In this document: piece by piece, positions 1-64,000 of the stretch
How positions within the stretch are numbered: position 1 is the stretch's first letter
Layout of the letters: each line of letters begins with the position of its first letter
Assembly (NCBI GenBank): GCA_019448385.1
Contig: JAGTXO010000002.1
Coordinates: 992,001-1,056,000 of the forward strand
Source: Diacronema lutheri
Taxonomy: Eukaryota > Haptophyta > Pavlovophyceae > Pavlovales > Pavlovaceae
Length of the DNA stretch: 64,000 nt
Direction of reading: 5' to 3'
The notes under the pieces: generated by a model
Seen by the model: the letters and a program-made list of their open reading frames with translations, nothing else
Database searches by the model: none
Told to the model about the DNA's origin: nothing
Position numbers and translations under genes: made by a program

Positions 1-546
1 CAGACCATCAGGAAATCGCCATCGCGCGAGAGGTACCGCTCGAGCATCGCGTAGACCAGCTCGCTCAGCCCGGCCGCGTTCACCACGTCGGCGGCGAGCA
101 CGACGTCGGCGCCGTCGGCAAGCACGCGCGCGGCGAGCGGCGAGCGCGCGTCGCCGCCCGCGTCGCCTGCGCCCTCGCCATCGCTCTCGCTGCCCTCGCC
201 GCCAGCGCCGTCCGGTGGCCGCGCCCAATCGAGGAGCAGCGCGCCTGCCGGCGTGTGTACGCGCGGCGCGTTTGCCGCGATGTTTGCGCGCATGTGCCGG
301 ACCGCCTTGGCGTCGAGGTCGGTGAGCAGCACCGACGCCGCCTCGCAGCGCATCGCCGCGAGTCCAACGAGGCCCATGCCCGCGCCGAGCTCAAGCACGC
401 GCCGGCCGCGCACGATGCCCGGCCGACTCCACAGCCATTGCGCGAGGATGGCGGACGCAGGCCAAATCTTGGTCGGGATCTCCGAGCCGAAGCGCTCGCG
501 GCGGGAGGGGTTCTGCAGGCAGAGCACCAGCTCGGCGTCGGCGTCA

Positions 547-594
<48 letters not shown>

Positions 595-1208
595 ATTTCC
601 GCGCCAGATTCGGAGCCCGCGCGCCGCGCGTCGCGCAGCGCGGCCGCCAGCCACGCCGCCGGTGTGGCGCCGTCGGCGGCCGGCGCAGCGCCGACGGCAG
701 CGGCGGCGGGCAAGTCGGCGGCATCGACAAGCGGTCGGCGTTTGAAGGCCAGGCGAGTGGGCGGGTACATGTCTGCGCGGTGCGCGTCCTCGAAGGCCAC
801 ACGCCCGCCCAGGCCCGCTGCGTTCGCGCCGCCGCTCGTCGCACGCATCGCGGCGTCGACGAGCCTGCGGCATTCGTCGTCAAGCTCGAGGCTGCCCGCG
901 AGCTTGACCAGGCGTCGGGCGCCCCAGAGCGTCTGTCCCCACACAATCGCACCCTCTGCGCGCTCAGTCGCACGCACGACGCAGCGCAGCACGTCCGCGA
1001 GCCGCGGGTGGCGAGCGGCGAGCGCCGCGAGCTCGGCGAGGAGGGGCACGGCGCGAACGAGCAGCTCGTCGCGTGCCGAGGTGAGGCAGTTCAAGTCTGA
1101 GGCGAGCATTGCGTCCCATAGCTCACCCGCCGCGGCGGCGCTGAGCGCCGCGCGCGACGAGGCGTGTAGGCGCTCGAGGAGGACGTCCTCCGCGGATTCA
1201 CGTGCCAT
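1..1208 (-). CDS. Class I methyltransferase, METTL21/FAM86 (MTF16) family, 3' end cut by window
   Basis: The minus-strand frame is open from an ATG at 1208 to the window edge (402 codons, no intron seen). The C-terminal half shows the SAM-binding motif I LELGAGMGLVGL followed by an acidic strand end (LLTDLD), then the post-II motif DVVLAADVV, the arrangement of protein-lysine methyltransferases of the METTL21/FAM86 type. The N-terminal half (about 200 aa) is Ala-rich with an EGAIVWGQTLWGA segment; FAM86/EEF2KMT proteins also carry a long N-terminal extension. Between the halves lies an Asp-Ala dipeptide run coded by a GTCGGC microsatellite. Substrate cannot be read from sequence; EEF2 or another protein lysine is inference. 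The C-terminus is missing. Confidence 0.8.
532..592. repeat. GGCGTC hexanucleotide microsatellite inside the methyltransferase gene
   Basis: About nine copies of GGCGTC/GTCGGC. On the coding (minus) strand it encodes a run of alternating Asp-Ala placed just before the SAM-binding core. The period is six, so length changes keep the frame. Confidence 0.85.
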
Positions 1209-1460
1209 GGAGACTTCAGATTTATTCGTTACGACGGCGGGCGTTTCAACTGTTATTTTTAAGATGGGTATGTTTCAATTTCCAACTCAGCAGGTCGTGC
1301 CGGCGGAGGCAGCCTTGGCAGGGCGCCGCGGCGACGGGTGCGCCCATGCGCGCCGCGGGCGAAGCCTGCGACAAAAACGGAGCTATCGGCGCGCACTCGT
1401 CCACCGACGGAGGAGCAGCGGCGAAAGTGCTCCGGTCGACAGCCGGCGTGCGGAGCGTTG
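1209..1460 (-). promoter_or_regulatory. Intergenic region with an AT-richer stretch upstream of the methyltransferase
   Basis: About 250 bp between the stop of the next minus-strand gene and the methyltransferase ATG. The part at 1210-1290 is clearly lower in GC than the surroundings and contains A/T runs (AAAAATAAC on the minus strand) about 45-60 nt before the ATG. This is probably the core promoter and 5' leader; no named element is certain. Confidence 0.35.
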
Positions 1461-2357
1461 CTAGCACCGCACGTCCGGCGCGTCGAGGGCGAAGCGCACG
1501 CGCGTGCCGGTCGCGGGCGCCGAGGAACCGCGACGCTGCAGCGCCACGAGGGTGTCTGCAATCACGCTGACCGGCTCGCCCGGCTCGTCGCGCGGCGGCC
1601 GCTCGGGCGTCGCCGGCGCGCCGACGGTGCCCGCGCGCCGCGTTGCGACCGCAGCGCTCTGCAGCTCGGCGTCCCCGGCTGAGGAAAGCAATGCGCCGGC
1701 CGCGTGGCCGTTCGTCGCGCGCGCGACGGCAAGCGGCCGCCCTTGCCGCTCGCGCGTGAGAGAGCGGCCGTGCGCCGCGTCCGGCATCGCGGCCGCGCGC
1801 GCCGCCTCTGCCGCGGCGAGCGCGTCCGTGGCGCGCGCGTCCTCCGGCGCGCAAACGCGGGCCCACTCGCCGGCGGGCGGCAGCGTGAACGCGCGCGCGT
1901 GGTGCCGCGGGCGCGTGAGAGCGCGTGCGGGCAGCGCGCCGGCGCCACCTTGCCGCTGAGCGCCGGGCGCGCATAGCGCGCGCTCTAGGGCCACCGCCGC
2001 TCCGGCCGACGCGTCGCCGCCGGCGAAGCCCGCACTGCGCGCCGCGCCGTCTGCGCCGGGCGGTGAGCACGTGCGCGTGCGCTGGTGCGCGCTCCAGTCG
2101 TCGACGAGCGCGCGCGGGCTCAGCGCGCCGCGGCGCAGCTGCGCGAGCGCCGCGGCGATCGGGTCCGGACGCGCGCGCAGCTGCTGGTGGAGGACGAGCG
2201 TGTCCTTCGCGTAGATTTGCTCGTGCAGCGGCACGGCCGGCGCGGCGGCGCCGCGTGGGCGGCGCGCAGCGCCGACGACACCCGCGCTACACGCGTGCGG
2301 CCCGCGGCGGGCATCGGTGCAGCCAGCGAGCGTCCGCGCGCGGAGCCTGAAGATCAT
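1461..2357 (-). CDS. Hypothetical protein, possibly organelle-targeted
   Basis: An open frame of 298 aa from the ATG at 2357. The N-terminus MIFRLRARTLAGC is short, hydrophobic and Arg-rich, as in mitochondrial presequences. Residues about 45-85 (HEQIYAKDTLVLHQQLRARP and the following helix) look like a folded helical segment. The middle is Ala/Arg-rich and probably disordered, and the last 30 residues (VSVIADTLVALQRRG) look ordered again. The family is not recognised. The frame also stays open upstream of 2357, but an ATG that directly follows the change in composition is preferred. It lies in tandem with the methyltransferase gene (about 250 bp) and divergent from the desaturase. Confidence 0.45.
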   Translation of the reverse strand: MIFRLRARTLAGCTDARRGPHACSAGVVGAARRPRGAAAPAVPLHEQIYAKDTLVLHQQLRARPDPIAAALAQLRRGALSPRALVDDWSAHQRTRTCSPPGADGAARSAGFAGGDASAGAAVALERALCAPGAQRQGGAGALPARALTRPRHHARAFTLPPAGEWARVCAPEDARATDALAAAEAARAAAMPDAAHGRSLTRERQGRPLAVARATNGHAAGALLSSAGDAELQSAAVATRRAGTVGAPATPERPPRDEPGEPVSVIADTLVALQRRGSSAPATGTRVRFALDAPDVRC

Positions 2358-2915
2358 GAGGGTCTTCCGGAGGTGTCTGGCGGGCGGCTGCGTTGCGACC
2401 GTTTTAAGAAAAATTTTGGGGCTTTGTGACAGAACCCCCGGGAAGGGGAGATCCGAAGTCGATCCCAGTCCGGAGTCAGGGCGGGTCGGCGCGGCCCAGG
2501 CGTGCGGCGCGCGACACCTGCGCGCGCCGCCGTGAAGCTCGTATCGCGCGCGGCCGTAACACAGTCCTCGACCTTTTGAGGACGGCAAAGCGCGCGCGGT
2601 TGGCGCGGCGTACGCGCGAGGCCAACGAAAAACGCGCGATAAAGCGCGCAGTTGCCGCCGCTCCCACCGGGCTGCCGCCGCTGCGCAGCCGCCGTGCGAG
2701 CACAATTTTGGTGGCCGTCGCCTGCGTGGGCGGTACCAGGCCGTCCCTGCACGCCGTGCACCCACGGCCACTCGCTGGGCGCTGGCGGCTTCTGCGCGCG
2801 CACCACACTGGAGTACCTACCCACACTGGGGTCCTCGTCGAGGATTCCGGTGACCCTTGATCGACGCGGTCTTAAGCGTGATTCTGCGCGCTAGGCAGCC
2901 TCGGCGAGAGACGCG
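2358..2915. other. Divergent intergenic region between the hypothetical gene and the desaturase
   Basis: About 560 bp separating two genes that point away from each other, so it should hold both promoters. An A/T-rich patch at 2400-2425 (TTTTAAGAAAAATTTTG) lies 45-70 bp before the minus-strand ATG and could be its core promoter. No convincing coding region, RNA or repeat was seen in the rest. Confidence 0.4.
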
Positions 2916-4386
2916 ATGTGCCCGCCGACGTCGGACGTGCCCGTGGTCGCGGGTGGCGAGCGGGTCGACCCAGCGTGCGCGCCGATGACGCTGCAGGACA
3001 TCCGCAAGGTGATCCCGCAGGAGTGCTTCGTGAAGGACACGGGCCGTTCGCTCTGGTTCCTCGCGCGAGACCTCGCCGTGCTCGCGACCGCGCCGCTCGT
3101 CTACCCGCACGTGGCGGCGTCGGCCAATCCGCTGCTCTACCTCGCATATTGGAACTTCTACGGCTTCTTCATGTGGGCGCTCTTCGTCGTCGGCCACGAC
3201 TGCGGCCACACGACGTTCAGCAACAGCAAGCTGCTGAACGACGTGTGCGGGTGCGCGCCGCGGCCGCTTGGGCACGGCGTCGCGACGCGAGCGTGGGACT
3301 TGGCAAGCTTGGCGCGCGCGGCGAGGGAAGGCGCGAGGCGCGCCGACGCGCTGCCGCGCGCACGCGGCGGGCGGCGCGCGTTGCACGCGCGACGCGGTGC
3401 GGCATGCGTGTGCGGCGCTCACGCGAGCGGCGCGCCACGCGCCATGTATCCCCCCCCCCCCCCCCCCCTTCCCCAAAAAAACACACACACACCTACACAC
3501 ACGCACACCACCCTCCCGCTCGCCTCTTCCTCCCCAGCCACATCGCGCACGCGCCCCTGCTCGTGCCCTACTACCCGTGGGCCATGTCGCACCGCCGGCA
3601 CCACATGTACCACAACCACCAAAAGAAGGATGCGAGTCACCCGTGGTTCACCAAGGCGTCGATGCCCAAGCTGCCTGCCTTCACGCGCTCCTTCCTCAAA
3701 TCGCCGCTGGCCCCCTTCCTCGCCTACCCCATCTACCTCTTCGAGGGCTCCTTCGACGGTTCGCACGTCTTCCCGCTCTCCAAGCTCTACCGCGGCGCGT
3801 CCACGCGCGCAAAGCTCGAGTGCGCCGTCTCGACGGCGACAGTGCTCGCATTCGGCGCGGCAGCCAAGCTCGCGTGCGGCTCGTGGGCGACGCTCGCGCT
3901 CGCGTATGGCGGCTGCTACGCGTGCTTCACCTTCTGGCTCTTCATGGTGACCTACTTCCAGCACCACGACCACGGCACGCTCGTGTACGACGATGCGGAC
4001 TGGTCGTATCTCAAGGGCGCGCTGCAGACCATTGACCGGACATACGGCTTTGGCCTCGACAGCCTGCATCACAACATCTCGGACGGGCACGTCGTGCATC
4101 ACCTCTTCTTCACGCAAGTGCCCCACTACCACCTCACCAAGGTGCGCGCGCGCGGCGGGTGGGTGCGCGCGCGCGCGCGCGCATTCTGACGGCGCCATCA
4201 CCGCCGGCGCCGCCGCTGCCGCTGCCATCGCTGCCGCCGCAGGCGACGGAGCACGTGGCTCCGTTCCTCGCAAAGGCGGGCGTGTACAAGAAGGTGGTGC
4301 ATGACAACTATCTCAAGGACTTTTGGCGCACCTTTCTCACGTGCAACTTCACCGGGTGGAAGTGGGCCAACGGCAAGGCAAACTAG
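2916..4386 (+). CDS. Membrane fatty acid desaturase (delta-12/omega-3-like)
   Basis: Three exons by frame and splice logic: 2916-3250, 3538-4141 and 4243-4386, giving 360 aa. Both introns are GT-AG, and the phases fit exactly. All three di-iron histidine boxes are present: HDCGH (exon 1), HRRHH (exon 2) and HVVHH (exon 2), with membrane helices around them. There is no cytochrome b5 domain at either end. Spacing and the YYPWAMSHRRHH context match acyl-lipid delta-12/omega-3 desaturases, which insert double bases of unsaturation into membrane-bound C18 or longer acyl chains in the ER or plastid envelope. Regioselectivity cannot be decided from sequence. Intron 1 (287 nt) carries a C19 tract and a CA-rich stretch near its 3' end. 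Confidence 0.92.
3450..3510 (+). repeat. C19 tract followed by CA-rich repeat in desaturase intron 1
   Basis: Nineteen consecutive C (3450-3468), then CCCC and A7, then an ACAC-rich stretch reaching close to the 3' splice site at 3536-3537. It is a pure-pyrimidine run on the sense strand in the place where a polypyrimidine tract is expected. Confidence 0.9.
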
Positions 4387-4768
4387 CCGCGCGCCACGCG
4401 CACGGAACGCCTCGGCGCGCGCGGCCGGCGCCGTGGTGGATGTGGGAGCTTGTTCCAGCTGGAACGGTCGGGCGGCCACGCGCCGTGCCGGGCGGCGGCG
4501 GCCTCCCACTCCGAGGCGGCAGCCATGCAGGACGGCGGTGGCCACGCGGGGCGGCTGCAGCCGCGAGCGGCGCGCCACATGGTGCGCGGGCCAGAGACCG
4601 CGACGCGCGCGCCGCGAACCGCGCGCCGCCGAGGTGGCTTTGGCATAAAATTGTTTCTTACATGCATCAGAGATCCGTCATCACCTACCAATGCAGTCTG
4701 CGGCGACGGCGCTCGAGTCGACCGACCCCGCGATCGGGCCAACGCGTGACCTCCGCGCGCGCCATGTC
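4387..4768. other. Convergent intergenic region, no gene seen
   Basis: About 380 bp between the stop of the desaturase and the stop of the next, minus-strand gene. It should contain both 3' UTRs. A lower-GC patch at 4640-4700 (ATAAAATTGTTTCTTACATG) could serve polyadenylation of the desaturase transcript. No supported coding region or repeat. Confidence 0.4.
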
Positions 4769-5494
4769 TCAAATGAACGGCGGCACGCTCGCAGCGACGG
4801 GCGGCGCGAATCCGGCAAGGCGCGGCGCGGCGGCGGTATCGGCGGCGATTGACGGCACGGGCACGCTCGCGGCGAAAATGGGCTCGAGCGACGCAAGCAC
4901 GACCTTGTCGCGCGCCGCGCGCGCGCGCCACGCGCGGCAGCCGAGGACGGCGCATGCGGCGCCAACGGCGGCGGCGAGCGCGGCGACGGCAGCGGCGGCG
5001 GCGCGGACGAGCGCCGGGTCGATGTGCAGGCGCGGCCGCGGAGCCGCCATGCGCTGCGGCGCGGCGATGTGCGCCGCGCGCGCGGGCGGTTGCGCGGCGC
5101 GCGCGGGCGAGGCGGCATTGTGCGCACGCTCGGGCGTGGCCGCGGCAGCCGCGGCGGTCGCCGGCGCCACCGGCGCGTCGCGCGGCGCGAGGCGGTCGAT
5201 GCCGCGCCGCACGGCGCCCTTGCCCGCGTCGACAACCAGGTCCGTCAGGCCCGACTCGTCCGCCGCGCGCTTGAGCGCGACAGCCGAGTCTGCCGCCTGC
5301 CGAGCCGTCGCCGCCGCCTGGCGCGCCGTGTCGGCCGCCGCGTGCGCCGCGCCGGCGGCTGCCTTGCCGGTAGTCTCTGCCACATCTCGCGCGTGTCGCA
5401 CGCGCTCCGCCAGCTCGTCCGCCCGACCGAGGGCCGCGCATGCCGGCAGGGCGCCGGCGAGGAGCGCGAGCAGCGCGAGGCAGGGGCGGGCCAT
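4769..5494 (-). CDS. Secreted or endomembrane Ala-rich protein with one membrane helix, unknown function
   Basis: Single-exon frame of 241 aa with an ATG at 5494. It begins with a textbook signal peptide (MARPCLALLALLAGALPACA). Residues about 25-90 form an Ala/Arg/Glu-rich helical or coiled-coil segment with repeats of the type TARQAAATARQAADSA, similar in feel to LEA or apolipoprotein-like amphipathic repeats. A Pro/Ala-rich linker follows. A hydrophobic stretch near residues 160-185 (AAAAVAALAAAVGAACAVLG) is a likely membrane anchor with a basic flank (RAWRARAARDK). No family is recognised. The signal peptide could also be the first part of a bipartite plastid-targeting sequence. Confidence 0.6.
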   Translation of the reverse strand: MARPCLALLALLAGALPACAALGRADELAERVRHARDVAETTGKAAAGAAHAAADTARQAAATARQAADSAVALKRAADESGLTDLVVDAGKGAVRRGIDRLAPRDAPVAPATAAAAAATPERAHNAASPARAAQPPARAAHIAAPQRMAAPRPRLHIDPALVRAAAAAVAALAAAVGAACAVLGCRAWRARAARDKVVLASLEPIFAASVPVPSIAADTAAAPRLAGFAPPVAASVPPFI

Positions 5495-5566
5495 CCTCCC
5501 TCCAGGGCAGGGCGTTCCGTTCTCCTATGGGAACCCGAACCCTTCTTAAAAGTTAAAATCTGTGTC

Positions 5567-5600
5567 ACCGTCTTGCGGCCTTGACAGGCCGCAAGACGGT
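5567..5600. other. Perfect 14-bp hairpin
   Basis: Arms 5567-5580 and 5587-5600 are exact reverse complements (ACCGTCTTGCGGCC on the left), with the 6-nt loop TTGACA. The hairpin lies about 70 bp upstream of the secreted Ala-rich gene and on the 3' side of the tRNA-Gln. It could be a 5' UTR structure of the minus-strand gene, a footprint of a small inverted-repeat element, or a small RNA; the sequence alone does not decide. Confidence 0.6.
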
Positions 5601-5650
5601 CCGATCTCACAGGGCAAGCCGCTCACGGGCGTGCGCGGTGCGCTCTTTTT

Positions 5651-5661
5651 GGGGGGGGGGG
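5651..5661. repeat. G11 tract
   Basis: A homopolymer of eleven G preceded by TTTTT. On the minus strand it is poly-C upstream of the gene at 4769-5494. No gene was found between 5495 and 5862; the 5567-5600 hairpin and this tract are the only structured elements. Confidence 0.8.
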
Positions 5662-5862
5662 ATTGCCCGGTGCTAAGCGGAAGGCGCGGCGCGGCGTGCT
5701 CAGTCGAACGCACCCACCCATCCCCGTGGACGCGGCCGACTGTAGCGCTCGCGCACGACGAAAGCGCGGTCGTACGAGCGCGACGCGACGCACGCTATCT
5801 CAAGCCGCTGAGGTTGAAGCGTCGATGGCTGGGCGCAGCCCGCTCACGATTTGGGCAAAAAT

Positions 5863-5867
5863 AAAAA
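5863..5867 (-). terminator. Pol III terminator of tRNA-Gln
   Basis: On the minus strand, TTTTT begins three bases after the tRNA 3' end, with a second TTTTT just beyond. This is the usual RNA polymerase III stop signal. Confidence 0.75.
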
Positions 5868-5870
5868 GCA

Positions 5871-5942
5871 GGTCCCATTCAGATTCGAACTGAAGACTCA
5901 GGTGTCAGAAACCTACGTGCTAACCACCTACACTATGGGACC
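5871..5942 (-). tRNA. tRNA-Gln (anticodon CUG)
   Basis: The 72-nt minus-strand sequence folds as a full cloverleaf: 7-bp acceptor stem GGTCCCA/TGGGACC, D arm starting TAGTGTAGGTGGTTAGCACG, anticodon stem TAGGT/ACCTG with loop TTCTGAC, and T arm TTCAG-TTCGAAT-CTGAA. The anticodon is CTG, which reads CAG (Gln). The opening bases (GGTCCCATAGTGTA) resemble other eukaryotic tRNA-Gln genes. There is no intron, and the CCA end is not encoded. Internal A and B boxes for TFIIIC lie in the D and T arms. Confidence 0.96.
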
Positions 5943-6058
5943 GGTTTGCTGCGAATGAAGGGAAATTTAGTGTATTTGAAAAATCGGTCTGGCACTGAGG
6001 ACTAGACCGTCAATCCAGTTGCGCCAGCGGGGCTTGCGTACGCGCGACGGTGGCGGCC

Positions 6059-7689
6059 ATGGCTGCTGCGATGGCCGCCGTGCGCGCACTCGCCGCGCTT
6101 GCCGCGTGCGCGGCGCCGGACGTTGGCGCGGAGCTGGCGGCGTGGCTCGCGGCGCGCGGCGTCGACGCGTCAGCGCTCGAGCTGCGCGTTGCCGACGACG
6201 GCCCCCGCCTTCACGTGTCGCGCGACGCGGCGGCCGGCGCCGTGCTGCTCGAGCTGCCGCCGGCCGCGCTCCTCTCGTCGGCGCTCGCCGTGTCGAGCGC
6301 CGGCCCGCTTGGCGACGTCGCGCGGCAGCATGACGAGCTGGCGGTGCCGCCGTTTATGCTCGCGCTCGCGCTCGCGAGCGAGCGTTCGCGCGCCGCCGAC
6401 TCGCCCTACGCGCCGCTGCTGCGCGCGCTGCCGTCGCGCGCGCAGCTCGGCGGTCTGCCCGTGCTCGCGCCGGCTGCGGCCGACGCGCTGCGCGGCACGG
6501 ACGCGGGCGCGCTGCTCGGCGAGCTGGTGGCAGAGACGACGCAGACGCACCGCGACGTTGTCGTCCCGCTCGCGCGCGAGCACCACGGCCTCTTTTCGCG
6601 CGGCGATCCGCCGAGCGCGGCCGCATGGCGGTTCGACCTTGCGCTCGTTTGGGCGTGCGCCGCCGAGCTGCGCGCGCACGGCCGCGCGCTCGTGCCGTTC
6701 GCGAGCGCGGCGCGACACTGGCAGCCGGGCGCGCCCGGCGACGAGGGCGCCGCGCTCGTCGAGCGCGCCGACGGCGGCGTCGTGCTCGTGGCCACGCGCG
6801 CGCTGGGCAAGGGCGATGAGGTGCGCGTCAACTTGGGCGCGCGGCACGGCGGCGAGCTGCTGCTCGCGCGCGGCACGCTGCTCGTGCGCGGCGGCGCCGG
6901 TGGCGATGGCCACTGCGCGCGCTTCAGCATGGACGACGCCGAGCTGCGCGCGCGCGCCGACGGCGCCGCGCACGGCGCTCGCGCCGCTCGCCGCCGACTT
7001 CATCTCCTCGCCGCCGTCCTGCACGTCGAGCAGGGCGGGCTGCTCGAGCTGCGCGACGCGCGGCTGCCCGCGCGCACGCTGAGCGCGCTGCGCCTCTACC
7101 TGGCCGACGACGACGAGATCAACGCCCTCTGGGCGCGGCGCGCCCAGCTCGTCGCGCGCGCGCGCGATGCGCCACTCGGTGGCGGCGCGCCGGACGTGTG
7201 CGCGCCCGACGAGCCGGACACGCCACTCGGTCCACCGCTCGTCGCGCCGCTCTCGCGCGCGACGGAGGAGCTCGTCGCGCTCAACTTGCGGCACGTCGCG
7301 GCCGAGCGGCAGGGCGGCTACGCGCGCGGCGAGGGCCATGGCGACGATGGCGATGGCGATGGCGATGCGCTGATCCTCGAGCGCGCGCGCGCGCGCGGGT
7401 GGGTCGGCGCGCGGCACGACGGCGCGCAGCTCGCGCAGGCCGCCGCAGCGCTACGCGCGCTCGAGGCTGGCGTGTGGGAGTTCGCGCAGCGCGCCGCCGA
7501 CGAGCGGCTTGCCGCGCTGCGCGAACTGCCGCTCGGCGCAGCCGACGTGGGTGAATACGCGTGCGTAGCGCGCGCGCCGCGCGCGCGCGCGCCGGCCGTC
7601 GGGCCGTCGGTGGCGGCGGCGGCGGCGGCGGCGGCGCTGCCGCCCACGCCTGGGCGGGCGGCGACGGCGGAGGCGCGCGCGCCGGCGGC

Positions 7690-7734
<45 letters not shown>

Positions 7735-8896
7735 GCGCGGTGCGGGCGTGACCGCATGGGGCGAGGCGGAGGTGAACGCGTGGCTCGCACGGCTCGGCGC
7801 GCGGCCCGCCGACGGCGCGCGCGCCGAGCCGCCGCGCCTCGCCGGCGTCGCGCTGCTCGCGCTCGCGCGACAGGCGCGCACCCTCGCCGCCTCGTCCGAG
7901 CGCCACGGCGCAGAGGCTCTCGTGCGCGCCACGCTCGCGCCGGCCGCCGATCTGCCCGCGGACGCGAGCGCTTTGCTGCTCGACGGCGCGCTCGCGCTGC
8001 TCCGCGCGCACGAAGTCTCGCGCGCGCCGCCGCTCGCGTGGGCGCAGGACGAGGGGCGCATTTGGCTCCTCGCGCGGCTGCACGCGCCCGAGCTCATCGG
8101 CGCGGGCGTTGTGCTCGGCGCTGACAGGCGCACGCTCGAGCTCACGCTGCGCGGCGCGCCGCGCGGCGCCGGCGGCGCCGGCGTATCGCCCGCGCGCGCC
8201 ATGACGACGTACAACGTGACCTTCGAGCTGCTGCACGAGGTCGAGCCGCTCGACGCGGCAGCGGCGGGCGGCAACGGTCACGGTCACGGTCACGGCGACA
8301 GAAATAGCAACGGTAACGGAAACGGCGACGCCGACAAGGCCACTGTCGCGTCGAGCTCTGTTCTTGTCGGTCGGCAGGTCGTCTCGATCCTGCTGCGCAA
8401 GGGGCAGAGGCGCGACGCCGACGTCGGCGCGGCTGGCGGCGCGGCCGGTGGCGGCGCCGGAGGCGATGGCGGCGGTGGAGGCGGCGGCGATGGCGGCGGT
8501 GGAGGTGGCGGCGCGCCGTGGCGCCGGCTGCTGCGCGACGGCAAGCTCGACGAGCAGCTGCGCAGGGCGGGCAAGCTGCGACCCCACTTTGCGATCGTCG
8601 GCGCGGTGCACGACGCTGCCGCGGCGGACGAGGCGGAGGACACGCGCGCGGCGGACAACGTGCGCATGCTCGAGGACAAGTTTGCGCGCGAGGGGCGCGG
8701 CACCCTTGCCGACGTGCTCTTTGGCGACGTGGGCTCGGGCGCAGGCGCGCGCGCCGCAAAGGACGCGGCCGCGCGCGCGCCCGACGGCAGCGCGGCCGCT
8801 TCTGCGGCTGGCGCCGTCCCGCGCGCGCGCGGCGCGGGCGAGCGAGCCGTGCGCGCGCGCGTCGACGCGCACGGCACCACCGTCGGCATCTCGTGA
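6059..8896 (+). CDS. Divergent SET-domain protein (Rubisco LSMT/SETD-like) with long low-complexity C-terminus
   Basis: Single-exon frame of 945 aa from the ATG at 6059. Residues about 40-310 follow the LSMT/SETD3/SETD6 layout: a GAVLLELP strand, then SPYAPLLRALP, an insert helix with FDLALVWACAAELRAHG, then LVPFA and GDEVRVNLGARHGGELLLARG. Two usual SET hallmarks are altered. The Asn-His pair after LVPFA is replaced (ASAARHW), and the Tyr of the Y-G-x-x-N-x-E-L-L motif is Leu with Gly in place of Asn. Methyltransferase activity is therefore doubtful. The rest has a 17-residue poly-Ala run, Gly-rich and His-Gly repeats and a final charged region. It may be a protein-binding relative rather than an enzyme. 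Confidence 0.7.
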
Positions 8897-9308
8897 CGGG
8901 CGGCGCCCTGGCAATTTCAGCCCCTGCGCAAAGCCCCGCCGTGGCCGTACGATGGCGGCTGCGGGCGACGAGGGCTCGCGGCACCTCGTGCAACTGCGCG
9001 CGCCGGCGCGCTACGCGGCTGGGGACGGCAGCGGCTTCGACGAACAAATTCGCCGCGCCCGTAGCGCGCGCACGTGCTGCACGCCGCGCCGGGCGCGCGC
9101 CGCGGGCGCCGCTCGACGCGCATCCCAAGCGCGTTGGTCGACCGACGCTTCTGTGCGCGCTGATCGTACGTCGCGCTCTGCCGCTCACGCGGTGACAAGG
9201 AGACGGGCGGCAGTCGGCCGTCCTTTTTCAACACCGGCTGCTGGTGCGGCGCTGCGAGCGCCTACGCGCATCGCGGCGAACCTCCGGAAATGGACGTGGG
9301 CAGAGCGA

Positions 9309-9350
9309 GGGGGGGGTGGGGGGGGGGGGGTGGGGAGAGAGAGAGAGGAC
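9309..9350. repeat. Poly-G tract and (GA)n run
   Basis: A G-rich run interrupted only by single T bases (9309-9335) followed by GAGAGAGAGAGAGG. On the minus strand this is poly-C plus CT repeats, directly downstream of the decayed beta-trefoil fragment. Confidence 0.85.
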
Positions 9351-9377
9351 AGGACGATATTGCCAATTGGGAACAAA

Positions 9378-9440
9378 CGCACGCTGGCGGCAAGGCGGCC
9401 GTCGACGTGGTTCCTGCCGATGCCCATCTTGAAATGATTT
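9378..9440 (-). pseudogene. Decayed partial copy of a beta-trefoil repeat
   Basis: On the minus strand this stretch reads MGIGRNHVDGRLAA, clearly related to MGIGRDDVGGHLVANRD in the beta-trefoil gene about 300 bp upstream (9690-9760). The DNA similarity covers roughly 60 nt and then fades. No start, no complete domain and no flanking exon were found, so it looks like the remnant of a small tandem duplication. Confidence 0.6.
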
Positions 9441-9477
9441 GCGCCATGCGCGCGCGCACGCGTGCCGCACGGCGGCG

Positions 9478-10266
9478 TCAGCACTGCAAGCGTGCCTGCT
9501 GGAGCAGCTTGAGGATGCGCCCGCCCTTCACCAGCGCGTTCAAGCAAGGGGTCGAGGGCGTAGCAACGCACGCGATGATTTGGAGGCCCAGCTGCGTGCC
9601 GTGGATCGCAGCCCTGAGCGTGCACCCGGGGTCGGTGAAGTCATCGGCCCGGGTCGTGAGGAAGAACTTCTCCCACTGGTCGGCACAGTCGCGGTTGGCG
9701 ACGAGATGGCCGCCAACGTCGTCCCTGCCAATGCCCATGTTGAGAGCATGCCCGCCCTCGGCACACACAAATTTGCCGTGCGACGATTTGAGCTAGAACG
9801 TGCCGTCGCCGTGCTCGGCGAGCTCGAACTCCTCCCAGCCGAGCTGCTCAACGGCGCCAAAGTCAACGGCATTGGTGTCCACGTCTGCGCGCAGGTACTT
9901 GCCGTGGCAGCTCTTGAGCGCGACCTTGAGACAGGAGTGGCCACTAGCGTCGTCCGTCTTGCCGAGGACCACGATCTCGATGCGCTGCCACTCGCCCGCC
10001 ACCCCAAAGTGGTTAGCGTTCGCGAAGCCGTCCGGCGTCGCCGTGAGCGCGGGATGGCCGTCCCTGAAGGCGGCGCGGCGGCACGAGCGAAAATAAAGGC
10101 AGATCGATCGATCCGTGAGAGGCTCTCCGCGCGCCAGCTGCGCCAACGCTTGCTCGAAGAACGGGCTGCCCATTGCCGAGCTCGAGGTGCTGACCGGGCG
10201 TGTTGAACACGCGGCGAAGTACGCGTGTTGTGGGGTTGAGAAAGAAACACTGGCAGTACTCCACAT
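9478..10266 (-). pseudogene. Beta-trefoil (fascin-like) protein gene interrupted by one in-frame TAG
   Basis: The minus-strand frame from an ATG at 10266 (or 10173) encodes repeats typical of fascin/FRG1-like beta-trefoils: GEWQRIEIV, then CHGKYLRADVDTNAVDFG, WEEFELAEHGDGTF, a TAG at 9793-9795, then in the same frame LKSSHGKFVCAEGG, LVANRDCADQWEKFFL and on to a TGA at 9478. The TAG sits inside a conserved unit (GDGT-x-LKS-x-HGK), so an intron is unlikely to remove it. It is a recent pseudogene, a read-through gene, or a sequencing error. Intact relatives bind actin or sugars. The start is uncertain because the frame is open further upstream. Confidence 0.6.
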
Positions 10267-10537
10267 GAAAAAGGCCCTCCCGGACCCAAGCTGCACGATG
10301 GCCTCGAGCCCTCGACTCTCGAGCACGGTGTGCCCTCGGTGCTCCGCGCCGAGCGCCGGCTTGAGCGCGGCCGCCGTCGCATGCGCGCGGGGCGCGCGCG
10401 GCACGCTGGCGGTTGCCGCCACGGCATCATTTATCGAGCGGCCAACTTGTGCACGAGCCGCGCGCGCGGAGATGAGTTGAAGCCGTCTGAAGCTCTGCGC
10501 GTAGGTCCATCGCCGCGAGCGAGCGGAGCGTTGCGCG

Positions 10538-11647
10538 TCAAGAGAGGGGAGGGGTGGAGGGGGAGAGCTCGAGGACGTGCGTGTCGCCATACGTCTCGAC
10601 GAACGGCTGCCAGCCGCCGTGCAGCAGCAGCCGCGGTGCGCCGCCCGGCGCCGGCGCGAGCGGCGAGAGCGTCGCCGCGTTGCGCGCGCGCGGGCGGGCC
10701 GTCGTACCGCCCGCGGGCGCATCGGCGGCGAGCAGCGACCAGCATGGCGGTTGACCCGCGCGGCCCGCCTCGAAGAGCCACGCGTCGCCGCGCGCGAGCA
10801 GCCCACCACCGCCGCGCGCCGCGCGCTCCGCGCCACCAAAGACGACCGCGCGGCCGTCGCCGGCGGCGGCGGCGGCCGCGCCGGCGCGCGGGCTCGGGCC
10901 GGCGCCCGCGCCGCGAACCGCCGACCACGCCCAGCTACGCGTGTCGAGGATGAAGGCCTCGTCGGACATGGCGCCCGCCTGGCTCGCGCCGCCAAAGACG
11001 AGCATCTCGTGCGCGCTGAGCGCCGCCGCAACGTGCAGCCCGCGCGCCGATGGCGCGTCGCCGGTCGTGGGCTGCTCGACGAGCCGGCCCGCCGCGCGAT
11101 CCCACCGGAGCAGCGCGGACGCGCAGCGGTGCGTGTGCACGAGGAGGTGGTCGCCGACGCGGCAAGCGACGTGACGGCTCGTCGGGCCGCGCGGCATGTC
11201 CGCCAGCCGCCGCCACACGCGCGTCTTTAAGTCGAGCGCCCATGCGTCCCCGAGGATCGCGCCGCCCGTTCCCGCCGGGCGCGGGTCCCACCCTCCAAAG
11301 AGCAGGAGCTCGCCGTCGACGACGGCGCCCGCCGAGCAGAGGCGAGGGCCGGGGCGCGCGTCTTCACCACCGGCCGACGGCGGCGCGACGCAACTCCAGC
11401 CCTCGCCGTCGAAGAGCCACAGGTCGTCGGTCGGCTCGCGCTCGAGCGCGATCGGCAAATGGCGCGGCCCGTCGCGCCGCACCTCGGCGTACCCGCCAAA
11501 GAGCCACACTCGGCCGTCGCCGTCCGCGCAAGCGAGGTGGCCTGAGCGTGGCGGCGACGGCGCCGCGCGCGGGCTCGCCGCGCGCCAGCCCGGCGAGCCG
11601 CACGCCGTCGCGAGCAGCGACAGCGCGAGCAGTGGACGGCGCGGCAT
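10538..11647 (-). CDS. Secreted kelch-repeat protein
   Basis: Single exon, 369 aa, ATG at 11647. An N-terminal signal peptide (MPRRPLLALSLLATACGSP) is followed by about five kelch repeats, visible as VWLFGGYAEV, LLLFGGWDP, MLVFGGASQAG, AVVFGGAERA and LLLHGGWQPF, each with the double Gly and downstream Trp of the motif. These should close into a beta-propeller, a protein- or glycan-binding scaffold. There is no BTB or F-box domain, so it is not a ubiquitin-ligase adaptor. The N-terminus predicts entry into the secretory pathway (or plastid by a bipartite route). Its upstream neighbour on the same strand is the UBZ4 zinc-finger gene; downstream is the beta-trefoil gene. Confidence 0.85.
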   Translation of the reverse strand: MPRRPLLALSLLATACGSPGWRAASPRAAPSPPRSGHLACADGDGRVWLFGGYAEVRRDGPRHLPIALEREPTDDLWLFDGEGWSCVAPPSAGGEDARPGPRLCSAGAVVDGELLLFGGWDPRPAGTGGAILGDAWALDLKTRVWRRLADMPRGPTSRHVACRVGDHLLVHTHRCASALLRWDRAAGRLVEQPTTGDAPSARGLHVAAALSAHEMLVFGGASQAGAMSDEAFILDTRSWAWSAVRGAGAGPSPRAGAAAAAAGDGRAVVFGGAERAARGGGGLLARGDAWLFEAGRAGQPPCWSLLAADAPAGGTTARPRARNAATLSPLAPAPGGAPRLLLHGGWQPFVETYGDTHVLELSPSTPPLS

Positions 11648-11767
11648 GCGGGTGGGAACCCGGAATCCAATTCAGGCGGCGGCTCATCATCATCACGGCG
11701 CTCCGAGCCTTCTCGCAGATTCCGAAATTCCGAAATATTCGCAAACCTCACGATTTTCTCACTCTCA

Positions 11768-13735
11768 TCAACGATCGCTGCCGAGGTCGTACCCGCACAC
11801 CGCGAGCGCCTCCGCGTAGAGCGCGCGCAGCCCCGCGAGGCTTTCGCGCGCGCCCTGTACGGCGCCACGCCCGCGAAGCTCGGCGGCGAGCGCGCCATCG
11901 AGCAGTCGGCGCAGCCCGAGCGGCAACTCGCACCGCCAGTACCTGCCGACCTCGGCCGGGTGACGCCCCTCGCTCAGCAGGTCGAGCGCGAGGTCGAACG
12001 CGCCAAGCACGCCGCGCGCGGCGACGTCGCACAGCCGCGGCGCGGCGCGCGGCGACGCGCCGCCCGCGTCGTCGCGCGCGCGCGCCTCGCGGCCGCCGCT
12101 CGGCACGGCGTGCGCGCTCAGCTCGTGCGCGTGGCGCAGCGCAAAGATGAGCGCAATTCCAACGTCGACGCACGCCCACTCGGCGACGACGCCGCCGTCG
12201 GGCAGTGCGACGGATCCGGGCGGTGCGCGAGGCGGCGATGGCGGCGCGTGCGGCGAGTGCGCGCGGGGCGAGCGCGCGCGGCTGCGCCGAACTGTCGCGT
12301 CGCGCAACTCGCGCACGGCCTCGTCCTGCGTCATCGCGCGCAGCAGCGCGTCCGCCTCGTCGCCCTCGCCGCTGCCGCCGCCGCTGCCGCTCTCGCCATC
12401 GCCGTCGCCATCGTCGTCGCCGTCGCCGTCGCCGCCGACGCGCGCGCGTACTGCCGCGTCCGCCACCGCCGCCGCCACAGTCCGTTCCACCTGCGCGCTG
12501 GCGCCTTCGGCGCGCGCGGAGCGCGCGCGCGCGCCCCCGCCCGCGTCCGCGGCCGCGCGCGCGTGCGCCGCGCGCCGCGCGAGCAACGGCACCGGCGGCG
12601 GCGCATCCGCCGGCGACGTGGCGACGCTCGCGCTCCGCCAGAGGCGCGGCACAGGACCGCGCGGCGGGCTCGACGGCATCTCTGCGATCTCGAGCGGACG
12701 CGTCGGCGCGGCGCGCGCAAGCTGCGCCTGGCGCTCGTGCCCGCGGAAGGCGAGCTCGCACGGGTCGAACGCGACCGTCGCCGGCGCGCCCGCCGCCGGC
12801 GCGGCGCACGCCCACGGCGACGCGGCTGCGCGCGTGCGCCGCGCGAAGAGCGCGTGCAGCTGCGGCGGCGTGAGGCCGCTTGCCTTGGCGCACGCGCGCA
12901 CGTGCGCGATGCGCTGCTTGGCGGTCGCGCCGGCGAGCGGCATGCTGCACAGCGCGCAGTGGCTCGCGTCGGCCGTTGGCGCGCTCGGCGCGCCAGCGGC
13001 GGACGCGGCGGCCGGCCGGCCGCGCGAGCGCTTGCCGAGCGTTGGCGGCGCTGGGTCGGCGCGCTCGAGGCAGCCGACCACGTGCGCGTGGCGCTGCGCA
13101 ATGGCGAGGCGCAGCAGGTCGAGCCCGCACAGCTGGCAGCGCAGCCCGTCCTCCGCGCGCGCCGGCGCGCCGTCGCGCCGCGCGCCGCGCGGGCACGGCT
13201 CGAACGCGTCGGCGTCGTCGACGTCGACGCCGCACGCGTCCACATGCTCGACGCGCGCGGCGACGGGGAGCGCGGTGAGGTCGCGCGCGCACAGCGGGCA
13301 CTCCACGCGCGTGCCCTGCGGCGGCGGCGCGGGCGCGCGCTCGGCCGCGCGCGCCGTGTGCCACGGTGCGTCGCCGCCGCCGCCCTCGGCCGCCGGCGGC
13401 GCGGCGCTGATCGCGTCGAGGCAGTCGTTCAGGTGGCGCTCGCGCTCGGCGAGCGGGAGCGCACCGAGGGGCGCGCCGCAGAGCGCGCAGCTGCACGGTG
13501 CCGGTGCGCTCTCGAGCGCGCGCCGCGGCGACGCGCGCGAGTCGGGCGAGCACGCGCGCGCGACGACGGCCGGGCCGGACGGCGCGGCGCTCGGCGACGC
13601 GACCGCAGGCGCGGGCGGCGCGCGGGATTGCGGGCTCGACCAAACCTCGTGCGCGTTCAGTCCAAGCGCGCGCAGCGCCAGCGTAGGCCCTGGCGCGCGA
13701 GTACGCGCGGCGCGCAACGCGCCGCGTTTAACCAT
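11768..13735 (-). CDS. UBZ4-type zinc-finger protein, possibly SLX4-like
   Basis: 655 aa from the ATG at 13735, one exon. Four C-x2-C...H-x3-C fingers are visible in the N-terminal half: CALCGAPLG...HLNDC, CPLCARDLT...HVDAC, CQLCGLDLL...HVVGC and CALCSMPLA...HVRAC. These match the UBZ4 (Rad18-type) ubiquitin-binding class. The fourth finger is followed by KASGLTPPQLHALFA, reminiscent of the segment after the UBZ fingers in SLX4, the scaffold of structure-specific nucleases. A disordered region with Asp-Gly runs follows, then an ordered C-terminal segment (about residues 520-655) that could hold a nuclease-binding fold. SLX4 identity is inference; ubiquitin binding is better supported. Its start lies 120 bp from that of the giant channel gene. 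Confidence 0.6.
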   Translation of the reverse strand: MVKRGALRAARTRAPGPTLALRALGLNAHEVWSSPQSRAPPAPAVASPSAAPSGPAVVARACSPDSRASPRRALESAPAPCSCALCGAPLGALPLAERERHLNDCLDAISAAPPAAEGGGGDAPWHTARAAERAPAPPPQGTRVECPLCARDLTALPVAARVEHVDACGVDVDDADAFEPCPRGARRDGAPARAEDGLRCQLCGLDLLRLAIAQRHAHVVGCLERADPAPPTLGKRSRGRPAAASAAGAPSAPTADASHCALCSMPLAGATAKQRIAHVRACAKASGLTPPQLHALFARRTRAAASPWACAAPAAGAPATVAFDPCELAFRGHERQAQLARAAPTRPLEIAEMPSSPPRGPVPRLWRSASVATSPADAPPPVPLLARRAAHARAAADAGGGARARSARAEGASAQVERTVAAAVADAAVRARVGGDGDGDDDGDGDGESGSGGGSGEGDEADALLRAMTQDEAVRELRDATVRRSRARSPRAHSPHAPPSPPRAPPGSVALPDGGVVAEWACVDVGIALIFALRHAHELSAHAVPSGGREARARDDAGGASPRAAPRLCDVAARGVLGAFDLALDLLSEGRHPAEVGRYWRCELPLGLRRLLDGALAAELRGRGAVQGARESLAGLRALYAEALAVCGYDLGSDR

Positions 13736-13855
13736 ATCGCCAGGGCTCCGGGTCGCAAATACGGTCGTACTCGCCCTGGTCTTTAATTGCAATTACAGGG
13801 TCTCGTGCTCGCGGGAACTTGGTCGGGCGGGCTGCGCGAAAAACCGCCGTGGCCC
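13736..13855. promoter_or_regulatory. Shared head-to-head promoter, UBZ4 gene and giant channel gene
   Basis: Only 120 bp separate the two ATGs. A lower-GC core at 13780-13798 (TCTTTAATTGCAATTACAGG) contains the near-palindrome TTGCAATTA. Both transcripts must start within or very near this segment. Confidence 0.5.
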
Positions 13856-16800
13856 ATGAGCACAGTCGCGGGCGCCGCAGCTTCTCGCCGCGAGCGGCAG
13901 CGTGGCATCCTGCTCAAGGATGGGCGGCGCGGCAGGGCGCGTGGCGTGGCGTGGCGCACCAACCTCGTCGGCGAAGACGACAGCCGCCTCAGCGCCGACG
14001 AGCAGCGCGCGCGCGCCGACCGGTCCGCACGCGCGCAGCTCGTCGCGCTTGTGCGGATGCTGCGGATGCCGGGCCTCACGTACGAGGCGATCGTGATCCC
14101 GCTGCGCGTGGCGTTTCCGGGGATTGCGCTGAACCTCGGCATCGCCGTCGTCGACGTGCTTGTCGACCTGATCGACGTGGCCAACGTGTGGCTCGCGAAC
14201 CGGAAGGCGCGCGCCGCCGCCGAGGCGCACGCCAAGGGCCTCGCGGCGAGCGGCGCGGATGACGACGCGAACGAGCCGCACTCGCGCCGGCGGCTCGTGC
14301 TGGACGGCGTGGCGGTGGCGATCCTGCACGTCGGCCGCATTGCCTACGCCACGCGCGCGTCCACCGTCCCGTGGTACGTCGCGCAGCTCGTGCGGTGCGT
14401 GCGCGTGCGCGACCTCGCTGTGCACATGCAGCGCGTGAGCGACGACCTGTCGACCAACTCGGCGCTGCTCGCCGTCTTCAAGTTTACGCTCGTCCTCTTC
14501 GCCTTCCCGCACTGGCTCGCGTGCGCGTGGTGGCTCATCTCGAGCTGGGGCCCCGCCGGCGAGAGCCGCGCCGCGCCCGCGTGGACGGGCCAGATGGAGA
14601 AGTACGGCGACCCCGACATCTTCGACCTCTCGCGCATCACAGCGCCCGAAGGGTACCTGATGAGCTTCTTCATGGCGTGGGCGGGCATGTCGCTGCTCGG
14701 CTTTGGCCAGTTCACCATCGCCACGGACGCGGAGGTCGTCCTCACCATCGGGATCGCGCTGATGCAGATCGTGACGTACGCGTTCGTGCTCGGCACGCTT
14801 TTCCACTACCTCGTGCGCACCGACGCGAGCACCGCCGCGTTCAAGGTGCTGCTCGCGGCGGTGGGCGACTATTGCGAGAAGGCGCGGCTTCCGCCCGCCA
14901 TGTCCGAGCAGATCCAGGACTACTTCCTCTTCCAGCACAGCAAGCAGGCGGGCGGCGCCGCGACGGTCTTCGCGCAGCTCCCGCTCACGCTCAAGGTGCG
15001 CGTCGCGTCCGCGCGCTTCTCGCAGCACGTGCAGCAAGCGTGGTTCTTCCGCTCGACGTCGGCGCAGCTGCTCAACGGCGTTGTCATCGCGCTCGCCGAG
15101 CGTTTCGTCATGCCCCATGAGGTCCTCTTCAACAAGGGCGATGGCAGCCGTGAGCTGCTCTGGGCGATCAAGGGCGCTCTGCACGTGCGCAACGGCGACG
15201 CGCACATCGCGACGCTCAACGCCGCCGACGGGCGCGCGCAGCTGGTCGGCGAGATCGCCTTCTTCCTCGGCATCCCGCAGCCGTACACGGTGCTCGCCAC
15301 CGCTGACGGCGAGGTGACCCTCCTCGTGCTCTCGGGCGCGCTGTGGGACGAGATTGTCGCGCCGTACCCGGAGCAGGCCGAGATCATCCTCGCAAACATC
15401 CACCGCCAATTCGGCATCGACGCGCGCGGTCGCGAGCTTGGCGAGGGCGGCGGCGGCGGCGTCATCGGCGGTGGCGGCGGCGGCAACGGTATGCTTGGCG
15501 GGCAGATCGAGGAGGAGGAGCTCGAGCTGCTCAAGGCGACGATCCGCGTCGCGATCGGCGAGCGGCACGAGGACACGCTTGCGAAGCTCATGTACGCGGC
15601 GGCGGACTGCGACCTCGACGCGATCCGCCTGCTCGCCGCGCAGATCGACGTCGACGAGGGCAACTACGACGAGCGGACGGCTCTGCACATCGCCGCCGCT
15701 GCCGGCAAGCTCGCCGCCGTCGAGCTGCTGTGCGAGCTCGGCGCGAGCCCCGACGTACGCGACCGCTGGGGCAATACGCCGATCGTCGAGGCGGCGTTGC
15801 ACCGGCACGATGCGGTCGCGAGCGCGTTGATTGCGCAAGGCGCGGTGCTCGAGCTGGCGCGCGCGGCCGACGCGCTCTTCGACGCGGCCACCGCCGGCGA
15901 CACGCAGCGCATTGCCAGCCTGCTCGCGCTCGGCGTCTCGATCGACGCGGCCAACCACGACGCGCGCACGGCGCTCCACCACGCGGCCGCGATCGGCCAG
16001 GTGCGTGTCGTCGAGTACCTGATCTCGCGGCTCGGTGACGCGAACGCGCGTGACAGGCGCAACTGGACGCCCCTCGACGATGCCGTCCACGCCGGGCACC
16101 GCACCGTCACGCTCATGCTCAAGCGCGCGGGCGCGGAGGCGAACGAGCACGTGCTCCTCACCGCGATGCTGCAAGCGGCGACGACCGCGAACGTCGACCG
16201 GCTGCGCTTCCTGCAGGAGGCGGGCGCGTCGATCAACGCGTCCGATTACGACCGGCGCACGCCGCTCCACCTGTGCGTCACCTCAGGCTCGATATCCACC
16301 ACGCAGTTCCTCATCTTCGCCAACGCGGACGTGCGCGCGCTCGACATGCGCGAGAACACGCCGCTCGTCGACGCGCTCAACTCGTCCAACGAGGCGGCGG
16401 CGCTCCTCATCCACTACGCGGCAGCCAAGCTGCCCGCGCGCGTCGCCGCCGACCGCATCCTCATCGCGAGCTACGCCGGCGCGCGCGCGCAGGACATGGA
16501 CGCGACAAACCAAAAGCTGTGCTACCGCGCACAGCTGCGCGTCACGGTCAACGAGGACGTCGAGCGGCGGCAGCGCGAGCTCGGCCTCGCGTTCAGCGGG
16601 CTGAACGGTGCGCTTCACGCGCTCTGCCGGCAGCAGGCCGCGCTCAACGTCGCCCTCAGCGCGCGCGTCGCCGATTGGCTCGTCGCCTACAGCGCGGGCG
16701 CAGAGGAGGACGATTCGAGCGATGGATCGCAGGACCTGACCGACGCTGAGGACGGCGACGAGGACGAGTGGAGCGACGAAGGCGACGGCGGCGCGGGTGG

Positions 16801-19800
16801 CGAGCAGCGCAGCGACCACGCAAGCGGCACGCGTGCATCGCCATTCCCCGGCTTGCGCCGCGGCTCGGGCAGCGCGCGCGGCACCTCGCCCGTCGAGCCG
16901 CGACGGCGTGGCTCGGGCAGCGCGCGCGGCACCTCGCCCGTCGAGCCGCGACGGCGCAGCTCGGGCGGCGCGCGCGGCACCTCGCCCGTCGAGCCGCGAC
17001 GGCGCAGCTCGGGCGGCGCGCTCGGCCGCCGACGCTCGCGCACCGACTCCCTCCTTGTGCCGGCTGACGGCGCGGCGCTGAGCGCGGCGACGACCGAGGT
17101 GGCGCTCGCGCCGACGCTGCGCAACGAAGGCGCCCCCGTGCCCGCCGCCGACCGCGGCACGCGCGTGGAGGGTGCGCCCGCCGCGGCCGAGGAGCGGCAT
17201 GCGAGCACGTTCATCCAGCTCGTGCTGCGGCTGCCCAAGGCGGAGCGCGGGCTGATGCGGCTGGACGAGCTGTTCAAGCGCGCGCTGCCGCTCGCCACGC
17301 TCCGCCAGCTCGGCGCAAGCGAGCGGCGCACCGCCGAGCACGACGCGCTGCTCGCCCTCATCCTCTCGCTCGGCGTGCCGCAGGAGCAGGCGGAGGTGGC
17401 GACCGACGAGGTGCACACCGCAGTCTTCGAGGCGGTGCTCGGCGCGCCCGCGCTGCGCGCCGCGATGCGCACGGTGAGCGCTGCCGACGCGTCGCCGTCG
17501 CCGTCGGCCAGCGCGGGGGGCAGCGCCGTCAAGCCGGCCGCTTCTGGCGCGCGCGACGGCGGCGAGGATGAGGAGCTGCCGATATTCGTGCAGCCGCCGC
17601 TGCCGAGCACGCGGCGGCGGCCCTCCGTGCCTCTCGACCCGATCAACTTGACCGCCGCGCAGTCGGAGCGCCTCGACATGATCTCGAGCATGCTGCGGCG
17701 CGACGCGAGCAGGGGGCGGCGGCAAGCGCGCGCGCAGCCCGTGCCGCACGGCGCGCGCCTGTCGGGCCCGTCACTTGTGCTGCGCGAGATCTACGTGTCG
17801 GAGATGGGGCCGCTCGCGCTCTTCATCTCGCCCACCCTCGTCAGCAGCCTCGCCGCGCTCCAGCCCACGCCGCGCGAGCCGCGCGCGTCGCTCGTCAGCG
17901 CGCTCGACGACGACGACATGGAGCCCGGCTACGCGGAGCAGCGCAACACGCGCATGCGCCGGCTCAGCAGCAAGAGCGCCGTCTTCATCGCGCGCTTGAG
18001 CACCAAGGCGCACAAGCCGCTCGACGGCCTCAGCGGCGGCGGCGCTGGCCGCGACGAGCTCGCGGCCGCGCCCGCTGAAGCGCGCGCTGCGCATCGAGCC
18101 CCCTCGCCGGCGTTCGCGCGCATCGTCGATCGCCTCGGCACCTCGCCCGGCTTGTCGCGGCTGGCGAGCACGCATCGCTCGCGGCGCATGACGGACTCGA
18201 GCGAGGTGATCGACGAGGGCGGCGGCCTCGGCGAGCCCGTGCGAGGCGTTGCCGACGTCCTCGAGGCCGCGTCGGTTGTCCGCTCGCTGCATGCCATCTT
18301 CCGGCTGCAAGGGCGGGACAAGATCCGGCTGTCGGACGTGCGCCACCTGCAGGGCTCCCTCGGCGAGCTCGGCGCCGCCGAGGCGTCGCTCCTCCTCTCG
18401 AGCCTCGTCAGCGCGGCCGACGCTCTCACCTTCCGATCGACGGGCGGGCGGGGCGGCTCGTACGATGGCTCCCGCGGGGCGCGCGCACAGCGCTCGCTCA
18501 CACCCGGCCACTTCTTCGTCGGCGCGGCCTCGTGGGTGCTCGCGACCGTGACGGACGACGAGGGCGGCACCGGCGCGAGCAAGGCCGCCGACTCCGACGC
18601 GCGCGCGTCCGCCGGCGAGGAAACGGCGGGCGCGCCCGCCGCCGCGGGCGCGGCGACGGCCAACGGCGCGGCGGCGGAGCGCGCGGCGGAGGCGGGTGTC
18701 GACGCCAACCTGTCGACCTCCGCGGCGACGCGCGCGCTCTCCGCTGCGATTGCCGACCGGATCGAGGCGCGCAAGCTCGGCGCGGCGACCGCAGCCGACG
18801 CGCGCACGCTGCTCAAGATTGCGTATCATGTGACGGCCATCCCGACCGGCGTGCGCGCCGAGCAGTTGAGCGCGTGGTGCGCCGAGCGGCTCGACGTCAT
18901 CCTCGCGGCCGAGCCGCCGCCGCCGCCCGTCACGGACGGCGCCGACGACGCCTCGCAGAGCGACGCGCTCGTCGTCGCCGTCGCGGCGACGACCGCGGCA
19001 GCGGCAGCGGCCTCGGATGCGACCGCGCCACGCGCGCAGCCGCCATCGCTCCGCTCGGTCGACGGCGACGGGCGGCCGGGCGCGGCGGCGGCTGACGCGG
19101 CCGAGGCGTCGAATGTGACGTGGGCCGAGCTCTCCGCCAAGCTCGCCGAGCTCGCGCGCGAGGCGCGGCGGACGGGGACCGACACGGCGGGCGCGCGCAG
19201 GGCGCGCGCGCGCGGGCGCCCGCTGCGCGCGCTTGCCGTGCGCGCGCTCGGCGCGGCGCGCGGCGCGCTCGGTGGCGCGCCCGCCACTTCGAGCGCGCCG
19301 ATCGCGAGCGGCAGCCGCAATGGCGTTGCGACTGTCCCCGCGCACCCGTGGTATGTTCTGCTCCCCACCTCGCACGCGGTCGCCGCGCTCCGGCTCCTGC
19401 TGCACGCCGTGATCGCGTGGGACGCGCTCGTGCTGCCCGTGCAGCTGTGCTTCTTCGCAGAGGCGCAGCACCTCGTGTGGATGCAGGCGATGAACGAGGC
19501 GTGCGACGCCGTCTACTGGCTGCAGATGATCGCGCGCGCGCTGACCGCATACGTGAACGACAGGTCGGTGCTCGTCGTCGCGCCGGCCGAGATCCGCAAA
19601 CACTACCTACAGAGCGACTTCTTGCTCGACGCGGTCGCGGCGTGGCCGATGAACTACATCGCGCTTGCGTTCGGCGCGCCGCGCCTCGACGCTTGGGCAC
19701 TGCGCCTTTTCCGCCTCATCTCCGCACGCTACGCGCTCGCCACGTACCGCAGCTGGGAGCGGACGCGCGCCGACGTCAGCCTGCGCGTGGGTATCGTGCA

Positions 19801-22701
19801 GTACCTGCTCATCTACCTGGCGGTCGTGCACGTGTGCGCGTGCCTGTGGAACCTGCTCGCCTACTCGCCCGCCTCGCCCGAGCCCATCGAGCGGCAGTGG
19901 GCGTGGCAGTGGGCGCAGAGCATCGATGCGGTGGGAGGGAGCCCGTACCGCGCTCGCCTCCTCCTCCAGTCGTGGGAGATGCGGCTGCTTGTCAAGTATG
20001 CCGACTCGGCCTTCTTCAACATGGCGATGCTGATGACCTTCTCATCCGGCATCGGGCCTCTCGACTTCGCCGAGCTCGGCTTCTCGATCTTCGTGCTGCT
20101 GCTCAACGTGACGCTCTACGCGTGGGCCGTCTCGCAGATCTCGGCGCTCGTGATGAAGCAGGACGACGAGGTCGTCGCGAAGCGCGGCCAGCTGCAGCTC
20201 GTGCGCGCCTACCTGAGCCACATCCGCGTGTCCAAGGAGCTCGAGGCCGAGATCAGCGCGCTCTTCCGCCAGCGCCTCAAGGACGCGACGCTCTCCGCCG
20301 TGCGGCCCGAGGAGATCCGCGCGGCGTTGCCCGTCTCGCTGCAGATCGAGATCTCGCGCGTCACGCAGCGCTCGCGCGTCGAGGGCCTCGGCCTCCTCCG
20401 CGGCTGCTCGGGTGGTTTCATTGACCGGCTCGCCTCGCTCATCCACGAGCGCATCGTTGAGGCGGAGACGACGCTCTTCCGCACGAGCGAGTCGAGCGTT
20501 GAGCTGATCGTCGTCGAGTCGGGCGCGGTGCACATCTTCGACGACCCGATGGAGGAAGGCGGCGAGCCGGTGCTCACGGACACGCTGCTCAGCGGCGATG
20601 TGGCCGGCGAAGTCGCCTTCGTCTTTGGCCTGCGCCACGTGGCGAGCGCGCGCTCGTCGCCGGACGGCGAGACGCGGCTGCTCACGCTCGGCCAGGACGA
20701 CTACCGCATGCTCGTCAAGATGTTCCCCGACCAGGAGGACGTGCTCATGGACAACGCGATGGGCCAGCACGACGGTGCGCGCACGCGCGCGCGCGCGCCG
20801 GTTGCGCGGCGCGCAGCTGCCGCCGAGCGCCGTCCATCGCTGCTGTTGTCGCCGCAGCTGCCGCCGAGCGCCGCCGCCGCTGCCGCCGCCGCTGCCGCGC
20901 GCGCGCTCGCGCTCAGCGCCCGACCATGTGCGACACCCGCCGCGTTGCGCCTGCAGGCCTGCTGAGCGCTCGATCGGGCAAGAGCGGCCGGTCGGCCAAG
21001 TCGGGCAAGTCGGGCAGATCGGGCAGGAGCGCGCTCTCAAGCAAGACGGGCATCTCCGGCCTGACCGGCGGGGCGCTCTCCGTCGCCGCCTCCCAGGCCG
21101 CGAGCCTTTACGCCGCGCTCCACACGGTCGAAAAGGTGCTTGCTCGCCGCGCCGCGCGCGCGCGCCCAGCGACGATGGCGGCGCACGATGGCGGCGCACT
21201 GACACGCGCGCGCTTGCGCGCCGCTTCGCTGCGTGCGCGCCGCTTGACCGCGCAGGTGATCAGCGCCGCGCGCTCCAAGCGCAACAACGCGCTCGCGACT
21301 CGACTCTGCTCGGCGTGTGCGCGCGGCGACCGGTCGGGCGCGACGCGATTGCTCGCGTCGTCGTCCATCGACGTGAACCGCGGCGACTACGACAAGCGCA
21401 CGCCGCTGCACATCGCTGCCGGCCGTGGCCACCTCGAGCTCGCGCGGCTCCTCGTCGCGCACAACGCCGATGTGAGCGCGCGCGACCGTGCGGGGCGCAC
21501 GCCGCTGCTCGAAGCGGTGCGTGGCGAGCACGGCGCGACGGTCTCCTTCCTCGAGGCGCAGGGCGCCCAGCTCAGCGTGCCCAACCTCATCGGCTCGCTG
21601 TGCGCCGCCGCGTCCGATGCGGGCGCGCTCGACGAGCTGCGCTACCTCGTCAAGGGCTCTGACGGCCAGCTCGCGACGCTTGCGGACGGGAATGGGCGCA
21701 CACCGCTGCACGTTGCTGCGTCGGCCGGCCACGCCGAGCACGTCGCGCTCCTCATCGAGGCGCGCGCCGACGTGAACGCCGTCGATGCGTACGGCGGCAC
21801 GCCGCTGCACGATGCGTTCCGCAACGGGCACGCGTGCTCGCGGCTGCTGCTCGACCACGGCGCGCAGCTGGGCGAGCAGTTCGACGCGGCGCGCGCGCTG
21901 TGCGAGGCCGCGGCCGCCGACGACGTCAAGACCGTTGGCCGGCTGCTCGCGCACAAGTGCGATGTGAACGTGGCCGACTTTGACGGCCGCACCGCGCTGC
22001 ACATCGCCGCCGCGCACCACCGCCTCGCGACGTGCACCTTTCTGCTCTCGCGCGACGGGATCCGCGTGAACAACGAAGACCGGCGCGGTGACACGGCCCT
22101 TGACGACGCGCAGCGCACGACGTCCGACGTGCAGGAAGTCGTCGCGAGCCTGGTGCAGGCGTTTGGCGGGCGCGCGGGCAAGCACATGCTCCGGGCGTCC
22201 GTCGAGCGCTCGCTCGCCGAGCAGCACAAGGCGGTGACCGATCTCGCGCGCGTCGAGGAGATGCGACTGCTCCTGCTCAAGGCGCGCCGCGCGACCGGCT
22301 GGCTCAAGGCCGAGGCGCTGAGCGCGTCCAAACTGCTCAAGGAGACGAGCGCGGCAATCACCGCCGAGGAGGACCAGGGCGCGATCCTCGCGGACACGCG
22401 CCCGCACTTCCTCCGCCGGCTCTCCGAATACGCGCAGGGCCATTACGAGCGCACCGCTTACCACAGCGGCACGCTCGTGCCGCTGCTGCGCAAGTGGCAG
22501 GAGCAGCGCGACCAGTACGGCCAGCTCAAGCAGGAGCTCGTGAGGCGGCTTGCGCAACTCGCCGAGCAATGCGAGGGCGTGCAGCCCTCGATGATCAGCT
22601 TGATGGAGACGACGTTCCGCGAGCCGGAGGACGCGGCGGCGCTTGTCGAGCGCGACGCAATGTTGTCGCGCGCGTCCGGGTCAGACGGCGAGGGGGAGTA
22701 G
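13856..22701 (+). CDS. Giant double cyclic-nucleotide-gated-like channel with two CNBDs and two ankyrin blocks
   Basis: Two exons, 13856-20774 and 20957-22701, joined by a GT-AG intron whose phase restores a Gly codon (2,887 aa). Order: membrane block 1 (about residues 70-340) with pore segment [10 protein letters not shown] (about 14690), C-linker and CNBD 1 (15040-15400, [14 protein letters not shown]), ankyrin block 1 (15580-16500), a long disordered acidic/Ser-rich linker with 16-residue repeats, membrane block 2 (19370-20150) with pore segment [14 protein letters not shown] 2 (20440-20760, [16 protein letters not shown]), then ankyrin block 2 in exon 2 (21370-22130) and a helical tail. 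Each half resembles CNG/KAT-type channels. Neither filter is a canonical GYG, and CNBD 1 lacks the usual Arg of the phosphate cassette, so ion selectivity and ligand gating are open. Confidence 0.8.
16858..17030 (+). repeat. 48-bp tandem repeat in the giant channel linker
   Basis: Three full copies and a partial fourth with a period of exactly 48 bp (CTCGGGC recurs at 16864, 16912, 16960 and 17008). It encodes the 16-residue unit [16 protein letters not shown] with minor changes (RRSSGG in later copies). The RRxS and SP sites in each unit are consensus targets of basophilic and proline-directed kinases. Confidence 0.9.
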
Positions 22702-23065
22702 CACGTCGCATGTTCTTCTCCCCGCCCCCCCCCCCCCCCCCCCCCCCCCCCCCCACCTCCCTCCAATCCTCCTCTTGTTTTTCTGCACACTGTACCCACA
22801 CCCGCGGCACGCGCCTGTACACGCGAGTGGACGATTGCGTCGACACCCCAGGCCAGACTCATGCCAATTCAGCGCAGCACGACCGCAAAGGATTGAGGCT
22901 GGAGTCCCTGCGCCTTGGCGAGAGGGTGGAACACGCGGCGCTCAGCGGCCTCCCAATCCTCCCAATCCTCCCACCCCAATCACGGGCCGCTTGTTGGCCT
23001 TGCAATCAGAGGCGCGCCTCCGACGCGGCCATCGCTTCTTCGCGAGGACCACGCGAACAGTGTTA
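22702..23065. other. Leader region of AlaRS gene with C30 tract
   Basis: About 360 bp between the channel stop and the AlaRS ATG. It contains thirty consecutive C (22725-22754) followed by a CT-rich stretch ending TTTTTCTGCACACTG. This looks like the pyrimidine-rich 3' part of an intron, so the AlaRS 5' UTR may be spliced, or it may be a promoter tract. A triple CCTCCCAAT-type repeat lies near 22950-22978. No coding region was supported. Confidence 0.45.
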
Positions 23066-26000
23066 ATGGCGAGGCGCGTGTTGACGGCCTCGGGCGTGAT
23101 GCTCGCGCTCAACCTGCCCGCGGGCGTGCTGAGCGCGATCGTGCCGCCGGCGTTGTCGACGTTGCACTTTGCGCGCGCGAGCAGCCTCGCATGCTCGCGC
23201 AGCGGCGCGCTCGCCGCTCGGCGACCGGCGTGCCGCACGGCCGCGCTGTCGATGAGCGCGCGCGAGACGGCGTGGCCAGCGGCAAGGGTGCGCGCCACGT
23301 TTGTCGACTTTTTCCGCGCGAAGTACGCGCACACTAACTATCGCTCGTCTCCGGTGGTCCCGCTTGACGACCCGACGCTGCTCTTCTGCAACGCGGGCAT
23401 GAACCAGTTCAAGCCCATCTTCCTCGGCCAGGTGAGCAAGCGCTCGCCACGCCGCGCGGCGGCGCGCGGCGCGGCGGCGGCGCAAAAATGGGCGGGCAGG
23501 TAGTCCCCGTGGAAGCGCGACGTCGCGCTTCCGCATGCACTTCCCCCGCGCCAACCTTGCGCGCGCTGCGCGTCGCGCGCCCCGTGCGTCCCGCCAGGCT
23601 GACCCAAAGTCGCCGCTCGCCAAGCTCACGCGTGCCGTCAACTCGCAAAAGTGCATCCGCGCGGGCGGCAAGCACAACGACCTCGAGGACGTGGGCTTCG
23701 ACACGTACCACCACACCTTCTTCGAGATGCTCGGCACCTGGTCCTTTGGCGACTACTTCAAGACCGAGGCCGTCGAGTGGGCCTTTGAATTGCTCACCTC
23801 GGAGTTTGGCCTGGACAAGAACCGGCTTTACGCGACCTATTTTGAGGGCGATGCGGCGCAGGGTCTCGAGCCGGACTTGGAGGCGCGCGACCTTTGGCGC
23901 AAGCTGCTGCCAGAGTCGCACGTGCTACCGGGGAACGCCAAGGTTCGCGGATGACCCGCCGCGGCCGCCCTGCCGCGCCTCTCGCGCTCACCGCACGCGC
24001 GCGCGCCGCGCCGTATGGCCTGTGCTTCCGGCGGCAGGACAACTTTTGGGAGATGGGCGACACGGGCCCGTGTGGGCCGTGCTCGGAGCTGCACTACGAC
24101 CGCATCGGCGGCGGGCGTGACGCCTCGGCGCTTGTCAACCAGGACGACCCGAACGTGCTCGAGATCTGGAACCTCGTCTTCATGCAGTTCAACCGCGAGG
24201 CGTCCGGCGAGCTGCGCAGGCTGCCCGCGTGCCACGTCGACACGGGCATGGGCTTTGAGCGGCTCGTTTCGGTGCTGCAGGACCGCCTGTCCAACTACGA
24301 CACTGACGTCTTCGCTCCGCTCTTCGCACACCTCCAGCGCGACACGGGCGCGCCGCCGTACGCGGGCAAGCTCGGCGACGAGGATGTGGGTATGCGAGAC
24401 ACGGCGTACCGCGTGATCGCCGACCACATCCGCACGCTCTCGTTTGCGATCGCGGACGGCGCGCTCCCGTCCAACGAGGGGCGCGGCTACGTGCTGCGGC
24501 GCATCCTTCGCCGTGCCGTGCGCTACGGCCGGCAAAAGCTCGGCGCGCCCGACGGCTTTCTCGCGCGCCTCGCCGCGCCGGTCGCCGACGCCTTTGGCGA
24601 CGAGTTCCCGGAGCTGCGCAACCGGTTGGAGCACGTGCAGGCGGTGCTCGACGACGAGGAGTCGTCCTTCGGCTCGATGCTCGCGCGCGGCATCAAGGAG
24701 TTTGAGCGGCGCACCGACGCGCTCGCGGAAGCGGGCGGTGACCGCGTTGATGGCGCAACGGCTTTCTTCCTCTACGACTCTATGGGCTTTCCGCTCGACC
24801 TGACGGTGCTGATGGCCAAGGAGAAGGGGCTGCGCGTCGACGAGGCGGGCTTCGAGGCGGAGATGGCCGCGCAGCGCGAGCGCTCCGCCGCCGCCGCCAA
24901 GGCCGCCAAAGCGACGGATGGCGGCCGTTCGCTCGCGCTTGAGGTCGGCGAAACGGCTGAGCTCGCGCGCGCGGGCGTGCGGCCAACGGACGACAGCGCA
25001 AAGTACGAGGCGGCAGACGCGCCACCGCTGCGCGGCGCGACAGTCGTCGCCATCTTTGACGGCGCTCGCTTCCTCGGGCCCGCCGACAGCGCCGACAGCT
25101 CGTCGGGCGCCCTCGCCCTCGTCCTCGACCGCACGTCCTTCTACGCGGAGAGCGGCGGGCAGGTGGGTGACGTTGGGCAGATCGTGCCCGACGCGGAGGG
25201 CGAGGCGTGGCGCTTTGAGGTGAGCGACACGCAGGCCTACGCGGGCTATGTCGTCCACGTCGGCCGCGTCGTCGGCGGCTCTTTCGCCGTCGGCGCGCGC
25301 GCGCGCGCGGCAGTTGACGCGGCGGTGCGTCGCAAGGTGGCGCCCAACCACTCTATGACGCACGTGCTTAACCTCGCGCTGCGCAAGCAGCTCGGCGAGG
25401 GCGTCGAGCAGCGCGGCTCGCTGTGCGACGCCGAGAGGCTGCGCTTCGACTTTGCGCACGGCGCGTCCCTCACCGACGCCGAGCTGCGCGCCGTCGAGGA
25501 AACGGTCGCGGCGGTGATTGCCGCGCGGCGGCGCGTGCACGCGCAGAGCGTGCCGCTCAACGCTGCGCGCGCGGTGAGCGCGGTGCGCGCCGTCTTTGGT
25601 GAGACGTACCCCGACCCCGTGCGCCTTGTCTCCATGGGTGTACCAATCGACGAGCTCCTCGCCGACCCGGCCAACGCGGGCTGGGCGGAGACGTCGATTG
25701 AGTTCTGCGGCGGAACGCACGTCGCGTCGACCGGCGACGCGCAGCTCTTCAGCATCGTGGAGGAGACGGGCATCGCAAAGGGCGTGCGCCGGATCACTGC
25801 GCTCACGCGCGACGCCGCCGCCGCGGCGGTCGCCGAGGGGCGCGCGCTCGAGCAGCAGCTCGCCGCGCTACGCGCCGCCGACGGCGGCGTGCCTGCACGC
25901 GAGGCGCTCGTCGCCCTGCGTGCGCGTGTCGACGGCGTGACCGCGCCGACGGTCGTCAAGTCGGCGGTGCGCGCTGAGTGCGCCGTGCTTGAGAAGGCGG

Positions 26001-26621
26001 TCGCGGCCAAGGCCAAGGCGGAGGCGAGCGCGCGCGCCAACGCTGCCGTCGCGGCCGCGCTCGCCGCGGCCGAGCGCGCGCAGGCGAGTGGCGCCGCGTA
26101 TGTCGTGCTGCCGCTCGGCGATGGCCTCGACAGTAAGGGCGTAGGCGCGGTCGTCAAGGCGGTGAGCAAGGCGGTGCCGCGCTTGGCGCTTCTCGCTCTC
26201 GCTTCGGCCGACGGCTCGCTGCTCTGCGTCTCGCAGGTACGCGCGCGCCGTGCGTGCGGCCCCACGTGCTGGGTCGGCGAGCCTCGCGCGCCTTGGCCAA
26301 TCGTCCGAGCCGGCGCACCGCTGACTGTCTTTCTGCCCGCCGCTGGCTGCCTGTCTGCCCCCGCCGCGCTGCGCGCCGCGCGCTCAACCGCCGCGCGCCC
26401 AACCGCCCGCGCCGCGCCGCGCGCGACAGGTGCCGCCGGAGGCCGTCGAGAAGAAAGGTCTCAGGGCGACCGATTGGGTGCTCGCTGTCGTGCAGCTCGG
26501 CGGCGGCCGGGGCGGTGGCAAGCCGGAGGCCGCGCAGGGGCAGGCTCCGGCGGACGCGATCTCGCTCGACGCTGCGCTCGCAGCGGCCGATGACTTTGCG
26601 AGATCACAGCTCGGAGCCTGA
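23066..26621 (+). CDS. AARS: Alanyl-tRNA synthetase
   Basis: Four exons: 23066-23431, 23598-23942, 24038-26236 and 26430-26621 (1,033 aa), all GT-AG and all phase 0. Class II catalytic core: [53 protein letters not shown] and [14 protein letters not shown]. The tRNA-recognition helices follow ([17 protein letters not shown]). The editing domain carries the zinc-site motifs HSMTH and CGGTH, which clear misacylated Ser or Gly. The C-Ala region runs into exons 3 and 4. It charges tRNA-Ala. The first 60 residues are hydrophobic and then Arg/Ser-rich before [17 protein letters not shown], suggesting an organelle-targeted form from the first ATG and a cytosolic form from the internal ATG near 23249. 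Confidence 0.96.
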
Positions 26622-26760
26622 GCACCGGGTTGGGAGGTGATAAGCTGTCGCATTGCTGACTTGCCGGGACGCGCGCGGCCGAGGCGAGAGTCGGCGTGCG
26701 CCCGCCACAGGAGCGCGGCGGCGTGACGTACCAAGGCATTCTGGCGTTCGGCGTGGGCTC

Positions 26761-26834
26761 TTGTGACGTCTTGTGACTCAAGTTGTGAGTGGGCGCCGAC
26801 GTGACATTTCGTGACTGGGACACTTCACAGTCAC
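26761..26834 (+). promoter_or_regulatory. Cluster of GTGAC elements (CRE/AP-1-like) upstream of a probable ciliary gene
   Basis: GTGAC recurs at 26763 (in GTGACGTC), 26773 (in GTGACTCA), about 26800 and about 26813, and as its inverse GTCAC near 26831, all within 75 bp and 40-110 bp before the ATG at 26875. The spacing of the first two is 10 bp, one helical turn. TGACGTC and TGACTCA are the classical bZIP half-site pairs. Function is inference. Confidence 0.4.
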
Positions 26835-26874
26835 AGTGTCCGTTTCTTCGCGGCGAGGTCGTCGGTCCCCAAAA

Positions 26875-27735
26875 ATGCTCGGCAAGAGCGGATCCGCGGC
26901 CGCGGCGATCCGGGTGAGCTCAAAGTCGAAGGACAAGTTTGCGCCCACGTGGGCGCCGTCGGATCAGTACCTCAACAAGCCGGTGCACGTTGGCCCTGCC
27001 TTTGAAAAGCAGACGACGCGCACCAAGGCGGTGTACGGCAAGTTGCTCTCCGACGTGCCGATGACCAAGATGCTTCTCGCGACCGACTGGGGGCAGGGCG
27101 GGCGCGACTGGTACGATGGCGCGGCCGATTCGATGCACAGGCCACTGATCACCCGTCCGCGCACCGGCGCCGTCCTCCAGTTCAGCAAGCAGCTCACGCG
27201 CAAGGAGGCGGTCGTCGGCAAGCTCCTGTCGGACGTCGCGATGACGCGCATGCTCCTCGGCACGAGCTGGTCGCAGGGCGGGGACGACATCTCGGCGGAG
27301 GCGGACCTCGACACGTTTCTCAAGCCGCCACCCACGCGCAAGCGCGCCAACCTCGGCCAGCACAGCTTCAACAAGCAGATCGGACGCGTCGACTACCACC
27401 AGGCCGGCCTGCGCGGTGCGCCGGCCAAGCCAGGGCTCGGCGAGAGAGGCGCGCCGCGCACGGCCAAGATGCACGCGCACGCCGACGCTCGCGCCTCGCG
27501 CGCGGCCTCGGCACCTGCCATACGCGACACGGCTCATGGCGCCGCGCCATCGGGTTCGACTGGTGCGGCAGCCGCACGGCCGACGAGCGCGAAGGGCACG
27601 AGCGGCAAGCTCGACCCGTTCGCGTCGCTCACCGACATCCCGCAGCGGGCGAGGCCGCACGTGCTCGTGCCGGACATGAGCAGACAGATGCCGCGCGACC
27701 GCTGGGTGCAGCAACCGATGCGCCTTTCGCGCTGA
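26875..27735 (+). CDS. Probable ciliary/microtubule-associated protein with short F-x-K-Q repeats
   Basis: 286 aa, one exon, ATG at 26875. Three related units are seen: FEKQTTRTKAVYGKLLSDVP, FSKQLTRKEAVVGKLLSDVA and a shorter FNKQIGRVDYH. The first two are each followed by MTKMLL or MTRMLL and a Trp-Gly/Gln-Gly segment. The C-terminal half is Ala/Ser/Arg-rich and disordered, ending in a conserved-looking DRWVQQPM. Short aromatic/basic repeats in small proteins of this type are common among axonemal microtubule inner proteins and flagellar associated proteins, and the gene two loci downstream (29502-30747) has a similar FSKPIELTKKPG element. No family assignment is certain. Confidence 0.5.
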   Translation: MLGKSGSAAAAIRVSSKSKDKFAPTWAPSDQYLNKPVHVGPAFEKQTTRTKAVYGKLLSDVPMTKMLLATDWGQGGRDWYDGAADSMHRPLITRPRTGAVLQFSKQLTRKEAVVGKLLSDVAMTRMLLGTSWSQGGDDISAEADLDTFLKPPPTRKRANLGQHSFNKQIGRVDYHQAGLRGAPAKPGLGERGAPRTAKMHAHADARASRAASAPAIRDTAHGAAPSGSTGAAAARPTSAKGTSGKLDPFASLTDIPQRARPHVLVPDMSRQMPRDRWVQQPMRLSR

Positions 27736-27786
27736 GGAAGAGGGGAAGCTCACCGATGCACCATTTGTGTTTTACGTAGCTCATGC

Positions 27787-29412
27787 TCACATTCGGGGCC
27801 TTTCGGGCCGAGGCTCGGCGTCTGGCGGAATTGCGCGCAGGAGCAACGGCGCGTACGCGCAGATCCGGATCGCTGAATACGCGAGCGCTCCGAGCCACGC
27901 ACGCTGCAGCGGGTCGGTGACGACCCCGCCGCCCCGGAAGAGCACAGCGAGCCCGCCCGCCGCGCCGAGCAGCGCGACGGCGACAAAGGCGCGTAGCAGG
28001 CCGAGCGCGACGAAGACGCCATAGAGCGCGCTCGTCTGGCACCACGCGCACGCCGTGAGCGCGCAGAGCGGCACGATGGCGTGCACGCGCAGCGCGACGC
28101 TCGGGTCGGACGTGAGCAGGCGCACGCAGTAGCGGAGCAGCAGCGCCGCGCTCGCGCCGACGGCCGCGCCGACGATGGCCGACTGGCCGATCACCGCGCT
28201 CACGAGCGCGCGCACGCGCGTGGTCGAGCCAGAGACGCGCGCAGCCGCGAGCAGTGACTGGACGCCCAAGTTGAGTGGAACGGCGAAACATGAGAGCAGT
28301 GAGACAGCCTGGAAGCTGACCTGGTACGCCGCAGCCGACGGCACGGAGCCCGACGCGGCGACGACCTGCGCGGCCGCCGCGTGCACGATGGCGGTGAGCG
28401 CCGTGCCGAAGCCTACGGCGCCAAAAACGGCGCCAAAGGGGCGGAGCTCGGCAACCGTCGGCAGAAGACGCGCGCGTGCGCCGCCGGGCTGCGCGCGCGC
28501 GCCCGCGCGCGGCTGGTGCGAGAGCGGAGGCAGCGAGGCGTACACGTGCCGCATCAGGATGGTGCACACGCACAGCTGCGCGGCAACGGTCCCGCACGCC
28601 GCGCCGACGGTGGAGAGGCCGCACGCGCCGACGAGCAACAAATCGAGCCCGGTGTTGGCCAGGGCCGAGACAGCGACGGCGCGGACGGCAATGCCCGTGT
28701 CCGCGCGCGCGAGCAGCACTCCGTAGAGCGCGTAATTGACGCATACGACCGGCACGAACGCGCCGCGCAGGCGCATGTATCCGAGGGCGCGCGACACGAC
28801 GGCGGGCGACGAGAGCATGAAGACGCGGCTGACGAGGCGCTGCGAGCCGAGCAGCACGGCGGCCGCGCCGCACACGCCGAGCGCGAGAGAGATGGTGAGA
28901 GAGACGCGCACAGCGCGGCGCAGCGCGTCGGGCCCCCGCGCGCTCCCGGCCGCGACAACGTTTGTCGCCGCGGTGCATAACGACGCGAGCACGTTTGCGA
29001 GCACGTCGAAGACGGCGCCGCTCGCCGCGAGCGCCGCGAGCCCCGCCGCGGTGTCGACGCCAAGATTTCCGACGCACGCCGTGTCGATCAGCGTGAGAAA
29101 GGGCTCGCAGAGGCACGCCGCGAAGAGCGGCAGCGCCGTCCTCCAGATCGCCGCGGCGGGAGGGAGCTCGTCGATCGCGCGCGGCCGCATCGCGTCGCCA
29201 GCCGCCGCAGAGGCGACGACGAGCGGCGGACGCGCGGCTGGCCGCACGCGCGCGCGCCACGCGTATGGGTGATGCTTGGCCGGCGCAGATAGACTCGGCA
29301 GGCTGCCGCGAGCGTAGGCTCGGGTGATGAGCAGCCCGTCTCGCGTCGAGAACCCGGTGCAGATTGCGAGCATTGCGACGGAGGCCATGCCATTTTTGAT
29401 TGATCGCGCCAT
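27787..29412 (-). CDS. MATE-family transporter, probably plastid envelope
   Basis: 541 aa, one exon, ATG at 29412. After a 95-residue N-terminal extension that is hydrophobic at first and then Arg/Ser/Ala-rich, the protein shows about twelve membrane helices in two six-helix bundles, starting with LPLFAACLCEPFLTLIDTA and CVGNLG. This opening and the AAYQVSFQAVSLLSCFAVPL segment in the second half match the DinF/EDS5 branch of MATE (multidrug and toxin extrusion) proteins, which export organic compounds in exchange for H+ or Na+. Plant members of this branch are often in the chloroplast envelope, and the N-terminal extension fits plastid import. The substrate is unknown. Confidence 0.85.
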   Translation of the reverse strand: MARSIKNGMASVAMLAICTGFSTRDGLLITRAYARGSLPSLSAPAKHHPYAWRARVRPAARPPLVVASAAAGDAMRPRAIDELPPAAAIWRTALPLFAACLCEPFLTLIDTACVGNLGVDTAAGLAALAASGAVFDVLANVLASLCTAATNVVAAGSARGPDALRRAVRVSLTISLALGVCGAAAVLLGSQRLVSRVFMLSSPAVVSRALGYMRLRGAFVPVVCVNYALYGVLLARADTGIAVRAVAVSALANTGLDLLLVGACGLSTVGAACGTVAAQLCVCTILMRHVYASLPPLSHQPRAGARAQPGGARARLLPTVAELRPFGAVFGAVGFGTALTAIVHAAAAQVVAASGSVPSAAAYQVSFQAVSLLSCFAVPLNLGVQSLLAAARVSGSTTRVRALVSAVIGQSAIVGAAVGASAALLLRYCVRLLTSDPSVALRVHAIVPLCALTACAWCQTSALYGVFVALGLLRAFVAVALLGAAGGLAVLFRGGGVVTDPLQRAWLGALAYSAIRICAYAPLLLRAIPPDAEPRPERPRM

Positions 29413-29501
29413 GACAGTGACCACTGCGCGCGATGGTCACCAAACCTGCTCACTCACGAGTCATGACTCGGCACAGTGAGGGCGGGGCCGCAATTGCTCG
29501 G

Positions 29502-30747
29502 TCACAGCGCCTCGTGAGACCCGCTTTCGCGCGCCGCGCCCAAGAGCGCAGGCTGCTCTAGAGATCGGCCGAGGTTGGTCGTGCGTGCGTGCGCAGCCGG
29601 GAAGCTTGGGTTGATCGCCGGGTAGACGTGGTCGTCGTCGGTGTCGTCCCAGATGCCCGGCTTCTTGGTGAGCTCGATCGGCTTGCTGAAGAAGTCGTTG
29701 CGCCCGCGCGGGTAAGCCGTCGAGCCGGGCGCCTTGGTCTGGCCTGTCAGGTGCATGGTGTCGCCCAGCATCACCGCCTCGCCCGGCAGCGCCTCCTCGT
29801 TGATGACCACGTCGACCGCAAGGTGCGGCGCGAGCACGCCGTGCTCGACGAGGAAGAGCGGGTCGCGGCGCGCCTGCCGCGCGCGACGAAGGCGGTGGCG
29901 AGCGGAGCGGGGGGGGGTGGGGGGGGGGGGTGGGGGGGTGGGGGGGTGGGGGGGTGGGGGGGGGGGGGGGGGGGGGGGGGAAAGCGTTCGGCGCGTGAGG
30001 GCGGGCGTGCATGCCGCCGCTCACGCGGCGGCGCGGGCGACGGACGGCAACGTTCGGCCCCGCCGTCGACTGCCACGCGCGCAGACGCACCGGCGCGCCG
30101 TCCTGCGTCTTCATGATGCGCTTCCCCCTGCTCGGGTCGTCGCCGCGCGCTGGCATTGCGCCCACGAAGCTCGCCCTCGCTTCGCTCAGTCCGCGGGCGT
30201 CCACCTCGAGCTGCGTCTGCGCTGCGGCGGCCGCCGCCTCCTCGGCGGCGAGCTGCGCGGCGGCGAGCTCTCGCGCGCGGCGTTGCATCAACGCAGTGCG
30301 CGCACCCACGCCCTTGTCCTCGTACGTGCGCCACGGGTCCTCGCGGAACATCTGCGAGGCGGGCTTGAAGTCCTTGGGCTCGACGTACTGCGCGTGCGCC
30401 GCAGCCGGCCGCGGCGCGCGTTTCTGGCGCCGGTCAGCGCGGGCGGCGAGCGCGCGTGGAGTGCAGTCGCAGCGCGCGCGCCGCACGTCGCTGTGGAAGA
30501 AGACCCGCATGGTCGTGTCCTGCAGGTCCGGGTGCCCCTTCATCTTTGTGCGCATCGGCTCGGCGTCGCCCTGGTGCGCCTCGCTGCTCGGCGCGACCCA
30601 CTGAGTCGAGCGCATCTGGCCGGTCATTTGCTTGAGCGCGCGCTCCTCGTGCCAGTTCCCCACCAGCGTCGACTCGTGCACGTCGACCTTGTTGTAGTCC
30701 TTGAAAAAGGTCTTGTCCGCATCGCTGTCTTTGAACGTGTAGGCCAT
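29502..30747 (-). CDS. Probable ciliary protein, conserved in layout, function unknown
   Basis: ATG at 30747. The 3' exon 29502-29873 is joined to upstream sequence through a GT-AG intron (29874-30024) rich in poly-C; frames fit. A second, in-frame intron is likely at 30388-30486 (GTGCGG...GCGCAG, 99 nt), giving 331 aa; if retained, 364 aa. The N-terminus MAYTFKDSDADKTFFKDYNK, the segment EPKDFKPASQMFREDPWRTY, a Glu/Ala coiled coil and the C-terminal RNDFFSKPIELTKKPGIWDD look well folded and repeat-like, as in flagellar associated or microtubule inner proteins. That role is inference. It is head-to-head with the BK channel gene (99 bp). Confidence 0.55.
29909..29980. repeat. 72-bp poly-G tract inside the minus-strand intron
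   Basis: Almost pure G with isolated T bases; on the minus (sense) strand it is poly-C with isolated A. It forms most of the 3' half of the intron 29874-30024, where a polypyrimidine tract is expected. Length is likely unstable and may be imprecise in the assembly. Confidence 0.9.
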
Positions 30748-30846
30748 GCTGCACCGAAACGGACGCAAGAGGGACCGGTGAATAGCGAGCCGTCAACCTT
30801 TGTGGCGGTCGAGCAGAGCACGCTCGACGAGCTGGGGACGCTTAGG
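30748..30846. promoter_or_regulatory. Shared head-to-head promoter, ciliary-type gene and BK channel
   Basis: 99 bp between two opposite ATGs (30747 minus, 30847 plus). No TATA-like box stands out; the interval includes two 5' leaders and the start sites of both genes. Confidence 0.45.
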
Positions 30847-33800
30847 ATGGCGCCGCACGCGGGCGCATCCCCGGCATCGCCCGGGAGGGGTGGTAGCGGC
30901 CGGCAGGCGCACACGATCGGCCCGCGCCCACGTCCCCCCGCGCTCGCCGCGATGTTTTCCGACGTGTCGCGGTCCAGCCGCGGTCGGGGCGGCGCAGTGC
31001 ACGCGCGCGACGCGCTCGACGAGGACGGCACGGCACGGTGGGCGCCCAAGTACTTGGCGTCGCTGTCGCAAGGCGATTCGGAGGTGCTCGCGATCAAGCG
31101 GCGGCTCGAGGTGCGTTACCAGCTCGCCGAGACCGAGTGGCGCGTCACGTTGCGCTGGTGGCTCGAGCATTCCCAGGCGGGCCGGATGTTCGAGATGCTG
31201 CATTCTTGCCTCTCGGTGCTCTCCTGCGCCGTGTACGTGGCACTTACCTATGAGACGGAAGGGACCGAGTCGGATGGGCTCTCCAATGACTTCTTCTCGC
31301 TGAGCGAGCTTATCTTTGTGTGCGTCTTCCTCGTCGACTACGTGTTGCGCCTCCTCGCGTTTGGCGCGCGTTACGCGCTGTCGCTCGCGGGCGCGATCGA
31401 CCTGGTCACGACGATCCCGGCGCTCGTGCCGATCATCTCCGACTTCGACACGTTCAGCCTCGACGTGGAGGGGCCGATGGCCACGAGCACAAGTGCGCAG
31501 GGCACGTCACTTCTCTTCCTGCGTTTCCTCCGCCTCAACGTGCGCATCCTACGCGCCCTCCGCTTCTTGCGCGTGCTGCGCACGGTGCGCTTCATGCGCT
31601 TCTCGCTCGGGATCATCGGCCACGCCGCAACGGATAAGGGCAACCTCAACGTCCGCCGGCAGGTCACGGAGATGGTGCTGACCGCACTGTCCATCATCTT
31701 CGTCGCCGCGTCGCTCATCCAGATCCTCGAGGTGGACGAGGGCGGCGTCGCGCGCTTTGCGTGGCACGACGCCTTCTACCTGACGGTCGTCACAATCTCG
31801 ACGGTGGGCTACGGTGACCTGGCGCCGCTCACGCTCGAGGCGCGCCTTGCCATCTGCTTCATCATCATGCTCTCGTAAAGCGCGCGCGACCCGTTCCCGA
31901 CCGGCGATGGCCGCCGTCGCCGCGCGCGCGCGCGCGCCCGCAGCCATCGTCCGAGCCAGCGCGTCAGCGCGACCCGCACGCCTGATCCGCGCGCGCTCGC
32001 ACGCCGGGCGCCACACGAGCGCCGCCCGCGCCGTAGCCGCGCGCGCCGCGCCCACCCGTCCGCCGCCCCGTCCGCCTCCGCGCGCGCGCCCCACGGGCAG
32101 CATCGTCGTGATCCCAAAGCAGACGACCAAGCTGATCAACATGGTGAGCGATCCGGTCATATATGGCAAGCTGCCGCCCCAGGGCTCGCGCCACCTCGTC
32201 GTCTCGGGCAACGGTTGCGTGACGCACGCGACGATCTCCCAGTTCCTGCGCGCGCTTTACGCCGCCGACAATGCGGCCCTGCGCTCCAATGTGCCGTTCG
32301 TCGTGCTGCTGCACCACCACAAGCTGCCGCGTGAGATCAAGCAGCTGCTCGACGAGCGCCAATTTCTCGACCACGTCTCCTTCGTGCGCGGCTCGCCGCT
32401 CGTCGTGCAGGACCTGATGCGCACGCGTGTCTCGTCGTGCGAGGCGTGCTTTGTTCTCGGCGACCCGGGCACCGACCAGTACGCCAACGAGGACGCGACG
32501 TCACTGATGGTCTGCCTGGCCGTGCGCTCGTATTGCCACGACGTGCCGATGGTCGTGCAGCTCCTCTCCGCCAGCTCGATCGGCGACCTCAACCACACGC
32601 TCGACCCGTCGTGGCCGAGCGTCCACGCGGTCAACGTCGTCGAGATGAAGAACCTCATGCTCGCAAAGGCGTGCACGGTCGAGTGCTTCTGCTGCTTCAT
32701 CACCAACTTGCTCGTGCCGCCCTCCTCCGATGCCTCCGAGCTGCGCACCGACGACCTTGACGACTTCAACCCGCACGCGCGCGCGGCCGACGCGGTGCGC
32801 ACGGCGATGAGCACCGTGTCCGAGTACGCGCGCTCGGCGAGCTGCCGGCTGCTGCTCGCCGCGGCGCCCGCCGCGCTCGACGGCATCGCGCTGCACGAAG
32901 TCTCGCTCTGGCTGCACCTGCGCCTGCGGGCGACGCTGGTCGCCATCAAGTCTGGCGAGCAGCGGCACGCGCATCGCTCGCTGACGCTCAACCCGTCGAT
33001 GCAGCGCGAGCTGCACGATGGTGACGTGATGTACCTCGTCTGCCGGGACGAGGAGGCGCCGGCGGTGGTCATGCGACTCACGCCCGAGAGCTGGCGCGCC
33101 GAGCTGCGCGAGACCGTCGCGCTGCTCCACGGCCGCACCGCGCGCGTCTGGCCCGGCGTGCGCTGTGTGCTCCGCCCGACAAGCGACAGTATGCAGAGCG
33201 TCGCCGCGCACGGCGGGCGCGGCGCGGACGAGGCGCAGCCGCCGAGCCCGCCGCGCGCGCGCGCACGCCCATTTGGCCCAGCGCTTGGCTGGCCGTTTGG
33301 CGCGGCGAGCGAGCAGGTCGCGGCGGGCAACGGCGACGCGTACGCCGACCCGGCCGCGATGGCCGCGCTCGACCTGCAAAAGGGCACGGCAAGCGCGAGC
33401 GCGCGCCGAAGGCTCGGCGCGCTCGACTTGCTCGCGTGGCGCGCCGAGCGCGCGCTGCCCACCGTCGAGTCGCTCGAGCCGTCCGTATGCGCCGAATGGT
33501 CTCGGCACGTGATTCTGTCCATCCATGGCGGCACACTCGACTGGGGAGGCGTCGCCATCTTTGCCGGCGCGCTGCGCGCGGCGTCGGCGAGCACAAAGCT
33601 GCTCATCCTGACCTTCGACCGGCCAGAGCCGCAGGAGTGGGCGACAATCCTCCACTCCTCACCCGCCAACGTCCACTGGATGAAGGGGAGCTACACGGCC
33701 AAGGGGCACCTCGCGCGCGCCAATGTGCGCGCGGCCAAGAAGCTCGTCATCTTCGTCCCGCCCGCGTCGCAGCGCTCGGCCAACGGCAGGCAGGCGGACC

Positions 33801-34645
33801 TGCACCTCGTCGACCAGCAGGCGGTGCTCGCGTACCTCCACCTCGACGGCGCGTTCGGCTCGCAGCGCAACCCAGCGCTTGTCGAGCTCGAGTACTTTGA
33901 AAACGTCCGCTTCCTACGACCCGGCGCGCACGTCAGCGTGAGCGGCGGGCAGACGCAGCCGCTCTCGGTGATCCGCCGCGCAGGCGAGCTGCTCGGCGCG
34001 CGCAGCGCACGCTCGGGCGCGAGCGCACCGCGCGTCGCCGACAAGGCGGCGCCGATGCTCCAGCAGCTTGGCTCGAGCAGCGCGCAGGCGTCGTCGTCCT
34101 TCTCGACGAACGTCGAGCCGATCGCGCCCGCCGCGACGCCGAGCGGCACGGGCGCGCAGCACAGCTACGGCATTCACGAGGCACACAGCAATGCGCTCCA
34201 CCCCGTGTTCGGCGCGGGGCGCGTCTTCTCGATGCGCGCGCTCGACTCGCTGCTCAACCATGCCTACCTCGAGCCGTCGATCGTCGACCTGATCAAGCAG
34301 CTCTCGCTCCCGGCCGCGGAGGACGTCTTCTCGCAGCACCGCACGCGCAGCGTTGACGGGACGGCGCGCATGCACGCGCGCCACAGCAGCTGCCTCACGA
34401 CCCTGTCCGTCCCGCCGCACATGGCCGGCCAGACGTTTGGCGCCCTCTTCGAGAATGCGCTGATGGCGCACGGCATCGTCTGCCTCGCGCTCGTCTCGCA
34501 CGCCGAGCGGGTGGCGTCAGGGCTGATGGACAAGGCCGCGCTGCCATGCGTGATCACCTGCCCGCCGAGCGACCGGCCGCTCAACAAGCAGGACCTGGTC
34601 TACGTTCTCACGGTGAGCCCTGCCGAGGCGCTGGACGAGGCGTGA
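30847..34645 (+). CDS. BK/Slo-type calcium-activated potassium channel
   Basis: Two exons, 30847-31874 and 32101-34645 (1,190 aa); the donor splits a Ser codon and the phase fits. Exon 1: about 120 disordered residues, then S1-S6. S4 is strongly basic (FLRVLRTVRFMRF), and the pore has the potassium signature TVGYGD. Exon 2 is the gating ring: RCK1 starts at RHLVVSGNGCVTHATISQFL with acidic/hydrophobic strands VVLLHHH and ACFVLGD, and RCK2 includes KLLILTFDRPEPQEW and LVIFVPP. This is the Slo architecture (voltage plus RCK ring), which opens on depolarisation and usually Ca2+. No extra S0 helix is obvious. Plausible roles are in flagellar or plasma-membrane excitability. Confidence 0.92.
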
Positions 34646-34801
34646 AAACCAATGTTGATTGTCGTCTGCGGTCTGCCCGATGGACCCCTGTTGTGACTTG
34701 TGATTCATGTCCATGGAGAACGCGCAAATCGCGGGAATTACCAGCCAGCCACTTTTCTGGCGCGATTTTCTTTTAGGCCAAAAAGAAAAGAGGAAAGGAC
34801 G

Positions 34802-35188
34802 ATGGCGGCCCCCGCGCCCGCGACAGAGGCGCCACCAATGGCGAAGGTGGACGTGGAGGACCTGCTCGCGGCGATGGATACGTTCGTGCCGACCATCCCC
34901 GAGGAGGTCACGCAGCACTACCTTCGTCAGACCGGCTTCCAGACGTCCGACGAGCGGATCGTGCGCCTCGTCACGCTCGCCGCGCAAAAGTTTGCGACCG
35001 ACGTGGTACAAGATTCGCTGCAGAGATGCAAGTGGCGCAGAGAGGCGATGCGTGGCAAAGACCGTGTCGATGATCGTCGGCTGGTGCTCTCGACTGAGGA
35101 CCTGTCCGAATCGCTCAAGGAGCATGGAATCACAGTCGTCAAACCGCTGTACTTCGCCGATCGCGAGGCGGACGCGATGCAGGAATGA
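34802..35188 (+). CDS. TAF10: TAF10, subunit of TFIID and SAGA
   Basis: 128 aa from the ATG at 34802, one exon. The core matches the TAF10 histone fold: VDVEDLLAAMDTFVPTIPEE, then HYLRQTGFQTSDERIVRLVT and LAAQKFATDVVQDSL, the linker, and LTEDL-like STEDLSESLKEHGITVVKP. TAF10 pairs with TAF3 or TAF8 in TFIID and with SPT7L in SAGA and acts in Pol II transcription initiation in the nucleus. The N-terminus is short. An A/T-rich stretch at 34750-34795 lies immediately upstream and probably holds the start site. An upstream in-frame extension exists but lacks conservation and is not favoured. Confidence 0.95.
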   Translation: MAAPAPATEAPPMAKVDVEDLLAAMDTFVPTIPEEVTQHYLRQTGFQTSDERIVRLVTLAAQKFATDVVQDSLQRCKWRREAMRGKDRVDDRRLVLSTEDLSESLKEHGITVVKPLYFADREADAMQE

Positions 35189-35480
35189 GCGCGCGGTGCG
35201 CTTGCGCCACGGTCCAAATGACGATCAGCGCCCGTTCATTGTGCGAGTGCATGATACCCGCCAACAGTTGTCACCGCGCCACTCAGACACTGCCGTTGTT
35301 CGGGAAAGGGGGAGGGAGGGGGCAGCAGCCACTCCGCCAGGCGCCACCTGCACTGCCGACCGAGGCTTGGCCACGCCCACGCGCCACCCTGTGCGCTCGC
35401 TCGTTGCCGCAGCTTGGCGGCTTGCTGGGCCCGGCCTTGCGCTCCGTGTGGGGATGCGTGCTGCGCCGCCTCCGTCAGCA

Positions 35481-36053
35481 TCATCGACTTTGACGCTCCT
35501 TGGCCGACATGAACGCGCGAATGCCCTCGTCGTACTTCTCGGCGGTCATGCCCTGGGGCGTGAGGATGCAAGTGACACCCAGGCGCGAAACGTCACGAAT
35601 GTTGGACGGGTCGTCATCGAAGAAGAGCATCTGCGTGAAGGGCACGGCCGTTTTCTGCTGGAGCTGCTTGAAGTGCTCCGTCTTTGAGCCCTTGTAGATC
35701 TCGACAAGCCTGCCCTTGCCGGCAACATCCCACATGCTGGTGCCGGCGTCGTCCACAATGAATTTGCGCAAGCACTCCCGCGCCCACTCCGGCTCGTCGC
35801 TGCGCGACGCCACGCCAACGGGCCGTCCTTCCGCGTACAGCCGCGCAAAGATGCTCCTCGTCTCGCCCAGCAGACGAACCGGCGTGCCCCTTGCCGTCTT
35901 AAGCACGCCCGGATCGGAGGTCTGCGAGAACGGCGGCGAGTCGCCCCAGAGCTGGTACATTTCGGGCAGCCAGCAGCAGGCGTCCAAATCGAAGACGATG
36001 AAAGGTCGTGCTGGAGCGCCGGCCGCCATGAGGATGCCCAGTGACGCACGCAT
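35481..36053 (-). CDS. MDP1: Magnesium-dependent phosphatase 1 (HAD superfamily)
   Basis: 190 aa, ATG at 36053, one exon. It aligns along its length with MDP-1. HAD motif I is VFDLDACCWLPEMYQLWG, so the nucleophile Asp and the second Asp are kept while the usual Thr after them is Cys. Motif II is VASRSDEPEW, motif III Lys lies in IYKGSKTEHF, and motif IV is MLFFDDDPSNIRDV. MDP-1 removes phosphate from protein tyrosine or, in proposed roles, from sugar amines such as fructosamine-6-phosphate in the cytosol. An internal ATG at 36029 is a possible alternative start. It is divergent from the DUF3431-like gene. Confidence 0.92.
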   Translation of the reverse strand: MRASLGILMAAGAPARPFIVFDLDACCWLPEMYQLWGDSPPFSQTSDPGVLKTARGTPVRLLGETRSIFARLYAEGRPVGVASRSDEPEWARECLRKFIVDDAGTSMWDVAGKGRLVEIYKGSKTEHFKQLQQKTAVPFTQMLFFDDDPSNIRDVSRLGVTCILTPQGMTAEKYDEGIRAFMSAKERQSR

Positions 36054-36123
36054 CGTCCGTGAAAATCCAAAAAAAGGGCGCGTCAGCCGGGGCTTTTCGG
36101 CGCGTGTTGCAAGCCGGCCTCGA
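36054..36123. promoter_or_regulatory. Shared head-to-head promoter, MDP1 and DUF3431-like gene
   Basis: 70 bp between the ATGs at 36053 (minus) and 36124 (plus), containing the A-rich run GAAAATCCAAAAAAAGGG, the only low-GC patch in the neighbourhood. Confidence 0.45.
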
Positions 36124-37484
36124 ATGGAGACGACGTTTGCAAGCTGGAGACGTCCACTCACCCTCGCCGCTCTGTGCATGGGTGGAGGCGTGCCCACGCG
36201 CGCGCACTCGTGCACGCCCGAGTGCGCCGGATGCGCGCCGGTTGTAAGGCGCCGCTCGACGCTGCCGCCCTCGCCCGACGGCCGGCGCGATGCCGCACCG
36301 CTGTCAACAGCCGAGCTTGCCATCTCGCACTGCGCGCAACGGCTGCATTGGTTGCCGCGGGTCACCCACGCTGTGCGAGATTCGCAGCTGCAGCTCAAGC
36401 GCGTGACAGTGTACCTCAAGTGCGGCGACGGCGCGTTCTCGTTCCCGAGATCCGAGCGCACTTCGCTGAGGGGCTTGCTGCGCACCATCAATCTGCCAAA
36501 CGTGGGCCGCTGCGACCACAGCTGGGCGCACCACTTGGCGCGCTTCCACGAGAGCCTCGCTGACGTCATCCTTTTTGTGAAGGACTCGACATTTAACAAT
36601 CCCAACCCGCAGCTTGCCCGCCTCACCCTCTCCCCGCGCACGGTGATCCGCGACGTGCTGCGCTCCGGTTCGGGCTGCTTTCGCAGGCCGAGCGTCGATG
36701 GGCTCGACGGCCGCTTGCATCTGCGCGAGAAGCTGTTTGCCATGCGCAAGCGCACGTACCGCGGCGCCACAAAGAAGTGCGCACGCGCCGCGCGCACGCG
36801 CGCCCGCTGTTCCCTTGACGCGGGCACCGCACGTGCTGCCTCGTGGGTCAGGTACCAAAACTGGAGACAGGGCGGTGCGGGCGCGAACTTCCAGTCCGCA
36901 TGGAACATGACGAGCTTCGCGAAGCGCGCGTACGACCAGTGGTTCTATGCGCAGCTCCTCAACCAGACGTTCATCCCAGTCTGCTACGGCGGTGCGTCTC
37001 TGCATGCCCGCTTGCATCACTCGTTGCGAGGGCGCACGCGCGCCCGACGATTCCGCGCACAACTCGCGCGCGCGCAGGCAGCTTTGCATTTCTGGGCAGG
37101 CATGCGCGGCGGCACTCGCGCACGAGCTTCTACCGCTTGCGACGCTTGCTGTCGCGCGCAGACAACCTTGAGGAAGGCCACTTTCAAGAGCGACTTTGGC
37201 ACCAGTTGCTTCAGCCCGAGCCCGTGCTCACGCCTGCGACAAGCTTGGCGCTTGCGCAAGGAGCCAAGTACGCACGCGAGGCTTGGTATCTCGGGATGGT
37301 GCGCGCGTGCTGCTGCGAACGCATCGCAGATGGCCGCCTGTCGCATCGGCAACGCGCTCTGCGTCAGACCGACGGGCCGGACGTCGATGGGAGGAAGCTG
37401 ATTGGGTCCGAGTCGTCGCAGATGAAGCTGTCGGCTTCGCTCTCGGAGCCTGTGCCGTCCGCGCGGGCTTCTGTGCGAGCATAG
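36124..37484 (+). CDS. DUF3431-like protein, secretory pathway
   Basis: Three exons: 36124-36776, 36852-36991 and 37078-37484 (399 aa); both introns are GT-AG, 75 and 86 nt, and phases are consistent. The N-terminus METTFASWRRPLTLAALCMG can act as a signal peptide or anchor. The domain is recognised by LHWLPRVTH, VYLKCGDG, the signature LPNVGRCDHSWAHHLARFHE, LADVILFVKDS, and, after exon joining, VCYGGSFAF and SRADNLEEGHFQERLW. DUF3431 proteins are found in fungi, algae and bacteria and look like glycan-modifying enzymes, but activity is not established. The first intron is in frame and would be missed by an ORF reading. The last 121 bp overlap the FANCM gene on the other strand. Confidence 0.75.
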
Positions 37485-40400
37485 TCACGCTCGGGCGTGT
37501 CGCGAACGATGCGCCGTTCCGCGCGGAAACGCGCCATGCGGGCAGGTGTCGGGAGGCACAGGACGTCGGGGCTTGATCCAGAGAGCTGCGCGCGAGCAAA
37601 GTGCCAGCGCGTTGCCCTATCGTCGTCCGCGCGCTCATCCGCGTCGTCGTCGATGAGCTGCGAGATGCAGGCGTGCGCGTCGTCATCAACGTCCGAGCTG
37701 CCGCCGGATTCGTCGCTGCCGCTCACGCCGGCCTCGTCGTCGATGAATTTGGTCCTTGGCCGCCTGCTTGCGCCGGCGCGCGCCCGTTTGGCGCGCACTG
37801 CCACCGGGCAGTCCGCACTGTGCCCGTTGGGAGCGCCACGCTTCGCTTCGACGGCGATCGGCGGGCTCTGTGTGAGGACGACTGCCCGCCGCCGACACAC
37901 GAGCGCCGGCGCGCGAGCGGGCAGCGGGCTCGGGCTCGCGCTTGACGGGGGCGCTTCGACGGCGATCGGCGCCGGGCTCTGTGTGAGGACGACCGCCCTT
38001 CGCCGACGCACGAGCGCCGGCGCGCGAGCGGGCAGCGAGCTCGGGCTCGTGCCTGACGGGGGTGGAGCGGCCGGCGCGTCTGCTCGCGCCGGCGCGCGTC
38101 CCGCCCGCTGCGCGGCGGCGGCCGCGGCAAAGGCGCGCTCTGGTGTCGGCGTTGCGTTGAACGCCGGCGCGCGTGAATGGTCGGCTGCGCACGGGCCGGC
38201 AGCCGGCAACGGCGCCAGCGGCGGCCTCGCCGGCTGAGGCGCGAGCGCGCGCCCGCACACTGTCTCAAGTGAGACGCGCCAGGCCTTGCTTGAAGCCACC
38301 GCATCCACGTGCGGCGAGATGTTTTCGCGCGCGTACGCTCGGATTGGCGCCGCCTTGACGCGTGCGTGCGCGCGGCACAAGGCTGGTGCTTGCGCCACAG
38401 TCGAGCACGCCGCTGCAGCCGCGCGCGACGTGGGCTCGGCGTGCGCGCGCGTTGAGCTAGCGGGCGGTGCCACAGCCGCGGACGCGGGCCGCATCGCAGC
38501 CGTACCTTGCTGGTGCGCATCACGTGAGGGCGCCGGCTGCTGCTGACGTGCGCTCGGCTCAGGGGCGGGCGGCGGTGGCGCAAAAAGCTCGTCGAGCGAC
38601 ACTGTCTCCAGGAAGGCGAGCTCGATGGCGAGATCCGCCGCGACAGGCGTCTCGAGCACACTCGCCCGATGAGGCGAAGCCCTCTCGCGTGGTCCCTCCA
38701 CCTCCAACCGCTCAGCGCGAGGGCGCGGCAGCGAGGGCGGCGGCGGCGGCGGCGAGGGCGGCGGTGGAGGCGGCGTCGCCGTCCTCCTTGGCGGCGGTAG
38801 GAGCGTTGGCGGCGGCGGCGGCGGCGTGCGGCTGCGCGCGGCGTGCCGCGCACGTGCGCTCGCAAACGGCACCTGCGGCTGAGATCGCGAGCCCTCCAAC
38901 GGCTCGAGCGCAGCCGATCCAAGCGCGGCGGACCTGCCGGGCGAGGGAAGCGGCACATGCGGAAGAAGCGGGGCCCTCGAAGCATGCCTGCGCGGTGACT
39001 GCACGTGCATGAGCGACGGGTCATGCGGCGCGAACCATCGACCAGGTGGCGCGCGCAGCGGCGTGGGCGTCGGACCGAGCACGGCAAGCGCCTGGAGCAA
39101 GCGCGCGCGCAACCGCTTGGCGGGGCTCGGCAGAGGGCGCAGCTCGCAGCCCGTTGGCGCCAGCGCATCGGCAAAGGCGAGCGATGGCAGCCCGCTGGCG
39201 GGCGAGCAGCCGCCGCCTTGCGACGGGAAGAGCATGTCATCCGTTGGCTGGCTGCAAAGAGCGTACACCCACTCGCGCTCCTCGACGACGCTCGACTTGT
39301 CGTGACCAGGCACGGCGATCGGTGGCTCGGCGCGCGCGCACGCTTGGAGCGCATCGCCGAGGTGCAACCCGGCGGCGCCAACGCCGCACGCCGCCGCACG
39401 CCCGAGCTGCCGACCTTCCACCGCCGCGTCAGCACTGCTGGCGTCGATCAGCATGGCGTGCCGCACAGACGGTGCGACGCCCTGTGCTCCGTCGAGCGCT
39501 GACGCGCTGAGGTGCGGCAGCGGGCTGCGGTCCGAGCGCGCCTCGAGCGGCAGTGCGTCTGCGCGCGCGTCGTCGCCGTCGGCCACGAGGGCGCGCAGGT
39601 GAGGCGCGGGAGAGCGCGCTTGCTCGACCGCGAGTAAGGCGGCATGCGCAGCGCCCGCGCCCTCCGCATCGCGCCCGCAATCGTCTTCCGACGAGAGCTC
39701 GCCGGCCGCGCCCTCGGCGCGCTGCTGCGCCCCCGTGTTGCGCTCAAAATCGTCGTCTTGCGAGGGAAGCCACGGGAGACGCGTCGCTCGCGGCTCGGCC
39801 GCGCGCGCGCGCGCGTGAGCCGCCGGCTTGCGCGCGCGGCGCGCGCCGTCTGCGCATGCGCCTTGCTCGTCGGCTTTCGACCTCTCGCGTCGCGCGCGTT
39901 TCGCGCGCGGCGGCGCGGGCGGCGGCGCGTCGGGGATGGCGAGGACACTTTGAATGCACTCGAGCCGACCGGCGGGCACCATGCGCTCGCTGCCGTCAAA
40001 GAGGCGGATGCCGTGTTGCTTCTGGAGCGCGCGCTTCATCGCCGCCGAGTTCTTCACGCCGCGCGCATGCGACTCGGCGTCGGCGCCCTCGTTGACGAGC
40101 ACGACGCATCGGCCGCTCCGATGCCTGCCCGTTCGGCCAAAGCGCTGCACGAGCCGCGTCGGCGCTTGCACCGCATCGTAGCACACGATGAGGTCGACCG
40201 CACCGATGTCAAGGCCCTCCTCGCCAATGCACGTGCAGACGAGCACGTTGTACTCGCCCCTGCGAAAGCGCTCAACGACCGCCTGCTGCTCCTTTTGTGT
40301 CTGGCCGCGCGCACCGGCGCGCCCTCCGCCTTGGCCAATGAAGTGCGTCGCGCGCACGCCGCAGCCCGACAGCCGCTCGAGGTGCGCGGTGATCTCGAAG

Positions 40401-41785
40401 ACGGACTCGCGGAATGAGGTGAAGATGATCACGCACGAGTGCGAGTGTCCAACCGGCGCGCCGCCACCGAGTGTCGCGTGCGGCGCCGCGGCGGCGCCGC
40501 CGTCCTCTGCGCCCGCCTCGGCGGCCGCGCCGTGCGCGCCTGCGCCCGTGCCGCCGTCCGGCGCGTCGTCGCGCGCAAAGTGAGCCCGCACGACGCCTTC
40601 CAGCGCGGCGAGCTTTGGGAATACGGGCGCGGCGGGATCCGTCGCCATCTCGCGTAGCCGCACGACGAGCTGCGCAAACTCGCCCGCGCTCTCAAGCGCC
40701 ACGCGGCGCGCGATGCTCTGCTTGGCCGCGTTCGCGCCCGGCTGGCGGAGCGCCTGGTCGATCTCATCGAAGAAGGAGAGCGCGGACTGTGGGCCGTGCT
40801 TGTGCAGCAACGTGAGCCCGTGCATCAGACCCATCGCCGCGCCAAAATCGGCGCGCACCGAGCCGCGCTCCTCGGCGGAAAGCGGCCGGTGGTCGTGCTC
40901 AGGCGCTGCGCTCGCGCTGTCTGCGAACTTTTGCATCGCCTTCTGCAGCGTCATCACCGACGTGCGCTGCGGGTTGACCTCAAAGAAGGCGCGCCGGCTC
41001 GTCAGTCGCTTTAGCACGTCGGAGATCACCTTCTCCAGCCGCGCCTTGAGCCCGACGAGCGCGGCGCATTCGGGCACGGACAGCACCGTCACCTCCTTGC
41101 GGTGCGTGTACGCCATCACGTCGGCCGACTGCTCGTCGCGGAACTCAATGTGCGCGACGAGCATGTTGTCGACGATGCGCTGCAGTGTCTTGACGTCCTT
41201 GCCCGGCGTCGCCGAGAGCGCGAGCGCGCGGAAGCGGCCGCGCGTCGCCGCGCAGACTGCGCGGAGCACGCCGCAGTAAGCGTAGTTGCCGATCGCGCGG
41301 TGCGCCTCGTCGATCACGACGCAAACGACGCGGTGCGCCGGGCAGATGCCGAGTTCCATGTCGTTCTGCCCTGTTTGCGGCGTCAGGAAGAAGGTGTGCG
41401 CGCGCGCCCACGCCTTCTCGCGCGCCTCCCTTGGCATCTTGCCCGTCAGCTCCGCCGAGTCGTCGTGCGAGAGGCCAACGAGCGAGCGGCACGCGTCGAT
41501 CTGCTGCGCGACGAGCGGCTTGGTCGGTGCCATGAAGAGCACGATGCCATCGGGGAACCACCGCCGAAAGTTGTGCATGACCACCGCGGCGATGAACGTC
41601 TTGCCGAGACCCGTCGGCAGGCAGACGAGGGTATTCTTCGTGAGCGCCTCGCATACGATCGCGTGCTGGTAAGTGCGCATAGGCACGTTGAGCGGGTAGA
41701 TCCAGCTCCTCGCGAGCGACGCTTCGAGAGCGGGCAACCCGCCCTCCGCACCCGCCGCCCCCCCGTCCGCTCCGCGCTCCGCCAT
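37364..41785 (-). CDS. FANCM: FANCM/Mph1-type DNA helicase
   Basis: 1,473 aa, ATG at 41785, one exon. The SF2 helicase core occupies residues about 30-650: PTGLGKTFIAAVV (Walker A), APTKPLVAQQ, VIDEAHRAIG (DEAH), LSATPG, an insert domain of about 200 residues typical of the Hef/FANCM group, then IIFTSFRESV, GEEGLDIGAVDLIV and QRFGRTGRHRSGR. The second half is long, Pro/Ala-rich and disordered; no ERCC4 nuclease motif was recognised, as in the inactive or absent nuclease region of FANCM and Mph1. It remodels replication forks and D-loops in the nucleus during interstrand crosslink repair and recombination. The extreme C-terminus is acidic with GSESEADSFICDDSD. Its start is 56 bp from that of the ABC-F gene. 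Confidence 0.93.
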   Translation of the reverse strand: MAERGADGGAAGAEGGLPALEASLARSWIYPLNVPMRTYQHAIVCEALTKNTLVCLPTGLGKTFIAAVVMHNFRRWFPDGIVLFMAPTKPLVAQQIDACRSLVGLSHDDSAELTGKMPREAREKAWARAHTFFLTPQTGQNDMELGICPAHRVVCVVIDEAHRAIGNYAYCGVLRAVCAATRGRFRALALSATPGKDVKTLQRIVDNMLVAHIEFRDEQSADVMAYTHRKEVTVLSVPECAALVGLKARLEKVISDVLKRLTSRRAFFEVNPQRTSVMTLQKAMQKFADSASAAPEHDHRPLSAEERGSVRADFGAAMGLMHGLTLLHKHGPQSALSFFDEIDQALRQPGANAAKQSIARRVALESAGEFAQLVVRLREMATDPAAPVFPKLAALEGVVRAHFARDDAPDGGTGAGAHGAAAEAGAEDGGAAAAPHATLGGGAPVGHSHSCVIIFTSFRESVFEITAHLERLSGCGVRATHFIGQGGGRAGARGQTQKEQQAVVERFRRGEYNVLVCTCIGEEGLDIGAVDLIVCYDAVQAPTRLVQRFGRTGRHRSGRCVVLVNEGADAESHARGVKNSAAMKRALQKQHGIRLFDGSERMVPAGRLECIQSVLAIPDAPPPAPPRAKRARRERSKADEQGACADGARRARKPAAHARARAAEPRATRLPWLPSQDDDFERNTGAQQRAEGAAGELSSEDDCGRDAEGAGAAHAALLAVEQARSPAPHLRALVADGDDARADALPLEARSDRSPLPHLSASALDGAQGVAPSVRHAMLIDASSADAAVEGRQLGRAAACGVGAAGLHLGDALQACARAEPPIAVPGHDKSSVVEEREWVYALCSQPTDDMLFPSQGGGCSPASGLPSLAFADALAPTGCELRPLPSPAKRLRARLLQALAVLGPTPTPLRAPPGRWFAPHDPSLMHVQSPRRHASRAPLLPHVPLPSPGRSAALGSAALEPLEGSRSQPQVPFASARARHAARSRTPPPPPPTLLPPPRRTATPPPPPPSPPPPPPSLPRPRAERLEVEGPRERASPHRASVLETPVAADLAIELAFLETVSLDELFAPPPPAPEPSARQQQPAPSRDAHQQGTAAMRPASAAVAPPASSTRAHAEPTSRAAAAACSTVAQAPALCRAHARVKAAPIRAYARENISPHVDAVASSKAWRVSLETVCGRALAPQPARPPLAPLPAAGPCAADHSRAPAFNATPTPERAFAAAAAAQRAGRAPARADAPAAPPPSGTSPSSLPARAPALVRRRRAVVLTQSPAPIAVEAPPSSASPSPLPARAPALVCRRRAVVLTQSPPIAVEAKRGAPNGHSADCPVAVRAKRARAGASRRPRTKFIDDEAGVSGSDESGGSSDVDDDAHACISQLIDDDADERADDDRATRWHFARAQLSGSSPDVLCLPTPARMARFRAERRIVRDTPERDYARTEARADGTGSESEADSFICDDSDPISFLPSTSGPSV

Positions 41786-41841
41786 CCCCGCCGTAAGTTT
41801 GACGTTTGAATTGGGGTTGCCGCCCTGCTGCTGCAGCCACG
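41786..41841. promoter_or_regulatory. 56-bp shared head-to-head promoter, FANCM and ABC-F
   Basis: The two opposite ATGs are only 56 bp apart. The interval holds GTTTGACGTTTGAATTGG (41796-41813), an A/T-richer patch that likely directs both starts. It is the shortest intergenic spacer between divergent genes in the window. Confidence 0.5.
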
Positions 41842-42792
41842 ATGCCCGCCCTCGTGGCCGTTCTGGCGGCCGTCGGCATGGTGCGAGGCCTTGGGCCTCG
41901 AGGTTCGCCGCGCGCGGCCGCGCGCGGCGCGGTGCGCGCGCTCGCGCGCGTCGATCTTGGCTCTGCTCCGCTCCTCGTTGCCGAGGACGTGGAGGTCCGC
42001 TTCGCCGGGCGCGACGAGCCGCTCTTCACGCGCGTCAACCTCGCCATCCGCACAGGCGAGCGCGTCGCGGTCGTCGGGCGAAACGGCGGCGGTAAGACGA
42101 CGCTCCTTCGCGTGCTGGGCGGGATGCTCCCGCCCTCAGCCGGCCGCGTCCTCCGCTCCTCCGAGCCGCCCGCCCTCCGCATCGGCTACGTGGCGCAGGA
42201 TGGGCTCGAGGCGTTGCGCGCGTCGAAGTGCAGCGCCGAGGCGATCGTGCAGCGCGCCGTGCTCGACGCTGGGCTGCCGCCTGACGCGTGCGCACGCGGC
42301 GCCGCCGGATCGGCGGAGGAGGCCGCGGCCGCCCTCGCGCTCGCACGCACGCAGCTTGAGCGCCTCGGCTTTGGCGAGCGCGAGCGCGCGATCGCGCCGG
42401 GCGCGCTCTCGCACGGCTGGGCGATGCGCACGTCGCTCGCGTGCGCGCTCGCGCCGCGCCCGCAGCTGCTGCTGCTCGACGAGCCGACTAACCACGTGGA
42501 TCTGCGCACCCTCGAGTGGCTCGAGCGCTACCTGGCCTCCGCCGAGCTCGCCGGCACGGCTATGCTGCTCGTCTCGCACGACCGCGAGTTTGTCGACCGG
42601 GTTGCGACCGCCGTCCTCGACGTCGACGGCGGACGCGTGCGCCGCTTCGAGGGTGGATACCGGCAGTTCTCCAACCTGAAGCGGATTCAGATTGAGGCGG
42701 GGCGCGAGCGCCAGGCGCGCGGCGTGAGCGTCGAGCAGGTCGAGCAGGGCGCGCCGCGCGGCCGCGAGCGCGCTGGCAGCGGTCGCCGAGGC

Positions 42793-42824
<32 letters not shown>

Positions 42825-44244
42825 TGACGACGACGACTGGGAGGCGGACGAAGCGATTGCGGCGTGGCGTCGGTCGCCAAAGCCGTGGGAGGCGATGCGC
42901 GAGCTCGGCACAGCGGGCGGCACCAAAGGGGCCGTGCGCGCCAAACCGCTCCGCTTCCGCCTCGCGCGAGCGCCCAAGTGCGCAGACAACCTCGGAGGCC
43001 TCGCTGACTGCACGTTTGCCTTTGCGGCCGATGGCGTCGAGCCGGCTCGCGCACCGCGCCCGCTGCTTGAAAGCGCGACGCTTCCGGTGCGACGCGGCGA
43101 TCGGCTCGGCATCATTGGCGACAACGGCTCGGGCAAATCGACCCTCCTCCGCCTCCTCGCTGGCCAGCTGCAGCCGAGCGCCGGCTGCGCGGCGCTCGCG
43201 CCCGCCGCCGAGTCGGCGAGCGTGCCGCGCGCCAAGAGGGCGCGAGCCAGCGAGCGGGCGCGCGTCGGCGGCGCGCCCGGCTCTGTGCGCGCCTTCGTCT
43301 ACTCGCAGGACGCCGCCGACTCGCTCGACGGCGACTTCACTCTCCTTGAGGCGGTGAAGCACGCCGCGGTCGCGCTCGTGACAGTCGTGCCACCGCCGGG
43401 CGCGGCCGACGGCGCCGACGGCGTCGAGGCCACGCCCGAGGCTGGCGCCGGCGCGTGTCGCGCGGCAGAGGACGCAGCCGCCGCGTTTCAAAGCGATGGC
43501 GCGAGCGCCGACTCAGAGACCGTACTCGTGCACCGCGCGCTGTCGCGCATGCGCTTTGCCAAGCACTCGCATGGGAGGCGCGTCGCCGAGCTCTCGGGCG
43601 GCGAGCGCGCGCGGCTGCTGCTCTGTGCGCTCGTCCTCTCACGCGCCAATGTGCTCCTCCTCGACGAGCCGACCAACCATCTCGACATTGACACGGTCGA
43701 GATGCTCGAGGAGGCGCTCCGGTACTATGACGGCACGCTCATCGTTGCGTCGCACGACCGCTTCTTCGTCTCGCAGACGACGCGCACCGTCGTCGCACTC
43801 GGCACGGGCGCGGACGGCGGCGAGGCCGGCGCGGACGACGGCGGTTCCTCCGCAGCACGCACCGCTGATCGCCCAGCCCAACTGCGCGTGTTTCCGGGCG
43901 GCTGGGCGGAGTACGCGGCGTCGGCGGATGCAGCGTGGCGCGGCGCCGCCGACGCGGCCGGGCGACGTGCAGACGACGAGCGGTTTGTGGGCTCGCGCAC
44001 GCACGCGCCCAAGATGGTCACCATTGACGGTCGCTACTTCGACGCGAGCGGGCGCGAGCTCGCGGTGAAGCCGACACGGCTCGAGCGGAGGCGCGTGCGC
44101 GAGCGCGGTAGCCTGCGCGTGCGCGCGCCCGGTGCGCTCAAGCGCATGAAGCACACGAAGCGCGCGAGCGCGGGTAAGCGGCGCGCGGCGCGCGGCACGG
44201 ACGGCGGGCCGGACGCCGCCGCATCCAAGCCCGCTGCAAAGTGA
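41842..44244 (+). CDS. ABC-F ATPase, probable organelle translation factor
   Basis: 800 aa, ATG at 41842, one exon. Two ABC ATPase domains without membrane helices. NBD1 has GRNGGGKTT and LLLLDEPTNHVD; its signature is LSHGW instead of LSGGW. NBD2 has GDNGSGKST, LSGGERARLLL and LLLLDEPTNHLD. The inter-domain linker, which in EttA/Uup proteins contacts the ribosome, contains a run of twelve Asp. The N-terminus MPALVAVLAAVGMVRG followed by an Arg/Ala-rich stretch resembles a bipartite plastid-targeting signal. ABC-F proteins act at the ribosomal E site to rescue or regulate translation; a plastid role is inference. The basic C-terminus (KHTKRASAGKRRAARG) may bind RNA. Confidence 0.9.
42797..42837 (+). 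repeat. GAC trinucleotide run coding poly-Asp in ABC-F
   Basis: A run of GAC/GAT codons encoding twelve Asp between the two ATP-binding domains, so the linker that would face ribosomal RNA is locally very acidic. Confidence 0.85.
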
Positions 44245-44287
44245 ATTCAGAACACGACACACAGATCCATCGGGAGTTTTCGTGGCG

Positions 44288-44362
44288 ACGGCGAGTGTGC
44301 GTCGTCTGCAGCCGCGAGCGCCTCGGCGCTTGTGGCCGGCTGCAGAGTCATGGGCTCGCCGT
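44288..44362 (-). ncRNA. SECIS element, form 2, in the 3' UTR of the selenoprotein gene
   Basis: Minus-strand order: helix I ACGGCGAG (44355-44362) pairs with CTCGCCGT (44288-44295). The quartet is ATGA (44348-44351) opposite CGA (44302-44304), the non-Watson-Crick core. Helix II TCTGCAGCCG (44337-44346) pairs perfectly with CGGCTGCAGA (44305-44314). An internal loop with the unpaired ACAA follows, and the apical helix III AGCGCC/GGCGCT (44317-44330) makes it form 2. It begins 52 nt after the stop codon of the upstream coding region, as required for SBP2-dependent recoding of UGA. Confidence 0.88.
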
Positions 44363-44414
44363 GCCAACGTCGACTCGCTGTGGCGCGCAGGCCAGGTGCA
44401 GGCCCAAAAACAAG

Positions 44415-45062
44415 CTACGCGACAACCTTCGGGATGGCGGCGTCGAGGACCGCCTTGAGTGGCGCGTGGTCGCCGGTTGACTTGTCAAAGTGCTGGTAAA
44501 TGCAGCGCTCGCCCGCAAAGACGAACGTGCCGCCCTGCTGCAGGGCCTGCGACTGCTCGGGCGGGATCCACACCTTCCAGTTGGAAAGCACGCCGAGCAG
44601 GTCCTTAGCGCCGTCGCGCTTGATGCGATCGAGGATCGCGTACGGCGTCGACGGGCTGAAGAATGTCTCGCCCACGCCCTTGTACAGGCCGATGGCACTG
44701 TAGCACGACGACGTCGGGTCGGCGTACAGGCACTCGCGCGGGAAGGCGAGGTGATCGCAGAATGCGGGGCCGCGCTCGGGCGTGCCGATGCCGACGGCGA
44801 CGAGCTTGACGCCCGCCGCGTCCAGCAGCGGCTTCGCGTCTCGGAACTGGCTCGCCAGCTCCTGGCAGAAAGGTCACCCGAACGAGCGGAAGAAGACGCA
44901 CACCGCGCGCTCGCCCGCAGCCGCGTCCCAGCCGGACGTCACGTCGACGCGCGTCAGATCGGTCGCGCGGTACACCGCATTGCCCCGCAGCCGTGAGTAG
45001 AGGCTCGCCTGGCCCGTCACCGCCGCGGTGGCCGCAGCCGCGTGCAAGAGCGCGAGAGCCAT
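44415..45062 (-). CDS. SelU: Selenoprotein of the SelU/PRXL2 (AhpC-TSA_2) family with U-x-x-C redox motif
   Basis: 215 aa from the ATG at 45062, with an in-frame TGA at 44874-44876 read as selenocysteine 63. The flanks are FFRSFG-U-PFCQELASQF, so Sec takes the first place of the thioredoxin-like CxxC. The TGA is followed in the same frame by 152 conserved residues (KLVAVGIGTPERGPAFCDHL, ECLYADPTSSCYSAIGLYKG and beyond). Family layout, the position of Sec and a SECIS 52 nt after the stop support recoding. An N-terminal signal peptide (MALALLHAAAATAAVTG) sends it to the ER or plastid. SelU/PRXL2 proteins are peroxiredoxin-like oxidoreductases. An upstream ATG at 45116 is possible. It shares a 113-bp promoter with a PDI gene. 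Confidence 0.88.
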
Positions 45063-45175
45063 CGCCGCACCGAGTGGCCCTCTGCACCGAACTCGCCCGA
45101 AGGAGTTTGGCGCCACCCTCGAATTCGGAAGCTGAAACTGTCCAGCGACCGCCCAGTTCTCCCCCCCCGGTTGTG
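45063..45175. promoter_or_regulatory. Shared head-to-head promoter, selenoprotein and PDI
   Basis: 113 bp between opposite ATGs (45062 minus, 45176 plus). It contains GAATTCGGAAGCTGAAACTG and a C8 run close to the PDI start. Two secretory-pathway thiol-redox genes share it, suggesting joint expression. Confidence 0.5.
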
Positions 45176-45917
45176 ATGCCGCGAGCAGTGCTCTTGCGCG
45201 CGTGCGTCGCGTGCACGCTCGCCTGCGTAGCGTCCGGGGCCGCAGTGGACTTGACTTCCGAGACGTTCGACTCGCTCGTCTTTGAGTCGGGCAAGAACGC
45301 CATGGTATGCGTTGGACGCGCGTGGGCGGCGGCGCGGGAGCGGTTGCAGGCCGCCGCGCGCGGCGCGCGTGACCTCACGGCCGCGCTCCGCGGCCACGCT
45401 GCCGCGCTTCAATGCGCGCCTCGCGAACTCACCCTTGCGCCCGCAGATCAAGTTCTTCGCCCCGTGGTGCGGCCACTGCAAGGCGATGAAGCCAGCGTGG
45501 GACGAGCTCGGCACGGAGTACAGCGACTCGAGCTCGGTGCTCATCGCCGATGTCGACTGCACGGCGGAGTCTTCCAAGGGGCTGTGTGAGAAGCACGGCG
45601 TGAACGGCTTCCCCACCATCAAGTCGTTCACGAGTGACACTGGCAAGGACGGGCAGGACTACGAGGGCGGCAGGGACCTCGAGTCGCTCAAGGCATACGT
45701 GAGCGAGAACCTCGCGGCCAAGTGCCTCATCGCCGAGCCGGCGGCGTGCACAGAGAAAGAGGTGGGGTTCATCGCAAAGATGCAGGCTAAAGGGGGCAAG
45801 GCGGAGGCGGCCGCCGAGCTGAAGCGGCTCGAGGGTTTGAAGGGCAACCCGATGGCGCCCGACCTCAAAAAGTGGGTCAACCAGCGCGTCGCGATCTTGC
45901 AGCAGCTCGCGAAGTGA
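45176..45917 (+). CDS. Protein disulfide isomerase, single thioredoxin domain with ERp29-type C-terminal domain
   Basis: Two exons, 45176-45304 and 45447-45917 (199 aa), GT-AG intron, phase 0. A signal peptide (MPRAVLLRACVACTLACVASG) is followed by a thioredoxin domain with active site FFAPWCGHCKAMKPAW and the cis-Pro loop GVNGFPTIKSF. The C-terminal 70 residues (AKCLIAEPAACTEKEVGFIAKM to the end) form a helical domain like the D domain of ERp29 and plant PDIL2. PDIs form and reshuffle disulfides in the ER lumen. The C-terminus is LQQLAK, without a KDEL-type retrieval signal, so retention may need a partner or the protein may move on. Confidence 0.93.
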
Positions 45918-45965
45918 GAGCGGCTGAGTCTGAGTGACAAGGTCGGCGTGCCATCCGCCTCAAGC

Positions 45966-46961
45966 TCACGAATCCATCTCGATGCCCACGGCTTTGAGCT
46001 CGCTCGCGATGGCGGGCCGGCCGACGCCCGCGGCGCGCATCAGCTCGTGCACGTCGAGCCTGCCCGACTTGACGGCGGCCGCCACATCGTGCCGCCTGGC
46101 CCACACGAGACACGTGTACTCGTCATCGCACGCGTTGCCATGGATGCACGAGCAGCCCTCGCGGCTGCGCCCGTCGGCGCTCAAGTCCTCTTGCAGCCGC
46201 TGCGATCGCTCCGCGCGCGCCTGGGCCGTTTCGAGCTGATCCCACGCCCTGGCGCTCGCGCCCGCGCTGCGCGGCAGGTTGGCTTTGTTCAGCGTGCGCA
46301 GCCGCGGCCCGCATAAAGCAACGAGCGCCTTTTGGAACGCGTCGGGCGCATCCTCCGCTGCGGGGCAGTCGCTCGCGTCGACCGCCTCGAGCGGCAGCCC
46401 GCGCAGGCATTGGAAGGCGCTCACTTCCTTGAGCGGGTTGTCCGCGACGACAAGTTCGGCGAGGCGCGCGAGCGGGCGCAGGTGGCCCGCACTGGGCGCC
46501 AGCACGCCGAGTCCACAGCCCTCGAGCACGAGTGCGCGCACGTTGGCGAGGCCATCCCAGCAGCCTGCGGCGCACACGTCAAGGCCAACGTTGAAGGAGA
46601 GGTCGAGGCGGCGGAGGTGCGGCGCGTGCTCGCCCAAGCTGCGCGGCACGGCGAGCAGCGCGTTGTTCGACAAGTTGAGGTCCATCAGCACGCACACCGA
46701 ATCGCACGCGAACGAGCGCAGCGATGCGGACGCGAGGTCGAGCGACACGACATGCGACGCGGCGAGGCCGCCGTGCCGCGCATCAGGGCCGAGGCGAGTG
46801 CACTCCTCCGCGACGAGGGCGATGAACGCGCCAGCCGCGTCGCGTTGCAGCGCAACCTCGGTATCAACGTCTCCCATACGGGTCTCATTGTCGAGGATGA
46901 TCGTCTGGAGCTCCTCGCGCGCGATGCGCTGCCAAAGCGCGTCATCGAGCGCGGGCGGCAT
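45966..46961 (-). CDS. Leucine-rich repeat protein
   Basis: 331 aa, ATG at 46961, one exon. Residues about 70-215 contain five or six LRRs of the LxxLxLxxN type: VVSLDLASASL, LMDLNLSNNALLAVP, LRRLDLSFNVGLDV, VRALVLEGCGLGVL and LAELVVADNPLKEV, closing with an LRR-cap-like PRLRTLNKA. A short helical region and a Cys/His cluster (CSCIHGNACDDEYTCLVW) follow; the Cys could bind metal. It has no signal peptide, so it is probably cytosolic or ciliary. LRR-cap proteins of this size often act as axonemal or RNA-processing scaffolds, but no assignment is possible. It is convergent with the PDI gene. Confidence 0.8.
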   Translation of the reverse strand: MPPALDDALWQRIAREELQTIILDNETRMGDVDTEVALQRDAAGAFIALVAEECTRLGPDARHGGLAASHVVSLDLASASLRSFACDSVCVLMDLNLSNNALLAVPRSLGEHAPHLRRLDLSFNVGLDVCAAGCWDGLANVRALVLEGCGLGVLAPSAGHLRPLARLAELVVADNPLKEVSAFQCLRGLPLEAVDASDCPAAEDAPDAFQKALVALCGPRLRTLNKANLPRSAGASARAWDQLETAQARAERSQRLQEDLSADGRSREGCSCIHGNACDDEYTCLVWARRHDVAAAVKSGRLDVHELMRAAGVGRPAIASELKAVGIEMDS

Positions 46962-47062
46962 CGATGGCCCTTCAAGACCAGCTTTCCTTTAAGACGGTAG
47001 TATTACTAAGTGCGGTGTGGTGGTATGGGTAGTAATCATCACGTCTTCGCCAAGAGGAGGTG

Positions 47063-47087
47063 GAACTTGCCTTTGATGGGCAAGTTC
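47063..47087. other. 9-bp inverted repeat in a head-to-head promoter
   Basis: GAACTTGCC (47063-47071) and GGCAAGTTC (47079-47087) are exact reverse complements with a 7-nt spacer TTTGATG. The element lies 27 bp before the ATG at 47114 in the 152-bp space between two divergent genes, so it could be a protein-binding dyad or a 5' UTR hairpin. Confidence 0.5.
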
Positions 47088-47113
47088 ATGGACCGTCCCT
47101 CGGCAACTGAGTG

Positions 47114-47926
47114 ATGGGCGGCGCGTCGAGCGTGCCTCCTCGCCTCGAGCGCAGAGTTTCACAAATCGAGCGCGAGTGGGCGGCGCATGGCCTTGACGTG
47201 CTCGAGCTCGTTTCGTCGATGACCTATGTTGCGGTCTTTTTCAACCAGCTCGTCAAGATCAGAGCGCGCCGCGCGACGCGGCTGTGGCGTCGCGCGACGC
47301 GCGCCGTCTGGCTGGCGCGCGCGCTTGACGCGCGGCGGCTCCAGCTCGTGCGCGAGACGTTTGGCACGCTGCGTAAGTATTCGCCCTACGCGGGCGTTGG
47401 CTTCCAGGTGCTCGGCACCAAGCGCCACTTCACGCTGACGAGTCGCGGCCTCTGCTGGTCGCGCGCCCCTGTGTACAACGAGAACGTGCGTCTCACGTCC
47501 ACAATCAAAGGCATTCCGTTCTGGCGGATGAGCCGCATCGCGATCACGCACCCACGAACGAGCACCGGCTTCCTCATCAATGTCTACTGCGCCGAGGGGG
47601 GCGCCTTTGTCGGCACCGACATGATCACTTACAAGTTCAGAGGCTCCCGAGACGACGTGCTGATGTGGACGAGCGCGCTCGCCATCATGGCGATGCCGTA
47701 CAGCCTCGGGCCGCGCGTCACCCATGCGGAAAACCACCAACGTCCAGCGCCGTCGCGGCCGACGTGGGTCGATCGGCCGAGGATGCTCGCGCTTCGTGCG
47801 GCGCACTCTCTCTCACCGAGCAGGTTGCAGGCGCGCGTTGCCGTCGAGGCGCGCCCTCTGAGCGAAGCCCAAGCGCAGGAGCGCGCTGCTGCGCGCGGAC
47901 GTGCGACGACTACGCGCCTGGCATGA
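47114..47926 (+). CDS. Probable N-myristoylated protein with a PH-like domain
   Basis: 270 aa, ATG at 47114, one exon. The start MGGASSVPP fits the N-myristoylation rule (Gly2, small residue at 6), suggesting membrane attachment. A helical region rich in Arg follows. Residues about 95-200 (FQVLGTKRHFTLTSRGLCW, then WRMSRIAITHP, FLINVYC, TYKFRGSRDDVLMWTSALAIM) have the beta-strand/C-terminal-helix pattern of a PH or PH-like domain, where the last helix carries a Trp. Such domains bind phosphoinositides or proteins. The tail is Arg/Ala-rich. No family is certain. It ends 8 bp before the stop of the convergent gene. Confidence 0.6.
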   Translation: MGGASSVPPRLERRVSQIEREWAAHGLDVLELVSSMTYVAVFFNQLVKIRARRATRLWRRATRAVWLARALDARRLQLVRETFGTLRKYSPYAGVGFQVLGTKRHFTLTSRGLCWSRAPVYNENVRLTSTIKGIPFWRMSRIAITHPRTSTGFLINVYCAEGGAFVGTDMITYKFRGSRDDVLMWTSALAIMAMPYSLGPRVTHAENHQRPAPSRPTWVDRPRMLALRAAHSLSPSRLQARVAVEARPLSEAQAQERAAARGRATTTRLA

Positions 47927-47934
47927 CACTGCTT

Positions 47935-50900
47935 TTAGGCCCGCGACCGGACCGCGTTAGCCAGCGCGCTCCACCACGCCGCATCGTCCGGCGCGCCACG
48001 GTGTTTGCGCATTCGCGCCTCGTGCTGCACGCGCGCGGCGAGATGGAAATCCGCGGTAGAAAAAGGCATCCCGGCGCGGACCGCCCCGTTGGGCGCCTCG
48101 CCTTGCGCGCTGAGGTCGGGCGCCGCGCGAGTCGAGCTCATTGGCGGCTTAAGCGCCGGCGGGCGCTGCGAACGCACAGAGAGGAGCGCACGGTTTGGGG
48201 GGGGGGGGGGGGGGAGTGAGGTCTCCGCACTTTGCCCTCAGCGCGCGGAGAGCGCGCCATCTGTCCCCGCACGCCGCGAATGCGAAGAGCGAAGGGCGCG
48301 TGGGCCTGCAGAGCGAGTCGGATGGCACGCGCCCGCAGCAGTGCAATGGTGAGAGGCCGCTGTTTCGGGCGGTGCGGTGCGCGTACCCGCATGGCCCTGG
48401 CAGCCAGAGCGTGCGGTTGCTCGCTCGCGTCGAGGCCAGCGTCGACGAGCAGTTGGGCGAGCGGGAAGGCAAGGCGCACGCCACTCGTTGCGTCGTTTGG
48501 GTCGGCTTCAGCAGCGGTAAACGCCGTGCATGCGTGGCCCGCTTCGCCAAGCCACGCGGCGCACGAACGCACGGCAGTGCGCGGCGGCGACGACGCGCGC
48601 CGCGCGTGCCGCCAGCCGGCGGCGGGCGCGGTGGTCGCGGGTGTTCGCGCGGCCCGCGCGACGAGCGTCCGCTTCACGGCCGTCGGCTCGGCCGCGTATG
48701 CACCCACGGGCCCGTGGGCGGCAACTGCGCGCTCGTCGAGCTGACGCTGCTCCGCGGGTGTGCGGGGCTGAAGCCGAACGCGCGCCGCCGCGGCGTGGGA
48801 TTGCGGCAGCCGGCGCTGCGTGGCGAGCTGCACCCTCAACCCGCGCGCCTCGCTTGGCCCGTGCCGCGGCTGCGCTTCCTCCCCACCGCCGCGCTGCGCG
48901 AACCGGGCACGAATGCTCTCTGCGAGAAGGCGCTGCGATGGCGGCACGTCGAGCGACGGGTGGATGTCCTCGCCGGCGTCGAAGGCGTACGTGCTGCTCG
49001 GCGCGGTGCTCGGCGAGGGCGGAACGCCGCCGCCATCGCTCTGCTCGTCGTCATGCGCGCCCGCCACGCCGCTCTCGCGCACGTCGGCGCCGTCCTCGAT
49101 TTGAAATTCGGACGGCGCGATCTTCCCGCCCAAACGCGCGAGGAGGAGCGCGAGCGCGCGGCCAGCCGTGTCGCGCTCGCGCTGCGCGGCCAAGGCGCTC
49201 GCCTCCGCCACGCGCGCGCCACGCACGCGCTCGGCAAGCGCGCGCTCCTCGTCGGCGAGCGCGGCCGCGGCGGCCACTGCGGCCTCGCGCAACGCGTCCG
49301 CCGCGCCCACGGCCCTCCGCTCGCGTGCGGCCGCCGCGTCGAGCGCGCGCCTGTCGGCCTCGGCAGAGATGCGCGCCTCGAGCGCGTCCGACTCGCGCCG
49401 CGCCGCACGCGCCTCTTCCTCCCGCCTCCTCGCGCTTTCGATCGCCTCGTCCGCGGCCTTGGCGCACACCGCGTCCTCGTGCGACGCGGGCGCCATCTCC
49501 CATCGCTCCGCCCACGGCAGCGACATGTCAGCGGCCAGAGCGGTCGGCTGGGCAAGGCACGGCGCAGCACGTGCCGCCGCCACACCGCCGCGCCGCGCGA
49601 GCCGCTCGCGCAGCGCCGCTCGCGCGTCATCGCTTCCGCCTTGAGCCTCGGCGCCGGCTTCAGCGTCGGCGTCGGCGAGCATAAAGGCCGTGTCCAGCCA
49701 GTCGGGAGAGTCGACGGTGCGCAGCTGCGCGAGCTCGGCTGCAGACAGGGCGGGCTCGACGGCTGGCGGGAAAGCGTGCGGCAAGAGTGGCGGCGGCGCG
49801 TCCGCAGCCGCCAACGCTGCTGCGGCGGGCTCGATCGGCGAGCGCGTCGCGGCGGACGCCGTAGCGGGCGCACCATTCGTCGCAGCCGCGAGCTCCGCGC
49901 TCGCAGGTGGCGCAGCGTCGGAGCGCGCAGGCTCGGCGTGCTGCGCGGCGCCATCGCGCGTGCTGGCGGCGCCGATCGTTGGCGCGATCCGCTCAGTTGC
50001 GCCGGGCCGGCCGTTCGTCGGTGCGCGCGGTGTTGAAGCGAGCTGGCGGAGGGTTGTGCGTTGGTCCGCGCTCATGGTATGGCTGCCCACAGCACTTGTA
50101 TAGCCCTCGCCATCTCTGTCATACGAGCCGTCGGCGGCTGTGTCGAGCTCGAAGGCCATCGCGACGGACGACGACGTGGCGTCCTCCATGCCGTCGCCCG
50201 CACCGTCGTCGAGCGCCCAGTCGAAGGCACCGGCGGTCGCAACGACGGCAGTGTGCGCGGCGCTCGTAGCCCTCTCCTCTGCGCCTGGCGCCGGCAGCGT
50301 CGGCTCGTTGGCCGTGGGCTGGGGCGAGAGCGCAGGCGGGGCAGCTGCCGGGGGGAACGAGGCTGCCGCTGGCCGTTGCGCGTTGGCTGCCGGCAGGTGC
50401 AGAGGCGCGGGCGCGGGCGTGGGCGGGAGCGCGGCCGCAGGTGCGGCTGCCGACGGCGGCGCGTGCGCACCGCGCTGCGCATCTGGAGTGCGCATTGACG
50501 CGCCCAGCGGGGCTCGCTGCGGCGCCGCGCGAGCTTCGGCCCCAGCCTCGGTAGCGCCGCAGCTGCACGCTGCTAGCGCGCCCGCCGCACTCGGCGCGCG
50601 CGCAGACGGCGGCGGCGTAGGCGGGGCAGTTGGCGGCGCGCGCTGCGCACCGCGGCCGAGCGCGGGCAGCGGCGCGAGGCGAGGCGACTCGAGCTGGGCG
50701 CGCGCTAAAGCGGCGCTGGAACCGAGCGGCGAAATGCCCTCGCCAAGGGCTGCAGCAGCGTCGTCCGCCCGCAGCCCAGCGGACGCAGGCGCAAGCCCCG
50801 GCCGCGCGGGTGGCGGCGGGCTTTGCCTTGGCGCGTCGCCGCGAGGCGTCGGCAGAGGCGCGCGAGCCGTCGGTGCCGTCATATGGCGGCCGGACACCGA

Positions 50901-50999
50901 CGGCTGCCCTTGCTCCGCGCGCTCGTCAAGCTCGAACTCATCGCTGAACGCCCCACCGTCCAGCCGGTCGTCCTCAAGCGCAGTGCCGTCAGAGCCCAT
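47935..50999 (-). CDS. Large low-complexity protein with central coiled coil, unknown function
   Basis: Two exons: 50999-48231 and 48165-47935, joined across a 65-nt GT-AG intron that contains a C18-rich tract on the sense strand (999 aa, ATG at 50999). The first 450 residues are Ala/Pro-rich and disordered. A coiled coil of about 130 residues follows (AADEAIESARRREEEARAAR and onward, 49160-49480). The C-terminal exon is compact and well formed (FHLAARVQHEARMRKHRG...WWSALANAV), which supports the splice. Without splicing the frame would run through poly-Pro. No family recognised; it may be a cytoskeletal or centrosomal scaffold. It lies 52 bp downstream of another minus-strand coiled-coil gene. 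Confidence 0.6.
48166..48230 (-). other. Short intron built on a poly-C tract
   Basis: 65 nt, begins GTGCGG and ends TTCGCAG on the minus strand. Its centre is an almost pure C run (G run 48197-48214 on the plus strand). Splicing replaces a poly-Pro tail by a well-formed C-terminal segment. Confidence 0.6.
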
Positions 51000-51051
51000 C
51001 GCCGTTGCAAAATCCAAAAAGGGCGTGGGTCACAATTCACACCCCGCGACC

Positions 51052-52392
51052 TCACACAAGTCGCTGTGTCTCAGGCGAGCACCCGGCCGCGAGCCAGACC
51101 GACGCGGGGGCTCTGACCGCCGCAGTCGTCGCCGCGTGCGCACCCGCGGCGCAGTAGGTCGCGCGCCGCGGCGTGCGCGACGACGGTCGAATGGCCGCTC
51201 CACCGCCGGGCGGCGGCGTGGCGGAGAGGCGCGCGTCCGCGGCGCTACCCACCGGCGTTGCGCAGCATGCCGAGGTGGCCTCGGCCGAGCCCTGCCCGCT
51301 CCATTGAGGCGCGCGCGGCGGCGGCGCGGCCGGCGCGGCCAGCGCGGTGGTGCGGGCGCGCGCGCTTGGCCGCGCAGTCGTCGGGCGGCCGGCGCCGTCG
51401 AGGCGCAAACTGGCGGTGGGCACGTGGAGGGCGTGGCGCACCTGCCGCGGCGAGACGAGCACGAGGGCCGGCTTGCTGCGCGCACCCGACTCGGCGCGGC
51501 GCGGCGCGCGCTCGCGCGCCGCCGCGCTCGCGCGAATGAGGTGGCGCGTCGTTGCGACGGCTTCATCAATGCGCGCCTCGAGGCCGGCGAGGCATCGCAG
51601 GAAGCTGCCCTCGTCGTGCGTTGCAAAGAACTCGCGGCCCGCCTCTGCGAGCAAAGCCACCGCCGTTTGCGTGTGCACGAGCTCGCTTAAAATGCCTCGC
51701 ACGAGCCCCGGCGAGAGAAGCAGCTGGCGGCTTTCGCCCACGTCGGCGTCGAGCTCGCGCAGCGTGCCGACGAGCGCGTGCTGGGCAGCTGCGCCCGCGC
51801 GCGCCTGCTCGCGCAGCCGCGCCTCGAGCCCCGAAACCGCCGAGCGCTGCTGCGCGTACCGCTGCTCGAGCTCGACGACCCGCCATCGCTGCGCATCGCG
51901 CGTGAGCGTGGCGTCGGCCGCGTCGCGAAGCGCGGTGTCGCGCGCGCGCTCGGCCGCGGCCAACTCAGTTTCCAGATGTGCGCTCTCCGCTCGCAGTGCC
52001 CGCAGCTCCCCCTCCAGTATCTCGCACCGCGCGGACACGCCCTCGGACGCTTCCTCGATCGCGCGATGCTGCGCACGCGCGTGCTGCGCGACCGCGGCGC
52101 TGGTGGCCTCGAGCGCGTCGCACCGGGCGCGCGCGGCGGCGAGCTCGGCGCGCACGCCCAACAGGTCGTGCACCGCGCGCGCGCTCACCGCCGCCTCGCC
52201 CTCGAGCGCGCCGAGCTCCGCGCCGAGGAGGTCATGCACAAAGTCAAGGTCGATGACCGCGCGTGTGAGCAGGTCATCATGCACATCCGTGGCGACGGCG
52301 AGGCGGCGCTCGGCATCGCGCAGCTGGTCCAGGACCTCTGCGTGCCGCGAGCTCAGTTCTGCGTACGAGAGCGCGGACCCGCCGATGGGCAT
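51052..52392 (-). CDS. Coiled-coil protein, unknown function
   Basis: 446 aa, ATG at 52392, one exon. Residues about 10-290 are almost entirely helical with heptad patterns (LSSRHAEVLDQLRDAERRL, then LEATSAAVAQHARAQHRA, ELRALRAESAHLETELAAAE and LEQRYAQQRSAVSGLEARL). The last 150 residues are Arg/Ala/Pro-rich and disordered. It has no signal peptide and no motor domain. Long cytosolic coiled coils of this kind are common in basal-body and ciliary proteins, but that is only a possibility. It is divergent from the small membrane-protein gene (137 bp) across a C-rich spacer (52398-52432). Confidence 0.6.
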   Translation of the reverse strand: MPIGGSALSYAELSSRHAEVLDQLRDAERRLAVATDVHDDLLTRAVIDLDFVHDLLGAELGALEGEAAVSARAVHDLLGVRAELAAARARCDALEATSAAVAQHARAQHRAIEEASEGVSARCEILEGELRALRAESAHLETELAAAERARDTALRDAADATLTRDAQRWRVVELEQRYAQQRSAVSGLEARLREQARAGAAAQHALVGTLRELDADVGESRQLLLSPGLVRGILSELVHTQTAVALLAEAGREFFATHDEGSFLRCLAGLEARIDEAVATTRHLIRASAAARERAPRRAESGARSKPALVLVSPRQVRHALHVPTASLRLDGAGRPTTARPSARARTTALAAPAAPPPRAPQWSGQGSAEATSACCATPVGSAADARLSATPPPGGGAAIRPSSRTPRRATYCAAGAHAATTAAVRAPASVWLAAGCSPETQRLV

Positions 52393-52529
52393 TTCCCCTC
52401 CAAAGCCCCCGCCCCCCGCCCCCCGCCCCCACCCAACCTTGGGATCAGCGGGCGTTCGTGTCCGCCATCACGAACGGCAGGTCCGGCTTGAATCAGCGTC
52501 GCAAGAGCGCCCGGACACACACCGTCGCG

Positions 52530-52989
52530 ATGGGAGCCTCGTCAAAGTTCCCGTAAGCGACATGCGTCGTCACATCAGGCGCGGAGCGCGCCACAAGCTG
52601 ACGCGCGCGCGCGCGCCGCGCTACGCTTCGCGCTGGACGCGCGCAGCTATCCCAAATGGGTCTGGTCGCCCGTCGGCGGCTGGTGGTGCGACCCTCCCAA
52701 CTGGCGGAGGAACACTGGCCTTGCCGGCTGCGGGCTCGTGCTGGCAATCGGCTACGTCTGGTCGTGGTCTGCCGCGCTCGAGGTGCGCCCGCGACCACAC
52801 CCTTGGCGCTCTGCCGCGCGCCACGCGCGCTCAAAATCGAGTCCGGCCCGCACGCGGCGCGACGCGCGACGCGCGACGCGCGACGCGCAGCGTCGGCCAA
52901 ACACGCCGATCCGGCCGATCTTCTCGGAGATCATGGCCAAGCACGCCCTCGTCGACCGCGCGGCGGGCGGCACGCCCAAGGTGTATTGA
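52530..52989 (+). CDS. Small conserved single-pass membrane protein (85 aa, three exons)
   Basis: Exons 52530-52552 (23 nt), 52647-52782 and 52891-52989; both introns are GT-AG and all phases fit. The protein starts MGASSKFPYPKWVWSP, continues VGGWWCDPPNWRRNT, has one hydrophobic helix (GLAGCGLVLAIGYVWSWSA), and ends ALE-RRPNTPIRPIFSEIM...GTPKVY. The FPYP-x-x-VWSP-x-GGWW-x-DP-x-x-WRRNT block, a single helix and an RP-x-x-PIRPI-like tail are, from memory, a small conserved eukaryotic family seen in plants, possibly mitochondrial inner membrane (respiratory-complex accessory size class). That location is inference. The gene is too fragmented to appear as one open frame. Confidence 0.75.
52859..52890 (+). 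repeat. GACGCGC heptamer repeat at a 3' splice site
   Basis: Four to five copies of GACGCGC directly before the CAG acceptor at 52888-52890 of the small membrane-protein gene. Confidence 0.75.
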
Positions 52990-53049
52990 GTGCCGTGGCA
53001 AGCTGCGCGCCCACGAATTCGGCCCGCTCGCCCCGTGCTGGCGCGCTGG

Positions 53050-53115
53050 CTGTGACCGGCGTACAGCGGGCGGGCTGCAAGGCACCTCGAACGGCCCCGA
53101 GGCCACGAAGCGACC
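53050..53115 (-). pseudogene. Decayed fragment of the ICMT-like gene
   Basis: The 18-mer CACCTCGAACGGCCCCGA at 53083-53100 is repeated exactly at 53492-53509 in the intact gene. TACAGCGG lies at a similar distance (53062 and 53475), and flanking bases are partly conserved. On the minus strand it reads ASGPFEV, matching TSGPFEV of the intact protein. Outside about 65 bp the similarity is lost, so this is a remnant of a partial duplication about 400 bp downstream of the parent. Confidence 0.6.
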
Positions 53116-53287
53116 GAGTGAGACACAGGCGAGCGATTGCTTTCCGACGACGGTGGCCTGGGAGGAAACGTTCACCTTGCAAAGCCACATGGCAATGCAT
53201 GCGCGTGCGCTCTACGCAGACGCTGCGAAAAAGAAAGAAAGAAAAAAGAACGCGCCGAGCTCCGCGCCACCGCAACAGGCATTCGCT

Positions 53288-53887
53288 TCAGAGCCAGCGC
53301 GGCACCGTCGCCTTGTACCTGGCGTACTCGGCGGGGAAGATGCGCGCAAGCAGCTGCTCCTCCTTCGGGACGACAAACGCATCGAGATACACGGGCACGA
53401 GCGGCGTAGCGATGAGGAGGGCGAACGAGTCAAGGAGCGTGGCGAGTCCCGGGATGAGCAGGCTGAACGCCACATACAGCGGATTGCGCGACACCTCGAA
53501 CGGCCCCGACGTCACGAGCCGCTTCACCGCCGTGAAGTGCAGGTACGTGCCACCTTTGAGCATCTCCTCCTCGCACCGGCTCTTCGTCGTGACGAAGAGG
53601 GCCACGATGGCGCTGAAGATCGCCACGCGCACAAAGAAGGCGCTGAAAGGCCAGGGCAGGAACCGCCAGCGCCCGACCACGAGCTGCACGCAGAGCGCCA
53701 AGCATACGACGCCGAGCGCAAAGAAGGGCGGGAAGACGGGCACGTCGCCCGAAAGGCCCACGCTCAGTCGGTCCGGCGCTGCCTGCTCCATCGCCGCAAA
53801 TGCCTTGTCGTGCATGATCGTCCAAAAGCGGGACACTGCATCCAACAAGGACGACACCTGTGGCGAGAATGCAAGCCCGTCCGCCAT
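53288..53887 (-). CDS. Isoprenylcysteine carboxyl methyltransferase-like membrane protein
   Basis: 199 aa, ATG at 53887, one exon. Four or five membrane helices. The C-terminal catalytic block is typical of the ICMT/PEMT fold: KRLVTSGPFEVSRNPLYVA (SAM-binding G-P-x-x-x-x-R-N-P), a hydrophobic helix pair, then PKEEQLLARIFPAEYARYKA with the conserved Glu-Glu and Y-x-x-Y/R pattern. Relatives methylate prenylated C-terminal cysteines, or small lipids in bacterial and algal homologues. The length is short for true ICMT, so a broader substrate is possible. A 69-bp spacer separates it from the PPR gene on the other strand. Confidence 0.85.
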   Translation of the reverse strand: MADGLAFSPQVSSLLDAVSRFWTIMHDKAFAAMEQAAPDRLSVGLSGDVPVFPPFFALGVVCLALCVQLVVGRWRFLPWPFSAFFVRVAIFSAIVALFVTTKSRCEEEMLKGGTYLHFTAVKRLVTSGPFEVSRNPLYVAFSLLIPGLATLLDSFALLIATPLVPVYLDAFVVPKEEQLLARIFPAEYARYKATVPRWL

Positions 53888-53956
53888 GGATCCTCTTGTC
53901 TTTTTTGATTGCTTGATCAACAGCTTCCCGAAGTTTTCCCTTCATCTGCGCATCGC

Positions 53957-56130
53957 ATGGCTGCGTCGTCCGTCGATGCGCGCAGATGCGCGCTGACGCT
54001 CGCGCTCGTGCTCGCGTGCGCGAGCGCGGGTCACGGCGCGCGCGTGGGGCCACGAGTATGCACTACGACGCTGCCGCGCACCGCGCGCGTGCTGGCGGCC
54101 GTCAACGCAATCCCAATCATCGAGGAGATTGTCGATCTGGCGTCCAACGACTATGTGAATAAGGCGGTGCGCATGCTGCAGGCGATGGAGAAGCAGCGCA
54201 CACAACTGCAGGGCATTCCGCGCAAGGAGGCCGGGCGCGCGTACGAGGCCGTGTGGGACGCCTCCGTGCGCACGAGCCGGTACGCGATCACGCTGAACAT
54301 CTACCAGAGGCTGCAGGCAGAGCCAGGCCTCATCGCGCTCGACGACGCGAAGATCGACACGGTGCTCCTCGCGTGCGAGCGGCAGGCGGACGGGCTGCTC
54401 GCCGAGCGTGTGATGCGCGAGTCCGGTGAGTCCGCCGAGCGTTACAACCGCGTCATCCGCGCGCGCACCAAGCAGCTCGAGATCACGGACGCGGTGCGGC
54501 TCTACCGCGAGCTGCAGCAGCGCAAGTGGAAGCTCGAGACGGGCACGATCAACCTGATGATGCAGATCTGCTTTGCGATCAAGCAGGTGGATTACTCGCT
54601 CAAGCTCTTCCAGGCGATGGACGCGCTCGGCATCGCCGCCGACGAGCGCACGTTTGCGATCGCGATCCGCTCGGCGGCGGCTGGCAAGGGCGTCAAGGGC
54701 CCGCGCTCGGCCACAGAGATTGGCAGCGGGTGGGTGCTTGCGCTGCGGCTGCTCAACGCGATGCGCTCCAAGGAGAAGGCGCAGGGCATGCCGCAGGTCA
54801 AGGGCGGGCCGCTCGTCCCCTCCGCCTACTGCTTCACCGCCGTCATCCGCTCCCTCTGCGCCGCAGGCGAGCGCCGCGCCGTGCGCCCTGAGCGCCGGCG
54901 CACGCGCGCGAGCGCCTTCGCGGCCCCGGCGCCCCGGCGCCCTGAGCGTCTGCGTCCCGGGCCGAGCGAGCACGCGTACGACGCGCTCACCGTGCGCCAC
55001 GCGCCGGCGCCCGGCGCCGCTCCGCAGGCGAGGCGGACAAGGCGACCAGCGTGCTCGGCCAGATGGTGAAGGCGGAGCGTGCGCCGGACGCATCGCTCTA
55101 CGCCGTGGTGATGCGCGCGTGCGCGCTGCGCGGTCGGTACGACGATGCGATGCGGCTGCTCGAGCAGATGAAGGCGGCAGGGCTCGCCGTCGACCAGTCG
55201 CACATCGCCGCGCTTCTCCTCGCGTGCGAACGGCGCGGTGACGGTGACGCGCGCTCGGCTCTGCAGGTGTTACAAATGATGCCCGACTTTGGCCTGCAGC
55301 CGACGACGCTCACCTTCAACATGGCGATGGGGTCGTGCGCCAAGCGCGGCGACATCGAGCAGGCCGAGCAGCTCCTCGCGCAGATGGACTCGGCTCCCGA
55401 AGACGCGCGCCCCAACATCGTGACCCTCAACACCATGCTCGACACGTACAAGCGCGCGGACAAGTGGGAGGCCTGCCTCGAGTTCTTGCTCAAGATGGAG
55501 GTGCGTCGGCGCGCGCCTGAGACGCGCGCCGCGCCACGCGCCGCATCGAGCCGCGTTGCGCCGTTGGCCCACCGCGCGCGCCGCGCGCGCGCGCCCCTGC
55601 GCCGTCCGCAGAGCGAGCGGCAGGTGCAGCCGGACGTGGTCAGCGTGAACACGGCGATTAAGGCGTGCAAGGACAACGGCCAGTTCGAGCTGGCACTGCA
55701 GCTCTTCGAAGGGATGGCGGGTCGTGGCCTTGAGCCTGACTCTGTCTCGTTCACTGAGATCATCGCCGCGTGCGGCCGCGCGGGCGAGTGGGCGAGAGCG
55801 ATCGCGGTGTTCCGCGCGGCCGAGGCGTCCGCGGACGGCGTGAACACGTTCGTGTGGAATGCGCTCGTCGGCGCGGCGGTCGCGTGCGACAAGTCGGTTG
55901 AGGCCCTCGAGACGATCAAGGAGATGCGCTCGTCGGGCATCGCGCCGGACATCGTCACGTTCACGACGGTGATGACGATGTTGTCGAAAAAGGAGGAGTG
56001 GGAGGCGGTCCTTTTCGTCGCGGAGGAGCTCGAGGCGACGGGGCTGCAGCTGAGCAGGCCGCTTGTTAACCAGGTGCAGCGCGCGGGGCAGGCGCTGCTC
56101 GGCAAGGAGCGGAGGGAGGCGAGCGTCTAA
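53957..56130 (+). CDS. Pentatricopeptide repeat protein, probably plastid
   Basis: Three exons: 53957-54866, 55028-55500 and 55612-56130 (633 aa; an alternative acceptor at 55623 removes four residues). The first intron begins with GC, not GT (see findings). After a signal-peptide-like start (MAASSVDARRCALTLALVLACASAG) come about twelve PPR motifs, for example PDASLYAVVMRACALRGRYD, PTTLTFNMAMGSCAKRGD, PNIVTLNTMLDTYKRADKWE, PDVVSVNTAIKACKDNGQF and PDIVTFTTVMTMLSKKEEWE. PPR proteins bind single-stranded organelle RNA and act in its processing, stability or translation. No SMR or DYW domain is present. The leader suggests import into a secondary plastid. Confidence 0.92.
54867..55027 (+). other. 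GC-AG intron in the PPR gene
   Basis: 161 nt, starts GCGAGC and ends CCGCAG. The exon-intron and intron-exon junctions share the string CCGCAGGCGAG. Joining G at 54866 to GC at 55028 gives SLCAAGEADKATSVLGQM, and the motif from PSAYCF to KAERA is then exactly 35 residues, the PPR period. No GT donor gives this. Confidence 0.75.
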
Positions 56131-56421
56131 GCGGCGTCGGACGCCGGTCGCGCGTGTCGGGCGTGTGCCGAGCGCGAGCGCGCAGCGCGGCGGCCGTCGT
56201 GGTGCGGAGCGGGCGGCAGATGAGCGCTGCGCGTCGCGGCGCATGGGCAGGCATGGCGGGCGCGCTTGTCGAGCGCTCGCGGTGCTCCTGTCGAATGTCA
56301 GGGCGGCTCTCGGTCTGAGTCATTGATCTTCAGTTGTTGGCTGTCGGGTGGGGCCGGACTGCTCCCACTCACACTGGGACACTGCTCCCGCCCCTTCCGC
56401 TCAGCTCGAGCAACGGCGAGA
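56131..56421. promoter_or_regulatory. Tandem intergenic region upstream of the ABCG gene
   Basis: About 290 bp after the PPR stop. The only lower-GC stretch is 56310-56350 (GTCTGAGTCATTGATCTTCAG), which contains TGAGTCA, an AP-1-like site, and is likely near the ABCG start site. No coding region or RNA was recognised. Confidence 0.35.
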
Positions 56422-59400
56422 ATGCGGCGCGTCACGCGGCCCGCGCTGCTCGTGCTCGTCGTGTCCTGCGCGCGCGGCGAGGTGACGCGCTGGAGGGACG
56501 AGTGCGCGCCGTGCGGCACGACGCTGTGCCTCTCGAGCCTCTGCCAGGACGGCGCGTGCGTCGCGCCGCAGGTGGCACGGCAGCTCGGCGAGAGCGGCTG
56601 GCGGCTCGTGCAGCTGCCCGCTCCGTGCGCGCGCGGACCGTACGTATGCTCGCGCGACTCGGCGATCAAGTCGCTGCGCTGCGAGGTCTTGACGCCCGGT
56701 GCCGACGAGCCCGACGCCTGCACGCCCTCCGCGATCGCCGCGGCCGACGCGCAGGCCATGTGCGCGCCGCCGCGGCACGGTGACATTCGGCTGCAGTCGA
56801 CCGACAAGCTCGCGCTCCTCGAGCAGGCGACGGGCCAGCTCGTAAGCGGGCCGACCGCGGGCGTATTGATGGTGTACGACGCCTTCGACGATGGCGAGTG
56901 GCACCTCGCGTGCGCGGACGGCACACTCGCCGACCTGCTCGCGGCGGGCGACGTGGCTTGCGCGCAGCTCTGCGCCGGGCCGGCGACGGCGGCTGGGATG
57001 GTTGACGTGATCGCGCTCGCCTCGGACCTGGCGGCGGCCGTCGGGCCGCACGACGGGCGCAAGGCGTCGCCGATGGCAGGCGTCGATGCTTTCAACGATC
57101 ACATGCGCTCGCTGTTTGGCGCCGAGCGCTCGGCGGTGTCCGCCACCGGCTGGCCGGTGCACAGCTGCGACGTCAACACGGGCGGCATCGTGCGCGCGCA
57201 GCCGCGCACGCTGCTCGCGTGCGACGGGCCGCCGATGCAGCGTCGGTGCTCGAGGACGGAGGCGCTCAGCATCACCTGCTCGCCCGGCTACGCGCGCCGC
57301 CCACCCTCCGATGGCGTGTTGCCGTCGCCGACCTGCGGCTCCGGCGGAGACGGCGCGCCGCCGTCCGGCTGTGCGCGCCCGCCGGCGGGCCAGTGCCCGC
57401 GCCTCTTCTTGCCCGAGCCGCAGGTCGCGGCGGGCGGGCTGTACTGCGCGCACTACCCGATCTCTGGTAAAGCAAACGCGCGGCCCGCCGCCCCTGTTGC
57501 GGGCGGCGGCCGCGCCGCGTTGGGCTCGTCGAGCTCGACCGCTGCGGACGGGCTGCCGGCCGGCACGCGCGCGCGCCGGCACGCGAGCGTCCACGCCAGC
57601 GCGGACGGCGACAGGTCGGCGTCCGCTGAGCACCGCCTGCACCGCGACCCGCTCCTCCGCCAATCGCGCCGCTGCGCCGAGGCCGCGCACGATGGCGACG
57701 TCGAGCTGCTCGCGCTTTGCGCCACGCACCTGCCCAGCCAGGGCCATCCGCAACCGCCCAGCGCGCCACCCGCGCTCGGCGGTGCGGCGCCGGCGCATGC
57801 GCCGTCAGATTCGGACGCGGTGCCGGGCTCCGCCTCGGGCATGCCCGTCTCGCCCGTCGTGTGCTTCCTCGGGCCCGCGCCCGCCAACGCGGGCGGGACG
57901 GGCGGCGCGACGATGATGAGCGGGATTCTCGACGTCGCGGGCGCGCCGGTCAACATGGCCAACACGACGGCATGCTCGCAATTCGAGACGTCACGGCCGT
58001 GCCCGCGCGAGGACCTCTGGTCCGCCGTGCTCCTCGCGGACGGCACCTACTTGTGCGTCGCGCAGGCGCCTGCGCCGCCATTGCCACCCGTTCAGAGCAA
58101 CGATGGCGTACTCCGCGCGGCGGGCATGCGCGTGGGCGACGAGCCCTTCGTCATGTGCCACCAGTCCGGGCGCACGGCGTGGCCGCTCGTGCCGCGATGC
58201 GTGCGTGGCGCGCTGCCCGCCGTCGGCTCCGAGATGCTCGGCCGCATCGGCCTGCACCTCGACCCGCGGCCGGGCGCCGCGCGACCGGCGTCGTCGTCGC
58301 GCGCCGACCCGGGCGCGCTCCGTTCGCGTCTGCAGCCGGCGGCGGGCGGCGGCGCGCTTGCGCCCTTCTTGTGCGGCGCGGGCGTGTACTGCCCCAACCT
58401 GTTCAACATGACGGCGTGCCCGGCGGGCGCGTACTGCTGGGAGGGCTCGGTCGCTCCGACGCCGTGCGAGCGCGATCTTCTCGCGCCCCTCGGGCTCGGC
58501 TCGCGCTCAGTCGAAGAGCTCTGCCCGCCGACGTCGACGGCGCCGCCGATTCGCACCGACTTTGTCACGCTGCTCGCGCTGCTCGCCCTCGCCGTCGGCC
58601 TCGCCGTGCACGCGTACGACCGCGCGCGCGCCGGCCGCGCAGCGATGATGGGCGGCGCGCTCGGTGCGAGCGCATCCGCAGCGATGGAAGGTGCGCTGCT
58701 GCGCGAGCTTGCGGACATATACGACCAGGCGCGCGCACGGTACGGCATTGCGTCCGCTGGCGGCGCGGACGCCAAGGCCAACGGGCGCCGGCCGAGCGCG
58801 GCTGGCGTGGCCGACAGCGGCGCGTGGACCGAACCGCCAGCGATGGCCGCCGCGCGCGCCGCGCGTGGGCACGGCTCTGCGGCGGTCGACGTGGACGATG
58901 GCGGCCTCGGCTTTGCAAAGCTGGACGATCGGGTCACCTTCGAGTTCATCAACCTGGGCCTGCGCGTGCGCGCGCCCGCCGCCGTCGTCGCACGCAAGCG
59001 CAAGGCCGCAGCGGAGGCGGCCGCCACCACCGCCGCGCGCGCGACGGCCGGCACGCCCGCGCCGCTTCGCGCCAGTGCGCGCACGCCAGTGGCGCCGGCG
59101 TTGGCCGCGGACAGTGCCGAGTGGATGAAGGTGGTCGACTCGGTCTCGGGCTCGATCGAGCACTCGACGCTCACGGCGATCATGGGCGTGTCGGGCTGCG
59201 GCAAGTCGTCCTTCATGAACGTGCTCTGCGGCCGCGCGCAGTATGGCCTGCCGACGGGCACGCTGCTCGTGAACGGCCGGCCTGCAGAGCTGGAACAGCT
59301 CCGCTCGCGCCTCGGCTTCGTGCCGCAGGACGACACGGTGCGCGAGGCGCTGACGACGTACGAGAACCTGCGCCTCTCCGCGCAGCTCCGGCTGCCGCAC

Positions 59401-62400
59401 GGCACGTCGAGCGCGCGCATCGAGGCGCTCACGCGCGAGGTGATCGAGATGTTGGGCCTCCAGTCGGTGCGCGACTCGGTCGTCGGCTCGGCGGAGGTGC
59501 GTGGCATCTCGGGAGGGCAGCGCAAGCGCGTGAACATCGGGCTCGAGCTCGCGGCTGACCCGCTCGCCCTCTTCCTCGACGAACCCACCTCCGGCCTCGA
59601 CGCGAGCACGTCTGAGCTCGTGCTCGCCGCGCTGCGCAAGCTCTCACGCCGTGGCCGAACGATCGTTGCGGTGCTGCACCAGCCGCGCTACTCGATGTTC
59701 GCCATCCTCGACAAGCTGCTGCTCCTCGGTGTGGGCGGACGGACGCTCTTCTGCGGCCCGCCGCTCAAGGTTGTGCCGTATTTGTCCTCCATCGGCTACG
59801 CCATGCGATACGGTGAGAATCCAGCCGATTTCATGCTCGACGTCGTGAGCGGCCTCGTTCCAACCTCGCACGCGCCGTCCGGCGGGCCGAGCGGCGGCGA
59901 CGATGGCACGCGCGAGCGCGCGAATGGGCGGCACGCGCAGAAAGGCGGCATGCCGCTTAGCCCGCCGCCCAGCCCGCCGCCGAGCCCGCCCACGTCGCTG
60001 CTGCGCGCGCCTCCGGCCGATGCGGACGGCGTGACGGCCGCAGCGCGCGCGGCCGACATGTCGGCCAAATTGAGCCTCAAGGAGCTCATGGCGCAGCCCG
60101 GCCTATCTACGGGCGCACTCGGCCGTGTGTCGTCCACACAGCCCGTTGATGCTCCAACCGCCGACCGCGCGCGGAGGGTCGCAAGGTCGCCAGGGCCGTC
60201 CGCTGCAGCCCAACCAGGCTCCGCTGCGCGCGCGCCACGCGTGAGCGCAAAGCCCTCGTTCCGCAGCGCCTACGTGGCTGCAGCAAGCGTGGCACCAACG
60301 CGCACCGCGCCAAAGACACCACCCGCCGCGCCCGCGCCCAGGCTCTCGCTCGCGGACGAGCGGCCCGCACCGCCCACGCCCCGGGCTGCCGTGCCGCGCG
60401 CGGACGAGCCCTTGGCGCGAACGCCGGCCCGGCCGCGAGGCGTTGCCGCAGCGGCGCCACCCGTGGCCAAGACGGGCGCGGACGGCGTGGTCCAGACGAC
60501 CGCCTTCCTCGCGGCGGAGTGGGTGCGCGTGGGTCACACGATCGAGCAGCTGCCCGACCAGGCGCCACCTCCGCAGCCCGTCTTTGCGACCGAGGCGCGC
60601 AGCGCTGTGCTCCAAGCGTTTGTGCTCGCACTTCGCGCTGCGTGGCCGCAGAGCGGCGCGCAGGCCGGCGTGGATGGCCCTGCGAACGGCGCGGCCGACG
60701 ACGCCGCGCACGTCGAGGCCGCGGCGGCGGCCGACAAGTTGCCGCTGACGACCGGCGCGCAGCTCGCCGAGGCGCGTTCTCAAGCGCTCTCGTGGCAGCT
60801 TGCACGCGCCAACGCGTCGTTTGGCGCGCAGTGCGAGCGGCTGGCGGGTACCTCTTCCTTGCACGTGGCCGACTGGGGTGCGTTCGTCGAGCGGCTCGAG
60901 CGGCTGGTGCGCGACGACCTGCTGAGCCGCGCGCAGGTCGAGGCGATCTGCGCGCGGCTCGCCGGCGAGCTCGCGCAGGTGCGTGCCGAAGGGGCCGTGC
61001 CTGCGCCCGCCGTTGCGCCAGTCCAAGCGTCGCGCGATGGGGGCAACCGACGGCCGCGCGCGCCGCTCAAGCGCGCGAGCCGCTCGCTGCTCACGGACGA
61101 GCACGCGGCGAACGCGGCTGCGCTTTCAGCAAGTCTTTCGCGCGCCGAGCTCGAGGACCTGCTTGGCATGATGGACGGCGGCGGCTCCGCGAGCCAATAC
61201 GACCTCAACAAGGACGGCAAGCTGTCGATCGATGAGTTCTTCACGTACCAGCGCGAGGTGTACGGGCGCAACGAGGCGCAGGCGTGGGTGCGCTGGGGGC
61301 AGCTCCATTGGAGCCTGCAACGCGACGGCGCGGCTGGGGGTGCCAGCGCTGGCGAGGCCTCGATCGCGATCGCAGACGTGGGCTCGATTGAGGCGGGCCA
61401 CGAGATCAGCCGCCGGCAACCGCCATCGTTCGGCGCGCAGCTGCGCGCGCTCACGTGGTCCTACGTGGGGCAGCAGAGGCGGCTGTCGGGCGGCGTGGCT
61501 GCAGTCGGCGAGTGGCTCGCGATGGTCCTCGTCGCGCTCTTCATCGGCGGGCTGCAGCGCTCGCAGGTGCCTACCGCGTATGAGAAGCTGCCGACGCTCT
61601 ATGCCCTCTCCCTCGTCCTCTTCTCCCTTTTTGTCTGTGCGCGCGACGGCGGGCGCGCGCGCGCGAGCGCCCGCCGTCGCCGCATGTGCCACGCAGCGAA
61701 TGCTCGCGCGTCGCCGTCGCGTGCACCGCGCGCCCATCCCGCCACGCGCACCGCGGCGGCGGCGGCGCGCGCGCGCAGCATTGCCGTCGGTGCGCACCTT
61801 CTCGTTCGACGCTGCGTCCTTCTGGCGCGAGAGCGCGGCGGGTGTTTCGCCCGTCGCTTTTTACGCGTCGCGCGCCACGGCCGACTTACCGACGCTCGCG
61901 CTGCGCTCGGCGGTTTTCGCGCTCGTTTTCTGGTCGTGCGCGCTCGTCAACGTGCCGCTCGGCACTTTGACACTACTATTCCTCAACACGATGCTCGCCG
62001 CGTCCGGTGCGCGCGCGCGCGCGCCCGGTTGCGCGCACGCGGTGAGGGTGGCCGGTACTAGGCATGCGGCCGATGACCCTACGCCTCGCGTACACGCCCG
62101 TGCTTGCAGGCTTTGCGTACGTGATTGCAATTGTGGTGCCACCGTCGCTCGCCGTGACGGTGTGCGGCGTGCTCGTCTGCTGCCTGTGTGGCTTCTTCGC
62201 CGGGCTCGTGCCCACGCTGCGCGAGGCGACGGGCGGGATGCGGCTCGCGCTTGAGCTCTCGTACGGCCGGTGGGCACTGCAGTGCCTTGCGGCGCACGAC
62301 TTTGCCCACATCCCAAACGCGCTCTACGCGGACGTGGGTGAGCAGCTCGCGCACATGTTCGCGTGGCCGACGCGCCGACAGCTCGACGAGAGCGGCGCGT

Positions 62401-62600
62401 CCGCGTGCTCGCAGCCGCTGAGCGTCCTCTTTGCGACCGGCGTGGCCCTCCGCCTCGTCGGCTGCGTTGCGCTCGTCGCATCGCACCGCGACAAGCAGCA
62501 CAAGCCGCCGCTCTTTGGCCGTAAGCTTGCCGTGGCGCCAAAGGAGCCGGCGGGCGCGGCCGCGCCCGCCGCGGCCGCGCCGTCCGCCATTATGTTGTGA
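56422..62600 (+). CDS. Giant ABCG half-transporter with Cys-rich ectodomain and EF-hand
   Basis: Three exons: 56422-61636, 61779-62006 and 62062-62600 (1,993 aa); introns GT-AG, both phase 1. A signal peptide (MRRVTRPALLVLVVSCARG) leads a Cys-rich luminal domain of about 690 residues ending in a tumour-necrosis-receptor/GCC2-GCC3-like segment (CGAGVYCPNLFNMTACPAGAYCW). A first membrane helix (58560-58620) precedes the ATPase: GVSGCGKSS, ISGGQRKRVN, LALFLDEPTSGLDAS. A 500-residue disordered region follows, then an EF-hand (DLNKDGKLSIDE, about 61203) and six membrane helices with SFWRESAAG. This is the plant ABCG24/28-like layout. Half-transporters dimerise and export lipids or wall precursors; the EF-hand suggests Ca2+ control. 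Confidence 0.85.
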
Positions 62601-62638
62601 GTCGATTCGTAGCTTTTCCAACAGCTTTTCGCGCCACC

Positions 62639-64000
62639 ATGCTGGCACGCACGCCAAGCGCGAGCCGGCCGACCGAAGTGCATATCCGCGCGGCCCATGG
62701 CTCTGGCGCGCGCGCGCGGCGCCCCGTCGATGCGGAGCGCGCGCCGCCGCTCGCGCAGCGAGCGCTCCGCGCCGCCGCGCGCAAGCTGCGCGTGCTGAGC
62801 TGGGCGCCATCCTACTCGCGCGCGGACCTGATCGGCGACGTGAGCGGCGGGCTCACCGTCGCGGTGCTGCTCGTCCCGCAGGCGATCGCGTACTCGCTCC
62901 TGGTCGAAGTGCCGCCGACAATGGGTCTATACTCGTCATTCGTGCCGCTTGCGACCTTTGCGCTCTTCACGTCGTCGCGTCACCTTTCGATCGGCCCGTT
63001 TGCGCCGGCGTGCCTTGTCATCGCGTCTGCCGTCGAGGGGCTCGTGCCGCCGGAGCACACGGAGGGCGAGTGGGTGCGCGCGGTGCTCGCGCTGACGTTC
63101 GTCACCGGCCTACTCCAGGTGTTGATGGGCATCCTACGGCTCGGCATCGTCGCGAGCTTCCTCGCCGCCCCGATCGTCGATGGCTTCACGGTGGCAGTCG
63201 CGCTCATCATCATGGCGTCGCAGCTCAAGTACATGCTCGGCGTGCCGATCGCGCGCGGCACGATGCCTGAGACCGTCGCGCGCGCCGTCGCGCTCGTCGC
63301 GCACGGCGAGTGCAACTGGTGGGCGGTGGGCGCGACCAGCATGGCATATACATTCATGGCTGCACTCCGCGAGGGCGGCCGACGCTGCTGCCGGCCGGGC
63401 ACGCCGGTCTTCGAGCAGCTGATCGTCGTCGTGCTCTTCACCGCCGTGCAGCGCGCGTGCGCGCTCCCTCTCGACACGATTGGCGAGCTGCCGCGCGGGC
63501 TGCCCGCGCCCAGCGCGCCGTGGCTGCCCGCCGAAGAGGACGAATGGCGGCAATTCGCACGTGCGGGCCTTGTTGTCGCGTTCACGTCGTTTCTGCTGAC
63601 CATGTCGGTCGCGCGCGCGTTTGCGGCGAAGCACGCGTATGCTATCTCGGCCAACCAGGAGCTGCTGGCGCTCGGCCTCGCCAACGTGGCCGGCTCCTTC
63701 TTTGGCGCCTTTCCGATCTCGGGGTCGTTGTCGCGCTCGGCGGTCGGCGCGGCCGCCGGCGTGCGCACGCCGCTGCACGGCGCGCTGCAGGCGATAGTGG
63801 TGGCGCTCGTATTGCTGTGGATCACGCCGCTCTTCCGCACGCTCCCTTTCGCCGCACTCGCCGCGATCATCTTCGCCGCGCTCCGCTCGCTCGTCGACTT
63901 TCGCGCCGCGGTCCGGCTGTGGCGGAGCAGCCGGACCGATTTTGCGCTTTGGGCCGTCGCGTTTGGCGCGACGGCCGCCTTCGACGTGGAGGCGGGGCTA
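62639..64000 (+). CDS. SLC26/SulP anion transporter, 3' end cut by window
   Basis: Open frame of 454 codons from the ATG at 62639 to the window edge. After a 50-residue basic N-terminus come the SulP landmarks: DLIGDVSGGLTVAVLLVPQA, IAYSLLVEVPPTMGLYSSF, HLSIGPFAPACLV, the SANQELLALGLANVAGSFFG motif, and AFPISGSLSRSAV. These belong to the membrane core that carries sulfate, bicarbonate or other anions by an elevator mechanism. The C-terminal STAS domain would lie beyond the window. One unusual point is a 60-residue segment with a Cys pair (REGGRRCCRPG) between helices in the middle. No intron is seen in this part. The gene follows ABCG in tandem after 38 bp. Confidence 0.92.
   Translation, partial: MLARTPSASRPTEVHIRAAHGSGARARRPVDAERAPPLAQRALRAAARKLRVLSWAPSYSRADLIGDVSGGLTVAVLLVPQAIAYSLLVEVPPTMGLYSSFVPLATFALFTSSRHLSIGPFAPACLVIASAVEGLVPPEHTEGEWVRAVLALTFVTGLLQVLMGILRLGIVASFLAAPIVDGFTVAVALIIMASQLKYMLGVPIARGTMPETVARAVALVAHGECNWWAVGATSMAYTFMAALREGGRRCCRPGTPVFEQLIVVVLFTAVQRACALPLDTIGELPRGLPAPSAPWLPAEEDEWRQFARAGLVVAFTSFLLTMSVARAFAAKHAYAISANQELLALGLANVAGSFFGAFPISGSLSRSAVGAAAGVRTPLHGALQAIVVALVLLWITPLFRTLPFAALAAIIFAALRSLVDFRAAVRLWRSSRTDFALWAVAFGATAAFDVEAGL

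Follow-up and report, generated by a model that had tools for sequence, protein, structure and literature searches.

Organization of the locus

The window (the whole stretch of DNA that was analysed, 64,000 nucleotides, with a GC content of 72%) corresponds to C69:992001-1056000 of the genome of the haptophyte Diacronema lutheri, which comprises 43,492,796 bases in 103 contigs. On its minus strand lies a gene coding for a protein of the PRXL2 family, with a TGA codon within its frame and a SECIS hairpin in its 3' untranslated region, and a gene coding for a protein with a thioredoxin/PDI domain is found head to head with it. The features, in window coordinates, are the following:

44415..45062, minus: coding sequence of a PRXL2/AhpC-TSA_2 protein, 215 aa plus TAG, with its ATG start at 45062 (translation)
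44874..44876, minus: in-frame TGA at codon 63, very probably read as selenocysteine (Sec), first position of a UxxC (U63-P-F-C66)
45009..45062, minus: hydrophobic N-terminus, residues ~1-18, possible signal peptide (hydropathy)
44288..44362, minus: SECIS element in the 3' UTR, apparently of form-2 type (fold, pattern scan, covariance model)
44355..44362 and 44288..44295, minus: 5' and 3' arms of SECIS helix I, 8 bp, ACGGCGAG/CTCGCCGT (sequence and fold)
44348..44351 and 44302..44303, minus: SECIS quartet, ATGA with GA (pattern scan)
44337..44346 and 44305..44314, minus: 5' and 3' arms of SECIS helix II, perfect 10 bp, TCTGCAGCCG/CGGCTGCAGA
45176..45917, plus: thioredoxin/PDI-domain gene (CGHC) with one putative intron; PF00085 on 45447-45914, E 8.7e-21

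The frame running from 45062 to 44415 contains exactly two stops, the TGA at codon 63 (44876-44874) and the TAG at codon 216 (44417-44415). After the TGA, 152 residues follow in frame, GC3 is 90.3% before the codon and 90.1% after it, and no in-frame ATG is found 3' of it. The assembly has been polished with both PacBio and Illumina reads (PMC8379373), and a base error at the TGA is therefore unlikely. Sequence, translation and scripts bear out the minus-strand gene of the initial annotation, with its TGA at codon 63 and 152 residues beyond, and the coordinates and counts given there for gene and hairpin stand with the sole exception of the length of helix III, discussed below. The start codons of the two divergent genes are 113 bp apart. 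The neighbouring protein has a hydrophobic N-terminus; the start and intron of its gene are our own reading of the sequence, and the first piece (45176-45304) gave no Pfam match.

Protein family and predicted structure

The protein matches PF13911 (AhpC-TSA_2) at residues 74-194 (E 2.8e-23; 82.9 bits vs a cut-off of 27), wholly 3' of the UGA, while the match to PF00578 falls just under the cut-off (25.4 vs 26 bits). Sequence likeness before the UGA is supplied by the full-length homologues P0010, P0012, and P0018, whose alignments begin at residues 20, 6, and 11, respectively, cross the UGA column and end at residues 209-213. An AlphaFold2 model (mean pLDDT 91.5, pTM 0.86) finds its best PDB matches in human prostamide/PGF synthase (9usa/9us9, E 3e-9 to 5e-7) and has the thioredoxin/peroxiredoxin-like fold of the PRXL2 family. 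In this model, residue 63 is placed between a strand (52-58) and a helix (64-82), just ahead of the helix. Residues 63 and 66 align with Cys44 and Cys47 of the human enzyme (PRXL2B), both of which are mutated to Ser in 9usa (title of the PDB entry), so that the UxxC (U63-x-x-C66) lies at the active-site column of the family. The N-terminus, where the pLDDT is below 50 at residues 1-4 and 6-15, had been annotated as a signal peptide; its hydrophobic character and low model confidence suggest that the protein may be located in the secretory pathway or in the plastid.

Homologues and the residue-63 column

The homologue set comprises 95 proteins, 71 spanning residue 63 and 24 not spanning it. Alignment to SelU/PRXL2 proteins had been proposed as a check of the Sec site, and it places Cys at this position in 70 of the 71 spanning sequences (the remaining one, P0085, is divergent), the residues around the TGA being kept ungapped (FGC-PFCQEL). 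Among the 24 others, 21 are short proteins that start downstream of the column (at residue 64 or 65 in eight cases), and P0087, P0089, and P0095 fail to span it merely because the local alignment starts later. All 11 homologues of at least 59% identity are short and start 3' of residue 63, including the nearest one, P0001 from Pavlovales sp. CCMP2436 (75% identity), which starts at residue 73. The closest full-length relative is that of Phaeomonas parva, with 51% identity and Cys at the site. Many land-plant homologues are named AAED1 in their sources, and a few prostamide/PGF synthase; from the names of these plant proteins, the D. lutheri gene apparently belongs to the AAED1 (PRXL2C, 'SelU2') branch.

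A tree was built with 35 rows, five from D. lutheri and 30 chosen from 100 proteins found, and without animal PRXL2A/B/C references. The closest partner of the window gene in this tree is the Pavlovales sp. CCMP2436 protein (support 94/85), and both sit in a set of 19 rows (88/89), in which 17 rows are short and a single full-length one, that of Phaeomonas parva, has Cys. A SelU1-like set containing a paralogue on C27 is well apart from it (100/100), and the branches of two further paralogues (C86 and C89) are long and unsure in their placement. A start 3' of the UGA column is no proof of Sec, because one such short row, P0091, groups with Cys-bearing land plants. Single-protein scans, which reach close relatives only, gave 16 pattern matches and no relative in viral contigs, and 42 pattern matches with one relative (a Bacteroidetes MAG, 25% identity) in GTDB genomes.

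The SECIS element

The hairpin contains the quartet and helices I and II, by which the SECIS of a eukaryotic selenoprotein is recognized, in the 3' UTR. Helix I starts 52 nt past the TAG stop, a C.C mismatch sits between helix II and the quartet, and an ACAA bulge is present. The layout initially described (8-bp helix I, quartet, 10-bp helix II, ACAA, and the 52-nt spacing) was recovered except for helix III, which has 5 bp (AGCGC-CGAG-GCGCT; sequence and fold) and not 6, since only 2 nt would be left in the loop if a sixth pair formed. The apical AA is 16 nt from the quartet TGA, compared with 12-14 nt in six sister elements, as counted by eye. The region 44274-44372 folds at -49.8 kcal/mol vs a shuffle mean of -35.6 (z = -4.06), and none of 200 shuffles was as stable.

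An Infernal search with a SECIS model had been suggested as a further check, and in this case the Rfam model SECIS_1 did not support the element: the target was unmatched even at E 10, and no match was obtained in the 64-kb window or the whole genome. When applied to nine short candidates, SECIS_1 gave sub-threshold matches in four of the seven sister elements (L050, L051, L052, and L054); L049, L053, L055, and L056 were left unmatched, as was the target (L057). The only weak Rfam match, to a Giardia snoRNA model (15 bits vs a cut-off of 100), was taken as chance. Pattern scans were also used. The first scanner was too loose and produced many matches in flanking DNA, the target being the best-scoring among the matches listed. 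The second was tightened after examples had been seen, the target included, and the selectivity that follows is thus not independent evidence: the target was the only match on both strands of the window, two places came up in 16 other stretches that total 308,068 strand-bases, and five of eight other selenoprotein loci were recognized (L020, L022, L042, L043, and L046, but not L021, L041, and L044).

Covariance models of the genome's own elements were also searched with. MAFFT alignments of the candidates misaligned the helices and were set aside, and a model from two sequences (R1) missed the target. A second model (R2) was trained on seven SECIS candidates from D. lutheri, including the two used for R1 but not the target; the seven had been selected by eye, for the same general pattern, in the 3' UTRs of other genes with a TGA, which makes R2 blind to the letters of the target but not wholly to its type. 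In the window, R2 placed the target first of 12 matches (24.8 bits, E 0.0013 for the whole window; next 13.7 bits), and over 30 sources (285,357 bases) it was the best match outside the training set (E 0.0058; next 18.2 bits). The chance of a coincidence had been estimated as small, in agreement with this first rank and with the shuffle result. The seven elements have standard pairs in 94.8% of 96 cells, with slid controls at no more than 51.3%, and all 14 pairs vary on both sides; they were aligned to the structure of R1, towards which these pair statistics lean. Six of the seven begin with ATGAC and finish with C/T-GA, like the target, the deviating one being that of the paralogue on C36.

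Paralogues and Sec machinery in the genome

Five PF13911 loci have been found in the genome, and in four of them the active-site column holds a TGA. These are the window gene and the paralogues on C36 (FGUVFC), C86 (LGUPYC), and C27 (PGUGLC, SelU1-like). The C86 paralogue (L021:3354-3992, plus strand) has no convincing SECIS nearby; R2 gave no match there at E 5, and the one weak candidate is without AA on the 5' side. The fifth locus, on C89 (L023:3865-4827, minus strand), has neither Sec nor Cys in this column (ADFNAW) and, to judge from these residues, is possibly non-catalytic.

Other families provide further examples. One in-frame TGA occurs in three of four Rdx-family matches, and the GPX matches fall into five pieces from four loci, with a TGA present at two of these loci. 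The contexts of these codons (YCASU, YCGGU, YCASU, ASCU, and ASKU) are, we assume, sites where Sec is expected, and we take the Rdx genes to be those named SelT/SelW. In the GPX gene on C27, the SECIS candidate (L044:2017-2064, plus strand) obtained the top SECIS_1 score of the set (26.9 bits), and by eye it lacks an unpaired AA 5' of its apical loop.

The machinery for Sec is also encoded. Nine tRNA-Sec genes above the cut-off, with anticodon TCA, are arranged in tandem at C19:159088-160638 on the minus strand (L013:3589-5139), spaced by 181-184 bp; seven are identical and two share one substitution. For comparison, PMC5330540 describes as many as four tRNA-Sec copies in a eukaryote, these with compensatory changes, and for the diatom Fragilariopsis cylindrus eleven predicted genes that are non-identical. 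In D. lutheri, a set of 37 tRNAs serving the 20 standard amino acids has been reported (PMC8379373). Sec synthase (SepSecS) is represented by three PF05889 pieces on C48 and a fourth, weak match on C82, and SelD by two pieces on C9, one of them above the family cut-off. The D. lutheri genome thus contains tRNA-Sec, Sec synthase, and selenophosphate synthetase, three of the components expected of a Sec user.

Decoding of the UGA and alternative explanations

These data indicate that the product of the gene is an oxidoreductase with a thioredoxin fold, a member of the PRXL2 (SELENOU) family, and that Sec is inserted at UGA codon 63, with a probability of about 0.94. The initial annotation had proposed Sec in the UxxC of a SelU/PRXL2 relative together with a form-2-type SECIS, and homology, the TGA-containing paralogues, the leave-target-out model and the Sec machinery all agree with it. 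The gene is taken as a real selenoprotein gene of this family, very probably with Sec at the redox active site.

Among the alternatives, the one that survives best, although highly improbable, is a pseudogene, a decaying gene in which a chance mutation turned a Cys codon into TGA. A single base suffices to convert TGC into TGA. However, the remaining frame is intact and keeps a coding GC3 of 90% after the codon, three paralogues contain a TGA in the same column, the SECIS hairpin is present, and long as well as short reads were used to polish the assembly (PMC8379373). Moreover, the start of all the closest homologues 3' of the site, as seen at the protein level, is as expected if their genes also stop there. 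Still less probable is the insertion of a different amino acid at the UGA, or a short product beginning 3' of it. The latter would accord with the 21 of 95 database homologues that begin after the column, but no in-frame ATG follows the TGA, and in the AlphaFold2 model such a product would be without the active-site residue and strand 52-58; with a SECIS and the Sec machinery at hand, decoding as Sec is the simplest interpretation. Finally, splicing out of the TGA has hardly any likelihood, for although 301 frame-keeping GT/GC...AG spans of 30-400 nt can be drawn over it on paper (unsurprising in GC-rich DNA) and we read an intron in the neighbouring gene, homologues keep the flanking residues ungapped, and such an intron would delete conserved active-site residues.

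Decoding of the UGA as Sec can be placed in the eukaryotic scheme, in which SBP2 binds the SECIS quartet and eEFSec delivers Sec-tRNA. By analogy with this established biology, SBP2 would bind the quartet of the D. lutheri hairpin and eEFSec would supply Sec-tRNA at codon 63. Sec63 and Cys66 would then serve as a UxxC pair in the reduction of a substrate, at a guess a peroxide or a disulfide, and a thioredoxin/PDI-like partner would re-reduce the pair. Since the divergent neighbour codes for a CGHC protein whose N-terminus is hydrophobic, a function in the secretory pathway can be suggested, the compartment also being a guess; the two genes may likewise share their regulation and have a role in the ER. 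A broader proposal, to which slightly less than even odds are given, is that an AAED1(PRXL2C)-like Sec form is common to pavlovophyte haptophytes, chlorarachniophytes, and uncultured plankton and is hidden by database entries starting 3' of the UGA, and that its D. lutheri gene and the PDI-like one make up a head-to-head redox pair, in a genome where nine tandem tRNA-Sec genes could raise the supply of Sec.

This gene is of biological significance because it indicates the use of Sec by a pavlovophyte. In the open-access literature searched, nothing was found linking Diacronema lutheri to selenoproteins, pavlovophytes to selenium, or AAED1 to selenocysteine, and for Pavlova and selenoproteins no title among the matches listed concerned algae. 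By term count, words beginning with 'seleno' are absent from the main text of the paper describing the D. lutheri genome (PMC8379373). The 21 homologues that start past the active-site column suggest how selenoproteins get shortened in databases, and the correct calling of such genes would restore the catalytic residue in the entries of a redox family.

Comparison with known systems

The D. lutheri gene shares with the SELENOU/PRXL2 proteins (SelU1, SelU2, and SelU3; PF13911) the AhpC-TSA_2 domain and the UxxC/CxxC at the active site of a thioredoxin fold. It differs from SelU1 in that it stands well apart in the tree from the SelU1-like paralogue of the same genome. As regards SelU2, we take C9orf21 to be AAED1/PRXL2C. 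Sec forms of the SELENOU/PRXL2 family have been reported in algae (PMC7539508) and in animals (PMC3473315), and the latter source describes C9orf21-like proteins as SelU2, with one Sec-containing SelU2, in Trichoplax; therefore, Sec on the AAED1/SelU2 branch has a precedent. The chloroplastic thioredoxin-like protein AAED1 of land plants, organisms described as being without selenoproteins (PMC5330540), has ~39-48% identity to the window protein; it has Cys where the D. lutheri gene has UGA, and the plant proteins are mostly longer. The nearest solved fold is that of human prostamide/PGF synthase (PRXL2B; 9us9 and 9usa), with 21-23% identity. This is a Cys enzyme with prostamide as its substrate, and the D. 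lutheri protein is likened to it by sequence and predicted fold. Another comparison is offered by the algal AhpC_a and AhpC_b, likewise selenoproteins of the AhpC/TSA type, AhpC_b with a UxxC and AhpC_a, unlike the D. lutheri gene, with TGGUT (PMC7539508). The D. lutheri gene is distinguished from both by a PF13911 match above the cut-off and a PF00578 match just below it, AhpC_b being compared by its published description. The D. lutheri gene is thus a convincing new member of the known SELENOU/PRXL2 family.
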